Shown: one piece after another, positions 1-40,257 of the stretch
How the letters are laid out: each line of letters opens with the position of its first letter
How positions within the stretch are numbered: position 1 is the stretch's first letter
From: a bacterium
GTDB lineage: Bacteria > Planctomycetota > Planctomycetia > Planctomycetales > Planctomycetaceae
Reading direction: 5' to 3'
NCBI GenBank assembly: GCA_016125225.1
Contig: WGME01000029.1
Coordinates: 1-40,257 of the forward strand
DNA: 40,257 nt
Made by a program: the position numbers and the translations under genes
Notes under the pieces: model-generated
Seen by the model: only the letters and a program-made list of their open reading frames with translations
Database searches by the model: none
What the model was told of the DNA's origin: nothing

Positions 1-141
1 AAGTGGAACGCACCATCTCCTGGCTGGGTAACTACCGACGGCTCTTGGTGCGACACGAATACCATATTCACATGTTCCAGGGGTTTATTACACTCGCCTG
101 CCTCATGTTATGCCTCAAACGGTTTTGAAACCGCCTCTAGA
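1..141 (+). mobile_element. 3' end of an IS5-type insertion sequence
   Basis: The left edge holds the last part of a transposase gene followed by a short GC-richer end, CGGTTTTGAAACCGCCTCTAG (about 120-140). In IS5-type elements a terminal inverted repeat normally sits directly after the transposase stop, and this stretch fits that place. It also contains a small self-complementary core, CGGTTT-TG-AAACCG. The left inverted repeat lies outside the window, so the element boundary is inferred. The sequence becomes clearly more AT-rich after about 140. Confidence 0.6.
3..128 (+). CDS. IS5-type transposase, C-terminal fragment
   Basis: The last 41 residues of a DDE transposase are visible. They begin VERTISWLGNYRRLLVR and end in TGA at 126-128. 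The pattern RTxxWLxxYRRLxxRYE followed by a hydrophobic helix and a terminal LKRF is the typical C-terminus of IS5-group (IS427/ISL2-like) transposases, where it contributes the end of the catalytic domain. The start and the DDE residues lie upstream of the window, so I cannot tell whether the copy is intact. Its presence next to broken genes fits a region rearranged by mobile elements. Confidence 0.8.
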   Translation: MERTISWLGNYRRLLVRHEYHIHMFQGFITLACLMLCLKRF

Positions 142-406
142 CTCATTTCTGATGTGCTGTTGAATTTCATAAGTGCTTGAATGAGTAAAGATGTTGTATG
201 ATCAGCAACGTCTCAACACCCCTCATCTCTCAACCAATATTCAACATAACAGTATAATTTGTATGATGTTATGATTTATTGGTCTTGTGTCGCTTCGCTC
301 CTACAGCGACACATGTTGTACACCATCTGTTGGCAACAGATAGCAACTTATATGTGTTGATTATTTGTTGTTATTATCTAATATACTCAGCTTTTTCCGT
401 AAGTTC
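129..406. other. AT-rich intergenic stretch with tandem stem-loops
   Basis: No gene is seen here. Several small hairpins follow one another: CATAAC/GTTATG around 243-272, TGTGTCGC/GCGACACA at 286-293 and 306-313, and a nearly perfect palindrome ATCTGTTG-G-CAACAGAT at 325-341. They lie just past the 3' end of the leftward polymerase-like gene and may end its transcript or mark an element end. The region is much richer in A/T than the chromosome further right. Confidence 0.5.
286..341. repeat. Two adjacent stem-loops
   Basis: An 8-bp stem (286-293 with 306-313, 12-nt loop) is followed 11 nt later by a second 8-bp stem with a one-base loop (325-332 with 334-341). Neither is followed by a clear T run on either strand, so a classic intrinsic terminator is not shown. 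They could be transcript 3' ends or recombination or replication structures of the mobile patch. Confidence 0.45.
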
Positions 407-1714
407 TTATTTGGCGGTGGGTTTCGTCTTGAAATTCGCCGGAAAGTTCGCTTTTCTGAGTGAAGACCGAACCGACTCGACAAGAGTTGGGAGTTCGCTC
501 TCTCGACAGAATAGAGCATCATGACACGTGAGAATCGGGGAACCGTTCGTTCTTTCAACGAAATCCCCGGCAGCACAGTCAATAACGATGTGCCGCTCCG
601 TTGATTGCAACAGCTTCGCGGTCTTCTTGTAAGCTGTTATTGCTGATTCACCGGCGACAGGTTGCTTATTTCTCCGCAGCCACGCTGCAACCGTTGGGTA
701 CATGTGAATCATGACTTGCTTCACGATCTGACTGTCAGGCGTCTGCCTGTACCAGCCTGCGTACCAGAAGGCGTTAAGGGCTAGCTTCGCTCTGTCCCGG
801 TCGATGCCACCATTTGCCATCCGGAAGTCACATAAGTTAGCAATGTGCTCATAGACGTCGGGTTCAGTTCTGCAAGCAACTCTTTGCCATTCGACCGCGT
901 CGAATGCGTTCGGATGATCCCTCAACACGAATAACGCTATAGCGTTCGCTGAGAACCCCGAAACATCAACTTCTGCAAGATGCTCATCGTCAATCGTGAT
1001 GAATTGCCTCAGCTCGCGTTTCATCCCGGTGAAGGTTGAATAGAGCCTTCCCGCTTCGGAACGCGACATGCGAAAGCGTTTCGATGCAAGACGATCAATC
1101 GCGAACGCTGCCGACTTCTTTTGAACATGTACGAGACTGCTCTTCTTCAGCCATTTGCTGGCAGCGTGATCGTCGAAATCGATTTGACATAAACTGTCAA
1201 AGAGATGCCTTTCAAGTTCTGACGGATTATCAATCAGCAGCGACACATCGTTAGATGCTCGCTTGCTGCATTGTGTCTGACGGTACTTCTTACGTGCTGC
1301 TGAGGTTTGCAGCTCGTATGACAGAAGCTCGTCAGCCAGAATCGACTGAGCGAACCCATAAGATGCTACCGTGTTATCTTTAGAGGTCGATGACCATCGG
1401 TGAGACGTTCGTGTGAGATAGCCAACAGCCTCAAGCCGGGTTCGTACTGATTTGATAGCGTTGACGGGGATAAGCTCACTCAACCACTGTGAAGAGACAG
1501 GGACTTGTGCCCATCCGTCATGGCGAGCGTTGAGAAACACTTGCCATTCAAAGACTGTTGAAACGAACGCTGCAAGATGATCTTGTGTCGCTGTGCTTGA
1601 GTCTGAAAAGACATTCAACCGGCACAAGCTATGCGGAATTAAAAGTGACGGTGAACTGAGTGATCTATCTGAAGTCAGATGCTTTGCTGGGTAAAGGCGA
1701 TTGGTCGTGAGCAC
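407..1714 (-). CDS. Divergent family-A-like DNA polymerase (TV-Pol-like)
   Basis: The 435-residue protein has no intact housekeeping relative that I recognise, but it carries the three palm/fingers motifs of family A polymerases in the right order. Motif A is LAEVDVSGF with D250. A motif B-like helix has R306-x3-K310-x7-Y318-A, close to the Pol I RxxxKx7YG helix. Motif C is TCHDALF with H398-D399. Residues about 70-110 look like a winged helix. I recall that such proteins were described as TV-Pol, polymerases of transposons and viruses related to Pol I and T7 RNA polymerase. The start is GTG at 1714; an in-frame TAA lies two codons upstream, so it cannot begin earlier. The gene is flanked by an IS5-type end and broken genes, consistent with a mobile origin. 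Activity is inferred from motifs only. Confidence 0.6.
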   Translation of the reverse strand: MLTTNRLYPAKHLTSDRSLSSPSLLIPHSLCRLNVFSDSSTATQDHLAAFVSTVFEWQVFLNARHDGWAQVPVSSQWLSELIPVNAIKSVRTRLEAVGYLTRTSHRWSSTSKDNTVASYGFAQSILADELLSYELQTSAARKKYRQTQCSKRASNDVSLLIDNPSELERHLFDSLCQIDFDDHAASKWLKKSSLVHVQKKSAAFAIDRLASKRFRMSRSEAGRLYSTFTGMKRELRQFITIDDEHLAEVDVSGFSANAIALFVLRDHPNAFDAVEWQRVACRTEPDVYEHIANLCDFRMANGGIDRDRAKLALNAFWYAGWYRQTPDSQIVKQVMIHMYPTVAAWLRRNKQPVAGESAITAYKKTAKLLQSTERHIVIDCAAGDFVERTNGSPILTCHDALFCRESELPTLVESVRSSLRKANFPANFKTKPTAK

Positions 1715-1865
1715 AGAATGTTAGCTGAGAAAAAGTTGCGGAATTGAACACGTCTACGCAACTAGCATCAAAGAGAGAGCGTAAGCTATCATAAAGCTGA
1801 TCGTAAGTCAAGTGCACACAAAGCGTTGAGTGTACACTTCAAGCTTCAATTGATGGTTCTTCACC
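1715..1865. promoter_or_regulatory. Divergent intergenic region with small inverted repeats
   Basis: This is the shared upstream region of the leftward polymerase-like gene and the rightward SRAP fragment. It contains GTTGCG/CGCAAC (about 1736-1763) and an imperfect 10-bp pair AAGTGCACAC / GTGTACACTT (about 1810-1840). No confident -35/-10 pair can be named. The second repeat may be an operator-like site, but that is inference. Confidence 0.3.
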
Positions 1866-2174
1866 ATGTGCGGTCGATTCAATCTTCGTCTTAAACCATC
1901 CGAACTGGAAGAGTTCTTCCGCGTGCTCAATGCCCCAGATATGGGCTTCCGTTACAACATCGCCCCCACTCAGCCGATTCTGGCGATTATCGTTCGCGAT
2001 GGTCAGCCTACATGGCAGGTCGCTCCGTGGGGATTGCATCCGAGTTGGTCTAAGACACTGCTGATTAACGCACGGTCTGAGACCGTGTTTGAGAAACGAG
2101 CTTTCAGCAAGTCAATTCGAGAGCGTCGCTGTATCGTTCCGGCCAGTGGCTTCTACGAATGGCAGACGATTTGA
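1866..2174 (+). pseudogene. Truncated SRAP-domain (YedK/HMCES-like) protein
   Basis: The SRAP family shields abasic sites in single-stranded DNA through a thiazolidine cross-link formed by the N-terminal cysteine. The first half is clear: MCGRF with Cys2, then a YNIAPTQ segment, an INARSET motif (Asn68, Glu72) and IVPASGFYEW with Glu98. Full-length members are roughly 200-240 residues. This frame stops at residue 102, directly after the FYEW motif, so the C-terminal half, including the family's catalytic histidine (His160 in E. coli YedK), is absent. I read it as a pseudogene or a non-catalytic fragment. The converging msrA fragment downstream is cut in the same manner, so one deletion or replacement event could explain both. 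Confidence 0.85.
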
Positions 2175-2340
2175 GCAGAGAGAGTGCAGACTGAGAGGTG
2201 AGTTCAGACGCTTGATTCAAGCTAGTTTGAGATTTCGTCCGATGAATCTCGTATCAGCATAAGAGCGTGATCCAGTGGGGTTCACACTCGATTAGGCTAC
2301 AAGAGTGGGTTGGAAATCGTTTTGAAAATCGTTTTGAAGA
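2175..2340. other. Filler sequence between two truncated genes
   Basis: No coding signal is recognised. This 166-base stretch separates the broken ends of the SRAP and msrA genes and belongs to neither. It includes a short tandem duplication, AAATCGTTTTG repeated around 2317-2337. It probably marks the site of the event that removed both 3' halves. Confidence 0.5.
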
Positions 2341-2490
2341 TTATCTGAAGAACAAGCTGTATTGGTCATAAGTGCCATTCGCATAACCCGAAACGACGCG
2401 TTCAACGCCCCGGATGGCTTCAAAGACGGCTTCCAGACACCAGAAGCAACCACCGGCTAAAGTGGCCACTTCCCGAGGATTCTCGGACAT
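2341..2490 (-). pseudogene. msrA: Truncated peptide-methionine (S)-S-oxide reductase MsrA
   Basis: Reading leftward from the ATG at 2490-2488, the frame encodes 49 residues beginning [20 protein letters not shown]. It contains the MsrA signature GCFWC, with the nucleophilic cysteine that reduces methionine-S-sulfoxide, followed by a [12 protein letters not shown] segment typical of the family. A GAGAAGG Shine-Dalgarno-like stretch precedes the start. MsrA proteins are about 160-220 residues long. Here the frame ends at TAA 2341-2343 after a few unrelated residues, so everything after the first strands and helix is lost. It is a remnant without the resolving region and is very probably inactive. 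Confidence 0.85.
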
Positions 2491-2828
2491 GATCCCAACC
2501 TTCTCGAACATTTATGGAGGCGTCAACTTCTCAATCTCATTCACCGAATTATCCTGAAGCTGACGTACGGGCACAACTGGCTTCGCTACGGTGTTCTGTG
2601 GTCAGCCGGGTCGAAAATTCCAGTCGTTACGCTCAGGCAAGCATCAGGATTCCATGTTTCGCTGCATTCCACCAGCCATCGCCTACCGCAGTGCGGCTGT
2701 CGTTCGCAAAATCCGTGCAAGCTCGGATCGACGCCGGCTCTCGGCGGCATTCACAGTTTCCCATTTGCTTTTCGCCGCGGACTCCTCAAGAATCGAGGCA
2801 GTTCGATCCGTTTCCAAGGAGTCTGTTC
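2491..2828. other. Intergenic region between msrA fragment and lactonase gene
   Basis: An open frame runs through this stretch in phase with the following gene, but its translation is low-complexity and lacks any family signal. The true start of the next gene is at 2829, after a strong ribosome-binding site. Divergent promoters for msrA and the lactonase gene would lie here. I cannot name them with confidence. Confidence 0.4.
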
Positions 2829-4328
2829 ATGTTACGTTTGTCCTGTTTGTCCGCTCTGCTGTTCAGCGGCATGGCGGCTGCCAATGTCGTGATGGCTGAT
2901 GATCTCAAGACGCTGCTCGCGCCGAATGCCACGGCGACCAAAGTCGTCGGCGACTGCAAATTCACGGAAGGCCCGGCCTACAGCCCCAAAGGCTTTCTCC
3001 TCTTCAGCGACATCCCCAACGAACGGATTGTCCGCTATGACAACGACGGCTCATCCAGCGACTACCTGAAGCCTTCAGGTAAATCGAATGGGCTGGTCTT
3101 TGATGCCGCCGGTCATCTTTACGCATGCCAAGGTGGTGCCCGACGCGTGGTGCGGATCAGCGCGGTGGATGGCAAGATCGAAGTCCTCTGTGATCAGTAC
3201 GAAGGCAAGAAGCTCAACAGCCCGAACGATCTCGCCCTCGATAATCAAGGCGGGCTTTACTTCACCGACCCGCGTTACGGTGACGAAGCCGATGTCGAAC
3301 AGAAGGTGATGGGGGTCTATTACATCGATGCCGCCGGGAAAACGACACGAGTCATCGATTCGCTGCAACGTCCGAACGGCATTCTCGTCTCCAACGATGG
3401 CAAGACGCTCCTGGTCGCCGAACCCAACAAACGCGAACTGTGGCGATATGCGATTCAGTCGCCGGGCCAACTCGGCAAAGGCGAACTCATCTTCACCGGA
3501 GAAGAACAACTCGATGGCGGTGGCCCCGATGGCATGTGCCTCGACGACGCTGGCGGCATTTATGCCACTTATGGCAGCGTGGTGGTGCTGAATCCGGAAG
3601 GGCAACTCATCGGCCGCATTCCGGTTCCGGAACGCCCGGCGAACTGCACCTTTGGTGGTCCGGACGGCCAGACGTTGTTTGTGACCGCCCGCACCAGTCT
3701 TTACAGCATTCCCATGTCCGTGAAAGGTGCTCCGCTGGCCGGTCAGGGTCCGAAACCTGTTCCTGCCGTCAGCCGTCGTGCTCCGTCGGTCCCCGTGATC
3801 CTGGCCAGTCTGGTTAACGCAGAAGACGTGAAGTCGATCAAGATCGAAGGCATCACGCTCAAGGCCCCGGCGACCTGGCAGCAGCAACCGCCCGCCAATC
3901 GTCTGCGTTTGTCGCAGTTCGCGATCCCCGCTGCTGAGGGAGACAAAGAATCCGGCGAACTGGTGATTTCGTTCTTCCGCGGCGATGGCGGCGGCATCGA
4001 TCCCAACCTGAAGCGTTGGACCGACCAGTTCACGGGAGATGGCCGCAAGGTCAAGCTGACTAAAGGCCAATCGGAACAGGGAACCTATTATCTCCACGAC
4101 GTCACCGGGACCTATCTGAAGTCGGAAGGAGGCGGTCCCTTTGCTCCCGGCAAGAAGACGCCGATGCCTGGTTACCGCTCGCTGAGCGTGATCCTGCAGG
4201 TGCCGGACGAAGGCAACTACTTCCTGCGGCTCACCGGCCCGGAAAAGACCATCACCGCCGCCGCGGACGCCTTCCGCACCTCCTTCGGCGGCGATGCGGC
4301 GAAAGAAGAAGCGTATGAGATGAAGTAA
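2829..4328 (+). CDS. Secreted SMP-30/gluconolactonase-like protein with extra C-terminal domain
   Basis: The 499-residue protein has a signal peptide (LSCLSALLFSGMAAANVVMA, residues about 4-24). Residues about 30-310 form an SMP-30/gluconolactonase/LRE beta-propeller. The visible signatures are FTEGPAYSPKG, a SNGLVFD strand, NSPNDLALD, YFTDPRYG, RPNGILVSNDGKTLLVAEP and DGGGPDGMCLD, which supply metal-binding Glu, Asn and Asp positions. Such enzymes hydrolyse sugar lactones or similar esters, and the substrate cannot be told. Residues about 345-499 are a separate domain of unknown function, seen alone in other planctomycete exported proteins as far as I recall. The start at 2829 is chosen because AAGGAG lies 7 nt upstream and a signal peptide follows. 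The longer frame from 2514 adds only unstructured residues. Confidence 0.85.
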   Translation: MLRLSCLSALLFSGMAAANVVMADDLKTLLAPNATATKVVGDCKFTEGPAYSPKGFLLFSDIPNERIVRYDNDGSSSDYLKPSGKSNGLVFDAAGHLYACQGGARRVVRISAVDGKIEVLCDQYEGKKLNSPNDLALDNQGGLYFTDPRYGDEADVEQKVMGVYYIDAAGKTTRVIDSLQRPNGILVSNDGKTLLVAEPNKRELWRYAIQSPGQLGKGELIFTGEEQLDGGGPDGMCLDDAGGIYATYGSVVVLNPEGQLIGRIPVPERPANCTFGGPDGQTLFVTARTSLYSIPMSVKGAPLAGQGPKPVPAVSRRAPSVPVILASLVNAEDVKSIKIEGITLKAPATWQQQPPANRLRLSQFAIPAAEGDKESGELVISFFRGDGGGIDPNLKRWTDQFTGDGRKVKLTKGQSEQGTYYLHDVTGTYLKSEGGGPFAPGKKTPMPGYRSLSVILQVPDEGNYFLRLTGPEKTITAAADAFRTSFGGDAAKEEAYEMK

Positions 4329-4343
4329 CTCATCCCATCATCA

Positions 4344-4416
4344 ACTAGCCCGCAGCGCCAGCGAGGGTATTTTTTTGGAACATGGAAAGTGACCCTTGCT
4401 CGCGCTGCGGGCTAGT
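4344..4416. repeat. Intergenic inverted repeat, 25-nt arms
   Basis: ACTAGCCCGCAGCGCCAGCG... (4344-4368) pairs with its near-complement at 4392-4416, with 23 of 25 positions matching, around a 23-nt AT-rich centre. It follows the lactonase stop by 15 bases and could terminate or stabilise its transcript. The left arm resembles a motif I recall as recurrent between genes in several planctomycete genomes, so it may be a REP-like dispersed repeat. That is from memory and unchecked. Confidence 0.7.
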
Positions 4417-4429
4417 TTTGTTGGCAACC

Positions 4430-4446
4430 GTCAGGCGGAGCCTGAC
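4430..4446. repeat. Small palindromic hairpin
   Basis: GTCAGGC-GGA-GCCTGAC is a perfect 7-bp stem with a 3-base loop, 13 bases after the larger inverted repeat. It may be a second REP-like unit or part of the same composite element. Confidence 0.6.
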
Positions 4447-4495
4447 CTCCCGATAGCAACATGTGATACTCTGGCATTATTGAAGAATCATTGCG

Positions 4496-5032
4496 ATGTC
4501 TGCCCTGAATCCAGTGACTGACGAACGACCACGCAGGTGGGAATCAGCGATTCAAGTTACAAAAGTTCTGCTTTGGAGAACGGGCTACTTTTCATTGATT
4601 ATCGGAGCGTTTCAGAATTCAAGTCCAGTACCGGCATTGATCGGGGCACTTGTAGGATTCGGCCTCGGCATATTGGAAATCCGAATCACCTGGACCACGT
4701 GCTTTGCTCCGAACAGCCCTCACGTCCGCCCCATGTCCCGACCCATTCTGCTCAGTAATTTCGCAACTGTACTGGGGGCCATCATAATGATCTGCGCAAT
4801 ATGTTTTGCAGACCGGTGGGGCGATGTTGCGGATGTTTACTGTGTCTGGTTCTGCGTGGGCTGCGGGGGCGTTGCTTTGATGCTGTGGATTGCGGCAATC
4901 ATCGTGGCCGGCGGAGTCAATCCCTACATTGATCAGATTCAATTCTATATGGATGGCACAAAGACCTACAAAATGTTGCATCCCGAGTTATCACAGCCTG
5001 TCAAGTCTCCTGAAGTCGTCGCCAATTCCTAG
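4496..5032 (+). CDS. Integral membrane protein of unknown function
   Basis: I do not recognise this 178-residue protein. Its N-terminus (about 25 residues) is polar. Hydrophobic segments follow at about 45-65 (ALIGALVGFGLGILEI), 86-106 (NFATVLGAIIMICAICFA) and 115-138 (a Cys/Gly-rich VWFCVGCGGVALMLWIAAII), with a possible weaker one at 25-40. The C-terminal 35 residues are polar. The product is therefore a small three- or four-span inner membrane protein. It precedes the large permease gene by 27 bases in the same direction, so the two may be co-transcribed. No clear Shine-Dalgarno sequence lies before the ATG. Confidence 0.6.
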   Translation: MSALNPVTDERPRRWESAIQVTKVLLWRTGYFSLIIGAFQNSSPVPALIGALVGFGLGILEIRITWTTCFAPNSPHVRPMSRPILLSNFATVLGAIIMICAICFADRWGDVADVYCVWFCVGCGGVALMLWIAAIIVAGGVNPYIDQIQFYMDGTKTYKMLHPELSQPVKSPEVVANS

Positions 5033-5059
5033 CCTGCCCACAGAGAGTTACAGAGACCG

Positions 5060-8000
5060 ATGCCTCACATGACTTCTAATCGCCTCCTCGGGCAGAGCCT
5101 GCGTTTCTACTGGCGAACAAATCTGGCAATTGTGCTGGGCGTTGCCATCGGCACGGCAGTGATTGGCGGGGCTCTGATCGTCGGCGATTCCGTCCGAGCC
5201 AGTCTGCGGCAGATGACGCTCGACCGCCTCGGTGAGATCGACGATGTCGTCACCGGCCCGCGGTTCTTCCGGGAACAACTGGCGGGCGATCTGCAAACCG
5301 TCTTCTGGAAGCACTCTCCGGGGCTGAAAGAAAATGCCGTCATTCAACCCTTTGTGGCTCCGGCAATTTTACTGGTGGCGGGTGCCGAGAAGCAGGCGGG
5401 CGAGACTGTCCGTCGATCCGGCCAGGTGAATGTGTATGGTGTGGATGAGCGAGCCTGGGAGTTTGTAGCACCGCCGGGAATGACAGCTCCTGTAGAAGAT
5501 GGTGCGTATCTGAACGCGTCGCTGGCGGAATCGCTGGATGCGAAAGTCGGCGACACCGTTACCATCTGGATCGAACTGCCGAGTGCGGTGCCACGTGATA
5601 CCTTGCTCGGTCAAAAAGACAACGACGCAGCGGAAGTCACCGTCATCGTGCGTGAGATTCTGCCCGACGCTGCCGGGGCCGCACGACTCGGGCTATTTCC
5701 TACGCAGCAGTTGCCATTGAATGCGTTTGTCTCGCTGGCTCATCTGCAGGACGCACTCGATCAGACGGAAATTGCCCCGACACGGCGCGATCCGCTCGGC
5801 CAACCGGCCCGCGTCAACACATTGTTTGTGCGTGATCCCTTAGCGAAAATGCCATTAGTGGACAGGACAGTTCCTGCGACCGTCTTTTCGCCAAAGAGTA
5901 TGCAAGAGGCTTGGACGCTTGCTGACCTGAATTTGCGAATTGTGCATGACACCACGTTGAATGTGCTGTCGGTCGAGAGCGAACAGATGCTGCTGGAAGA
6001 CCGCTTTGCCCAGGTGGTGCTGCAGTACGCTCACGAGCAGAAACTGCCCGCCTCACCGATGATGGTCTATCTCGCCAACTGGTTCAAAAACCCGCGCGAT
6101 CCCCAAGCCTATTCGATGTATTCGACCGTCGCGGGGTTGGATGTGCTCGACCTCGCTGAAACCTTCGGGCCATTTGAATTCGTCGGTGCCATGCCCGACA
6201 CGCTAGGCAAGCATGACGTAATCATTAACGCATTCCTGGCCGAGGATCTGAAAGTCCAGGTCGGTGATGAAATCCGCTTCGCCTATCACACCGTCGGTTC
6301 TCACGGCGAGTTGCCGGAGATCGAACGCATGGCAACGGTCCGGGGCATTGTGAAAATGGCCGGGGCAGCGATCGATCAGCAACTCACGCCAACAGTCAAA
6401 GGCATCACCGACGCCGCCTCGTTCGATGATTGGGAACAACCATTTCCGATGAAGTTGGAGGCGGTGACGGCGCGCGATGATGATTACTGGAATGCGTATC
6501 GTGCCACGCCGAAGGCCTTTTTCTCGCTGAAGACCGCTCAGGAACTTTGGCCGAGTCGTTATGGCAGTTACACTTCGGTGCGGGTCGGTTTGAAGCCGGG
6601 GCAATCGGTGGAAAACGCGACCGCTGCGTTGTCGCAGGCGCTGCTGTCGACATTGAAGCCGGCGGAAGTGGGGCTCGCGTTTCAACCGGTGCGTACTCTG
6701 GGTCTGCAAGCGGCCAATGGCTCGAATGACTTTTCGGTGCTGTTCATCAGCTTCAGTTTCTTTCTGATTCTGTCGGCGGTAATTCTCGTCGGGTTGTTGT
6801 TCCGGCTGGCCATCGAACAGCGGGTGAAGCAATGGGGGCTGCTCGCCGCGTTGGGTTACTCACCACGATTGGTGCGGCGGTTGATGCTGGGTGAGGGCGT
6901 ATTGCTCGTGGTCATCGGTGGTGTGCTCGGAATCTTCGCAGCCGTCGGTTATGCCCAGTTCATGTTGTATGGGTTGAAGACCTGGTGGATCGGAGCCATC
7001 GGCACGAAATTCCTGATGCTCGACATTCAGCCGGTGAGTCTCGCAATCGGTGCCTGCTCTGCGATGATCACATCGCTGTTGGCGATTCTCTGGTCGCAGC
7101 GGCAACTGCGGAGCATCTCGCTCCGGGAACAGTTGGTTGGCGTCTCAGAAGTCGCGGTCGCAAACGATCCCCAGCGAGCAGGGCGTGTGCGACTTCGAGC
7201 GATGATCGCAGGGGGCACGGCCGTGCTGCTGGTGCTCGGCGTGCTCATCGGCGTGATTCCGCAGGGGGAAGCCTTCAGCGGGATCGCCTGGCCTGCGGTC
7301 GTTTTCTTCATCGCAGGGATGCTGATGCTCGCCGCCGGCTTATGGGCTCAGTCCGCCTGGCTGCAACGTGACACGGGCGACTTCGTGCGCGGTCGTGGTC
7401 CCGGAGCGGTGCTGCGACTCGGTGTGCGGAACGCCGCCCGCAGACGGTCCCGCAGTGTTCTCACCACGGGGTTGATCGCCTCGGCGTCATTCGTCATTGC
7501 GGCAGTGGCCGCCGGCCACATCAACCCGACGCAAGACCGGCCTGATAAGTCCTCAGGCAATGGCGGATATACGCTGGTCGCAGAATCGAGCAGCCCGATC
7601 CTCTACAGTCTGAACACAGCCTCCGGTCGCAAGACGTTGAATCTGGTGGCCAAGACACCGGCTCAAGAGGCGGCCTTGCAAGTGATGTCGGTGATGGCAT
7701 TCCGCGTGAAGCCCGGTGAGGAGGCCAGCTGCCTCAACCTGTTTCAGACGCATGTCCCCACGATTCTTGGTGCGCCGCAGGCGATGATTGAACGCGGCGG
7801 CTTCAGCTTTGTCGGCGGTGGCGAACATCCCTGGGACATCTTGAACAAGGAACTTCCCGGGGGCGAAGTCCCCGTGCTGGGGGATATGAACACTCTGCAG
7901 TTCAGCCTCAAGAAAAGTGTCGGGCAGGACATTCCGATTCCCTCTGCTGAGAACCCGCAGCATCAATTGCAAGTGGCGGGCATGTTCAACGGCGCGGTTT

Positions 8001-8581
8001 TTCAGGGCGTGCTGGTGATGTCGGAAGAGAACTTTTTGGAGCTCTATCCGGAACAACGAGGCTTCCGTTATTTTCTCATCGAAGTCCCGCCGGAACATGC
8101 CGCCGCCGCTGCGCAACTGCTGGAGACCGACCTCGCCGAGTATGGCTTTGATACAGAACCGGTTGCGGACCGTCTCGCCCGGTTTCTTGCTGTACAGAAC
8201 ACGTATCTGTCGACGTTCCAGTCACTCGGTGGGCTGGGCTTGTTGCTCGGGACCTTTGGGTTGGCGACAGTGATGTTGCGGAATGTGCTCGAACGGCAGG
8301 GCGAGTTGGCATTGCTGCGGGCTGTTGGATTCCGACCCCGGCAGATTGGTGGGATGGTGCTCGCAGAGACGCTGCTGCTGTTGCTATGGGGATTGGCAAC
8401 CGGCACACTCGCCGCCTGGCTTGCCATGACTCCGCAACTGATGACCACGGGAGCCGATGTTCCCTGGAGCAGTGTGGTGCTGCTGTTGTCGGCAATCGTG
8501 GTGATCGGACTGCTATCGGCAACAACCGCCGTGCGTCTGGCCACCCATGTCCCCATCGTCAGCACGCTACGTGGCGAGTAG
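5060..8581 (+). CDS. FtsX/MacB-type ABC transporter permease
   Basis: The 1173-residue protein has the layout of long FtsX-family permeases. There is one N-terminal membrane helix (about 19-41), a large extracytoplasmic region (about 42-550), helices near 555-580, 612-635 and 655-677, more near 714-734, 742-762 and 795-815, a second extracytoplasmic region, and three final helices near 1052-1074, 1097-1120 and 1137-1160. Cytoplasmic loops carry the FtsX signature (LLAALGYSPRLVRRL and LLRAVGFRPRQIGGM). Such proteins work with a MacB/LolD-type ATPase in mechanotransmission or in moving lipoproteins or peptides. No ATPase gene adjoins it here. A second ATG lies three codons into the frame, so the start may be 5060 or 5069. 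Its stop is only two bases from the stop of the convergent aminotransferase gene. Confidence 0.85.
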   Translation: MPHMTSNRLLGQSLRFYWRTNLAIVLGVAIGTAVIGGALIVGDSVRASLRQMTLDRLGEIDDVVTGPRFFREQLAGDLQTVFWKHSPGLKENAVIQPFVAPAILLVAGAEKQAGETVRRSGQVNVYGVDERAWEFVAPPGMTAPVEDGAYLNASLAESLDAKVGDTVTIWIELPSAVPRDTLLGQKDNDAAEVTVIVREILPDAAGAARLGLFPTQQLPLNAFVSLAHLQDALDQTEIAPTRRDPLGQPARVNTLFVRDPLAKMPLVDRTVPATVFSPKSMQEAWTLADLNLRIVHDTTLNVLSVESEQMLLEDRFAQVVLQYAHEQKLPASPMMVYLANWFKNPRDPQAYSMYSTVAGLDVLDLAETFGPFEFVGAMPDTLGKHDVIINAFLAEDLKVQVGDEIRFAYHTVGSHGELPEIERMATVRGIVKMAGAAIDQQLTPTVKGITDAASFDDWEQPFPMKLEAVTARDDDYWNAYRATPKAFFSLKTAQELWPSRYGSYTSVRVGLKPGQSVENATAALSQALLSTLKPAEVGLAFQPVRTLGLQAANGSNDFSVLFISFSFFLILSAVILVGLLFRLAIEQRVKQWGLLAALGYSPRLVRRLMLGEGVLLVVIGGVLGIFAAVGYAQFMLYGLKTWWIGAIGTKFLMLDIQPVSLAIGACSAMITSLLAILWSQRQLRSISLREQLVGVSEVAVANDPQRAGRVRLRAMIAGGTAVLLVLGVLIGVIPQGEAFSGIAWPAVVFFIAGMLMLAAGLWAQSAWLQRDTGDFVRGRGPGAVLRLGVRNAARRRSRSVLTTGLIASASFVIAAVAAGHINPTQDRPDKSSGNGGYTLVAESSSPILYSLNTASGRKTLNLVAKTPAQEAALQVMSVMAFRVKPGEEASCLNLFQTHVPTILGAPQAMIERGGFSFVGGGEHPWDILNKELPGGEVPVLGDMNTLQFSLKKSVGQDIPIPSAENPQHQLQVAGMFNGAVFQGVLVMSEENFLELYPEQRGFRYFLIEVPPEHAAAAAQLLETDLAEYGFDTEPVADRLARFLAVQNTYLSTFQSLGGLGLLLGTFGLATVMLRNVLERQGELALLRAVGFRPRQIGGMVLAETLLLLLWGLATGTLAAWLAMTPQLMTTGADVPWSSVVLLLSAIVVIGLLSATTAVRLATHVPIVSTLRGE

Positions 8582-8583
8582 GC

Positions 8584-11109
8584 TTAACGGTGTCCCTGCA
8601 GTTCGCCACGGACCGATTTGGTGACACAGTTCTGGAATAATTGATTGGTCATTTCGAGCTCGGCACACGCCTGATCGAGTGCGGCGAGAAACTGGTCCAC
8701 TTCGGCGGCGGTCACAATCAGCGGCGGTTCAATCCGCAGGACATTGGGTTGTGAACGGCAGATTTGCGTGACGATGTGATGTTTCCGCAATAGACTCTGC
8801 ATCACATAGAACGCGGGCAGGTCTTTTACGCGTTGAAGGTAATCAGGAATCACCAGCGGCTGAATGCCCGCCTCGGCGATCCAGTGATCGATGATCACAT
8901 CGGGCAACGGAGCGAACTCCAGCCCCAACAGCAAACCGCGACCGCGCAGTTCCTGAATCAGCGGCGAGCGGTCGATCAGCGGCTGGATTCCCGCCTGCAG
9001 TTGAGACGACCGTTGCTGCACGTTCTGCAGGATCTTGGGATTTCGTGCTAACTTCAGGGAGGCGAGACCGGCGGCACAGGCCAGGCTCCCGCCAGCGAAG
9101 GTGCTGGTATGCCGCAGACAACTGTCGAGAGTGCCATAGGCTGTCATCCAGTGGTCGCGACGGCAGAGCATCGCCCCCAAAGGAAGATGTCCGCCTCCCA
9201 GAGACTTCGCCAGACATAAGATATCGGGCGTAACTTGCTCAGCTTCGACCGCGAACAGGGTGCCAGTTCGACACAACCCGGTCTGCACTTCATCGGCGAT
9301 CAGGAGAGTCCCGGTCGCGGTACAAATTTGGCGTATGCGGGAGAGTACGCCCTCAGCGAGCGGATGCATGCCCCCTTCGGCCGCAACGGGTTCGATAATG
9401 AACGCTGCGACATCGCGTTGAGACAATTCGCGATGCAGGCGCTCCAGATCCCCATGCGGGATGGGTTGGCTGCCGGGCAATAACGGCAGAAAGGGTTCGC
9501 GATACGGCGCATACCCCGTGACTGATAAGGCTCCCAATGTTTTGCCGTGGTATCCGCGCGACCATGATAGTAACCGCGGGCGATGTGTCGCGGCACGGGC
9601 CAGCTTAAGAGCCGCTTCAACGGCTTCCGCCCCGCTATTCACGAACGTCACGAGGTCCAGTCCCGCGGGTGCCAACGTGGCCAGTTGCTCGGCCAACTCG
9701 GCCGCATAGGGGTTCACCGCTGAAGGCGTAAACCCGACTGCCTGCGACTGCAACGCCGTCTGAATGGCCGCGGAAATGCCCGGTTCGTTATGTCCCCAGT
9801 TCACCGAGCCATAACCCGCGACGAAATCGAGATACTCGCGCCCCTCGCTATCCCACAAACGGCAGCCTTCACCCCGAACATAGGTGCGAAGCAGATCACC
9901 CTCTTGCAGCAACTCTGCGAGCACGGGGTTCACGTAGCGTCCAAACTGTGCGGCACTGCGCTTGAAACTTGTCTTAGCGGAGACGGTTGAACCAGACCAG
10001 AGTTTGCGGAGCTTTGTCCGCTGTGTTTCAGAGACGGTCTGACCTTGCGATAACCAAGGCGAAAACGTGAAACCATGTCGCCGCGCGATTCGACCGATTT
10101 CCTGAATGCGGTCCAGGTCGAGTTGCCGTCCGATTGACAGACTTTCGGCACGATTCTCCCAAGCCAGCAGTAGTGTTTCACCGAGACAACTCGGGATGAT
10201 GCCGCGGCTGAGCCAGAGAAAATCGCCTTGGCGTTCCACACCTCGGGGCAGGACCGATAGCCCGCTGCTGAGCACGAGCACATCGTCGCGGTGGAGATGG
10301 TCCATCTGCACATCGGCGGGCACGGCCACATCCCAGACGATGCTGCCGGAAGCCAGGGTACGCGGATCGAGGCAATGTCCGGCGGAGGTCGCCGTTACCA
10401 ACAATCGCGACTGTTGAATGGCAAAGGGTAAGTCAGTACAGCTTTCGGCGGCCAGTTCCTGACTGATCCGGCGCAAGCGAGGGGAATCGACTCGGCCGAC
10501 CAGTAGCAACTTGCCGACATGCGGCGACAGCAGCCGGGCCACGGCAGTCGCGACACTTCCGGGGATACCGATCACGGCCACGGTTTCCTGGGCCAATGAT
10601 ATTCCAAGCTCTTCGGAAACGTTCAACACGTCTTGAAAGGCAGCATAGGCGGTGAGGCAGTTTCCGGTGGTGACAGCAACGGGGGTTTGTTCGGCAAGTT
10701 CCTGTCCGCCCCCTCCCAGGACCCCGGTCAATGCTCCCAAACCCGCAATGACGGCTCCCCATTCATGAGCCTGTCCCAGCGCTTCGCGAACCTGTTGCAG
10801 GGCTTCGTCGGGGGAATCCAGAATCTCTACCGGCCCTTGCGGAATCTCATAAATCCGCCCTTCGATGGCCTGACCCGTGATCGAAATCAGTTTCGGGATT
10901 TCATCAACGATTCGGACCCCGGTGGCAACAGCGGGCGGCTCAGATTCTTCGGATGGCTCAAGCTCGTCCTGCAAACTTTTGCAGAACCCGAGCAGATCAT
11001 GCCCCCAGCGACGAGCCAACCGACTCGAAGACTGTTGAAGGCGCAAGTAGTCCTGCTGCGAGCCGAGAGGGTGAACTACAAACGCAAACTTCACAGCAGA
11101 CTCCGACAA
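8584..11109 (-). CDS. Acyl-ACP-reductase-like domain fused to class III aminotransferase
   Basis: This 841-residue protein joins two enzymes. Residues about 1-370 resemble the NAD(P)-binding reductases of the acyl-ACP reductase/shikimate-dehydrogenase-like group, with a VTTGNCLTAY segment and a Rossmann turn VAVIGIPGSVATA (about 177-189) ending in LLLVGR. Residues about 400-830 are a complete class III PLP aminotransferase. They include NSGAEAVEAAL (491-501) for phosphate binding, a SRGYHGKTLGALS segment, IIEPV, DEVQTG with Asp606, and LAKSLGGG with the PLP lysine K635. The order suggests that an aldehyde or keto product of the first domain is aminated by the second, but the substrate is unknown. 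The downstream FtsX gene converges and leaves two bases between stops. A 300-base leader separates it from the co-directional epimerase gene. Confidence 0.8.
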   Translation of the reverse strand: MSESAVKFAFVVHPLGSQQDYLRLQQSSSRLARRWGHDLLGFCKSLQDELEPSEESEPPAVATGVRIVDEIPKLISITGQAIEGRIYEIPQGPVEILDSPDEALQQVREALGQAHEWGAVIAGLGALTGVLGGGGQELAEQTPVAVTTGNCLTAYAAFQDVLNVSEELGISLAQETVAVIGIPGSVATAVARLLSPHVGKLLLVGRVDSPRLRRISQELAAESCTDLPFAIQQSRLLVTATSAGHCLDPRTLASGSIVWDVAVPADVQMDHLHRDDVLVLSSGLSVLPRGVERQGDFLWLSRGIIPSCLGETLLLAWENRAESLSIGRQLDLDRIQEIGRIARRHGFTFSPWLSQGQTVSETQRTKLRKLWSGSTVSAKTSFKRSAAQFGRYVNPVLAELLQEGDLLRTYVRGEGCRLWDSEGREYLDFVAGYGSVNWGHNEPGISAAIQTALQSQAVGFTPSAVNPYAAELAEQLATLAPAGLDLVTFVNSGAEAVEAALKLARAATHRPRLLSWSRGYHGKTLGALSVTGYAPYREPFLPLLPGSQPIPHGDLERLHRELSQRDVAAFIIEPVAAEGGMHPLAEGVLSRIRQICTATGTLLIADEVQTGLCRTGTLFAVEAEQVTPDILCLAKSLGGGHLPLGAMLCRRDHWMTAYGTLDSCLRHTSTFAGGSLACAAGLASLKLARNPKILQNVQQRSSQLQAGIQPLIDRSPLIQELRGRGLLLGLEFAPLPDVIIDHWIAEAGIQPLVIPDYLQRVKDLPAFYVMQSLLRKHHIVTQICRSQPNVLRIEPPLIVTAAEVDQFLAALDQACAELEMTNQLFQNCVTKSVRGELQGHR

Positions 11110-11409
11110 TATGCGCAGAATCGATTGTTGCGCATCGCCAGTGCTCGCAGCGCCCGCAGCGTTTCCGAACGATCACGCTCGTAGTCAGCATAACCGCATG
11201 TTCAGGCGGTTGTCCAACTCTCGGGCGGATGTTCGCCAGGAACTCGCAAAATCACCGGCAGAAACTCACGAGAGGGAATTTGTGACGACTGTGATTGCTG
11301 TTCAAGACCTTCTGACACGACCGGTTATGCGGGTCCTGAATGGCAGCAAGCCATTTCTGCAGCGAGCTCTCGCAGTGATGCGACACACCCTGACGCCGGA
11401 GCGCGTGAT
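11110..11409. other. Leader region upstream of the reductase-aminotransferase gene
   Basis: No gene of recognisable family lies here. An open frame exists on the plus strand but it overlaps the epimerase antisense and shows no protein signature. A small hairpin AACCGC/GCGGTT sits at 11192-11211. The stretch probably carries the leftward promoter of the fusion gene, although no -35/-10 pair is convincing. Confidence 0.35.
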
Positions 11410-12369
11410 TCAAGCATGCTCGGCGAACCACTGCACGGTCCGCTGGACCCCTTCCGCGAAAGCAACTGTGGGTTGCCAGCCGAGCTTCGTGGCGGCCAGA
11501 CTCGCATCGACAATGCTGGAGCGCAGATCGCCAGCCCGAGCGGGGCCATGCTTCGGTTCGGGGGGACTGCCTGTTTGGCCACCTTGTTGCCAGATAGCTG
11601 TCGCTTCCTGACGTACCAGTTGTTCGAGCTGGTTGACGTCGGTCCGCTGGCCGGTCCCGATATTGAGTGCCAGGAAGTGAGTCTCAAGAGGCTGGGTCAA
11701 GGCGAGCAGGTTTGCCCGTGCCACATCGGGACCGTACACATAATCGCGGTCGTACTTACCGTCCCCGTTAACGGTGGCAGGTTCTCCTGCCAGCAATCGC
11801 TGACTGAAAATTGCCATGACTCCGGCTTCTCCGTGAGGATTCTGCCGAGGTCCATAGACGTTGGCATACCGCAACGCCACGCCAGTCAGGCCCCGCTCAC
11901 GGGCATAGAATTCGAGATACTTCTCGCCAACCCATTTGCTGATGCCGTACGGTGAAATCGGATTGGCAGGCGTTTCCTCCGGCGCGGGGGTATACACATC
12001 TCCATAAAGCACACCGCCCGATGAGGCAAACACAATCCGTTTGGCACCGACTCGGCTGGCTTCATCAAACACATTCACCAGGCCCAGCACGTTCACTTCG
12101 GCATCGAAAATGGGATCGCGGACCGAACGGCTGACCGACATCTGCGCCGCCTGATGGCTCACTGCTTCGGGCTGAAATTCACTGAAAGCCTTGGCAAGCG
12201 CCGCACGATCACGGATATCGATCTGATACAAAGGGACACTGGCTGGTAAGTTTTTGGGTGATCCCGAGCTCAGGTCATCCACCACAGCCGGAGTGTGTCC
12301 TGCCGCCAGACACGCATCGACAATGTGACTGCCGATGAAACCCGCCCCGCCGGTGATCAGAATCCGCAT
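11410..12369 (-). CDS. NAD-dependent epimerase/dehydratase (UDP-glucose 4-epimerase-like)
   Basis: The 319-residue protein is an extended short-chain dehydrogenase of the GalE type, acting on nucleotide sugars in the cytoplasm. Visible signs are the N-terminal GGAGFIGSH (7-15) for NAD binding, DDLSSG after the second strand, a conserved AAQMSVSRSVRDP segment, the catalytic S116/S117 and Y141-x3-K145 (SPYGISK), and LRYANVYGPRQ. GalE-like enzymes interconvert UDP-glucose and UDP-galactose or the N-acetyl forms. The exact sugar cannot be set from sequence, and a dTDP-glucose dehydratase-like role is less likely because the catalytic motif is SPYGISK. Length is normal. It may form a loose unit with the lipoprotein upstream, 84 bases away. 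Confidence 0.85.
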   Translation of the reverse strand: MRILITGGAGFIGSHIVDACLAAGHTPAVVDDLSSGSPKNLPASVPLYQIDIRDRAALAKAFSEFQPEAVSHQAAQMSVSRSVRDPIFDAEVNVLGLVNVFDEASRVGAKRIVFASSGGVLYGDVYTPAPEETPANPISPYGISKWVGEKYLEFYARERGLTGVALRYANVYGPRQNPHGEAGVMAIFSQRLLAGEPATVNGDGKYDRDYVYGPDVARANLLALTQPLETHFLALNIGTGQRTDVNQLEQLVRQEATAIWQQGGQTGSPPEPKHGPARAGDLRSSIVDASLAATKLGWQPTVAFAEGVQRTVQWFAEHA

Positions 12370-12453
12370 TGCTATCGATCCTCGCGTAAGTAAGCCAACC
12401 GTTAGGTAGATGTAGCGAGAATCGGCAGCGAGTACCAGAGTGAACCGCGTTGT

Positions 12454-12984
12454 TCACCGGCGTTCCAGTGGAACATAATCAAACACCGGCAGCCAGAGGT
12501 CGGCTTCGGGGTCCTGATACTCGACGAGGGCAGAAAAGGGGGCTTCGACTTCGGTGGTGCCGCGCGAGAGGTACTCGACTCCCTCGTAGTTTTCCACGCG
12601 CTGGGTCGGGACTTCGATAGTCCGGCCCTGATTGTTTCTGAGGGTGACTCGCATCTTGAGGTTGTCAGGGTTGTTAACGAGCCGGTAGATCACAGTAAAA
12701 CCAATCCCGCGTTGCGACCCATTCCCCACCGGCGTCCATTCCCGCTTGTGCCAGCTGATTTTGGGTGGCTCATACTTTCGCGGAGGAGGAGTGGGTGGCG
12801 TTGGATCAGGCGCCGGCATCTCGGGGGTGGGGGCTTCAGCCGGTTGTGTGGGAACCTGCTCGGGTTCGGGTTGACTCGGTTGAATCGGTGGTAACGGAGG
12901 CGGCGTATACTCCTTCGTTTCCTCACACCCGATCGCGAATATCAGCAGGCTTGCCACACAGGCTGTCCATCGTGCACAAGTCAT
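12454..12984 (-). CDS. Proline-rich lipoprotein of unknown function
   Basis: The 176-residue protein starts with a lipoprotein signal peptide (residues 1-20), ending in LLIFAIGC with the lipidated cysteine at 20. A Pro/Glu/Thr-rich spacer follows from about 27 to 70, of the sort that spans peptidoglycan or a crowded surface. The C-terminal 100 residues form a compact beta-rich domain (SQRGIGFTVIYRLVNNPDN, then VTLRNNQGRTIEVPTQRV) that I cannot assign to a family. It is transcribed leftward between the HEAT/WD40 gene and the epimerase, with 61 and 84 bases of spacing. Confidence 0.65.
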   Translation of the reverse strand: MTCARWTACVASLLIFAIGCEETKEYTPPPLPPIQPSQPEPEQVPTQPAEAPTPEMPAPDPTPPTPPPRKYEPPKISWHKREWTPVGNGSQRGIGFTVIYRLVNNPDNLKMRVTLRNNQGRTIEVPTQRVENYEGVEYLSRGTTEVEAPFSALVEYQDPEADLWLPVFDYVPLERR

Positions 12985-13045
12985 ACGTCAACCTTTACGT
13001 ACCGGAAGAGACCATCGAATGCTGTCAGTAGGTGTTGGCGACCGC

Positions 13046-16000
13046 TTATTTGCGATCGAACGTTCCCAGGAGCTTCTGACCGACCAGATCGACCACCCAG
13101 ACCGGGCTTTCCTCCTGGCTTGCCATCACCAACCGCTCCCCTTTGGTATCCATGGCGACAATATCGATGGGAGCTATCTCGGGAATGCTGATCGTGGTCT
13201 TCTCGCCGGTCGTGGGATCGACCAGATCGATTTGACGCCCTGAGACGGCGATGATTTTTGTGCCGTCGGCACTAAAGCTGAACCAGTCATAGTACTGCTG
13301 ATTGGGGTCATCCAGTTCGACCTTGAGGGCGACCTTTTTGGTGTTGAGATCCCAACAAATCGCACGCAACGGAGGTCCCGAAGCCACCAGAGTCTGATTG
13401 TCGGGACTGAACGCCAAGGCTCGAATCAGTTCAGTGCCGAGTTTGAACTCGGCGATCACACTGCTCGCTTTAACGTCGAAGACAGAGACCGTTCCCTTGC
13501 TCGTTCCCCAGGCCACCAGCGATCCATCATTGCTGAAATTGAAAATCTCCATCTCAGGGGCATTGAGCAGCAGTGACGCTTCGATCTCGCCGGTATCCAG
13601 TTTGATGACGTAGACCGTTCCATCATTGGAGTAGGTCGCGGCCCGGACACCATCCTGACTGACCAGCAGATTACGAATCGTGCTGGGATGAGAAGGCAAC
13701 GGCTGTAACTCTTGATTGACATATTTGAAGAGTTGCTCGCCGGCCGAAATCAGAATGAGCTTGCCATCGGGTGACATCGCCATGCCACTGACGCCCACGT
13801 TTGTGGGAAAGACGATTTCTTCGATCCGGGAGTTTTTGGCGATATCCCAGACTTCGGCACTTCCACGGCTGCGGCCCGTCAACATGATTTGACCGTCCGT
13901 GGAAATTCCGACCGAAGACGGCTTGCCGCGAATTGTCAGGCGTTGAGCCGGTTTGAACATGTTGAGGATCGAGGGACCGACGAAATAGCCGAACGCGCCT
14001 AGCAGCGGTAACCCTACCAGCAGAATGATAACCAGTTGACCACCAGCAGAAGCAGGATTCACCAGTCCCACCAGCCAGTCAGGTACCAGAGCCGCCATGC
14101 GTGCCTGAGCCGACAGCTTCGGTTTTGCCGATACCAGTTCAATTAATTGATCGCCACGCGGGTCACCCAGTTTGACGAGCGCCTTGGCGGCTCCCCGCCG
14201 CACCATCAGGTTTTCATCGCTCAGCAAATCTTCTAACGGCTTGCGAGAGTTCTGATGACCGATTTCTGCCAGCGCTTGCGAAGCATGGTAGCGCACCTCC
14301 GGTGTTGTATCGCGGAGCATGGCCAGCAACGCAGGCAACGTCGAAGCGTCGCCGATATCCCCCAATGCAGAAATGCATCGGCAACGAACTGTCAATTCAT
14401 CATCGAGAGCCTCTTCCAGAACCGGCAAGGCTTTCGGCGACCGCAATAAGCCGAGGGCTTTCGCTGCCGCCATGCGAACTTCGACGGCGGTATCGGTTTT
14501 CAAGGTGACGATCAACCGCTCAAGAGCTGCGAGGTTGCCCATTTCACCCAAGGCATCCACCGCCCGCTGACGGATGGCCACATTGTTATCATCCAGCAAT
14601 TGCAACAAGGGTGCGACAGCCGAGGCACTGCGAAACCGACGGAACGCACTGACCGCTTTCAGACGGGTATTCTCGTCTTCATCATAAAAGAGCTGAGTCA
14701 ACGGCTCAGCTGCCAATTCATCACCCAGACGACCTAATGCTTCAGCTGCCGCCGCCCGCACATTGGCTTCGGAGTGTTGCAGCAGAGGCAGCAAGGCGGG
14801 AGTTGCTTGTGCGTCACCTAGCTCACCTAGAGTAGCAGCCGCTCGCGAGCAGACATCGGCGTCTTCATCGGACAAAAGTTTCATGAGCGGTTTGACCGCC
14901 CGCTTGTCACCCAGACGCTGCAAGGCCGCAGCGGCATTAGCACGAACGACGGCGTCGGGATCTCCCAGCACGTGAATGAGCGCGGTGGCTCCCTTGGGAT
15001 CGCCGATATTTCCAAGTGCTTCCGCGGCGTGACTCCGAATAATCCCAAACCGATGGCCCAGCATCGCGGCGAGGGAATCCGTCGCTGAGGCATCACGGAT
15101 GCGTCCCAAAACGACGACAGCTTCCAGCACCAGGCCGGGATCATCGGATTTGAGAATCTCCATCAGGACGGGAACCGCCAGCTTGCCAATCCGGACAATG
15201 GTTTCTCCAGCGGTGAATCGATACAGCGGTTCCTGCAATGCCAGATTGAGTAAGGCGGGGACCGCACGGGCGTCTCCGATCTTGCCCAATGCGATGACGG
15301 CATCGCGCTTCACATCGGGAACCTCGTCATCAAGTAAGCGGACCAGATGTGGCGTTGCTGCCGGGTCATGCAACTCGCCCAGCACTTCCGCGACCGCTTC
15401 TCGAATGGAAATCCAGTAATCGGAAACGAGCGGAACGAGTAATTCCAGCACACGTGCATCGGCCGTCTTACCAAACTCACGAATAGCTTGCGCCCGCAAC
15501 TCGGCTTCTGGTTTGCCTTCCGCATTCTTCTTCTGAATTGATTCCGTGAACTTCTTGAGCTTGCGCTGGCTGAGATGTGGCTTGTGCTCGATCGGTTCAT
15601 TAACCAGCGGAGGTTGCTTTTCCAGAATCTCAGCAAAATCTGCGAAGGATTTTCCCTGGGGATCTGATGGAACCAGGAACCGCCCCGATGCTGTGACCGC
15701 CGGTTGAGGTTCGATTGTGGGAACCACCACCGACTGCTGACACTTCGGGCATTTGATTTTCCGCCCGGCCAATTCTGCTTTCACTCGAAACCGAGCCTGA
15801 CAGGCACATTGGACCGCGATCCGTTGAGACGCGGTGTCATCACTTTCCTGCTTAGCTTCCGCTGGCAGCTCGATGACGGCGGAAACCGATGACAGAATTC
15901 CAGACGCGTTCGATGATTTGGCAGAGGGCCGCAGACCACGGCTTTCTGGATGAGTTGTCGCCGTGGTCGACGGTATAGCAGGCCGCGCGGATCGCCCCGT

Positions 16001-16288
16001 TTCTTGAGAGGGAGATGCCGGTTGAGGGACTGGTTTGGTCCCGGCAGGCGGTGTCGGTGCTGCCAGCATGGCATCCAGTTGAAACGCGGTCCCGCCTGGA
16101 AGTGTTGACTTGCCCGTGGGCGGAATGGCGGGGCCATTGCTTGCTGGTGACGCTCCTTCCGTTGAAGCCGCTGGCTGCGAATGGCTGGCGGTCGTTTTGG
16201 GTAAACGGGCTCCACAACTGCGACAACGCAGCATCCCCGGCTGTAGTTCAGCCTGACATTGCGGACAGTTGACCAACGTGGCACTCAT
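13046..16288 (-). CDS. Zinc-ribbon / HEAT-repeat / WD40 membrane protein
   Basis: The 1080-residue protein has a rare composite plan. It begins with a zinc ribbon (CPQC at 8-11, CRSC at 22-25). A Pro/Ser/Thr-rich linker leads to a second zinc ribbon (CAC...CPKCQQ, roughly 160-190). About 15 PBS/HEAT-type repeats follow from about 230 to 725, each of the form LGxLGDxxAxPxLxxLLxDxxxxVRxxAAxAL. One membrane helix lies at about 748-770 (LVIILLVGLPLLGAFGYFVG), and a WD40-like beta-propeller runs from about 776 to the end. The parts are protein-binding modules and I see no enzyme motif, so a scaffold role is inferred. I prefer the ATG at 16288, which has AGGAAG upstream, over a TTG nine codons earlier. 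Confidence 0.8.
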   Translation of the reverse strand: MSATLVNCPQCQAELQPGMLRCRSCGARLPKTTASHSQPAASTEGASPASNGPAIPPTGKSTLPGGTAFQLDAMLAAPTPPAGTKPVPQPASPSQETGRSARPAIPSTTATTHPESRGLRPSAKSSNASGILSSVSAVIELPAEAKQESDDTASQRIAVQCACQARFRVKAELAGRKIKCPKCQQSVVVPTIEPQPAVTASGRFLVPSDPQGKSFADFAEILEKQPPLVNEPIEHKPHLSQRKLKKFTESIQKKNAEGKPEAELRAQAIREFGKTADARVLELLVPLVSDYWISIREAVAEVLGELHDPAATPHLVRLLDDEVPDVKRDAVIALGKIGDARAVPALLNLALQEPLYRFTAGETIVRIGKLAVPVLMEILKSDDPGLVLEAVVVLGRIRDASATDSLAAMLGHRFGIIRSHAAEALGNIGDPKGATALIHVLGDPDAVVRANAAAALQRLGDKRAVKPLMKLLSDEDADVCSRAAATLGELGDAQATPALLPLLQHSEANVRAAAAEALGRLGDELAAEPLTQLFYDEDENTRLKAVSAFRRFRSASAVAPLLQLLDDNNVAIRQRAVDALGEMGNLAALERLIVTLKTDTAVEVRMAAAKALGLLRSPKALPVLEEALDDELTVRCRCISALGDIGDASTLPALLAMLRDTTPEVRYHASQALAEIGHQNSRKPLEDLLSDENLMVRRGAAKALVKLGDPRGDQLIELVSAKPKLSAQARMAALVPDWLVGLVNPASAGGQLVIILLVGLPLLGAFGYFVGPSILNMFKPAQRLTIRGKPSSVGISTDGQIMLTGRSRGSAEVWDIAKNSRIEEIVFPTNVGVSGMAMSPDGKLILISAGEQLFKYVNQELQPLPSHPSTIRNLLVSQDGVRAATYSNDGTVYVIKLDTGEIEASLLLNAPEMEIFNFSNDGSLVAWGTSKGTVSVFDVKASSVIAEFKLGTELIRALAFSPDNQTLVASGPPLRAICWDLNTKKVALKVELDDPNQQYYDWFSFSADGTKIIAVSGRQIDLVDPTTGEKTTISIPEIAPIDIVAMDTKGERLVMASQEESPVWVVDLVGQKLLGTFDRK

Positions 16289-16330
16289 ACGGGACACACT
16301 TCCTGATGGACTCAAGGTGGTCTCTAGGCA

Positions 16331-17848
16331 TCAATGTTGAGGACGATTGGTGGTTTGCGATGAACTCGACAGTTGTGCCGCGGGCACTTGCAGTTGCTGT
16401 CGATGCTTCTCGATGACCTCCATCACCCGGGCATATTTCACAGACTGATCCATAAACCCATAATCACCGATGGGTTGTCGGGACTTGAGCGGGACAATCC
16501 ACTCCGGAGTCAACCACCATGACACAGGGGCGGTCCCTAGGTCGACATCCGGGTCTACGAGATACTGATAGGGGCGACCATTCAGTGATGCGATCGCATC
16601 GACTTTGACGTACGGATCCTGAAAACCCCGACGTAAGGCTTCACGCCGCAGAAATCGGGCATAGGAAGCCATGTGACGTGGATGGCCCCATACTCCCTTA
16701 CCTCGCATCTGGCGGCGTGAGAGATGGTCGCGAACATCGACTTCCCAGACCTGGCCCGTCGCCAGATCGGCCACCAGCACGCCTAAAAAAGTGTCTTTGT
16801 GCGACAGCATCATGCGCCACGAAAAATTCTTGGCTTCTTCGGTCCATTCCGGATTGCCGGAGTAGAACAGGAATCGCCAAGGCAACAGTACCTGCAACAT
16901 AACGTAGGCCAGCAGCCCCACGGTCACCCAGCGCGGTGTTCGCAGAATGGACACTGCCGGTGTTGAATCGACTCGCTTGCTTGCGGGAACAAATCCGGAG
17001 GCTTGAATCATGGCGGTAACCCACCGCCGAGGTGTGTCCGGTTCCAGAAAGAGAACGTTGGACGCCATCATGAGCCACGGAAACGGGCCAATCTTGAAGA
17101 GCCAACTGTTGGTGTAGTGAAACAGGCAAGCCGCAACAATGGCCCAAGGCCGGGTCTTGCGATAGCACAGGGCGGGAGTAATCACGGCGTCCAGAATCAG
17201 GCCACCATAGGCGAAGACATACTTGGCCCAGGGGTGTGCCAACCAGGAGCCAATCACGGGACGATGAGCTTCAACCGCCAGCCATAACGAGACGGGTTCT
17301 CCCTGGAGCCAATCCGTATTGAGCTTATTGATGGCTCCATACGTATAGACCAGGCCAATGTGAAAGAGGAAGATTCCCAGGCACCACCAGGGCACCACTT
17401 GAGATCGATGTCTGGGATATAGGATCGCATTCAATGACCAGTCCTGATCGAGTCTGGTCACGGCAATCCAGAGACACAGCAGCACAATCAGATAATTATG
17501 GTTGTTGAACTGCGTCGCATCCCACAAATAGAGATATCCATGTGTAAGGGCCAGGAGGGCAGCCATCCAACGCGTCCAGAGACCCAAACCAATACCAAGG
17601 GCAGCGACCGCTGAGATAAAGAGGACATACTCCGCAGGAAAGCGCACCGCCGCATCGATCACTTCCCACCCCGGCGAGACCGGTCGGAACTCCCAAGCAG
17701 GAAAATATCGATTGACATGCCAGCAGAGATAGCCGGCATCAATGATCATCACCCAGCCAAACAAAATCCGAAATGTCGCCAGTGTCGATACATCGATCGG
17801 CTTTTGGAGGAATTCACTCAGGCGGGACTGCAGCAGACGAAAAGACAT
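16331..17848 (-). CDS. HTTM-domain membrane protein (vitamin K gamma-carboxylase-like)
   Basis: The 505-residue protein has several membrane helices in its first 330 residues. It carries the pattern of the HTTM family: an early helix with LATFRILFG, WDATQFNNHNYLIVLL, YGAINKLNTDWLQGEP and FHYTNSWLFKIGPFPWLM. The K-L-x-x-D-W-L-x-G-E-P segment matches the region around the catalytic lysine of vitamin K-dependent gamma-glutamyl carboxylase. In bacteria the substrate is mostly unknown. The C-terminal 150 residues are soluble. The ATG at 17848 is chosen; a TTG two codons upstream is the alternative. It is co-directional with the DUF1559 gene, separated by a stem-loop. Confidence 0.8.
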   Translation of the reverse strand: MSFRLLQSRLSEFLQKPIDVSTLATFRILFGWVMIIDAGYLCWHVNRYFPAWEFRPVSPGWEVIDAAVRFPAEYVLFISAVAALGIGLGLWTRWMAALLALTHGYLYLWDATQFNNHNYLIVLLCLWIAVTRLDQDWSLNAILYPRHRSQVVPWWCLGIFLFHIGLVYTYGAINKLNTDWLQGEPVSLWLAVEAHRPVIGSWLAHPWAKYVFAYGGLILDAVITPALCYRKTRPWAIVAACLFHYTNSWLFKIGPFPWLMMASNVLFLEPDTPRRWVTAMIQASGFVPASKRVDSTPAVSILRTPRWVTVGLLAYVMLQVLLPWRFLFYSGNPEWTEEAKNFSWRMMLSHKDTFLGVLVADLATGQVWEVDVRDHLSRRQMRGKGVWGHPRHMASYARFLRREALRRGFQDPYVKVDAIASLNGRPYQYLVDPDVDLGTAPVSWWLTPEWIVPLKSRQPIGDYGFMDQSVKYARVMEVIEKHRQQLQVPAAQLSSSSQTTNRPQH

Positions 17849-17928
17849 TGGCAAAGTACCACTTATCAGCTCGCAGGTTCACAGCGAAAACGCCAGTTGC
17901 ATCTTGCGGTCCTGTTTAAGTGCATGGA

Positions 17929-17960
17929 CCCGCCGAGAGAACTCACATCCTCTCGGCGGG
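17929..17960 (-). terminator. Stem-loop after the DUF1559 gene
   Basis: CCCGCCGAGAG (17929-17939) pairs perfectly with CTCTCGGCGGG (17950-17960) over a 10-base loop. It lies 50 bases beyond the stop of the leftward DUF1559 gene and ahead of the HTTM gene. There is no T run after the stem in either direction, so it may be a processed or stabilised 3' end rather than a full intrinsic terminator. Confidence 0.55.
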
Positions 17961-18010
17961 CGGAAATCATGCAACAGTTGGAAAACCAGAACGAACCCAA
18001 GGGGCCGTCA

Positions 18011-19291
18011 TTAGTTCTCTAACTTTTCCTTTTCCAGGATGTCATTGCTGAGCATCACACCGCAGAAGGTTTCGAAGGCATCGATTTCGCAGGTGCCATC
18101 GTCGAAACCGTCGTTAGCAATTTCACCCGTGTCGGCCGGGAAGCCGGGGTTGAAGAAGCCATCGCCGTTGAGGTCGTTCAGCACTTTGACCGAGCCGTCA
18201 GCCATCAGCAGGTTGGCATTGCCACGGTGCCAAGCGTACCAGTCACGAGTATCTTGGAGAATCAGGTGCTCGCCGCTGACGCCGGTGAAGAAGTATTCGC
18301 CGTTGGTCGCTGTGCTGGCGGGCACAACCACCACACCGCGGCTGGGATAGGTCGCATGGATCACGCTGGCACCGGGGTAGTAGTTGGCGCCCACGTTGTC
18401 CGGTTCGAGCAATTCGACAGCGTCGCTGCTGGAGAGTTCCCAACCAGCCGGACCGTCATTGAAGGATTCCGCGAGGCGAGCACCCAGAACGAGGTCGGTG
18501 TCAACGATATTGCCGTTGGTGTCAATGATAGTGGCACCCAGCAAAGCTTCGTCCGAGTCACCAGGAGCACCGTCGCCAATCACGGGAATGTTCGAAGACG
18601 GCACGTCGCTGGTGTCGATCTGACGGCGATTCAGAGGACCGGTACCATTGTGGGCGTCTTTCAGGTCGTCGCCATAGGTTTCGCCGTTAGCATCAGCAGT
18701 ATCGAGAGTGATGTAGATCACATTGCCTTGACGGCTGAGGAACGGTTGACCACGGACAGCAAACCAGCTGTTAGCATAGTTGGTGTTCAAGCCGCTGCTG
18801 CGGAGCAAATCACCGAACGACTTGGTACGGGCAGTCGAAGTGGCACCACTGCTGGAGATAACCCACGTTCCACAGAAACCCTTGCCCTGACGATCAGCGT
18901 AAGCAGCACTGGCGTTGGATGTCGACAAGCCGAGCATGTCGTTCAGCTTTTCGATACCACGCAGAGGGCTGGTGGGGCAGCGGAGTTCAGACGGACGACC
19001 GGCACCCAGCTTGACCATGTCAGCACCCCAACCGTAGGTGTCGAAGCAGCCATCGCGAGCACTATCCCAGGCGCCTGACGCGTAGCGTTCGTTCGGATCG
19101 CTGTCAGCGAAGGTGTGCATCGAGATACCAATTTGACGCAGGTTGTTTTTGCACTGCGTGTTGCGGGCCGCTTCGCGGGCGGCATTGATGGCGGGCAACA
19201 GCAGGGCGATGAGGATGGCGATAATCGAGATCACCACCAGCAACTCGATCAGGGTGAACCCCTTGCGAGCACTCTTGACGTTCTTGGCCAT
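18011..19291 (-). CDS. DUF1559 pseudopilin-like surface protein
   Basis: The 426-residue protein opens with a type IV pilin-like signal: a basic stretch, then [20 protein letters not shown] and a hydrophobic helix, with the prepilin peptidase site after the glycine. It continues [22 protein letters not shown], the DUF1559 family mark that planctomycetes carry in dozens of copies. The C-terminal family motif [18 protein letters not shown] is present near residue 365. An acidic [11 protein letters not shown] loop resembles a calcium-binding or dockerin-like turn. Products of this family are exported and thought to be surface or secretion-associated, and individual roles are unknown. The ATG at 19291 is chosen over a GTG nine codons upstream because AAGGA lies 10 bases before it. 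Confidence 0.9.
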
Positions 19292-20024
19292 TGAGAGAGA
19301 TTCCTTGGTTTGAGACACAGTGAAACACTAAAAGACAAATTCATTGAAAGTGGCCATGGTCGGAGTCCACAACCACACAATTTCCGATGCGATCCAACAC
19401 TTGCTGAAAACAGTTCGTACTACGACTGAAGCTCTTCACCCCCCCCCTTTCTTTACGCAGATCTGCAGAGCCGGACTCGCATATGTTGTTGGCCGCAAGA
19501 ATCTGCTCCGCGACCGTCAACAGTGATAGAAGTTACTCAGGAATATGGACTTCGTATGAACGGGCCGCGAAAAGTTTGGCAAGGCTCTAAGTTCGACGAT
19601 TACTGGAGATCACAAACATTCCTGTTGCAGGCCGAGATGGGGGCACAGAATTGCCACTTAAACATGCCAGCCTGCGTGCTGAATTGTCCGTAAGCTAGCC
19701 CGTGCTCGTGAAGACTTTGTGAAGCCTAAAGCAAAAGCCGATGAATGCTCACAGAGGCATATGAGGCTGCCAGCACCAGAGAAGATGGTGTCGTGGCAAA
19801 GTTTCACGGGGGCCAAGTTACCGATGTGGGTCTTCACAATTTGTCACCAACAGTTCGTTGGGACACTTCGCAGAGTGTGAAGATTTGGCGTCATCGCTCA
19901 TTTATCGCGAACGATGAGATCCACATCAGACCAGATGCTTAGCACCGAAATGAAGCATTCTACCAGCTTGATTGCCGACTGGTTCTGGCTGATGCTGTTC
20001 GATGAAAATCGAAAGAGGAATGTC
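19292..20024. other. Long intergenic region with a C9/G9 tract
   Basis: Apart from two short unconvincing frames, this 733-base stretch shows no gene. It is upstream of the DUF1559 gene and downstream of the ATPase gene, both leftward. A run of nine C (nine G on the coding side) lies at 19439-19447, flanked by a pyrimidine-rich TTTCTTT. No confident promoter or small RNA can be named. Confidence 0.45.
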
Positions 20025-20837
20025 TTAAGCGTGAGGAGTTACCAACTCGCGCCAGACATCCAATACCAGATCGACATCGATCTGTGTCAGTTCACGAATG
20101 CTGGCCGCTAACGGGCACAACTCACTTAAGCGATGAACCTGTCCGGCGATCCCAGACGTACAATCCTGCACGGCCTGCATGGCTTCAAGAGAATACCCCC
20201 CGGGCAACGCTTCGGAATTGGTCGACCTTTGCAGGTAAAGCGTTGTGGCTTCCAGATCCCACACGGGGACATCACACCAGAGGCTGACTCGATCTGCGAT
20301 GTTCGCCAGCGTCGAAGCTTGCTGTGTTGCAATCATCACCGTGATCGCCGCTTGTGTGTGCTCGATGAGACGTAACAATCGGCGAAGTGCCAAGCCCAGA
20401 TCCTCGGTGGCATAATTCACATGATCGATGATCCACACAGAGGATTCTCGCGCCATGGCTATCCCGGTCAGCCAGTCATGCACACCATCCCAGGGATGGC
20501 TGGCATCCGGGCATTCAATGGCTTGGGCGAGTTGCTGCACAAACTCCGCCGTTGACATGCCGGTGACATCGATTTGCAACCAGGGGCTGGTACGCCGGGC
20601 ACGGCTGTCACTCGCCAAATGTTGTAGCAGCGTCGATTTCCCGACTTCGGCTGCTCCAGTCACCGCGACCAGTGGTAACAATTCATCGACGGCGTAACAC
20701 AGCCGTGACCAGCACTCTTCATGCACACCGGTGATGAGTGGCGGATGAGTCCGCTGAACAGGTGACGTTAACACAGCCCGCGTCATCCCCAAGCCCAAAG
20801 GTCGATGCCCGCCGGTACGATTTCCAGCGATACACAT
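20025..20837 (-). CDS. ExeA-like AAA ATPase
   Basis: The 270-residue protein resembles the ATPase half of ExeA/GspA-type proteins and of related transposition helpers. After a short N-terminal segment comes a region EECWSRLCYAVDELLPLVAVTG, the Walker A motif GAAEVGKST (about 61-69), a Walker B-like SVWIIDHVNYA near 130-140, and IATQQAS as a sensor I region. The C-terminal part is helical. It has no peptidoglycan-binding domain or membrane helix, so it is shorter than true ExeA. The gene lies between the NPCBM cluster and a DUF1559 gene in the same orientation, which may fit a role in surface assembly. That is inference. ATG at 20837 is used; an internal ATG at 20786 is possible. Confidence 0.65.
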   Translation of the reverse strand: MCIAGNRTGGHRPLGLGMTRAVLTSPVQRTHPPLITGVHEECWSRLCYAVDELLPLVAVTGAAEVGKSTLLQHLASDSRARRTSPWLQIDVTGMSTAEFVQQLAQAIECPDASHPWDGVHDWLTGIAMARESSVWIIDHVNYATEDLGLALRRLLRLIEHTQAAITVMIATQQASTLANIADRVSLWCDVPVWDLEATTLYLQRSTNSEALPGGYSLEAMQAVQDCTSGIAGQVHRLSELCPLAASIRELTQIDVDLVLDVWRELVTPHA

Positions 20838-21055
20838 GGTCGGTTTCGGCTGTCAGCCCCTGCTGACATTGAGAAATCTGAAGGAGGCTGAAATGAATTT
20901 CCGCCGAATTGGGAACTTGGATGCAAATGAGTTTCTCTGTTCGTGCGCAGTTTGCCCAAGTCCACAGGATCTTGAAACGACATCTTTAAACGACAGGTTG
21001 TCAACAGCCACCGGAAAGTGGCTCAAGGAACAATGGGATGCCCCAGGCAACTTGA

Positions 21056-22294
21056 TTACCGTTGCGAGCGGAGAATCGTGGGGCTGTACCACCCCAGCAC
21101 ATCGCCGATGTCACCCCGTGCTCCATAATCCACTCGCAGTGTGAATGTCGTATGGCCAGCCAGTGTAATCGCTGGCGTCTTGATCGGGGCTTCGCGACCG
21201 GTCACATCCGTACGACTCCAGACGACCTCTTCATCGAGTAGTATCGCGAAGTCGGCTAATCCGGCTCCGAGTGCGGCATCATCCACACCGATCCATGTCT
21301 GAAATGCGACGTCGTCGGGTTGAACCTCGAAGGTCAATTCCGACCACGGACGAACGCCAAACCCGCTGGCATACTCACGGCCTCGCAGAGTCAAAGGCTC
21401 GCCCGTCAGAGTCTGGTTGATTGATGTCGAAACAACAGGTCCAGAAGGGAGGTAAGAGCGATAAGCCACTTTAACTGGCATCCTCGTTGAGAGCCGTACT
21501 ATCTGTGGTGTGAAGACTTCGATGCGAGAGACTTCGTGCCAGCCCACATTCAGCACTCCGCCAATCAGCAAGCTGAATTGCAAGGAGACTGCATCTTTCG
21601 GTTGCCATTGCTTGACCGTGCAACGCGACCCATCCGTTAACCAGACGATGGCGTGTTCCTCAGGAGCTTCCAACGGTTCTGCCAGATGTGCATCGAGGCG
21701 GACAGACTTCACCCGACGCCGGTCGATCTTGGTCAGCCCTAACGAGGTCTCCATCTCAAACAGACCGGCATCCCATTGCTGGAATTCGCCGGTGACTTGA
21801 TCGCCCGTGGCGAAGGCGATGACATCGTGCCCGCGTGCGGTTTGAGACAACTCCGCCAGGCGAGGGGCAATGACTTGTCTGGCAGGAGGCAGGTCCAGCG
21901 TCAGGCCGCTGACCCATTCCAAGGGAATTTTCAATTGTGGACGCAGCAGGGCGCGTGTCCAATTCGCGACCAGTACATCTTCAACGATGCGAGGCTGTGT
22001 GATGGCAAACCGGTCGGCATTATTGAGGACCACATAATCCCCCGCGGCATACCTCACTTCATGACTCGGGAAATCCAGGAGCAGCAGATCGGACAAAGCC
22101 ACGGACTGGGTTGACTCGCCGATGATTTCGAGTTGTTTCTCGGTGCACTGTCCCATTCGGCCGCGAATCGTGTCCCCCTGAAGGGTGTGGGCTTCGATGA
22201 AGACTTCGGCGGCGTCAACCGCACGCTGATCGCATAGAGTCCACGCGAATAGCCCTGCGAACAGCCAGCGGATCATGAGATCAGAGTGCTTCAT
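21056..22294 (-). CDS. Exported NPCBM-domain protein
   Basis: The 412-residue protein has a signal peptide (MIRWLFAGLFAWTLCDQRAVDAAE, starting at residue 7). The C-terminal 140 residues look like an NPCBM/NEW2 domain, found in carbohydrate-binding proteins, with LRGREYASGFGVRPWSELTFEV and a later ITLAGHTTFTLRVDYGARGDIGD. The middle is beta-rich with repeats of the form TGDQVTGEFQQW and LTDGSRCTVKQW. No catalytic motif is seen. Its ATG (22294-22292) overlaps the TGA of the preceding prenyltransferase-repeat gene (ATGA), which points to translational coupling and a joint role on the cell surface. A longer frame back to 22387 is possible but would lie inside the upstream gene. Confidence 0.8.
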   Translation of the reverse strand: MKHSDLMIRWLFAGLFAWTLCDQRAVDAAEVFIEAHTLQGDTIRGRMGQCTEKQLEIIGESTQSVALSDLLLLDFPSHEVRYAAGDYVVLNNADRFAITQPRIVEDVLVANWTRALLRPQLKIPLEWVSGLTLDLPPARQVIAPRLAELSQTARGHDVIAFATGDQVTGEFQQWDAGLFEMETSLGLTKIDRRRVKSVRLDAHLAEPLEAPEEHAIVWLTDGSRCTVKQWQPKDAVSLQFSLLIGGVLNVGWHEVSRIEVFTPQIVRLSTRMPVKVAYRSYLPSGPVVSTSINQTLTGEPLTLRGREYASGFGVRPWSELTFEVQPDDVAFQTWIGVDDAALGAGLADFAILLDEEVVWSRTDVTGREAPIKTPAITLAGHTTFTLRVDYGARGDIGDVLGWYSPTILRSQR

Positions 22295-23352
22295 CGTTGG
22301 AAGATCGGCAAGTAGTTGTTCGGCATCTGCAGGATCAGGCATGCCATCGCCGTGCCATATTCGGCATTCACCAGAGAGTCGGGCCAACTGCCGTCAGGCA
22401 ATTGTCGAGAGATGAGTTCATCACGAATCGCGGGATACCAACTATCCCAGTGATGTCCCCCGGTGTGCCACATGGCTTGTACAGCGTAGTAATGCCCATA
22501 GAAATAGTGGGGTTCATAACGGAGCAAGTCGCCTTCCGGCACGGAGCGTTCGAGGTAATCGATTCCTCGTTCGAGATCACGACCTTCATAGATGCCGGCG
22601 CAATACAGCGCGACCACTCCGGCGGCAGAACGCGGAAACGCACTCTTCGGTTGCTGGGGAATCTGATATTTGAAGCCGCCATCGGCATTCTGACATTGCA
22701 GCACATAGCCCACGCATTGATCGACCGTGGCTTTGGGAACAGCGATCCCGCAATTGCGGGCGGCGCGTAACGCCATGATCTGGCAAACTGTGACAGAGAT
22801 ATCGGCATCTCGACCATCCGGGTCGTATCGCCAGCCCCCTTCTTTATTCTGCGAGTTAATGATCAACTCCACGGCGGCCTTCAAGGCCACGCGAGCTTTA
22901 TCATCCTGAGTCATGCCATAGGCTTCTGCAAGAAAAAGCGTCGCGAAGCCATGACCATACATGGGCCCGTGAGCGGCACTGTCGGGGCGGATGATGTAGC
23001 CCGAGGGCTCGGCGGATTCGAGAATGAAGGCCACCGTCTGTTCGACATTCTGGCCGTACTTGCCCCGACGTGGTGTATGACCTGCCGAGAGAAACGCCAT
23101 GCCGCACAGTGACGTGACCGCGACATTCCGACGATACATGCTGCCAGAACCAAAAGAACCATCGGGGTGCTGACGTGCGGCGAGATACGCCAGACCCTGG
23201 TCAATCGCTTTCTGGGTTTCGGGCGTGATCAACCGTTGTCCGCTGGCTTCGACCCGTAGCGTGGTTTCCAGCGTTTGGGCTGCGAGAGAACGCCCCAGGA
23301 TCATGAGGCACAGTGTGGTCAGCACGACTGTACCGGGCCAACGGCTCAACAA
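22291..23352 (-). CDS. Exported prenyltransferase/squalene-cyclase-repeat protein
   Basis: The 353-residue protein consists of alpha/alpha-toroid repeats of the squalene cyclase/prenyltransferase type. The QW-like units are AARQHPDGSFGSG, NSQNKEGGWRYDP, QCQNADGGFKYQ and SRQLPDGSWPDS. The cyclase DxDD acid motif is not evident, so a binding or structural role is more likely than terpene cyclisation. The start is uncertain. TTG at 23352 gives a signal peptide (SRWPGTVVLTTLCLMILGRSLAA) but has no Shine-Dalgarno sequence. An ATG that overlaps the preceding lipoprotein stop (TGATG at 23437-23433) lies in another frame and ends after 29 codons, exactly where this frame begins. Its stop overlaps the NPCBM gene start. 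Confidence 0.7.
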   Translation of the reverse strand: MLSRWPGTVVLTTLCLMILGRSLAAQTLETTLRVEASGQRLITPETQKAIDQGLAYLAARQHPDGSFGSGSMYRRNVAVTSLCGMAFLSAGHTPRRGKYGQNVEQTVAFILESAEPSGYIIRPDSAAHGPMYGHGFATLFLAEAYGMTQDDKARVALKAAVELIINSQNKEGGWRYDPDGRDADISVTVCQIMALRAARNCGIAVPKATVDQCVGYVLQCQNADGGFKYQIPQQPKSAFPRSAAGVVALYCAGIYEGRDLERGIDYLERSVPEGDLLRYEPHYFYGHYYAVQAMWHTGGHHWDSWYPAIRDELISRQLPDGSWPDSLVNAEYGTAMACLILQMPNNYLPIFQR

Positions 23353-23434
23353 CGAGTTGCGACTGCGATGGGACCGATGGCGTTCAGATGCTTGTGGATC
23401 TTGCTGAAGAATCCCATCAACCTGCGGTCGGTCA

Positions 23435-23866
23435 TCAATAAGCCGGGACCACGGGAACGCCTGCCAGACCGTTCGGATTCGAGACCAGAACGGGGTACGG
23501 ACTCGGTGGGTACCCCTGTGGAATCTGCGGCCGCGACGCGATCGGCATGCCGTTGGGACCGACAATGGCCGGCCCCGGAACGGCCGGGATACCCGCGTAG
23601 CTCGGCTGTCCGGCGCTGGGGTGCATGGCTTGCAGGAACCGCAGATCGATGTTTTTTCGGGTGTCTGTCCGAGGTTCATTGAACGCCAGGGGACGGGAAA
23701 AGGTATCGGGACCGGCCCGCTCATCGGGGAAGGGATCGTGCCAATCATACGACCGGGCTTCCACCGTGGGGTTACGTTCATAAATCGACAGAAATTGGGT
23801 TTCTTCTGGCCCAACACAACCCACCAGTCCCAGCAGACTAACCAGAATGTACCGCTGTGGGGACAT
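23435..23866 (-). CDS. Lipoprotein of unknown function
   Basis: The 143-residue protein has a clear lipoprotein signal peptide (MSPQRYILVSLLGLVGC, lipidated cysteine at 17). The rest is low in secondary-structure cues and rich in Pro, Gly and Ala, especially the last 60 residues (GIPAVPGPAIVGPNGMPIAS). I do not recognise a family. The ATG at 23866 is preceded by GGAAGGAA and gives the signal peptide directly; the GTG-like start nine codons upstream is less likely. It is the first gene of the leftward cluster with the prenyltransferase-repeat and NPCBM proteins, which suggests one exported complex. Confidence 0.7.
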   Translation of the reverse strand: MSPQRYILVSLLGLVGCVGPEETQFLSIYERNPTVEARSYDWHDPFPDERAGPDTFSRPLAFNEPRTDTRKNIDLRFLQAMHPSAGQPSYAGIPAVPGPAIVGPNGMPIASRPQIPQGYPPSPYPVLVSNPNGLAGVPVVPAY

Positions 23867-24155
23867 TGCTTCGGGTTCCTTCCCTGTCAACACGGCCGAT
23901 CTCGTCCTGGATCGGCAAAACCTGCCACAGTCGGAGTATAAGAGATTCGGGAATCATAGCCTAGATCAGGTCGCGGGTGTTTACCTGTCGACGAGTAGGC
24001 GTCTCTTTTGATCTAGAATCACGTTTTCTTCGTTTTCATAAGGTGTTGCGACGAGGGAGGCTTCTGCCGTGACAAGACTCTTACCGATAATTCTTGTATA
24101 GTGTCCACGAGAGTGGAGTGGGATTCGCTCAGGGAACCTTTGGCTGGGTCGCCGG

Positions 24156-24959
24156 GTGCTGAAAGATTTGGTGGATCGCTGGGCGCTGATCACCGGGGCC
24201 TCCTCGGGGATTGGTGCCGAATATGCCCGACAGTTGGCAGCACTGGGAATGCACCTGGTGCTGGTGGCTCGTCGTCAGCCCGAATTGGAAGCTCTCGCCG
24301 TAGAACTGAAGTCCAAGCACGCCTGCCATTGTGAAGTGATTGTCTGCGATCTGGTTGCTCCCCAGGCAGTGACTCAGTTAATGGCCGAAATCAATCGCCG
24401 GGGCATTCTGCTCGAACTGCTGGTCAATAATGCGGCTTTTGGCGTCGTGGGTGAAGTCGAGGAGACCTCGGGCGAGCGGATTCAGGAACTGATCCAGCTC
24501 AACATCGCGGTTTTGGCCGAACTGACGTACCGGGTGCTGCCCGGCATGCTGGACCGCGGACACGGTTCGATCATCAATTTGTCATCGTTGTCTGGGTTTC
24601 AGCCCGTGGCTTACATGGGGGCCTATGCTGCCTCAAAAGCCTTTGTGCTCCATTTCAGTGAAGCCCTGGCGGTGGAAGTCCGCTCACGTGGCGTGTCGAT
24701 TCTGGCGGTTTGCCCCGGCGTGACCCGGACTCCGTTTTTCGATATCGCCGGTGCGCCGGGCTGGCTGCAGAAGCATTCGTCCCATTCGCCAGAGTTAGTA
24801 GTGAAGACCTCATTGAAGGCGTTGGACCGTCGCCGCCAGGTGATCGTCATCGGTTGGCGGAACTACCTCTTAACGCTGGTTGTCCGGATGATTCCACGGA
24901 CTCGCGTGGTGCGTGAGTCGATGCGGTACTTCCGGCCGCGCCGCAAAGAGCAGAAGTAA
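24156..24959 (+). CDS. Short-chain dehydrogenase/reductase (classical SDR)
   Basis: The 267-residue protein is a classical SDR of the DltE/YqjQ-like group. It has TGASSGIG (13-20) for the cofactor, ARR at 38-40 suggesting NADP preference, NNAAFG (91-96), the catalytic S143/S144, and Y157-x3-K161 (YAASK). CPGVTRTPFF follows at about 195. The C-terminal 40 residues are basic and hydrophobic (RNYLLTLVVRMIPRTRVVRESMRYFRPRRKEQK) and may touch the membrane. The substrate is unknown. The start is GTG at 24156. It is divergent from the lipoprotein cluster and 212 bases upstream of flhA. Confidence 0.85.
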   Translation: MLKDLVDRWALITGASSGIGAEYARQLAALGMHLVLVARRQPELEALAVELKSKHACHCEVIVCDLVAPQAVTQLMAEINRRGILLELLVNNAAFGVVGEVEETSGERIQELIQLNIAVLAELTYRVLPGMLDRGHGSIINLSSLSGFQPVAYMGAYAASKAFVLHFSEALAVEVRSRGVSILAVCPGVTRTPFFDIAGAPGWLQKHSSHSPELVVKTSLKALDRRRQVIVIGWRNYLLTLVVRMIPRTRVVRESMRYFRPRRKEQK

Positions 24960-25171
24960 GCTTCCCGCTGCCTCGATCGGCAGATTCTGCCGCTGGGCAC
25001 GACTTGAGCCATTCTTTTGAGGTCCGGGCATTTTCCCTGCCTTGGGAAGCCGTCTGGACAGTCATCGGCAGATTCGGTACATCACCAGCCTGCCATCTCC
25101 CGGCAGTGTCATTTCACCATTTCCTATCGACAACGCACTCCCGCTGACAGGCGGATCAGGCGGAGGCTTGG

Positions 25172-27310
25172 ATGCCGACCGACAACAGTACCGGTCTGCG
25201 CGGTTTTTGGTCGCAATCTCAGGGGCTGATTTTCCCGGTCCTGATTGTGACAGCGTTGCTCGTCATCATTACCCCCCTCCCAGCGGTGCTGATGGACCTG
25301 CTGCTGGCAGGCAATATCACGTTGTCTGTCGTGGTGCTGCTGACCACCATTTACGTCAAACGCCCGCTGGAATTCAGCGTGTTTCCCTCACTCTTGCTGG
25401 GGACCACACTGGCTCGGCTGGTCCTCAACGTGGCCTCGACCCGGCTGATTCTCACTCGTGCCAGCAAAGATGGAACCGGTGCCGCCGGAGGTGTGATCGA
25501 AGCGTTCGGTTCCTTCGTCGCCGAAGGACAACTGGTTGTCGGGCTGATTCTCTTCGTCATTATCGTGGTGATTCAGTTCATCGTGATCACCAAAGGTGCC
25601 ACCCGCATCAGTGAAGTTGCGGCCCGGTTCGCGTTGGACGGAATGCCCGGCAAGCAGATGGCCATCGATGCCGATCTGAACGCCGGACTGATTTCGCAGG
25701 AGCAAGCCAAAGCCCGCCGCGAGGAAGTGGCCGCTCAGGCCGACTTCTATGGAACGATGGACGGTGCCAGCAAATTCGTCCGTGGCGATGCCATCGCTGG
25801 TATCGTCATCACCATCATCAACATCCTCGGCGGTCTCTATATCGGTGTGGTGATTGATGGCCGTCCGGTCATGGAAGCGGTCGAAGTCTTCACCACGTTA
25901 ACCATCGGCGATGGTCTGGTTTCACAAGTCCCGGCCTTTCTGATCGCGCTCGCCGCCGGTTTGCTGACCACGCGATCGTCGGGCAATTCGGACCTGTCTC
26001 GCGATGTGGTGCAACAGACGTTTCGCTATTCCGAGGCTCTGTATATCGCTGGCGGATTTGTCATGGTGTTGGCCTTCACGGGGTTGCCCTGGCTCCCCAT
26101 GATGACGCTGGGTAGCGGTTGCGGACTGATTGCCTGGTTTCTGCGTCAGAATGAAGTTCAGGAGCAGACACAAGTTCGCGAAGAAGCCATCGCCGCCGCT
26201 CAGCCACCGGCTCCTGCGCCTCAACCGCAAGACGAATTGCAGGTGGATGCGCTGGGTGTGCAACTCGGCGTCAGTCTAATCCGCCTGGCCGACAAGACCG
26301 CCGGGGGCGATTTGTTCGAGATGGTCACCCGCATCCGCAAAAAGATGGCGGGCGAATTAGGCATCATTCTGCCCAGTGTCCGCTTGCGGGATAATCTACG
26401 CATCGGTCAGCGTACCTATCAAATTCGAATTCGCGACGTCCCCGTCGCTTCGGCCGACGTCCATCCCGACGGCTTGCTGGCCATCGATACTGGTATGGTC
26501 AGCGGCTCGATTCCCGGCATCGAAACCACCGAGCCGGCTTATGGTCAACCCGCGAGATGGATCGAAAGGGGACAACGCGAACGGGCTGAATTGCTCGGTT
26601 ATCGTGTGGTCGAACCGAACGAAGTCATCATTACGCATCTGACCGAAGTGGTTCGCACGCATGCCCATGAACTGCTCAGCCGACAGCAGTTGCATGAATT
26701 GCTGGAACATCTGCGGAAAGACGCACCGAAGGTCGTCGAAGAGTTGATTCCCGATCTAATGAAGCCCGCGCTGCTGCACCAGGTGCTGTGCAATCTGCTG
26801 CGGGAACGCGTTCCGATTCGCGATTTGGAAGCGATTCTGGAATCGTTGGCGAAGTACGCGGACCGCACCAAAGACCCCACGATTCTGACCGAGTACGCCC
26901 GCCATGCCTTGAGCCGCAGCCTGTGTCAGCAGTATTCCGACAACAAGGGCGTCTTGCACGTGATCACGTTGGAACCCGCCTTGGAAGACGTGCTCGCGAG
27001 CGGGTTTGAGTTGAGTGAACGCGGGTTGGTCGTAAAAGTCACTCCGACGGTCTCGGAAACGATCGTCCGCGAATTAACGAACCAGTTGCAGAAGGTGACG
27101 AAGATCGGCCGCCCACCCGTCGTGTTGTGCAGTCCGCAGTTACGCCCCGGCATCCGCCAGATCACATGGTCCGCCTTGCCGAAACTGACGGTGCTCAGCC
27201 TGCACGAAGTCACCCGAGATACCATCATCGAACCTCATGGAACGGTTCCCTTGAGCATCTTGCGTCCCGCAGCGACGCCGCGCCCGGGGTTGCAGACTGC
27301 GGGAGCTTGA
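25172..27310 (+). CDS. flhA: Flagellar export gate protein FlhA
   Basis: The 712-residue protein is a full-length FlhA, the nonameric inner-membrane ring of the flagellar type III secretion gate. The N-terminal half has the membrane helices (first at about 20-40). It includes the family region RLVLNVASTRLIL, the cytoplasmic loop KGATRISEVAARFALDGMPGKQMAIDADLNAG (the FHIPEP signature region) and GLVSQVPAFLIALAAGLLTTR. The C-terminal half, after a Pro/Ala-rich linker at about 345-360, is the cytosolic domain that binds chaperone-substrate complexes. A GGAGG Shine-Dalgarno lies just before ATG 25172. It heads the operon flhA-flhF-flhG-fliA. No flhB adjoins it. Confidence 0.95.
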   Translation: MPTDNSTGLRGFWSQSQGLIFPVLIVTALLVIITPLPAVLMDLLLAGNITLSVVVLLTTIYVKRPLEFSVFPSLLLGTTLARLVLNVASTRLILTRASKDGTGAAGGVIEAFGSFVAEGQLVVGLILFVIIVVIQFIVITKGATRISEVAARFALDGMPGKQMAIDADLNAGLISQEQAKARREEVAAQADFYGTMDGASKFVRGDAIAGIVITIINILGGLYIGVVIDGRPVMEAVEVFTTLTIGDGLVSQVPAFLIALAAGLLTTRSSGNSDLSRDVVQQTFRYSEALYIAGGFVMVLAFTGLPWLPMMTLGSGCGLIAWFLRQNEVQEQTQVREEAIAAAQPPAPAPQPQDELQVDALGVQLGVSLIRLADKTAGGDLFEMVTRIRKKMAGELGIILPSVRLRDNLRIGQRTYQIRIRDVPVASADVHPDGLLAIDTGMVSGSIPGIETTEPAYGQPARWIERGQRERAELLGYRVVEPNEVIITHLTEVVRTHAHELLSRQQLHELLEHLRKDAPKVVEELIPDLMKPALLHQVLCNLLRERVPIRDLEAILESLAKYADRTKDPTILTEYARHALSRSLCQQYSDNKGVLHVITLEPALEDVLASGFELSERGLVVKVTPTVSETIVRELTNQLQKVTKIGRPPVVLCSPQLRPGIRQITWSALPKLTVLSLHEVTRDTIIEPHGTVPLSILRPAATPRPGLQTAGA

Positions 27311-27357
27311 TCGCCCGGACAACAGCTCGTGGAATCGATTGACAGTGAAGGATTGCC

Positions 27358-28836
27358 ATGACCACCGATATTCGCACCTTTCGCGCCGAGAACTTACAGT
27401 CGGCCCTGGAAATTGTCCGTCAGGAAATGGGGCACGATGCGGTGGTCCTGCATACCCGCCAAATCGAAAAGCGGCGATGGCTTCCCTTTTTGAGTACTCG
27501 TCAGGAAGTCGAAATCACGGCGGGAAAAGGTCATGGTGTCCGTCCCCAGACATCGCATGTGGGCGACTCTTCCACAATCGCTTCACGCACAGCAACCATT
27601 GCTCGCGCGAAGTCCGCCACAGCTGACGAAGATCTGGCCCCCCCTCCGCCCTTGTTGCCGGAGCGAACAGATTCTCGCCCCAGTCATCATGGGACCACGC
27701 CTCGAAATACCGTCATCCCACCCCGCTGGTCGCCGGATGACGTCATTATCGATCGGCCGCAGAGTGTGGGATCAAAATCTTACGCGAAGACCACGCCGTC
27801 GGTTTCCAAACCGTTGGGGCAAGTTGGGTCACGCTCATTTCCAACATTGCCCTCTCGACCGAAAGAAGCTCTGCCAGCGGGTCACCAGGCAGAAACGATC
27901 AGCCAGTCGGTCCGGCAAACGACTTTCAGTTCATCGTCCGAGACCGATGCCGCCACGATTCAGCAACGTCTCGATACGCTGCAGCGCATGATTCTGGAAC
28001 TGGGCAAGGAACGGACTGGCAGCAGCCTGCATGACATCCCGGCTGAGTTGTTTTCAGTTTACACCCAACTGGTCGAAGCCGAATGGGACGAAGACCAGAC
28101 TCGGGAACTGGTCATGCAACTGAAGCTGCATGCAACACGCACACAGCTGCTGAATCCCCGTGCGATGCAGAACCTGTTAACGGCGCTGGTCGAACGACAG
28201 TTACGCATCGGGCGACCGATACAGGCCACGCACGGGCAACGAAAGATTGTGGCTCTCGTTGGACCAACCGGTGTTGGTAAGACCACGACGTTAGCCAAGC
28301 TCGCTGCCAATTTCCGTTTGCGGGAAGGACGCCGTGTCGGCTTGATCACCGTCGATACGTACCGCATCGCCGCCGTCGAGCAACTGAAAACGTATGCCGA
28401 ACTGATTGAACTCCCCATGCAGGTCGTCACTAATCCGGCCGAGATGACTGCCGCACTGAAGCGTTTTGATGATCTTGATCTGGTGCTCATCGATACCGCT
28501 GGACGCAGCCCGAACGATGACCTGAAGATTCAAGAACTTCGTGATTGCCTGGAGGCAGCCCAGCTCGATGAAGTTCATCTGGTACTGAGTTTGACCGCCG
28601 GTTGGACGGCCCTGCAACAGGCCGCGCAAGTCTTCCGTTCGGTGGGAGTGACTTCGCTCATCATCTCGAAACTCGATGAGGTTGCCGGATTAGGGGGCCT
28701 GTGGCCAGCCGCTCGGGAATTGCAGCTCCCCATCAGTTACCTCACAACAGGACAGAATGTGCCGGACGATATCGAACCGGCCCATGCCACCCGGATGGCC
28801 AAGCTGCTGCTGGGACAGGAATCACTCACACGCTGA
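27358..28836 (+). CDS. flhF: Flagellar biosynthesis GTPase FlhF
   Basis: This is an SRP-type GTPase of 492 residues that fixes where and whether flagella are built. The N-terminal domain (MTTDIRTFRAENLQSALEIV...) is typical of FlhF. A long Pro/Ser-rich low-complexity linker (about 60-200) precedes the NG domain. The N subdomain runs from about 205 to 285. The G motifs are GPTGVGKTT (302-310), DTYRIAAVEQLKTYA (333-347), DTAGR (379-383) and SKLDE near 443. It follows flhA by 47 bases and precedes flhG, its usual partner. Confidence 0.95.
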   Translation: MTTDIRTFRAENLQSALEIVRQEMGHDAVVLHTRQIEKRRWLPFLSTRQEVEITAGKGHGVRPQTSHVGDSSTIASRTATIARAKSATADEDLAPPPPLLPERTDSRPSHHGTTPRNTVIPPRWSPDDVIIDRPQSVGSKSYAKTTPSVSKPLGQVGSRSFPTLPSRPKEALPAGHQAETISQSVRQTTFSSSSETDAATIQQRLDTLQRMILELGKERTGSSLHDIPAELFSVYTQLVEAEWDEDQTRELVMQLKLHATRTQLLNPRAMQNLLTALVERQLRIGRPIQATHGQRKIVALVGPTGVGKTTTLAKLAANFRLREGRRVGLITVDTYRIAAVEQLKTYAELIELPMQVVTNPAEMTAALKRFDDLDLVLIDTAGRSPNDDLKIQELRDCLEAAQLDEVHLVLSLTAGWTALQQAAQVFRSVGVTSLIISKLDEVAGLGGLWPAARELQLPISYLTTGQNVPDDIEPAHATRMAKLLLGQESLTR

Positions 28837-28901
28837 AATCCCCACACAAAAAATTCACTTCAAACCCAGTGTCTGCTCTGGTTCACACTTCCCCTTAACG
28901 C

Positions 28902-29864
28902 GTGACCATTCCGATGCAATCATCTGCGCAGCCTGTCGATCAGGCGCGGGGACTCCGCGCGCTCCTGCAACAACGGCAACGACGGAGTCCATCGACTCGT
29001 AGTTGTGCTCACGCCATCACGATTCACAGCAGCAAAGGAGGCGTGGGAAAAAGTGTGCTGGCGTTGAATCTCGCGGTGTCGCTGGCCCATTTTGGCCAAA
29101 GGGTCTGCCTGCTCGATGCCCACCCTGGTGTCGGAAATGTCGATCTGCTCTGTCGGTTGTCCGGCTACTGGAACCTATCGCATGTGATTGCCGGTGCTCG
29201 TTCGCTGACAGAGATCTTGCAATCAGGACCCGGCGGGATTGATGTCCTCCCCGGTGCCGCGCATCTGGCAGAACTTGCCGATTGCCCACCGCATGTGCAA
29301 CAGACTCTCCTGCAGCAATTGCAGGCTGTGGAATCACAATACGACGTCTTACTGGTTGACTCTGGGGCACATCAGCCACAGGTCACTCAGGCCTGGGCCG
29401 CGGCGGCGAACACCGTCCTGATCGTCACCACGGGTGAACCTACGGCAATCGCGGAGGCTTATGCGGCGATCAAACGTCTGCATGGGTCTGCAGACTTGTC
29501 TTTATGTGCCGTAGTGAATCGCGCGACCGAATTGCAGGCGCAGCGGATTCTTGAACGGTTGCAGGTCACTACGACGAACTTCCTGCATGACAGTCTTGCG
29601 CTGGGATTCGGCATTCCCGATGATCCGGCCGTTGCAGATTCGGTGTTCGCACGGTGCCCGGTTGTCGAGCGCACACCGACCTCCCCGGCCGCTCGTGCGA
29701 TTCGGCAATTGGCGGAACGACTGGTACACCGGCCTGTTTTGCGCAGTCGCGACAGCTTCTTTGGGCGAATTTGGCCGATGATCGCACGAACTGCCACTGA
29801 GACGATCAAAACCAAGGGTGAAAATCGAACAGTCGCCTTTAACGAATTCGGCTCGATTCATTAA
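28902..29864 (+). CDS. flhG: Flagellar number regulator FlhG/FleN (MinD-like ATPase)
   Basis: The 320-residue protein is a MinD/ParA-type ATPase. The deviant Walker A motif KGGVGKS is at 45-51, and LLVDSGAH forms the switch II region. The N-terminus carries DQARGLR (13-19), which matches the DQAxxLR motif by which FlhG activates the FlhF GTPase, so partner identity is well supported. It limits the number of flagella together with FlhF. A C-terminal amphipathic, basic tail could bind the membrane. The start is GTG at 28902 or ATG at 28914; both retain the DQAxxLR motif. Gene order after flhF is the canonical one. Confidence 0.9.
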   Translation: MTIPMQSSAQPVDQARGLRALLQQRQRRSPSTRSCAHAITIHSSKGGVGKSVLALNLAVSLAHFGQRVCLLDAHPGVGNVDLLCRLSGYWNLSHVIAGARSLTEILQSGPGGIDVLPGAAHLAELADCPPHVQQTLLQQLQAVESQYDVLLVDSGAHQPQVTQAWAAAANTVLIVTTGEPTAIAEAYAAIKRLHGSADLSLCAVVNRATELQAQRILERLQVTTTNFLHDSLALGFGIPDDPAVADSVFARCPVVERTPTSPAARAIRQLAERLVHRPVLRSRDSFFGRIWPMIARTATETIKTKGENRTVAFNEFGSIH

Positions 29865-30022
29865 GACTCGCCTGCTTCGTATGCATGGCGTCGACCACGT
29901 GGTTTGCGCCGGTTTGATTCAAGTTTTCTCAAGAACCTTCCGAATAGGAGAGTACGCGTTCGAGTCGACCTGGTCCGACCCCGTAGAGGCCTGCGCCTCG
30001 CGATGGTCAAGGAACCTGATTC

Positions 30023-30280
30023 GTGTCCACATCGTTTGCCTGCCGTCTGGGTCTTTTAGCCTTTGCGGCAACCACACTCGATGCGGCATGGTCGGGAGCC
30101 GATCTTGCCGGCGGCCTGACGAATGCTCTCATCCGGATGGTTCTGTTTTATGGACTGGGATTGGTCGCTGGCGGGCTGGCCAGTGCACTGATGGAAGAAC
30201 AGTCGCGGATCGATTTTGAACAATGGAAAGCATCCGTCTTAGCCCAGACGGACGCCAACGCTGCGAATTCTCTGTCGTAA
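30023..30280 (+). CDS. Small membrane protein in the flagellar operon
   Basis: The frame encodes 85 residues with GTG as start and AAGGAA about 10 bases upstream. It has a hydrophobic N-terminus (residues 8-24) and a membrane helix at about 33-56 (GLTNALIRMVLFYGLGLVAGGLASAL), then a polar C-terminus. I do not recognise a family. It sits between flhG and fliA in the same direction and is probably co-transcribed, which suggests a flagellum-linked role. It could also be a non-conserved frame, but the ribosome-binding site and helix argue for a real gene. Confidence 0.6.
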   Translation: MSTSFACRLGLLAFAATTLDAAWSGADLAGGLTNALIRMVLFYGLGLVAGGLASALMEEQSRIDFEQWKASVLAQTDANAANSLS

Positions 30281-30362
30281 CAATTGGCCGTTACGACGTG
30301 CTTTCGAGCGGGAATTCGCCCACTAAGCTGCCCAAAGACACGGACTCACGACGGAGGGTCGG

Positions 30363-31145
30363 ATGGTCACACAGGTCACGGATGACGTGAGCGAGCTGTG
30401 GATTGCTTTCAAGCAAGACATGAGCAATCAACGCTATCGGAATGCCTTGATTGAACGCTACCTGCCACTGGTGCGTTACAATGCCGAACGGGTGTGGGCC
30501 AAACTTCCCGACGGCGTGGATCTGAACGACCTGATCTCCGCCGGGGTCTTCGGATTGATCGACGCGATTGAAGCGTTCGACATGGAACGCGGCGTGAAGT
30601 TCGAAACCTACTGCGTGCCCCGAATTCGTGGAGCCATGCTCGACGAGCTCCGCACGATGGACTGGGTGCCACGCCTCGTCCGCAGCAAAGCCAGCAAGGT
30701 TGAAGCGGCCCGCAAGGAATGCGAAGCCGAACTCGGCCGCCCGCCTACCGATCAGGAAATCTCAACGAAGATGGGACTCCCCATCGACGAATTCGAGAAA
30801 ATGAAATCGGAAGCCTCGGCGGTCAATCTCGTCAGCCTCAACAAGAAGTGGTACGAGACCGACAGCTATAAAGATGTCCGTGAAATCGACATCATCGAAG
30901 ATACCAAGGGCGAAGACCCCACCCGCGGCATTCAAAAGCGGGATCTCATGAAGCTCGTGACCAAGGGTCTCAACCGCAGCGAGCGGCTCATCATCATCCT
31001 CTACTACTACGAGGAACTGACGATGAAAGAGATCGGCACAACGCTCGGCCTGTCAGAATCCCGCGTCAGCCAGATGCACTCCAGCATCGTCGGCCGCTTG
31101 AAAGACCAACTCCGCCGCCGCCGTCCGGAGTTCGCTCAGCAATAA
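30363..31145 (+). CDS. fliA: Flagellar RNA polymerase sigma factor FliA (sigma-28)
   Basis: The 260-residue protein has the region order of sigma-70 family group 3 factors. Region 2 (LPLVRYNAERVWAKLP, then GLIDAIEAFDMERGVKFETYCVPRIRGAMLDELR) has the FliA/WhiG form, region 3 contains ELGRPPTDQEI, and region 4 is RLIIILYYYEELTMKEIGTTLGLSESRVSQMHSSIVGRLK. It directs RNA polymerase to late flagellar promoters, under control of an anti-sigma factor FlgM that is not in this window. A GGAGGG Shine-Dalgarno sequence precedes ATG 30363. It is the last gene of the operon and is followed by a strong terminator. Confidence 0.95.
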   Translation: MVTQVTDDVSELWIAFKQDMSNQRYRNALIERYLPLVRYNAERVWAKLPDGVDLNDLISAGVFGLIDAIEAFDMERGVKFETYCVPRIRGAMLDELRTMDWVPRLVRSKASKVEAARKECEAELGRPPTDQEISTKMGLPIDEFEKMKSEASAVNLVSLNKKWYETDSYKDVREIDIIEDTKGEDPTRGIQKRDLMKLVTKGLNRSERLIIILYYYEELTMKEIGTTLGLSESRVSQMHSSIVGRLKDQLRRRRPEFAQQ

Positions 31146-31181
31146 CTCGCCTTCTGAGTTTGAAAAAAAGCAGCCCTAATG

Positions 31182-31217
31182 AAAGAAGCCCAAGGATCAT
31201 GATCCTTGGGCTTCTTT
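31182..31217. terminator. Perfect 36-nt palindromic terminator
   Basis: The 18-base arm 31182-31199 (AAAGAAGCCCAAGGATCA) is exactly complementary to 31200-31217, and the plus strand continues with T. Because the flanks are A-rich on the left and T-rich on the right it can end transcripts from both sides, that is the flagellar operon and the leftward lipoprotein gene. Confidence 0.85.
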
Positions 31218-31291
31218 TGTTCAATAACATAGACGCATCAGGGTAAGAGATTGCGAATCCTCAATCCTGAATGCTTAAGCTGCTTCTATTC

Positions 31292-31726
31292 TTACTTCCG
31301 CTTCTTGGCAGCCTTCAGATCGAAATCAAAGGCCGAGGCCGAATCGGAGACCATGGCTCGCAACGGGCTATCTTCACCATATTCGGCCAACTCGCTGGTG
31401 CTGGCACTGGCCATGACCATGTCACCCGAGATTCCTGCTGGAGGCGCTGCGTCTTTATGAACACTGACCTGATACTCGGAAGGATAAACATCGTCTAAAG
31501 CATAGCGGCCGTTTTCATCGGTCGTCGTGGCCTGATACCGATACTTCGGAGGCAAGCCACCAGCAATTGCCGAGAACGCTACGGTCGCGCCGTTCAAAGG
31601 CTGCCCACCCAGTGTGATCTTGCCGCTGACGGAGACGGGTTCGGGAAGTTTCACACTCTTGCCGCAACCAACGATTACCCCCATCATCAGACTTGCAGTT
31701 AACAACAGCGAGCACTTGCAACTCAT
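31292..31726 (-). CDS. Carboxypeptidase-regulatory-like lipoprotein
   Basis: The 144-residue protein has a lipoprotein signal (MSCKCSLLLTASLMMGVIVGC, lipidated cysteine at 21). A single Ig-like beta-sandwich of the carboxypeptidase regulatory/transthyretin-like type follows at about 30-95 (VSGKITLGGQPLNGATVAFS, then TDENGRYALDDVYPSEYQVSV). The C-terminus ends in a basic KAAKKRK. Small lipoproteins of this kind often lie directly downstream of a DUF1559 gene in planctomycetes, as here (67 bases). They are thought to act at the cell surface. No enzymatic residues are seen. Confidence 0.85.
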   Translation of the reverse strand: MSCKCSLLLTASLMMGVIVGCGKSVKLPEPVSVSGKITLGGQPLNGATVAFSAIAGGLPPKYRYQATTTDENGRYALDDVYPSEYQVSVHKDAAPPAGISGDMVMASASTSELAEYGEDSPLRAMVSDSASAFDFDLKAAKKRK

Positions 31727-31793
31727 GGCAGGATGATCTCCGAGTCAATAACCAGAAGACGGAATGTGTTACAACTACTGGAATTACGGGCGA

Positions 31794-32762
31794 CTAGAAC
31801 TCGCCCAGAACTTCGCCGGTACGGGGAGTACCCAAAGCGACCCAGATGTTGCCGTCAATATTTTCGGAGATGAACCGGACTGTACCATCCATCAGCAGAC
31901 CATGAACACCACCTTCGTGAGCACTGCGAACGGTGCCCCAGTTGATAGTGGTCGAGTAAGTGGGGACAGGACTGTTTGGTGTCGCGATCTTCAGAACCGT
32001 GAATTCTGTGCTGCCGTAATCGGGCACAAACCAGCTCCAGCCATAGTTGTGTGTGGCTGGCAGTGCGCCAAGCTGATTCGCAGCAAATTCGCTGAATGCA
32101 ATGGTGTTACTGGTTCCGTCTTTAATCGCTGACAAGGTCATTTGCGGACCTTGAGGGGCATCGTCTGCAGTTCCGTACACGCCATCCGCTCCTCGGTCAA
32201 TCAGACCCCAGCGGGACGCAAAGATTCCGTTTGTGGTATCGCTTCCGTGTTTTCCGCACAATCCATAACCGTGAGCAGTTCCGGCTGCCGGATAGTTGTG
32301 GTAGCGAGCGTTCGCGTAAGGGGCGCCTTTGGCGGGGGGCGGATCAGCCGTAGGACACTGCAAACCATTGATCTTGGTTTCCCAGATCGTCTGGTTGGCT
32401 GCGTTACTGGCCAGCACATTGAAGTTGATTTTGTTGTAAAGGGGCGCCTGGTCCATGTACGGCAACAGCATGGTGTGAATCGTATGGCCGACTTCACCAT
32501 TGTCTGTCACACAGCAGCAAGAAGGGCCGCTGTAGTGGTTGACTCCGCGAGGGATAATCCCATTGGTCGTGTCGATGTAGTTGTGGAGTGCCAGACCGAT
32601 CTGCTTGAGATTGTTGCGGCACTGGGTCCGCCGGGCGGCTTCCCGCGCCTGCTGCACAGCGGGCAAGAGCAAGGCAATCAGAATGGCGATAATCGCAATC
32701 ACCACAAGAAGTTCGATCAATGTGAATCCGCGAAACCTGGGGGCAGAGCGCCGAAGATCCAT
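31794..32762 (-). CDS. DUF1559 pseudopilin-like surface protein
   Basis: The 322-residue protein begins [19 protein letters not shown], a prepilin-type signal with cleavage after glycine, and continues [27 protein letters not shown], the DUF1559 core in its commonest planctomycete form. A Cys-rich stretch ([11 protein letters not shown]) is notable near residue 80. The C-terminus has [24 protein letters not shown], the family's His-Gly-x-Asp-Gly motif. The ATG at 32762 has AAGGTGG upstream and is preferred to one 25 codons earlier. It is divergent from the flavin monooxygenase gene. Confidence 0.9.
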
Positions 32763-33077
32763 GTTTTCCACCTTGTATGAAACAGGATGAACGAGAAATG
32801 AGACAACGATATCAGTTGCAACCACCGTACCAACCACTGGCAGTAATCGAGTTGTCTCATGCTGAAGTGTTGATTTTACAGAATGTTAGCAATCGATCTT
32901 GACACAGAGATTCAGCCAGAATGGGGCCGAAGTGCTTATTAATAGGACAGCGGCTGCCGCGCGAACAGGCAACACATCAACGAAAACCTGCCCAGGCATT
33001 CATAGGAGGATGTGAGCGATTTCGTTCTATAATCGATATGAATCACTTACCATTTCTTCCCTTGAGGCGTCTCCAAC
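32763..33077. promoter_or_regulatory. Divergent intergenic region (DUF1559 / monooxygenase)
   Basis: This 315-base stretch lies between the starts of the leftward DUF1559 gene and the rightward monooxygenase gene, so it should hold both promoters. It has lower GC than the genes. I see no gene and no unambiguous -35/-10 pair. Confidence 0.4.
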
Positions 33078-34301
33078 GTGGCAACATGCGAAACTAGCTG
33101 CTGTATTGTGGGGGCAGGTCCGGCCGGAGTCATTCTGGCACTCCTTCTCGCCCGCAAAGGTGTCGCCGTCACCCTGTTGGAGGCCCACGCTGACCTCGAC
33201 CGAGACTTCCGGGGTGATACGGTTCATCCGTCAACACTCGAACTGATCGATCAACTCGGCCTGATCGACAAACTGCTGGCCTTGCCCCATCGACGGATGG
33301 ATCGGTTGGTGATCACCACCGATCACGGTCGCGAAACCCTGATTGATTTTTCGCGAATCCACTCGAAGTATCCGTTTGTGGCCCTCATGCCGCAGGCGGA
33401 GTTTCTTCAGTTGCTGGTAGACGATGCTCGCCTTAACCCCAACTTTTGCTTTGTGACCAATGCCAATGTGCAGCAACTTGTGCGCGAAGACTCAGGCGTA
33501 GTCCAAGGCGTGCAATACTCCACGCCCGATGGCAACACTCATGAAGTCCGGGCAAACGTCGTCATCGGAGCGGATGGCCGTTTCTCGCGACTCCGCAAAC
33601 TCGCCGGTTTCGAGCCGCAGAAATTTGCGCCGCCGATGGATATTCTCTGGTTCAGGGTCCCGCGACAAGCGACCGATTCGGCCGAAGATCTGTCCGGTAC
33701 CTTCTTCACACGTGGCGGGCATCTCGCGGTGGTGCTCGAGCGTCCCGGTCAGGAATGGCAGATCGGCTATGTCATTCTGAAAGGGAGTTATCATGAATTG
33801 AAAGCTCAGGGAATCGAACAACTCCGTGCCGATTTCTCCAGTCTGGTACCGGGACTGGCCGACCGTGCCAATTGCTTGCACGACTTTCGAGATGTCACCG
33901 TCCTTTCCGTGGAGGTAGCCCGGATTGATTGCTGGCATTTGCCGGGACTGCTGCTCATTGGAGATGCCGCTCATGTGATGTCACCCGTCGGCGGCATCGG
34001 AATTCAATATGCGGTTCAAGATGCCATCGCTGCCGCAAACATACTGACGGCACCACTCTTGAACGGTCAGGTCACCGAACACGACCTGGCAGCCGTGCAG
34101 AAAAAACGTGAGCCAGCTATTCGCGCCGCTCAACGGTTTCAGACCTTCGTGCAAAGCCAGATCGTCGCCCAGGCCTTGCGGACCGACCAGCCGTTCCATC
34201 TCCCGTTGCCCGTGCGGTTGATTCAAAAGCTGCCACTCTTGCGACGCATTCCCGGCAGCATCATCGGCCACGGGTTTCACCAAGTCCACTGGCAAGGATG
34301 A
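33078..34301 (+). CDS. Group A FAD-dependent monooxygenase (PHBH-like)
   Basis: The 407-residue protein has all three FAD motifs of the para-hydroxybenzoate hydroxylase/UbiH family: GAGPAG (12-17), the DG motif GADGRFSRLR (164-173) and the GD motif GDAAHVMSPVGGIG (295-308). These enzymes use NAD(P)H and oxygen to hydroxylate aromatic or similar substrates. The substrate is not deducible, and there is no neighbouring pathway gene. Cysteines at 4, 8 and 9 lie at the N-terminus before the Rossmann fold. The start is GTG at 33078. Geranylgeranyl reductase-like members are an alternative, but the PVGGIG form supports a monooxygenase. Confidence 0.8.
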   Translation: MATCETSCCIVGAGPAGVILALLLARKGVAVTLLEAHADLDRDFRGDTVHPSTLELIDQLGLIDKLLALPHRRMDRLVITTDHGRETLIDFSRIHSKYPFVALMPQAEFLQLLVDDARLNPNFCFVTNANVQQLVREDSGVVQGVQYSTPDGNTHEVRANVVIGADGRFSRLRKLAGFEPQKFAPPMDILWFRVPRQATDSAEDLSGTFFTRGGHLAVVLERPGQEWQIGYVILKGSYHELKAQGIEQLRADFSSLVPGLADRANCLHDFRDVTVLSVEVARIDCWHLPGLLLIGDAAHVMSPVGGIGIQYAVQDAIAAANILTAPLLNGQVTEHDLAAVQKKREPAIRAAQRFQTFVQSQIVAQALRTDQPFHLPLPVRLIQKLPLLRRIPGSIIGHGFHQVHWQG

Positions 34302-34452
34302 CTTCATGGTCTTTGCGTTCAAAAAGCTTATCGAAGACGACTGTTGCGTAGTGGCCTCTGCTTGCAAGTCTCTCGGAAGTTCGAGATACTTCCCTGCGTC
34401 CGACAGAGCAGCCGGTCCCGTTCACCAGTTGTCTGAACAACCAGTTACATAT

Positions 34453-34525
34453 GCACTCGTAGCTCAATGGATAGAGCATCGGTCTTCGGAACCGAGGGTT
34501 GGGGGTTCGAGTCCCTCCGAGTGTA
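34453..34525 (+). tRNA. tRNA-Arg (anticodon UCG)
   Basis: A full cloverleaf can be drawn. The acceptor stem is GCACTCG (34453-34459) with CGAGTGT (34518-34524, one G-U), discriminator A at 34525. The D stem is GCTC/GAGC. The anticodon stem is TCGGT/ACCGA with loop CTTCGGA, giving anticodon TCG, which reads CGA. The T arm has TTCGAGT between GGGGG and CCCTC. CCA is not encoded. It is the probable attachment site for the integrase 122 bases downstream. Confidence 0.95.
34480..34525 (+). other. Probable attachment site (attL) in the tRNA 3' half
   Basis: Tyrosine integrases placed directly after a tRNA usually target its 3' half, leaving a direct repeat at the other island end. The tRNA-Arg gene is intact and the integrase gene starts right after it, so the 3' half of the tRNA is the expected core. 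I found no second copy before the window end, so the island continues to the right. The exact core is inferred. Confidence 0.45.
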
Positions 34526-34593
34526 TTTCCTCTAACTTCAGCCGAACGCACGACTTAGCGTACCTGCCTGTGTGGGGCAGCGTGGCTTGGAAG

Positions 34594-34650
34594 CCTTGGG
34601 AAAAGTGGTAGTTCTACCACTTTCCTTGGACGACCAAGGAGTCCACCATG
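34594..34650 (+). promoter_or_regulatory. Leader hairpins hiding the integrase ribosome-binding site
   Basis: Immediately before the integrase ATG (34648) lie two adjoining hairpins. The first is a 10-bp stem AAAGTGGTAG/CTACCACTTT (34602-34611 with 34614-34623). The second is CCTTGG-acga-CCAAGG (34624-34629 with 34634-34639). The Shine-Dalgarno AAGGAG (34636-34641) overlaps the right arm of the second stem. A further CCTTGG at 34594-34599 could pair with the same arm. Base pairing would therefore keep integrase translation low unless opened. Confidence 0.6.
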
Positions 34651-35880
34651 CCACGTCAGGTTGTAGTCCCGCGTTATACGCTGCATAAGCCGTCCGGACA
34701 GGGACGTGCCCGGTATCAAGGACGGGACCTCTACTTCGGTCCCTATGAAGCCCCCGAGAGTCACGAGCGGTACGCCCGGTTTGTGGCGGAACTGGCTATC
34801 TCCGCCTCTCCGAATGCCCGTGAAACTCTCTCTGGGCCAAGCCTCTCGAATCCTGATCTCTCGGTGAGTGAACTGATTCTGCGTTACCTGAGGTTTGCCC
34901 AAGAGTACTATGGAAACTCATCCAAGGAGCCGGTCAGCCTGCGTGGAGCGCTCAAGCCTCTCCACGAGTTGTATGGCAGCTCGCGAGCCCGATTGTTTGG
35001 CCCCTTGGCCCTGAAGGCCGTATTGCAACATCTCGTGAAGCAGGGACTATGCCGTACCGAGATCAATCGGCGACTCAGTCGCATCAAACGGGCCTTCAAA
35101 TGGGCAGTCTCCGAGGAATTGATTCCCCCTGGGGTTCTGCAGAGCCTGCAGGCCGTGAGTGGTCTGCGTCGCGGGCGGTCCGCTGTGCGAGAATCGGATC
35201 CCGTCAAGCCGGTTGCGATCGCTGATGTTCAGCGGACGCTCCCCTTCCTCACCCCGCAGGTCGCGACCATTTGCCAATTACAACTACTCACCGGGATGCG
35301 ACCCTCCGAGGTGGTCGCCATGCGCCTGTGTGATCTTGACCGCCGCGGCTTCTTATGGGTTTATACCCCCGTGTCACATAAGACACAGCACTTGGGAATG
35401 ACCAAGCAGGTTTTACTGGGACCTCAGTCCCAAGCTCTGCTCCAGCCTTTTCTGCAGCGGTCTGCGGAAGACTATCTCTTTACTCCGCTGGAAGCAGAGG
35501 CTTGGCGGAATGAACAGCGCGCTCAACATAGGAATCCCCAGCGACGCACAAAGATCTATCCCTGTGAACTGGTCGCCCGCGGTCGACGTCAGGCCGCGTC
35601 CCGGGCGAGGACACGAGAGCGGCCCTTTCAACCCCATTACACGGAAGATGCATATCGACGGGCAATTACCTATGCGCTAAAGAAAGCTCGCAAGCAGGGA
35701 ATCGAGATTCCTCACTGGTTCCCCTATCAGCTGCGTCACACCCATGGCACCGAAGTCCGCCGCAAATACGGACTCGAAGCCGCCCAAGTGATGCTGGGAC
35801 ATGCCACCGCGGACGTGACGCAGATCTACGCTGAGCGTAATATGCAACTCGCGGCTCAGGTGGCCAGTGAAATGGGGTAA
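34648..35880 (+). CDS. Tyrosine recombinase/integrase
   Basis: The 410-residue protein is a tyrosine-family site-specific recombinase. Its N-terminal 80 residues (RQVVVPRYTLHKPSGQGRAR) are a DNA-binding arm typical of planctomycete integrases, followed by a core-binding domain at about 70-165. The catalytic set is present: R218 (TGMRPSE), K245 (SHKTQ), R363 with H364 (PYQLRHTHG), H385 (LGHATAD) and the nucleophile Y394 (QIYAERN). The usual first histidine of the H-x-x-R box is Tyr360 here. It lies directly after the tRNA-Arg gene, as expected for an island integrase. Its ribosome-binding site is sequestered in a hairpin. I find no transposase or second recombinase gene in the rest of the window to the right. 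Confidence 0.9.
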   Translation: MPRQVVVPRYTLHKPSGQGRARYQGRDLYFGPYEAPESHERYARFVAELAISASPNARETLSGPSLSNPDLSVSELILRYLRFAQEYYGNSSKEPVSLRGALKPLHELYGSSRARLFGPLALKAVLQHLVKQGLCRTEINRRLSRIKRAFKWAVSEELIPPGVLQSLQAVSGLRRGRSAVRESDPVKPVAIADVQRTLPFLTPQVATICQLQLLTGMRPSEVVAMRLCDLDRRGFLWVYTPVSHKTQHLGMTKQVLLGPQSQALLQPFLQRSAEDYLFTPLEAEAWRNEQRAQHRNPQRRTKIYPCELVARGRRQAASRARTRERPFQPHYTEDAYRRAITYALKKARKQGIEIPHWFPYQLRHTHGTEVRRKYGLEAAQVMLGHATADVTQIYAERNMQLAAQVASEMG

Positions 35881-35931
35881 ATCAAGGCGACAAGTCGGAC
35901 CAGAGCCCCGTAGCGGCCATGAAATGCAGGC

Positions 35932-36927
35932 ATGACACAAGAAAATCTCTATCTCTGGTTGGGGTTTCGCTGCGGTCAACTGGCCAACGTCTGTGGTTCG
36001 GAAGAGCTGATCCAGTCGCATCACTGGAGTGTGGTGCATCGGCTCATTCCCCAGTTGTCACTTCTGGTTCGACAACTCCCAGACTCGGCTCCTCTTGCCC
36101 AAACGCTGCGAACTCAGGCGGACTCCATCGAAGGTTTTTTTCGCGGGCTGCCAGACCAATTGCCAACTGAGGAGTGGCAGATTGCAGCCCGCCATACACT
36201 CGGGATCTTGGAAGATCTCCTTCAGAATGTCGTAGACCATGAGACGAATTCCCTTTCGCAGTCATTTATGTGGGGACATTTCCTGGGGGATTCGCGTCGC
36301 CAGACTTCATTCCAGAGAGGCCAACCCGGAACTTGGACACCAGTTACGGGTTGGTGCTTTGGAATGGGATATGAAACTGCGACCGCGACAGAAAACTCTG
36401 AATGGCCTTTCGCTGACCTTCTCCTCGAGATGGTCTCTGGGGAAGACTCCGCAACCGTCGTTCCCCCAGCGAACGGTCCCATCACCAGTTATCCTCCTCC
36501 TTGGGATGGCTGGGGTCGGCTCGAATTCTGTTTACGGCAGCGAACACGCACTCTAGCAGCAGCAGTGGCCACGGAAGTTTCCCAACAAGTAGAGACTGAT
36601 TATCTAGGACTCCGACTGGGCCACAGCGAACGGGATCCTATTTATCGTGCAACTCATCCTCAAAGGTCGGTGTACTTGCGGCCGCAACTTTTTCGGTTAT
36701 TGCAACAGTATTACCGGGCGCGAGAACGGGGCCTGAATCGCACTTGGTTGGTGGAACATTGGAACGAAATTGGTACCGGTGGGACTGATCGTAGCAGCAG
36801 TGCGATTGATACCGCACACTCGGCACTTCGCAGGGAATTGCGACGATTATCCCTGACAATTGAACCATTCCGACGGGGTGATATCCGGGGCTGGCGCTTG
36901 GCGGAACTAGTCCGCCATCAGGAATGA
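35932..36927 (+). CDS. Island protein with C-terminal OmpR-like winged helix
   Basis: The 331-residue protein begins 51 bases after the integrase. The first 230 residues match no family I know; they contain helical stretches (LIPQLSLLVRQLP, TLGILEDLLQNVV) and a Pro-rich loop at about 175-195. The last 90 residues (VYLRPQLFRLLQQYYRARERGLNRTWLVEHWNEIG, then SSSAIDTAHSALRRELRRLSL and FRRGDIRGWRLAEL) follow the helix spacing of OmpR/PhoB-type winged helices, where the final RGxGYRL corresponds to RGWRL. DNA binding is likely. There is no receiver domain. It may regulate excision or the cargo genes. Confidence 0.55.
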   Translation: MTQENLYLWLGFRCGQLANVCGSEELIQSHHWSVVHRLIPQLSLLVRQLPDSAPLAQTLRTQADSIEGFFRGLPDQLPTEEWQIAARHTLGILEDLLQNVVDHETNSLSQSFMWGHFLGDSRRQTSFQRGQPGTWTPVTGWCFGMGYETATATENSEWPFADLLLEMVSGEDSATVVPPANGPITSYPPPWDGWGRLEFCLRQRTRTLAAAVATEVSQQVETDYLGLRLGHSERDPIYRATHPQRSVYLRPQLFRLLQQYYRARERGLNRTWLVEHWNEIGTGGTDRSSSAIDTAHSALRRELRRLSLTIEPFRRGDIRGWRLAELVRHQE

Positions 36928-37139
36928 GCCTTGGGATGTATTTTGCACGCACGGATGCTCAAATCGACCTGGTCTATGACATGGGCTGGTCGGACTGCGG
37001 TTTGAAGGGGGGCAGGTCACGAACTCCCGAGCTTGGTCGTAACCTCAGCAAAATCTCAAGATCTGAGGTTTGTTGCGCTCAGGTGCTCAAACCCACAACA
37101 GGACGTCGAACTTGGATGTCCTTGTTATGGGAGTTCTCA

Positions 37140-37412
37140 ATGCGCCGCGATCGGTTATTGCCTTTCAACCAGCTTCTGCATTTGATTCGTCGTCAGTATG
37201 GCATCCGCCTGCATATCGCGACACTTTACCGCTGGAGGGGCCGCGGAATTCGTGGCCAGAAAATGTCAGCTGTGCGCATTGGCGGACGCTGGTTCAGTTC
37301 TCTGGCAGATGTGCTGAAAATGTCGGAAGTCTCTGGAGAAACACCCGTAAGGCTTGAGCATACGAATCAGTCACAAGTGCGTCGTCAATTGCAGCAGGAA
37401 TTTGGGCTGTGA
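37140..37412 (+). CDS. DUF1580-like helix-turn-helix protein
   Basis: The 90-residue protein starts at ATG 37140 with GGGAG seven bases upstream. The translation MRRDRLLPFNQLLHLIRRQ, then HIATLYRWRGRGIRGQKMSAVRIGGRWFSS is the pattern of DUF1580, a small planctomycete family with an HTH and wing like excisionases/MerR. TLYRWRGRGIRG forms the recognition helix and turn, and VRIGGRWFSS the wing. I infer an excisionase or regulator of the island. A longer frame from 36924 is open but its extra residues look non-coding. It is 213 bases after the wHTH gene. Confidence 0.65.
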   Translation: MRRDRLLPFNQLLHLIRRQYGIRLHIATLYRWRGRGIRGQKMSAVRIGGRWFSSLADVLKMSEVSGETPVRLEHTNQSQVRRQLQQEFGL

Positions 37413-37841
37413 TGGAGTAATCTGGTCGTCCGGCTGACCTGCGTTTAGTAACACCGTGACAGTCAACAGATGACCACAGTATCACGAGACCTTCGTTCCT
37501 AGCATACGGACGACCGCAGGGATATAACCCGCCCCACCACCCGAGGCTGCCGGTGACATAGAGGAAGAGACGCTGTGATCTATTCCCCTTCGATCGAACA
37601 GTCGAAACATCCCGGGCTAGTTCGGCGATCGATCAACACTGAAGGAGCATTTGACCGATAATCAAGCCGACTCTTACCCCCTTATTGCAATAGAAGTGTG
37701 ACTCAGACAGAGCACGTCCTTGAGCTTTGGACTTTCCCACGTTTTGTGGGTGATCGACGGAACACACCGTAAATCCGTGGGATCCTCCTGAATTTCTCTC
37801 GAATCTGCGTCATATATCTTTGAGGACTGTTAGGGATCACC

Positions 37842-37919
37842 ATGGCAGGAATGGCTTGGGAAACCGCTACTCATCTTGGAGCCTCACCTATGGCCCACTC
37901 CCATGATCTGCCCTCATGA
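37842..37919 (+). CDS. Possible 25-residue microprotein
   Basis: ATG at 37842 opens a 25-codon frame (MAGMAWETATHLGASPMAHS...) that ends at TGA 37917-37919, 37 bases before the terminator stem. AGGG lies about 8 bases upstream. The position just before a terminator suggests a real short transcript, but the peptide has no signature and the frame could be chance. A non-coding RNA is an equal alternative. Confidence 0.25.
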   Translation: MAGMAWETATHLGASPMAHSHDLPS

Positions 37920-37956
37920 GTTCGCGACCACCGTTCGCGGCCAATGAGCCGTTCAT

Positions 37957-37985
37957 CGCCAGGAATGTTCCCCTGGCGTTTTTTT
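37957..37985 (+). terminator. Intrinsic terminator
   Basis: CGCCAGG (37957-37963) pairs with CCTGGCG (37972-37978) over an 8-base loop and is followed by seven T (37979-37985). This is a textbook rho-independent terminator in the plus direction, placed 80 bases before the next gene. Confidence 0.9.
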
Positions 37986-38064
37986 GGCCTGACACAACTC
38001 CCTCGGTGACCCCGGCGAAATGCATGGGCACCAATCTTTTCCCCCGTATGAAAGGCCTGCCCTT

Positions 38065-38418
38065 ATGACGCATGACGAACGGTCCCCTCCGTGGTGGACA
38101 CGCTGGGACCAGACATTGCAGACCGGTGCGAACCTGGCTGCCACGCTGGTGCACTGGGCCCAAGGGACGCCACCCTGCTCAGTCAGTGGGGATCGCTGGC
38201 GGCGGCCCCGCCGACGCTGGCGACGCTGCATCATCATCGAAGAACTTGAAGAAGAGGAGCCTGCATTCCGACAGACCGACCCCGACGATTCCGCCCACGC
38301 CACCCGTCACGCCGCCCCTCACGCCGTTCTCAAGGGCCATCGCCCGCCACCTCCCCCCAAAAGTCCCACTCGCCGTCATCACCCTGGACACCTGCCGATG
38401 TGCTCAATGGTCTGCTGA
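38065..38418 (+). CDS. Hypothetical island protein, Arg- and Pro-rich (probably frameshifted)
   Basis: The frame encodes 117 residues from ATG 38065. The N-terminal part is amphipathic (RWDQTLQTGANLAATLVHWAQ), followed by an Arg/Trp-rich stretch, an acidic run IIIEELEEEE, and a Pro-rich segment (PPPPPKSP). The frame ends by TGA at 38416-38418, overlapping the next small frame by 19 bases. At a C6A4 run (38353-38362) a shift of one base would join it to the membrane segment encoded by that next frame, giving a protein of about 156 residues. The final residues in this frame look unnatural compared with those in the shifted frame. No family is recognised. Confidence 0.5.
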   Translation: MTHDERSPPWWTRWDQTLQTGANLAATLVHWAQGTPPCSVSGDRWRRPRRRWRRCIIIEELEEEEPAFRQTDPDDSAHATRHAAPHAVLKGHRPPPPPKSPTRRHHPGHLPMCSMVC

Positions 38419-38534
38419 TCGTGCTGTTCTTCGTGGCCCCCGGCTGGTGCCTGGTGCTGTGGTTTGCCTGCGGGGGACTGATGGCCCTGCGGGCCTGGTA
38501 CTTCCTGGGACAGGCGATGAAAGTCAGAAGTTAG
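38400..38534 (+). CDS. Small hydrophobic protein (or C-terminus of the preceding one)
   Basis: The 44-codon frame starts at GTG 38400 and is open upstream to 38250 in the same frame. It encodes a strongly hydrophobic hairpin (LLIVLFFVAPGWCLVLWFACGGLMALRAWYFLGQ) that ends at TAG 38532-38534. Alone it would be a two-helix membrane peptide. As the continuation of the 38065 frame after a one-base shift, preceded by SHSPSSPWTPADV, it would be its membrane anchor. There is no clear Shine-Dalgarno for the GTG, which favours the second reading. Confidence 0.45.
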   Translation: MLNGLLIVLFFVAPGWCLVLWFACGGLMALRAWYFLGQAMKVRS

Positions 38535-38624
38535 GAGGAAAAGAGAGGCCCAGTGCCCAGTGATTACTCTGCGGTCTGGCTTTCTGCTTTCCGCTCGGAA
38601 TTGTTCCTCCTTCCTCCTTCTGAC
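38523..38624. repeat. Imperfect inverted repeat spacer with CT-rich leader
   Basis: GTCAGAAG...GGAGGAA at 38523-38540 pairs imperfectly with TTCCTCCTTCTGAC (38611-38624). The spacer holds GGTCTGGCTTTC (38573-38584), repeated in the spacer before the AAA ATPase gene, and CTTTCCGCTC, which recurs inverted after 39016. The 3' half is almost all C and T up to the next start codon. Confidence 0.6.
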
Positions 38625-38656
38625 TTCCCCTCCATCCCTCAACCGAAAGGTCCCTC

Positions 38657-39016
38657 ATGTCTCATCTGGTGACGATTCAGACGCAAGTTCGCGATGTCAT
38701 GGCGTTGACACAGGCCTGTGCCCAGCGGCAGTTGCCGGTGCCGGAGTACCGCACGGTACGTTTGTTTCAGACGGAAGCGACCGGGTATGCGGTGGCACTG
38801 CCCAACTGGCGGTATCCCGTGGTCTGCGACGTCACCACCGGCCACCTGCACTACGACCACTTCCAGGGCCGCTGGGGCGACATCGCCCACCTGCATGGTC
38901 TGCTGCAGCAGTATGCCGTGCAGAAAACCCGTCTCGAAGCTCTGCGTTCCGGCCGGCAAGTTCTGGAACAAGCCTTGCCCGATGGCTCGATCCGGCTGCA
39001 GATTGCGGTGGGGTAG
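38657..39016 (+). CDS. DUF1257 (Ycf35-like) protein
   Basis: The 119-residue protein starts MSHLVTIQTQVRDVMALTQA, the characteristic opening of the DUF1257 family, whose plastid/cyanobacterial member is Ycf35. It goes on with LFQTEATGYAVALPNWRYPVVCDVTTG and the RWGD motif followed by LLQQYAV. The C-terminus is basic/helical then ends in SIRLQIAVG. The function is unknown; members are small cytosolic proteins that I recall lie near DUF2997 and Ycf46-type ATPases. The same order occurs here: DUF2997 follows after 96 bases and the ATPase after that. Its leader is C/T-rich. Confidence 0.8.
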   Translation: MSHLVTIQTQVRDVMALTQACAQRQLPVPEYRTVRLFQTEATGYAVALPNWRYPVVCDVTTGHLHYDHFQGRWGDIAHLHGLLQQYAVQKTRLEALRSGRQVLEQALPDGSIRLQIAVG

Positions 39017-39112
39017 TTGAGCGGAAAGCGGAGGGCAAAAAGCGGTCAGCCTGATGCAGCCCACTCATCCATTTCACGCATCCGAATGTTTCCCTTTCTG
39101 ACAGGAGCAGAC

Positions 39113-39307
39113 ATGCCCGCCATGATTGTGGTGACCATCTCGCCGCAGGGCGAAATCACCCTCGAAACGCAAGGGCTTACCGGCCCGTCCTGCCGCGATG
39201 TGAGCCGCCAACTCGAAGCGGCCCTGGGTCTCGTGACCCGCGACACCCCGACGACCGCGTTCTATGTCGGCGAGTGGGAAGAGACCAGGTTGCAGGAAAA
39301 AGGTTGA
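39113..39307 (+). CDS. DUF2997-like small protein
   Basis: The 64-residue protein starts at ATG 39113 with AGGAG five bases upstream. The sequence VVTISPQGEITLETQGLTGPSC followed by RDVSRQLEAALG has the pattern of DUF2997: two beta strands ending in G-x-x-G-x-x-C, then a helix (S-R-x-L-E-x-A-L-G). The Cys26 in GPSC is the family's conserved residue. Its function is unknown. A longer frame opening at 39017 is rejected, as the Shine-Dalgarno decides the start. It is flanked by DUF1257 and the Ycf46-like ATPase, which suggests one three-gene unit. Confidence 0.75.
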   Translation: MPAMIVVTISPQGEITLETQGLTGPSCRDVSRQLEAALGLVTRDTPTTAFYVGEWEETRLQEKG

Positions 39308-39407
39308 AAGCCAAGGTTTCAGGTCAGAGATATCAGGTGTCTGAGAGTCCCCAGCAAAGCCTGGTCTGGCTTTCGACTTTCTCCCTGATGCCTGACACCT
39401 GAGACCT
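39306..39407. repeat. Imperfect inverted repeat spacer before the AAA ATPase gene
   Basis: AAGGTTTCAGGT...ATCAGG (39313-39338) pairs imperfectly with CCTGATGCCTGACACCTGAG and following bases (39384-39407). GAAAGCC (39306-39312) pairs with GGCTTTC (39368-39374). The segment GGTCTGGCTTTC at 39363-39374 repeats that in the spacer before DUF1257. A C/T-rich tract fills the remaining 50 bases up to the ATG at 39460. Confidence 0.6.
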
Positions 39408-39459
39408 TATGCCTCTTTTCCCCCTTCTACCTTCCCACTTCCTCCTTCCCGAGACCCGC

Positions 39460-40257
39460 ATGTCCCTCACCGACACCTTACCCGAGTATCTTCGGGCGGC
39501 CTTCAGCGGCCTGTGGATTGAAACGCTCGAACCTCACGAGGCCCTGCGCGAACTGACGACTCTCAGCCGCCAGGAAGTTTGGACTTTGGCCACTTGGGAC
39601 CTCGAACAGGGGTTGCAGGTCACCGGGACCACTAGCCCGTTGCCGACCGCTCTGGATCCGTTGACCGCGCTACGATGTTTGCCGTCATTGGCCACTCCTG
39701 AGGGGACCGCACTGCTGGTGCTGCCCCACTTTCAGCGGTTTCTGCAGAGTCCTGACGTGGTGCAGGCCCTGTTGCACCAGCTGCAACTCGGCAAGACGCT
39801 GCGGACCTGCGTGGTGATTCTCGCGCCGGTGGTGCAGTTGCCCGTCGAACTGGCCCGGCAGTTCGTGGTGCTAGAGCATGCCTTGCCCGATCGGGCTCAG
39901 TTGGGTCAGATTGCCGATGAATTGACCCCGGAAGCCCCGCTCGCCGGTATAGCTCGCGACCTGGTGCTCGATGCCGCCCGGGGTCTGACGCGCAGTGAAG
40001 CCGAAGGGGCCTTTGCGCTCTCGCTGGCCCGCACGGGGCAACTCGAACCAGCGGCGATCTGGGAACTCAAAGCCCAGACCCTCAAATCGCAGAATCTCCT
40101 GACGCTGTCGCCGTCAACCGAGACTTTCGCGGCGATCGGCGGTTTCACCGCGTTGAAAGACTTCTGCCGTCGAGCCCTGTCACCCGGACGATCAGTGAAG
40201 GCCCGGGGGGTCTTGCTGGTCTCACCCCCCGGCTGCGGAAAATCGCTCTTCTGCCGC
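39460..40257 (+). CDS. Ycf46-like AAA family ATPase, N-terminal part
   Basis: The first 266 codons are in the window and the frame is open at the right edge. Residues 1-225 match the N-terminal, non-ATPase region of Ycf46/Slr0374-type AAA proteins: IETLEPHEALRELT, a beta strand ALLVLPHFQRFL, TCVVILAPVVQLPVELARQF, then GLTRSEAEGAFALSLA. The AAA core begins at about 225 with AIGGFTALKDFCRRAL, and KARGVLLVSPPGCGKSLFCR carries Walker A with K261. Ycf46 is a cytosolic AAA protein of poorly known function. I recall a reported link to inorganic carbon use in cyanobacteria. No Shine-Dalgarno lies before ATG 39460; the leader is C/T-rich. Walker B, sensor residues and C-terminus lie outside the window. 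Confidence 0.85.
   Translation, partial: MSLTDTLPEYLRAAFSGLWIETLEPHEALRELTTLSRQEVWTLATWDLEQGLQVTGTTSPLPTALDPLTALRCLPSLATPEGTALLVLPHFQRFLQSPDVVQALLHQLQLGKTLRTCVVILAPVVQLPVELARQFVVLEHALPDRAQLGQIADELTPEAPLAGIARDLVLDAARGLTRSEAEGAFALSLARTGQLEPAAIWELKAQTLKSQNLLTLSPSTETFAAIGGFTALKDFCRRALSPGRSVKARGVLLVSPPGCGKSLFCR

Follow-up and report, generated by a model that had tools for sequence, protein, structure and literature searches.

A DUF1257–DUF2997–AAA gene set of a planctomycete that looks like part of a phage and mobile-element operon

Near the end of a contig from a bacterium of the family Planctomycetaceae, genes for a DUF1257 (Ycf35-like) protein, a DUF2997 protein and a Ycf46-like AAA ATPase follow one another downstream of an integrase gene. 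This arrangement raises the question of what the three genes do together and why they stand in such a setting. A literature search, which covered papers available without subscription, found no job for Ycf35, Ycf46 or DUF2997 and, among the papers listed, nothing that joins these families. In this study, we compared the locus with its own genome, other planctomycetes and viral contigs.

The locus and its copies in the same genome

The window analyzed here (40,257 bases) is the whole of contig C8, and the AAA gene, which runs off its end at position 40257, is thus truncated by the assembly. The relevant features are as follows.

34452..34526, + strand: tRNA-Arg gene (TCG anticodon; ARAGORN), a possible integration target
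34648..35880, + strand: tyrosine recombinase (integrase), 410 aa (Pfam Phage_integrase, 2.9e-12; PHROG integrase, 3e-27)
35932..36927, + strand: 331-aa protein in the interval between integrase and cassette (nothing below E 0.4 in Pfam; no match in NCBIfam or PHROG)
36924..37412, + strand: DUF1580 protein (Pfam DUF1580, 5.4e-7), perhaps a small DNA-binding (excisionase-like) protein
38065..38418, + strand: small ORF, 80% identical over 102 aa to the copy on C33 (tblastn), with no family match
38657..39016, + strand: divergent DUF1257 (Ycf35-like) protein, 119 aa (PF06868, E 0.083)
39110..39307, + strand: DUF2997 protein with a conserved GxxC motif, 65 aa (PF11211, E 7.6e-13)
39409..40257, + strand: N-terminal 283 residues of a putatively Ycf46-like AAA ATPase, 96% identical to the complete AAA protein of C11

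The ORF positions give the order DUF1257, DUF2997, AAA on the + strand. The open frame of the DUF2997 gene extends upstream of 39110, and its start is either 39110 or 39086; the probable start Met of the AAA protein is at 39460, and its fragment ends just beyond Walker A.

The 5' half of the operon is present in three copies in this genome (C8, C11, and C33), so the cassette is not a chance arrangement. The copy on C11 also has a fourth gene, encoding a divergent DUF3150-like, helical protein (hereafter gene 4), and two small proteins. Between the copies, dN/dS was 0.07 to 0.12 for DUF1257, 0.08 for the AAA part and 0.15 to 0.39 for the short DUF2997. The copy on C33 adjoins a large serine recombinase, and the cassette DNA, with recombinases adjacent and several variable copies, looks mobile, as the initial annotation had proposed. 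The same annotation had called the locus a tRNA-targeted island. A tRNA gene does lie by the integrase, but no att repeats were found: the tRNA 3' end had a single exact match in the genome with no second copy, and the first 20 kb of C22 contained none with up to three mismatches. In addition, the recombinase beside the C33 copy is of the large serine type. The tRNA-targeted description is therefore without support.

The DUF2997 protein of the window scored 48.6 bits against PF11211 (curated cut-off 24.1), and all three copies in the genome were above the cut-off; a Cys residue, which had been predicted to be conserved, was seen in the alignment rows by eye. By contrast, the predicted placement of the 119-aa protein in DUF1257 was not obtained directly, with 13.6 bits against PF06868 under the curated cut-off of 22.2. 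The DUF1257 model had no match anywhere in this genome, so the name relies on family and context. PF06868 was matched at E ≤ 1 by 43 of the 44 members of the family of the window protein (best 1.2e-4). An N-terminal MSH is invariant across this family and is also found at the start of a Geminocystis protein annotated as DUF1257 (hhalign E 0.0036, with a probability of only 9%). Judged by sequence, we regard the protein as a divergent, sub-threshold DUF1257 member.

A six-gene operon around a classical AAA ATPase

In planctomycetes, the operon runs DUF1257-DUF2997-AAA-gene 4-SM4-SM5b. We surveyed the best 80 of 198 loci, many of them incomplete, and took as recurrent neighbors ORFs common to several loci, some clusters of which were shadow frames. 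Among these 80 named loci, again with many incomplete, all three upstream genes were present in 47, SM4 in 79 and SM5b in 67. When only the 39 loci with at least 9 kb upstream were counted, each gene of the trio was kept in 33 to 34. The trio is thus a linked, ordered unit of an AAA protein with small partners, but the proposal of one AAA machine with two partners was too narrow, as the unit also includes gene 4, SM4 and, in most cases, SM5b. The initial annotation had named homologous islands lacking the trio as evidence against it, and such cases exist in part: a given trio gene was missing upstream of gene 4 in 5 to 6 of the 39 loci, and seven stretches described below carry a ubiquitin-like module without the AAA core. 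Gene 4 itself was found in just 32 of 294 genomes of the phylum, often in more than one copy (copy numbers are lower bounds, with no more than seven candidates scored in each genome). The gene 4 protein of this genome did not match PF11348 (DUF3150), whereas a Manganitrophus homolog, 27% identical in the alignment, scored 35.3 bits (cut-off 24.9). A structure comparison with the predicted gene 4 fold returned nothing at E ≤ 0.001. A 294-aa protein of Paenarthrobacter, considered as a gene 4 candidate, was rejected because it has no recognizable relationship to gene 4.

The window part of the AAA protein alone matched no AAA model above the Pfam cut-off; among the motifs examined, it covers only Walker A. 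The complete C11 protein, which is 96% identical where the two overlap, matched PF00004 at 1.8e-25, and the columns G-x-G-K-S, D-E, R and R are invariant in the alignment. PF00004, Walker A, Walker B and the arginine-finger region are thus all present, as in classical AAA ATPases. The best matches of the AAA profile were p97/Cdc48-type ATPases (E 9e-67), but the protein does not belong to Cdc48/p97, since it has one AAA stretch and scored 68 bits against the CDC48 model (cut-off 803). The protein is an ATPase of the classical AAA type, with one such domain and an N-terminal domain of its own. The name Ycf46 comes from the initial annotation, and no model so named was among the matches. The C-terminal residue of the AAA protein is Asn in all 51 complete planctomycete rows. 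For the viral proteins, 78 of 80 rows were used: where gene 4 is present, 25 of 54 end in Asn, and where it is absent, none of 24.

The AAA protein was found in at least 337 viral contigs, and in 48 of the best 80, DUF1257, DUF2997 and gene 4 stand alongside it. The profiles behind these partner counts were iterated on the same loci (E ≤ 0.01) without a shuffled control, so the counts lean high. Tested viral neighbors included one match each to RecT, YqaJ, PDDEXK_1, a DEAD helicase, an AAA_25 ATPase, primase and ParB, while a neighbor cluster of 18 loci corresponded to terminase (one member tested), which suits packaging rather than replication; five of nine tested neighbors had no PHROG of named function. 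The AAA protein matched phrog_8638 over nearly its whole length (1.5e-79), as did all five viral AAA proteins tested. This phage family has no assigned function and is listed without partners in PHROGs; the partner set is defined here. Among named phage records, which weigh against a phage-type reading, the AAA protein had matches in 105 of 50,697, only four of them over 80% of its length, and the 65-aa DUF2997 query had none. Taken together, the operon has the look of a module of phages and mobile elements, and the plastid and cyanobacterial framing of the initial annotation is misleading because viral contigs commonly carry this set.

Two exchangeable modules downstream of gene 4

Among the 48 of 80 planctomycete loci with at least 4 kb downstream, 20 carry a ubiquitin-like module 3' of gene 4, composed of a ubiquitin-like protein (Ubl), a putative E2 with a Cys-rich tail, a JAMM protease and an E1. 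A cluster that mixed Ubl and TOPRIM-like proteins was divided by length. The E1 was clear (ThiF 2e-26, above the Pfam cut-off); JAB (2e-4) and the Ubl (ThiS 0.003) were both under it. The motif H.HP..S..D was present in all 24 JAB rows and K-I/V-E/D-G-A in 26 of 28 Ubl rows; the Ubl has about 72 aa, with one ThiS-like stretch and a ..KIEGA end. The E2-like protein had no Pfam match, and a PDB profile search gave no E2 at E ≤ 10; instead, the Cys-rich tail matched zinc domains, with Midline-1 (0.001) as the best. Prokaryotic RING fingers are reportedly the subject of a 2011 paper. The predicted E2 model (pLDDT 86.7) had no Foldseek match at E ≤ 0.001, but most of the 50 matches listed were E2s, the best being 2eso (prob 0.93, E 0.088). 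In 24 of 27 E2 rows, we found HPHV..C.G, which may represent the HPN-type motif and catalytic Cys of a UBC-fold E2.

Both copies in this genome that extend far enough (C11 and C22) carry the module. That of C11 is damaged, with a stop in the E2 tail and a broken JAB frame, and the only whole one is on C22. The truncated copy of the window probably continues as these two do. Across the 294 genomes, 18 of 25 full-length E2 matches are on the gene 4 strand, 1 to 2.5 kb further downstream (hand count; one weak match, G299, is left out and copies per genome are lower bounds). The other seven (L157 to L163) stand without the AAA core, and five of these seven stretches have a serine-recombinase match; the linkage of the AAA and ubiquitin-like genes may therefore reflect shared cargo of one element. 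At locus L156, neither module follows gene 4, and the ubiquitin-like module lies upstream.

In 19 of the 48 loci, a beta-clamp-like protein occupies the place 3' of gene 4, often with a nuclease (PDDEXK_1, 3e-31). One such protein (c3) had no Pfam match, but its profile match to DNA polymerase III beta (DnaN; 5.8e-8, over about a quarter to half its length) places it among beta sliding clamps. Both modules were present in one of the 48 loci and neither in 10 (Fisher p 2.5e-5 for the distribution, on loci that are not independent). On the gene 4 tree, the module label needs 14 changes, compared with 16.3 to 16.4 in shuffles, and at least seven changes are forced by starred branches. This tree used 48 of 81 rows, excluding 22 unlabeled, 10 with neither module and one with both, and it joins two long branches, L113 and the C11 copy. 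The ubiquitin-like and clamp-like modules swap freely on it. The clamp motif was found in eight planctomycete loci and no viral locus, and a clamp search of phage locus L177 gave a weak match (0.054), so we do not claim clamps for phages.

Some features of the ubiquitin-like module are shared with known systems. The operons of Bil, of Bub and of row 6d in Iyer et al. 2006 likewise encode E1, E2, JAB and Ubl together, in some cases on mobile DNA (PMC1779556, PMC11354881 and PMC13373217). Here, by contrast, the Ubl is single, the E2 has a long Cys-rich tail and the AAA-DUF1257-DUF2997-gene 4 core often stands in front. Assignment to Bil was rejected: BilA is a two-domain Ubl and BilB an E2 with spaced C, E, H and H (PMC11354881), whereas the Ubl here has one ThiS-like stretch and the consensus past the E2 Cys (CEGDG...) shows, by eye, no conserved H at the BilB spacing. 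PRTRC was also rejected, as only ThiF was matched (28.5 bits, cut-off 144.75) and Ubl, E2 and JAB gave no match, with one protein of each searched.

Possible function of the AAA core

What, then, might the operon do? Our preferred reading, held tentatively and with somewhat less than even confidence, is that the AAA+ protein remodels complexes on DNA under the guidance of small adaptors and, in many cases, of ubiquitin-like tags; the cassette in the window would form the 5' half of an operon that is mobile and of phage type. The AAA protein would probably build a ring that pulls on or dismantles protein complexes, with DUF1257 and DUF2997 as small adaptors and the helical DUF3150-like protein as a further partner, for which the conserved C-terminal tail of the AAA protein may be the docking site. 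The targets would most likely be proteins seated on DNA while the element, or its rival, replicates or recombines. The E1, E2, Ubl and JAMM protease would mark targets for recognition by the AAA machine, and in sister copies the beta-clamp-like protein, often with a nuclease, would take the place of this pathway. Cdc48/p97 acts on ubiquitylated chromatin proteins. The likeness to that system lies in the AAA profile matches and the pairing with E1, E2, JAMM protease and Ubl; here, however, there is one AAA domain, another N-terminal part, other adaptors and a ThiS-like Ubl, so the likeness would be functional only. A further-reaching version, which we consider doubtful, would give bacteria and phages their own counterpart to the ubiquitin-Cdc48 pathway. 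In it, a transferable chassis built from AAA, DUF1257, DUF2997 and DUF3150-like proteins would remove or reshape proteins on DNA and take its target signal from an exchangeable cartridge, either a Ubl tag written by E1/E2 and erased by the JAMM protease or a sliding clamp with a nuclease.

Mobile, multi-copy cassettes with interchangeable, effector-like modules and recombinases nearby also suggest anti-phage or anti-plasmid defense carried as island cargo, in which the AAA core would act as a sensor of foreign replication and the module behind it would shut that replication down. The AAA domain weakly resembles the anti-phage ATPase IetA (6.8e-11; NCBIfam IteA, 44 bits, cut-off 510), and PMC13373217 treats Bil and Bub operons as immune pathways, either known or putative. 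However, PADLOC, run on six core proteins only, found nothing past the AAA domain, and the core also occurs in many viral contigs, some adjoining phage recombination and packaging genes, which fits the element's own machinery better; we give defense a minority chance. The free exchange of modules, together with the stand-alone modules and their serine recombinases, is what would be expected if the AAA core and the ubiquitin-like genes were unrelated cargo of one recombination element with no joint function. The constant place and strand of 18 of the 25 E2 matches and the near-exclusive modules argue against this, and we think it unlikely.

The names Ycf35 and Ycf46, and a role of Ycf46 in CO2 uptake, bring to mind a host housekeeping AAA system tied to photosynthesis or carbon uptake and co-opted in planctomycetes. 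In cyanobacteria, duf2997-ycf35-fed7 are kept together (PMC4284462), and the sigma factor SigD is required for ycf35 and fed7 (PMC8875361). That cluster and plastid Ycf35/Ycf46 share with our operon a DUF2997 gene adjoining DUF1257 and a classical-type AAA; here, by contrast, the AAA gene shares its operon with gene 4 and two small-protein genes, the set looks mobile and is multi-copy, and no ferredoxin gene was seen. Housekeeping would need vertical inheritance, against which the patchy, multi-copy presence argues, as do the restriction of gene 4 to a minority of the phylum genomes and the abundance of the set in viral contigs. Photosynthesis is also not known from planctomycetes. A housekeeping role in photosynthesis was rejected on the distribution of the set, and we regard the co-option reading in general as highly improbable. 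The fed7 link could also be read as pointing to a machine for cofactor or metal insertion, in which the DUF3150-like protein and the Cys-bearing DUF2997 would load an iron-sulfur or other cofactor. A 4Fe-4S radical-SAM protein (Fer4_12, 3.8e-30) is encoded close to AAA, DUF1257-like and DUF2997 genes on a Paenarthrobacter plasmid, and on a plasmid of Treponema the AAA gene adjoins one for a 4Fe-4S protein. Yet none of ten recurrent planctomycete neighbors run against Pfam was an iron-sulfur gene, and the Paenarthrobacter 294-aa protein lacks recognizable gene 4 kinship, which makes cofactor loading quite improbable.

Remodeling of DNA-bound complexes remains our preferred reading. A phage-type operon with gene 4, often followed by a full ubiquitin-like pathway, gives these families a testable role, namely AAA remodeling of tagged or clamp-bound proteins. 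If true, segregase action directed by ubiquitin would have a parallel in prokaryotes, in a phylum whose eukaryote-like traits are often debated.

The cassette and its copies in the genome

The initial annotation proposed a DUF1257 (Ycf35-like)-DUF2997-Ycf46-like AAA trio on a tRNA-targeted island, and three ORFs do stand in that order on the plus strand, but the DUF1257 match of the first falls below the cut-off.

Features at the end of the window
38657-39016, + strand: divergent DUF1257 ORF (Pfam match E 0.083, below cut-off)
39110-39307, + strand: DUF2997 ORF (E 7.6e-13)
39409-40257, + strand: AAA ATPase, N-terminal 283 residues, cut at the contig end
38552-38617: dispersed repeat, found also in contigs C11, C33 and C22 and at C41:503378 and C9:38403

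The AAA gene is incomplete because the window is the entire contig (C8). By profile match, the second ORF is certainly assigned to DUF2997, and 43 of 44 members of the first ORF's family matched the DUF1257 model at E ≤ 1 (best 1.2e-4). Upstream of the cassette stand genes for a tRNA-Arg and a tyrosine integrase; an att repeat was sought in the genome and not found, nor was the far end of the island. The dispersed repeat is REP-like, with matches of approximately 45 to 130 bp; it lies between cassette genes and elsewhere in the genome, and it inflates some ORFs by adding repeated N-terminal tails.

The genome contains three 5' halves of the cassette (C8, C11, and C33), all at or near a contig end, and two 3' halves, one on C11 and the other at the very start of C22. 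The C11 copy comprises the whole core, namely, DUF1257, DUF2997, an AAA protein of 502 aa, the helical protein gene 4 (approximately 321 aa), and the small proteins SM4 (79 aa) and SM5b (approximately 64 aa). A large serine recombinase adjoins the C33 copy. Among the copies, dN/dS was 0.07 to 0.12 in DUF1257, 0.08 in the AAA part, and 0.15 to 0.39 in DUF2997; the genes are therefore under selection now or were so formerly.

Conservation of the core and features of the AAA protein

The AAA fragment had matches at E ≤ 0.001 in 39 of 59 genomes (own included), many of them to a distant ~700-aa paralogue with about 30% identity, and at E ≤ 1e-40 in 26 of 59 (manual count); genome G009 alone carries six strong copies. 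The longer paralogue (~670-740 aa, ~30% identity), a different gene, occurs in many relatives, as at G000:C27:892117-892926 in the own genome.

The core order was kept in most of 41 stretches examined. Searching named genomes with the gene-4 alignment (A1) gave 198 loci, and the best 80 of these, retained for analysis, were nearly all titled planctomycetes, mostly metagenome genomes. Among these 80, all three upstream genes were on the same strand in 47, SM4 was present in 79, and SM5b in 67. Of the 39 loci with at least 9 kb of upstream sequence, 34 had AAA, 33 had DUF1257, and 33 had DUF2997. Judged from sequence, gene 4 is probably a divergent DUF3150 relative: the own-genome protein had no DUF3150 match, and its homologue on a Manganitrophus plasmid matched over the cut-off.

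Between AAA and gene 4 lie anywhere from 23 to 7569 bases, and additional genes recur in this interval (L091, L149, L100, and other loci). A ~220-aa protein that on visual inspection looks TOPRIM/OLD-like (motif VVEGxxDxEFLRR) occurs at L115:6455-7123 and about 19 other loci, often between DUF2997 and AAA or downstream; the one member run had no Pfam match. In some loci SM5b carries a C-terminal extension that looks zinc-ribbon-like by eye (L045:7659-7961 and L047:12332-12634).

The AAA protein has a single classical AAA domain and a conserved N-terminal part, and is closest by profile to p97/Cdc48 (9e-67). Its final residue is Asn in all 51 complete planctomycete rows; among viral rows, final Asn was seen in 25 of 54 with gene 4 versus 0 of 24 without, an association behind part of which shared descent may lie. 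Because the terminal Asn tracks gene 4, these alignments suggest that gene 4 docks on the AAA C-terminal tail.

Modules downstream of gene 4

Clustering of ORFs shared between loci showed two recurring modules after gene 4. Module A contains a ThiS-like Ubl of ~72 aa ending ..KIEGA, a ~350-aa protein, a JAB/JAMM protease, and a ThiF-type E1; the Pfam scores of the JAB and Ubl were below cut-off, and the JAMM-type motif was retained in 24/24 JAB rows. The ~350-aa protein matched nothing in Pfam, and its sequence-profile hits included no E2. Its AlphaFold model (pLDDT 86.7) retrieved mostly ubiquitin-conjugating enzymes among 50 listed PDB hits (best probability 0.93, E 0.088), and 24 of 27 rows have HPHV..C.G, which we read as an E2-type HPN-like motif with the catalytic Cys. 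It also bears a long Cys-rich tail, weakly like zinc domains. Motif and modeled fold, with modest scores, make it a putative E2-like protein. Operons that combine E1, E2, JAB, and Ubl are also described for the Bil and Bub systems (PMC13373217, PMC11354881) and by Iyer et al. 2006. Module B includes a protein matching the beta-sliding-clamp profile (5.8e-8), often accompanied by a small protein and a PD-(D/E)XK nuclease (3e-31).

Module A continues from both 3' halves in the own genome; on C22 all four frames are open throughout, and on C11 a stop lies within the E2 tail and the JAB frame is broken.

When at least 4 kb of downstream sequence was available (48 loci), 20 loci had module A and 19 had module B, with one having both; 10 had neither (exclusivity p 2.5e-5 under independence, the loci not being independent). 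On the gene-4 tree the module label changes 14 times compared with 16.3 to 16.4 for shuffled labels, 76 to 77 of 500 shuffles being as low, and starred branches give at least seven changes. The core is thus a constant chassis on which modules are swapped. At L156:3858-7611, the Ub-like module lies upstream of DUF1257, not downstream.

A survey of 294 genomes of the phylum, scoring up to seven candidates per genome, found gene 4 in 32 genomes and a full-length E2 in 14, not counting one additional weak match; 11 of the 14 also had gene 4 (Fisher p 1.3e-9, for genomes that are not independent). By hand count, 18 of 25 E2 hits lay on the same strand ~1-2.5 kb downstream of gene 4, whereas the other seven were Ubl-E2-JAB-E1 sets without AAA, DUF1257, DUF2997, or gene 4 in ~20 kb. 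Five of these seven had a serine-recombinase match within that stretch (one weak), and six kept SM5b, one with SM4 as well. The Ub-like module is therefore separable, yet it prefers the core.

Viral and plasmid relatives and the proposed action

Gene 4 was matched on eight viral contigs and AAA on at least 337. Of the best 80 of the latter, 63 carry DUF1257, 64 carry DUF2997, and 54 carry gene 4; the three occur together in 48, in varying gene order. Neighbors tested singly include RecT, PDDEXK_1, DEAD helicase, YqaJ exonuclease, AAA_25 ATPase, terminase large subunit, ParB, and primase; other neighbors tested gave no named match. Among 50,697 named phage records, 105 matched AAA, only four over 80% of its length, and none matched DUF2997; isolated phages therefore carry mostly distant forms. 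Contig L171, labeled as viral, combines the complete core with the Ub-like module and with serine recombinases; it may represent an integrative element and not a virus.

We propose that the AAA protein would act as an ATP-driven remodeler and that DUF1257 and DUF2997 would serve as its adaptors. Proteins on DNA are its probable targets, as both cartridges and some of the phage neighbors indicate; in loci with module A, a Ubl would mark the target. Two other readings are serious rivals to the AAA remodeler. The cassette could be a defense system, which we consider somewhat unlikely, or the AAA core and Ub-like module, separable as they are, could stand together by cargo coincidence, which seems to us slightly less likely still.

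Plasmid variants of the cassette occur in Manganitrophus (order AAA-DUF1257-DUF2997-DUF3150), Thermovibrio, Paenarthrobacter, Geminocystis, and Treponema; a 4Fe-4S/radical-SAM gene lies near AAA on the Paenarthrobacter and Treponema plasmids (L066 and L068). Given these variants in viruses and plasmids, the cyanobacterial cluster duf2997-ycf35-fed7, described in PMC4284462, may represent a single settled lineage within a wider family.
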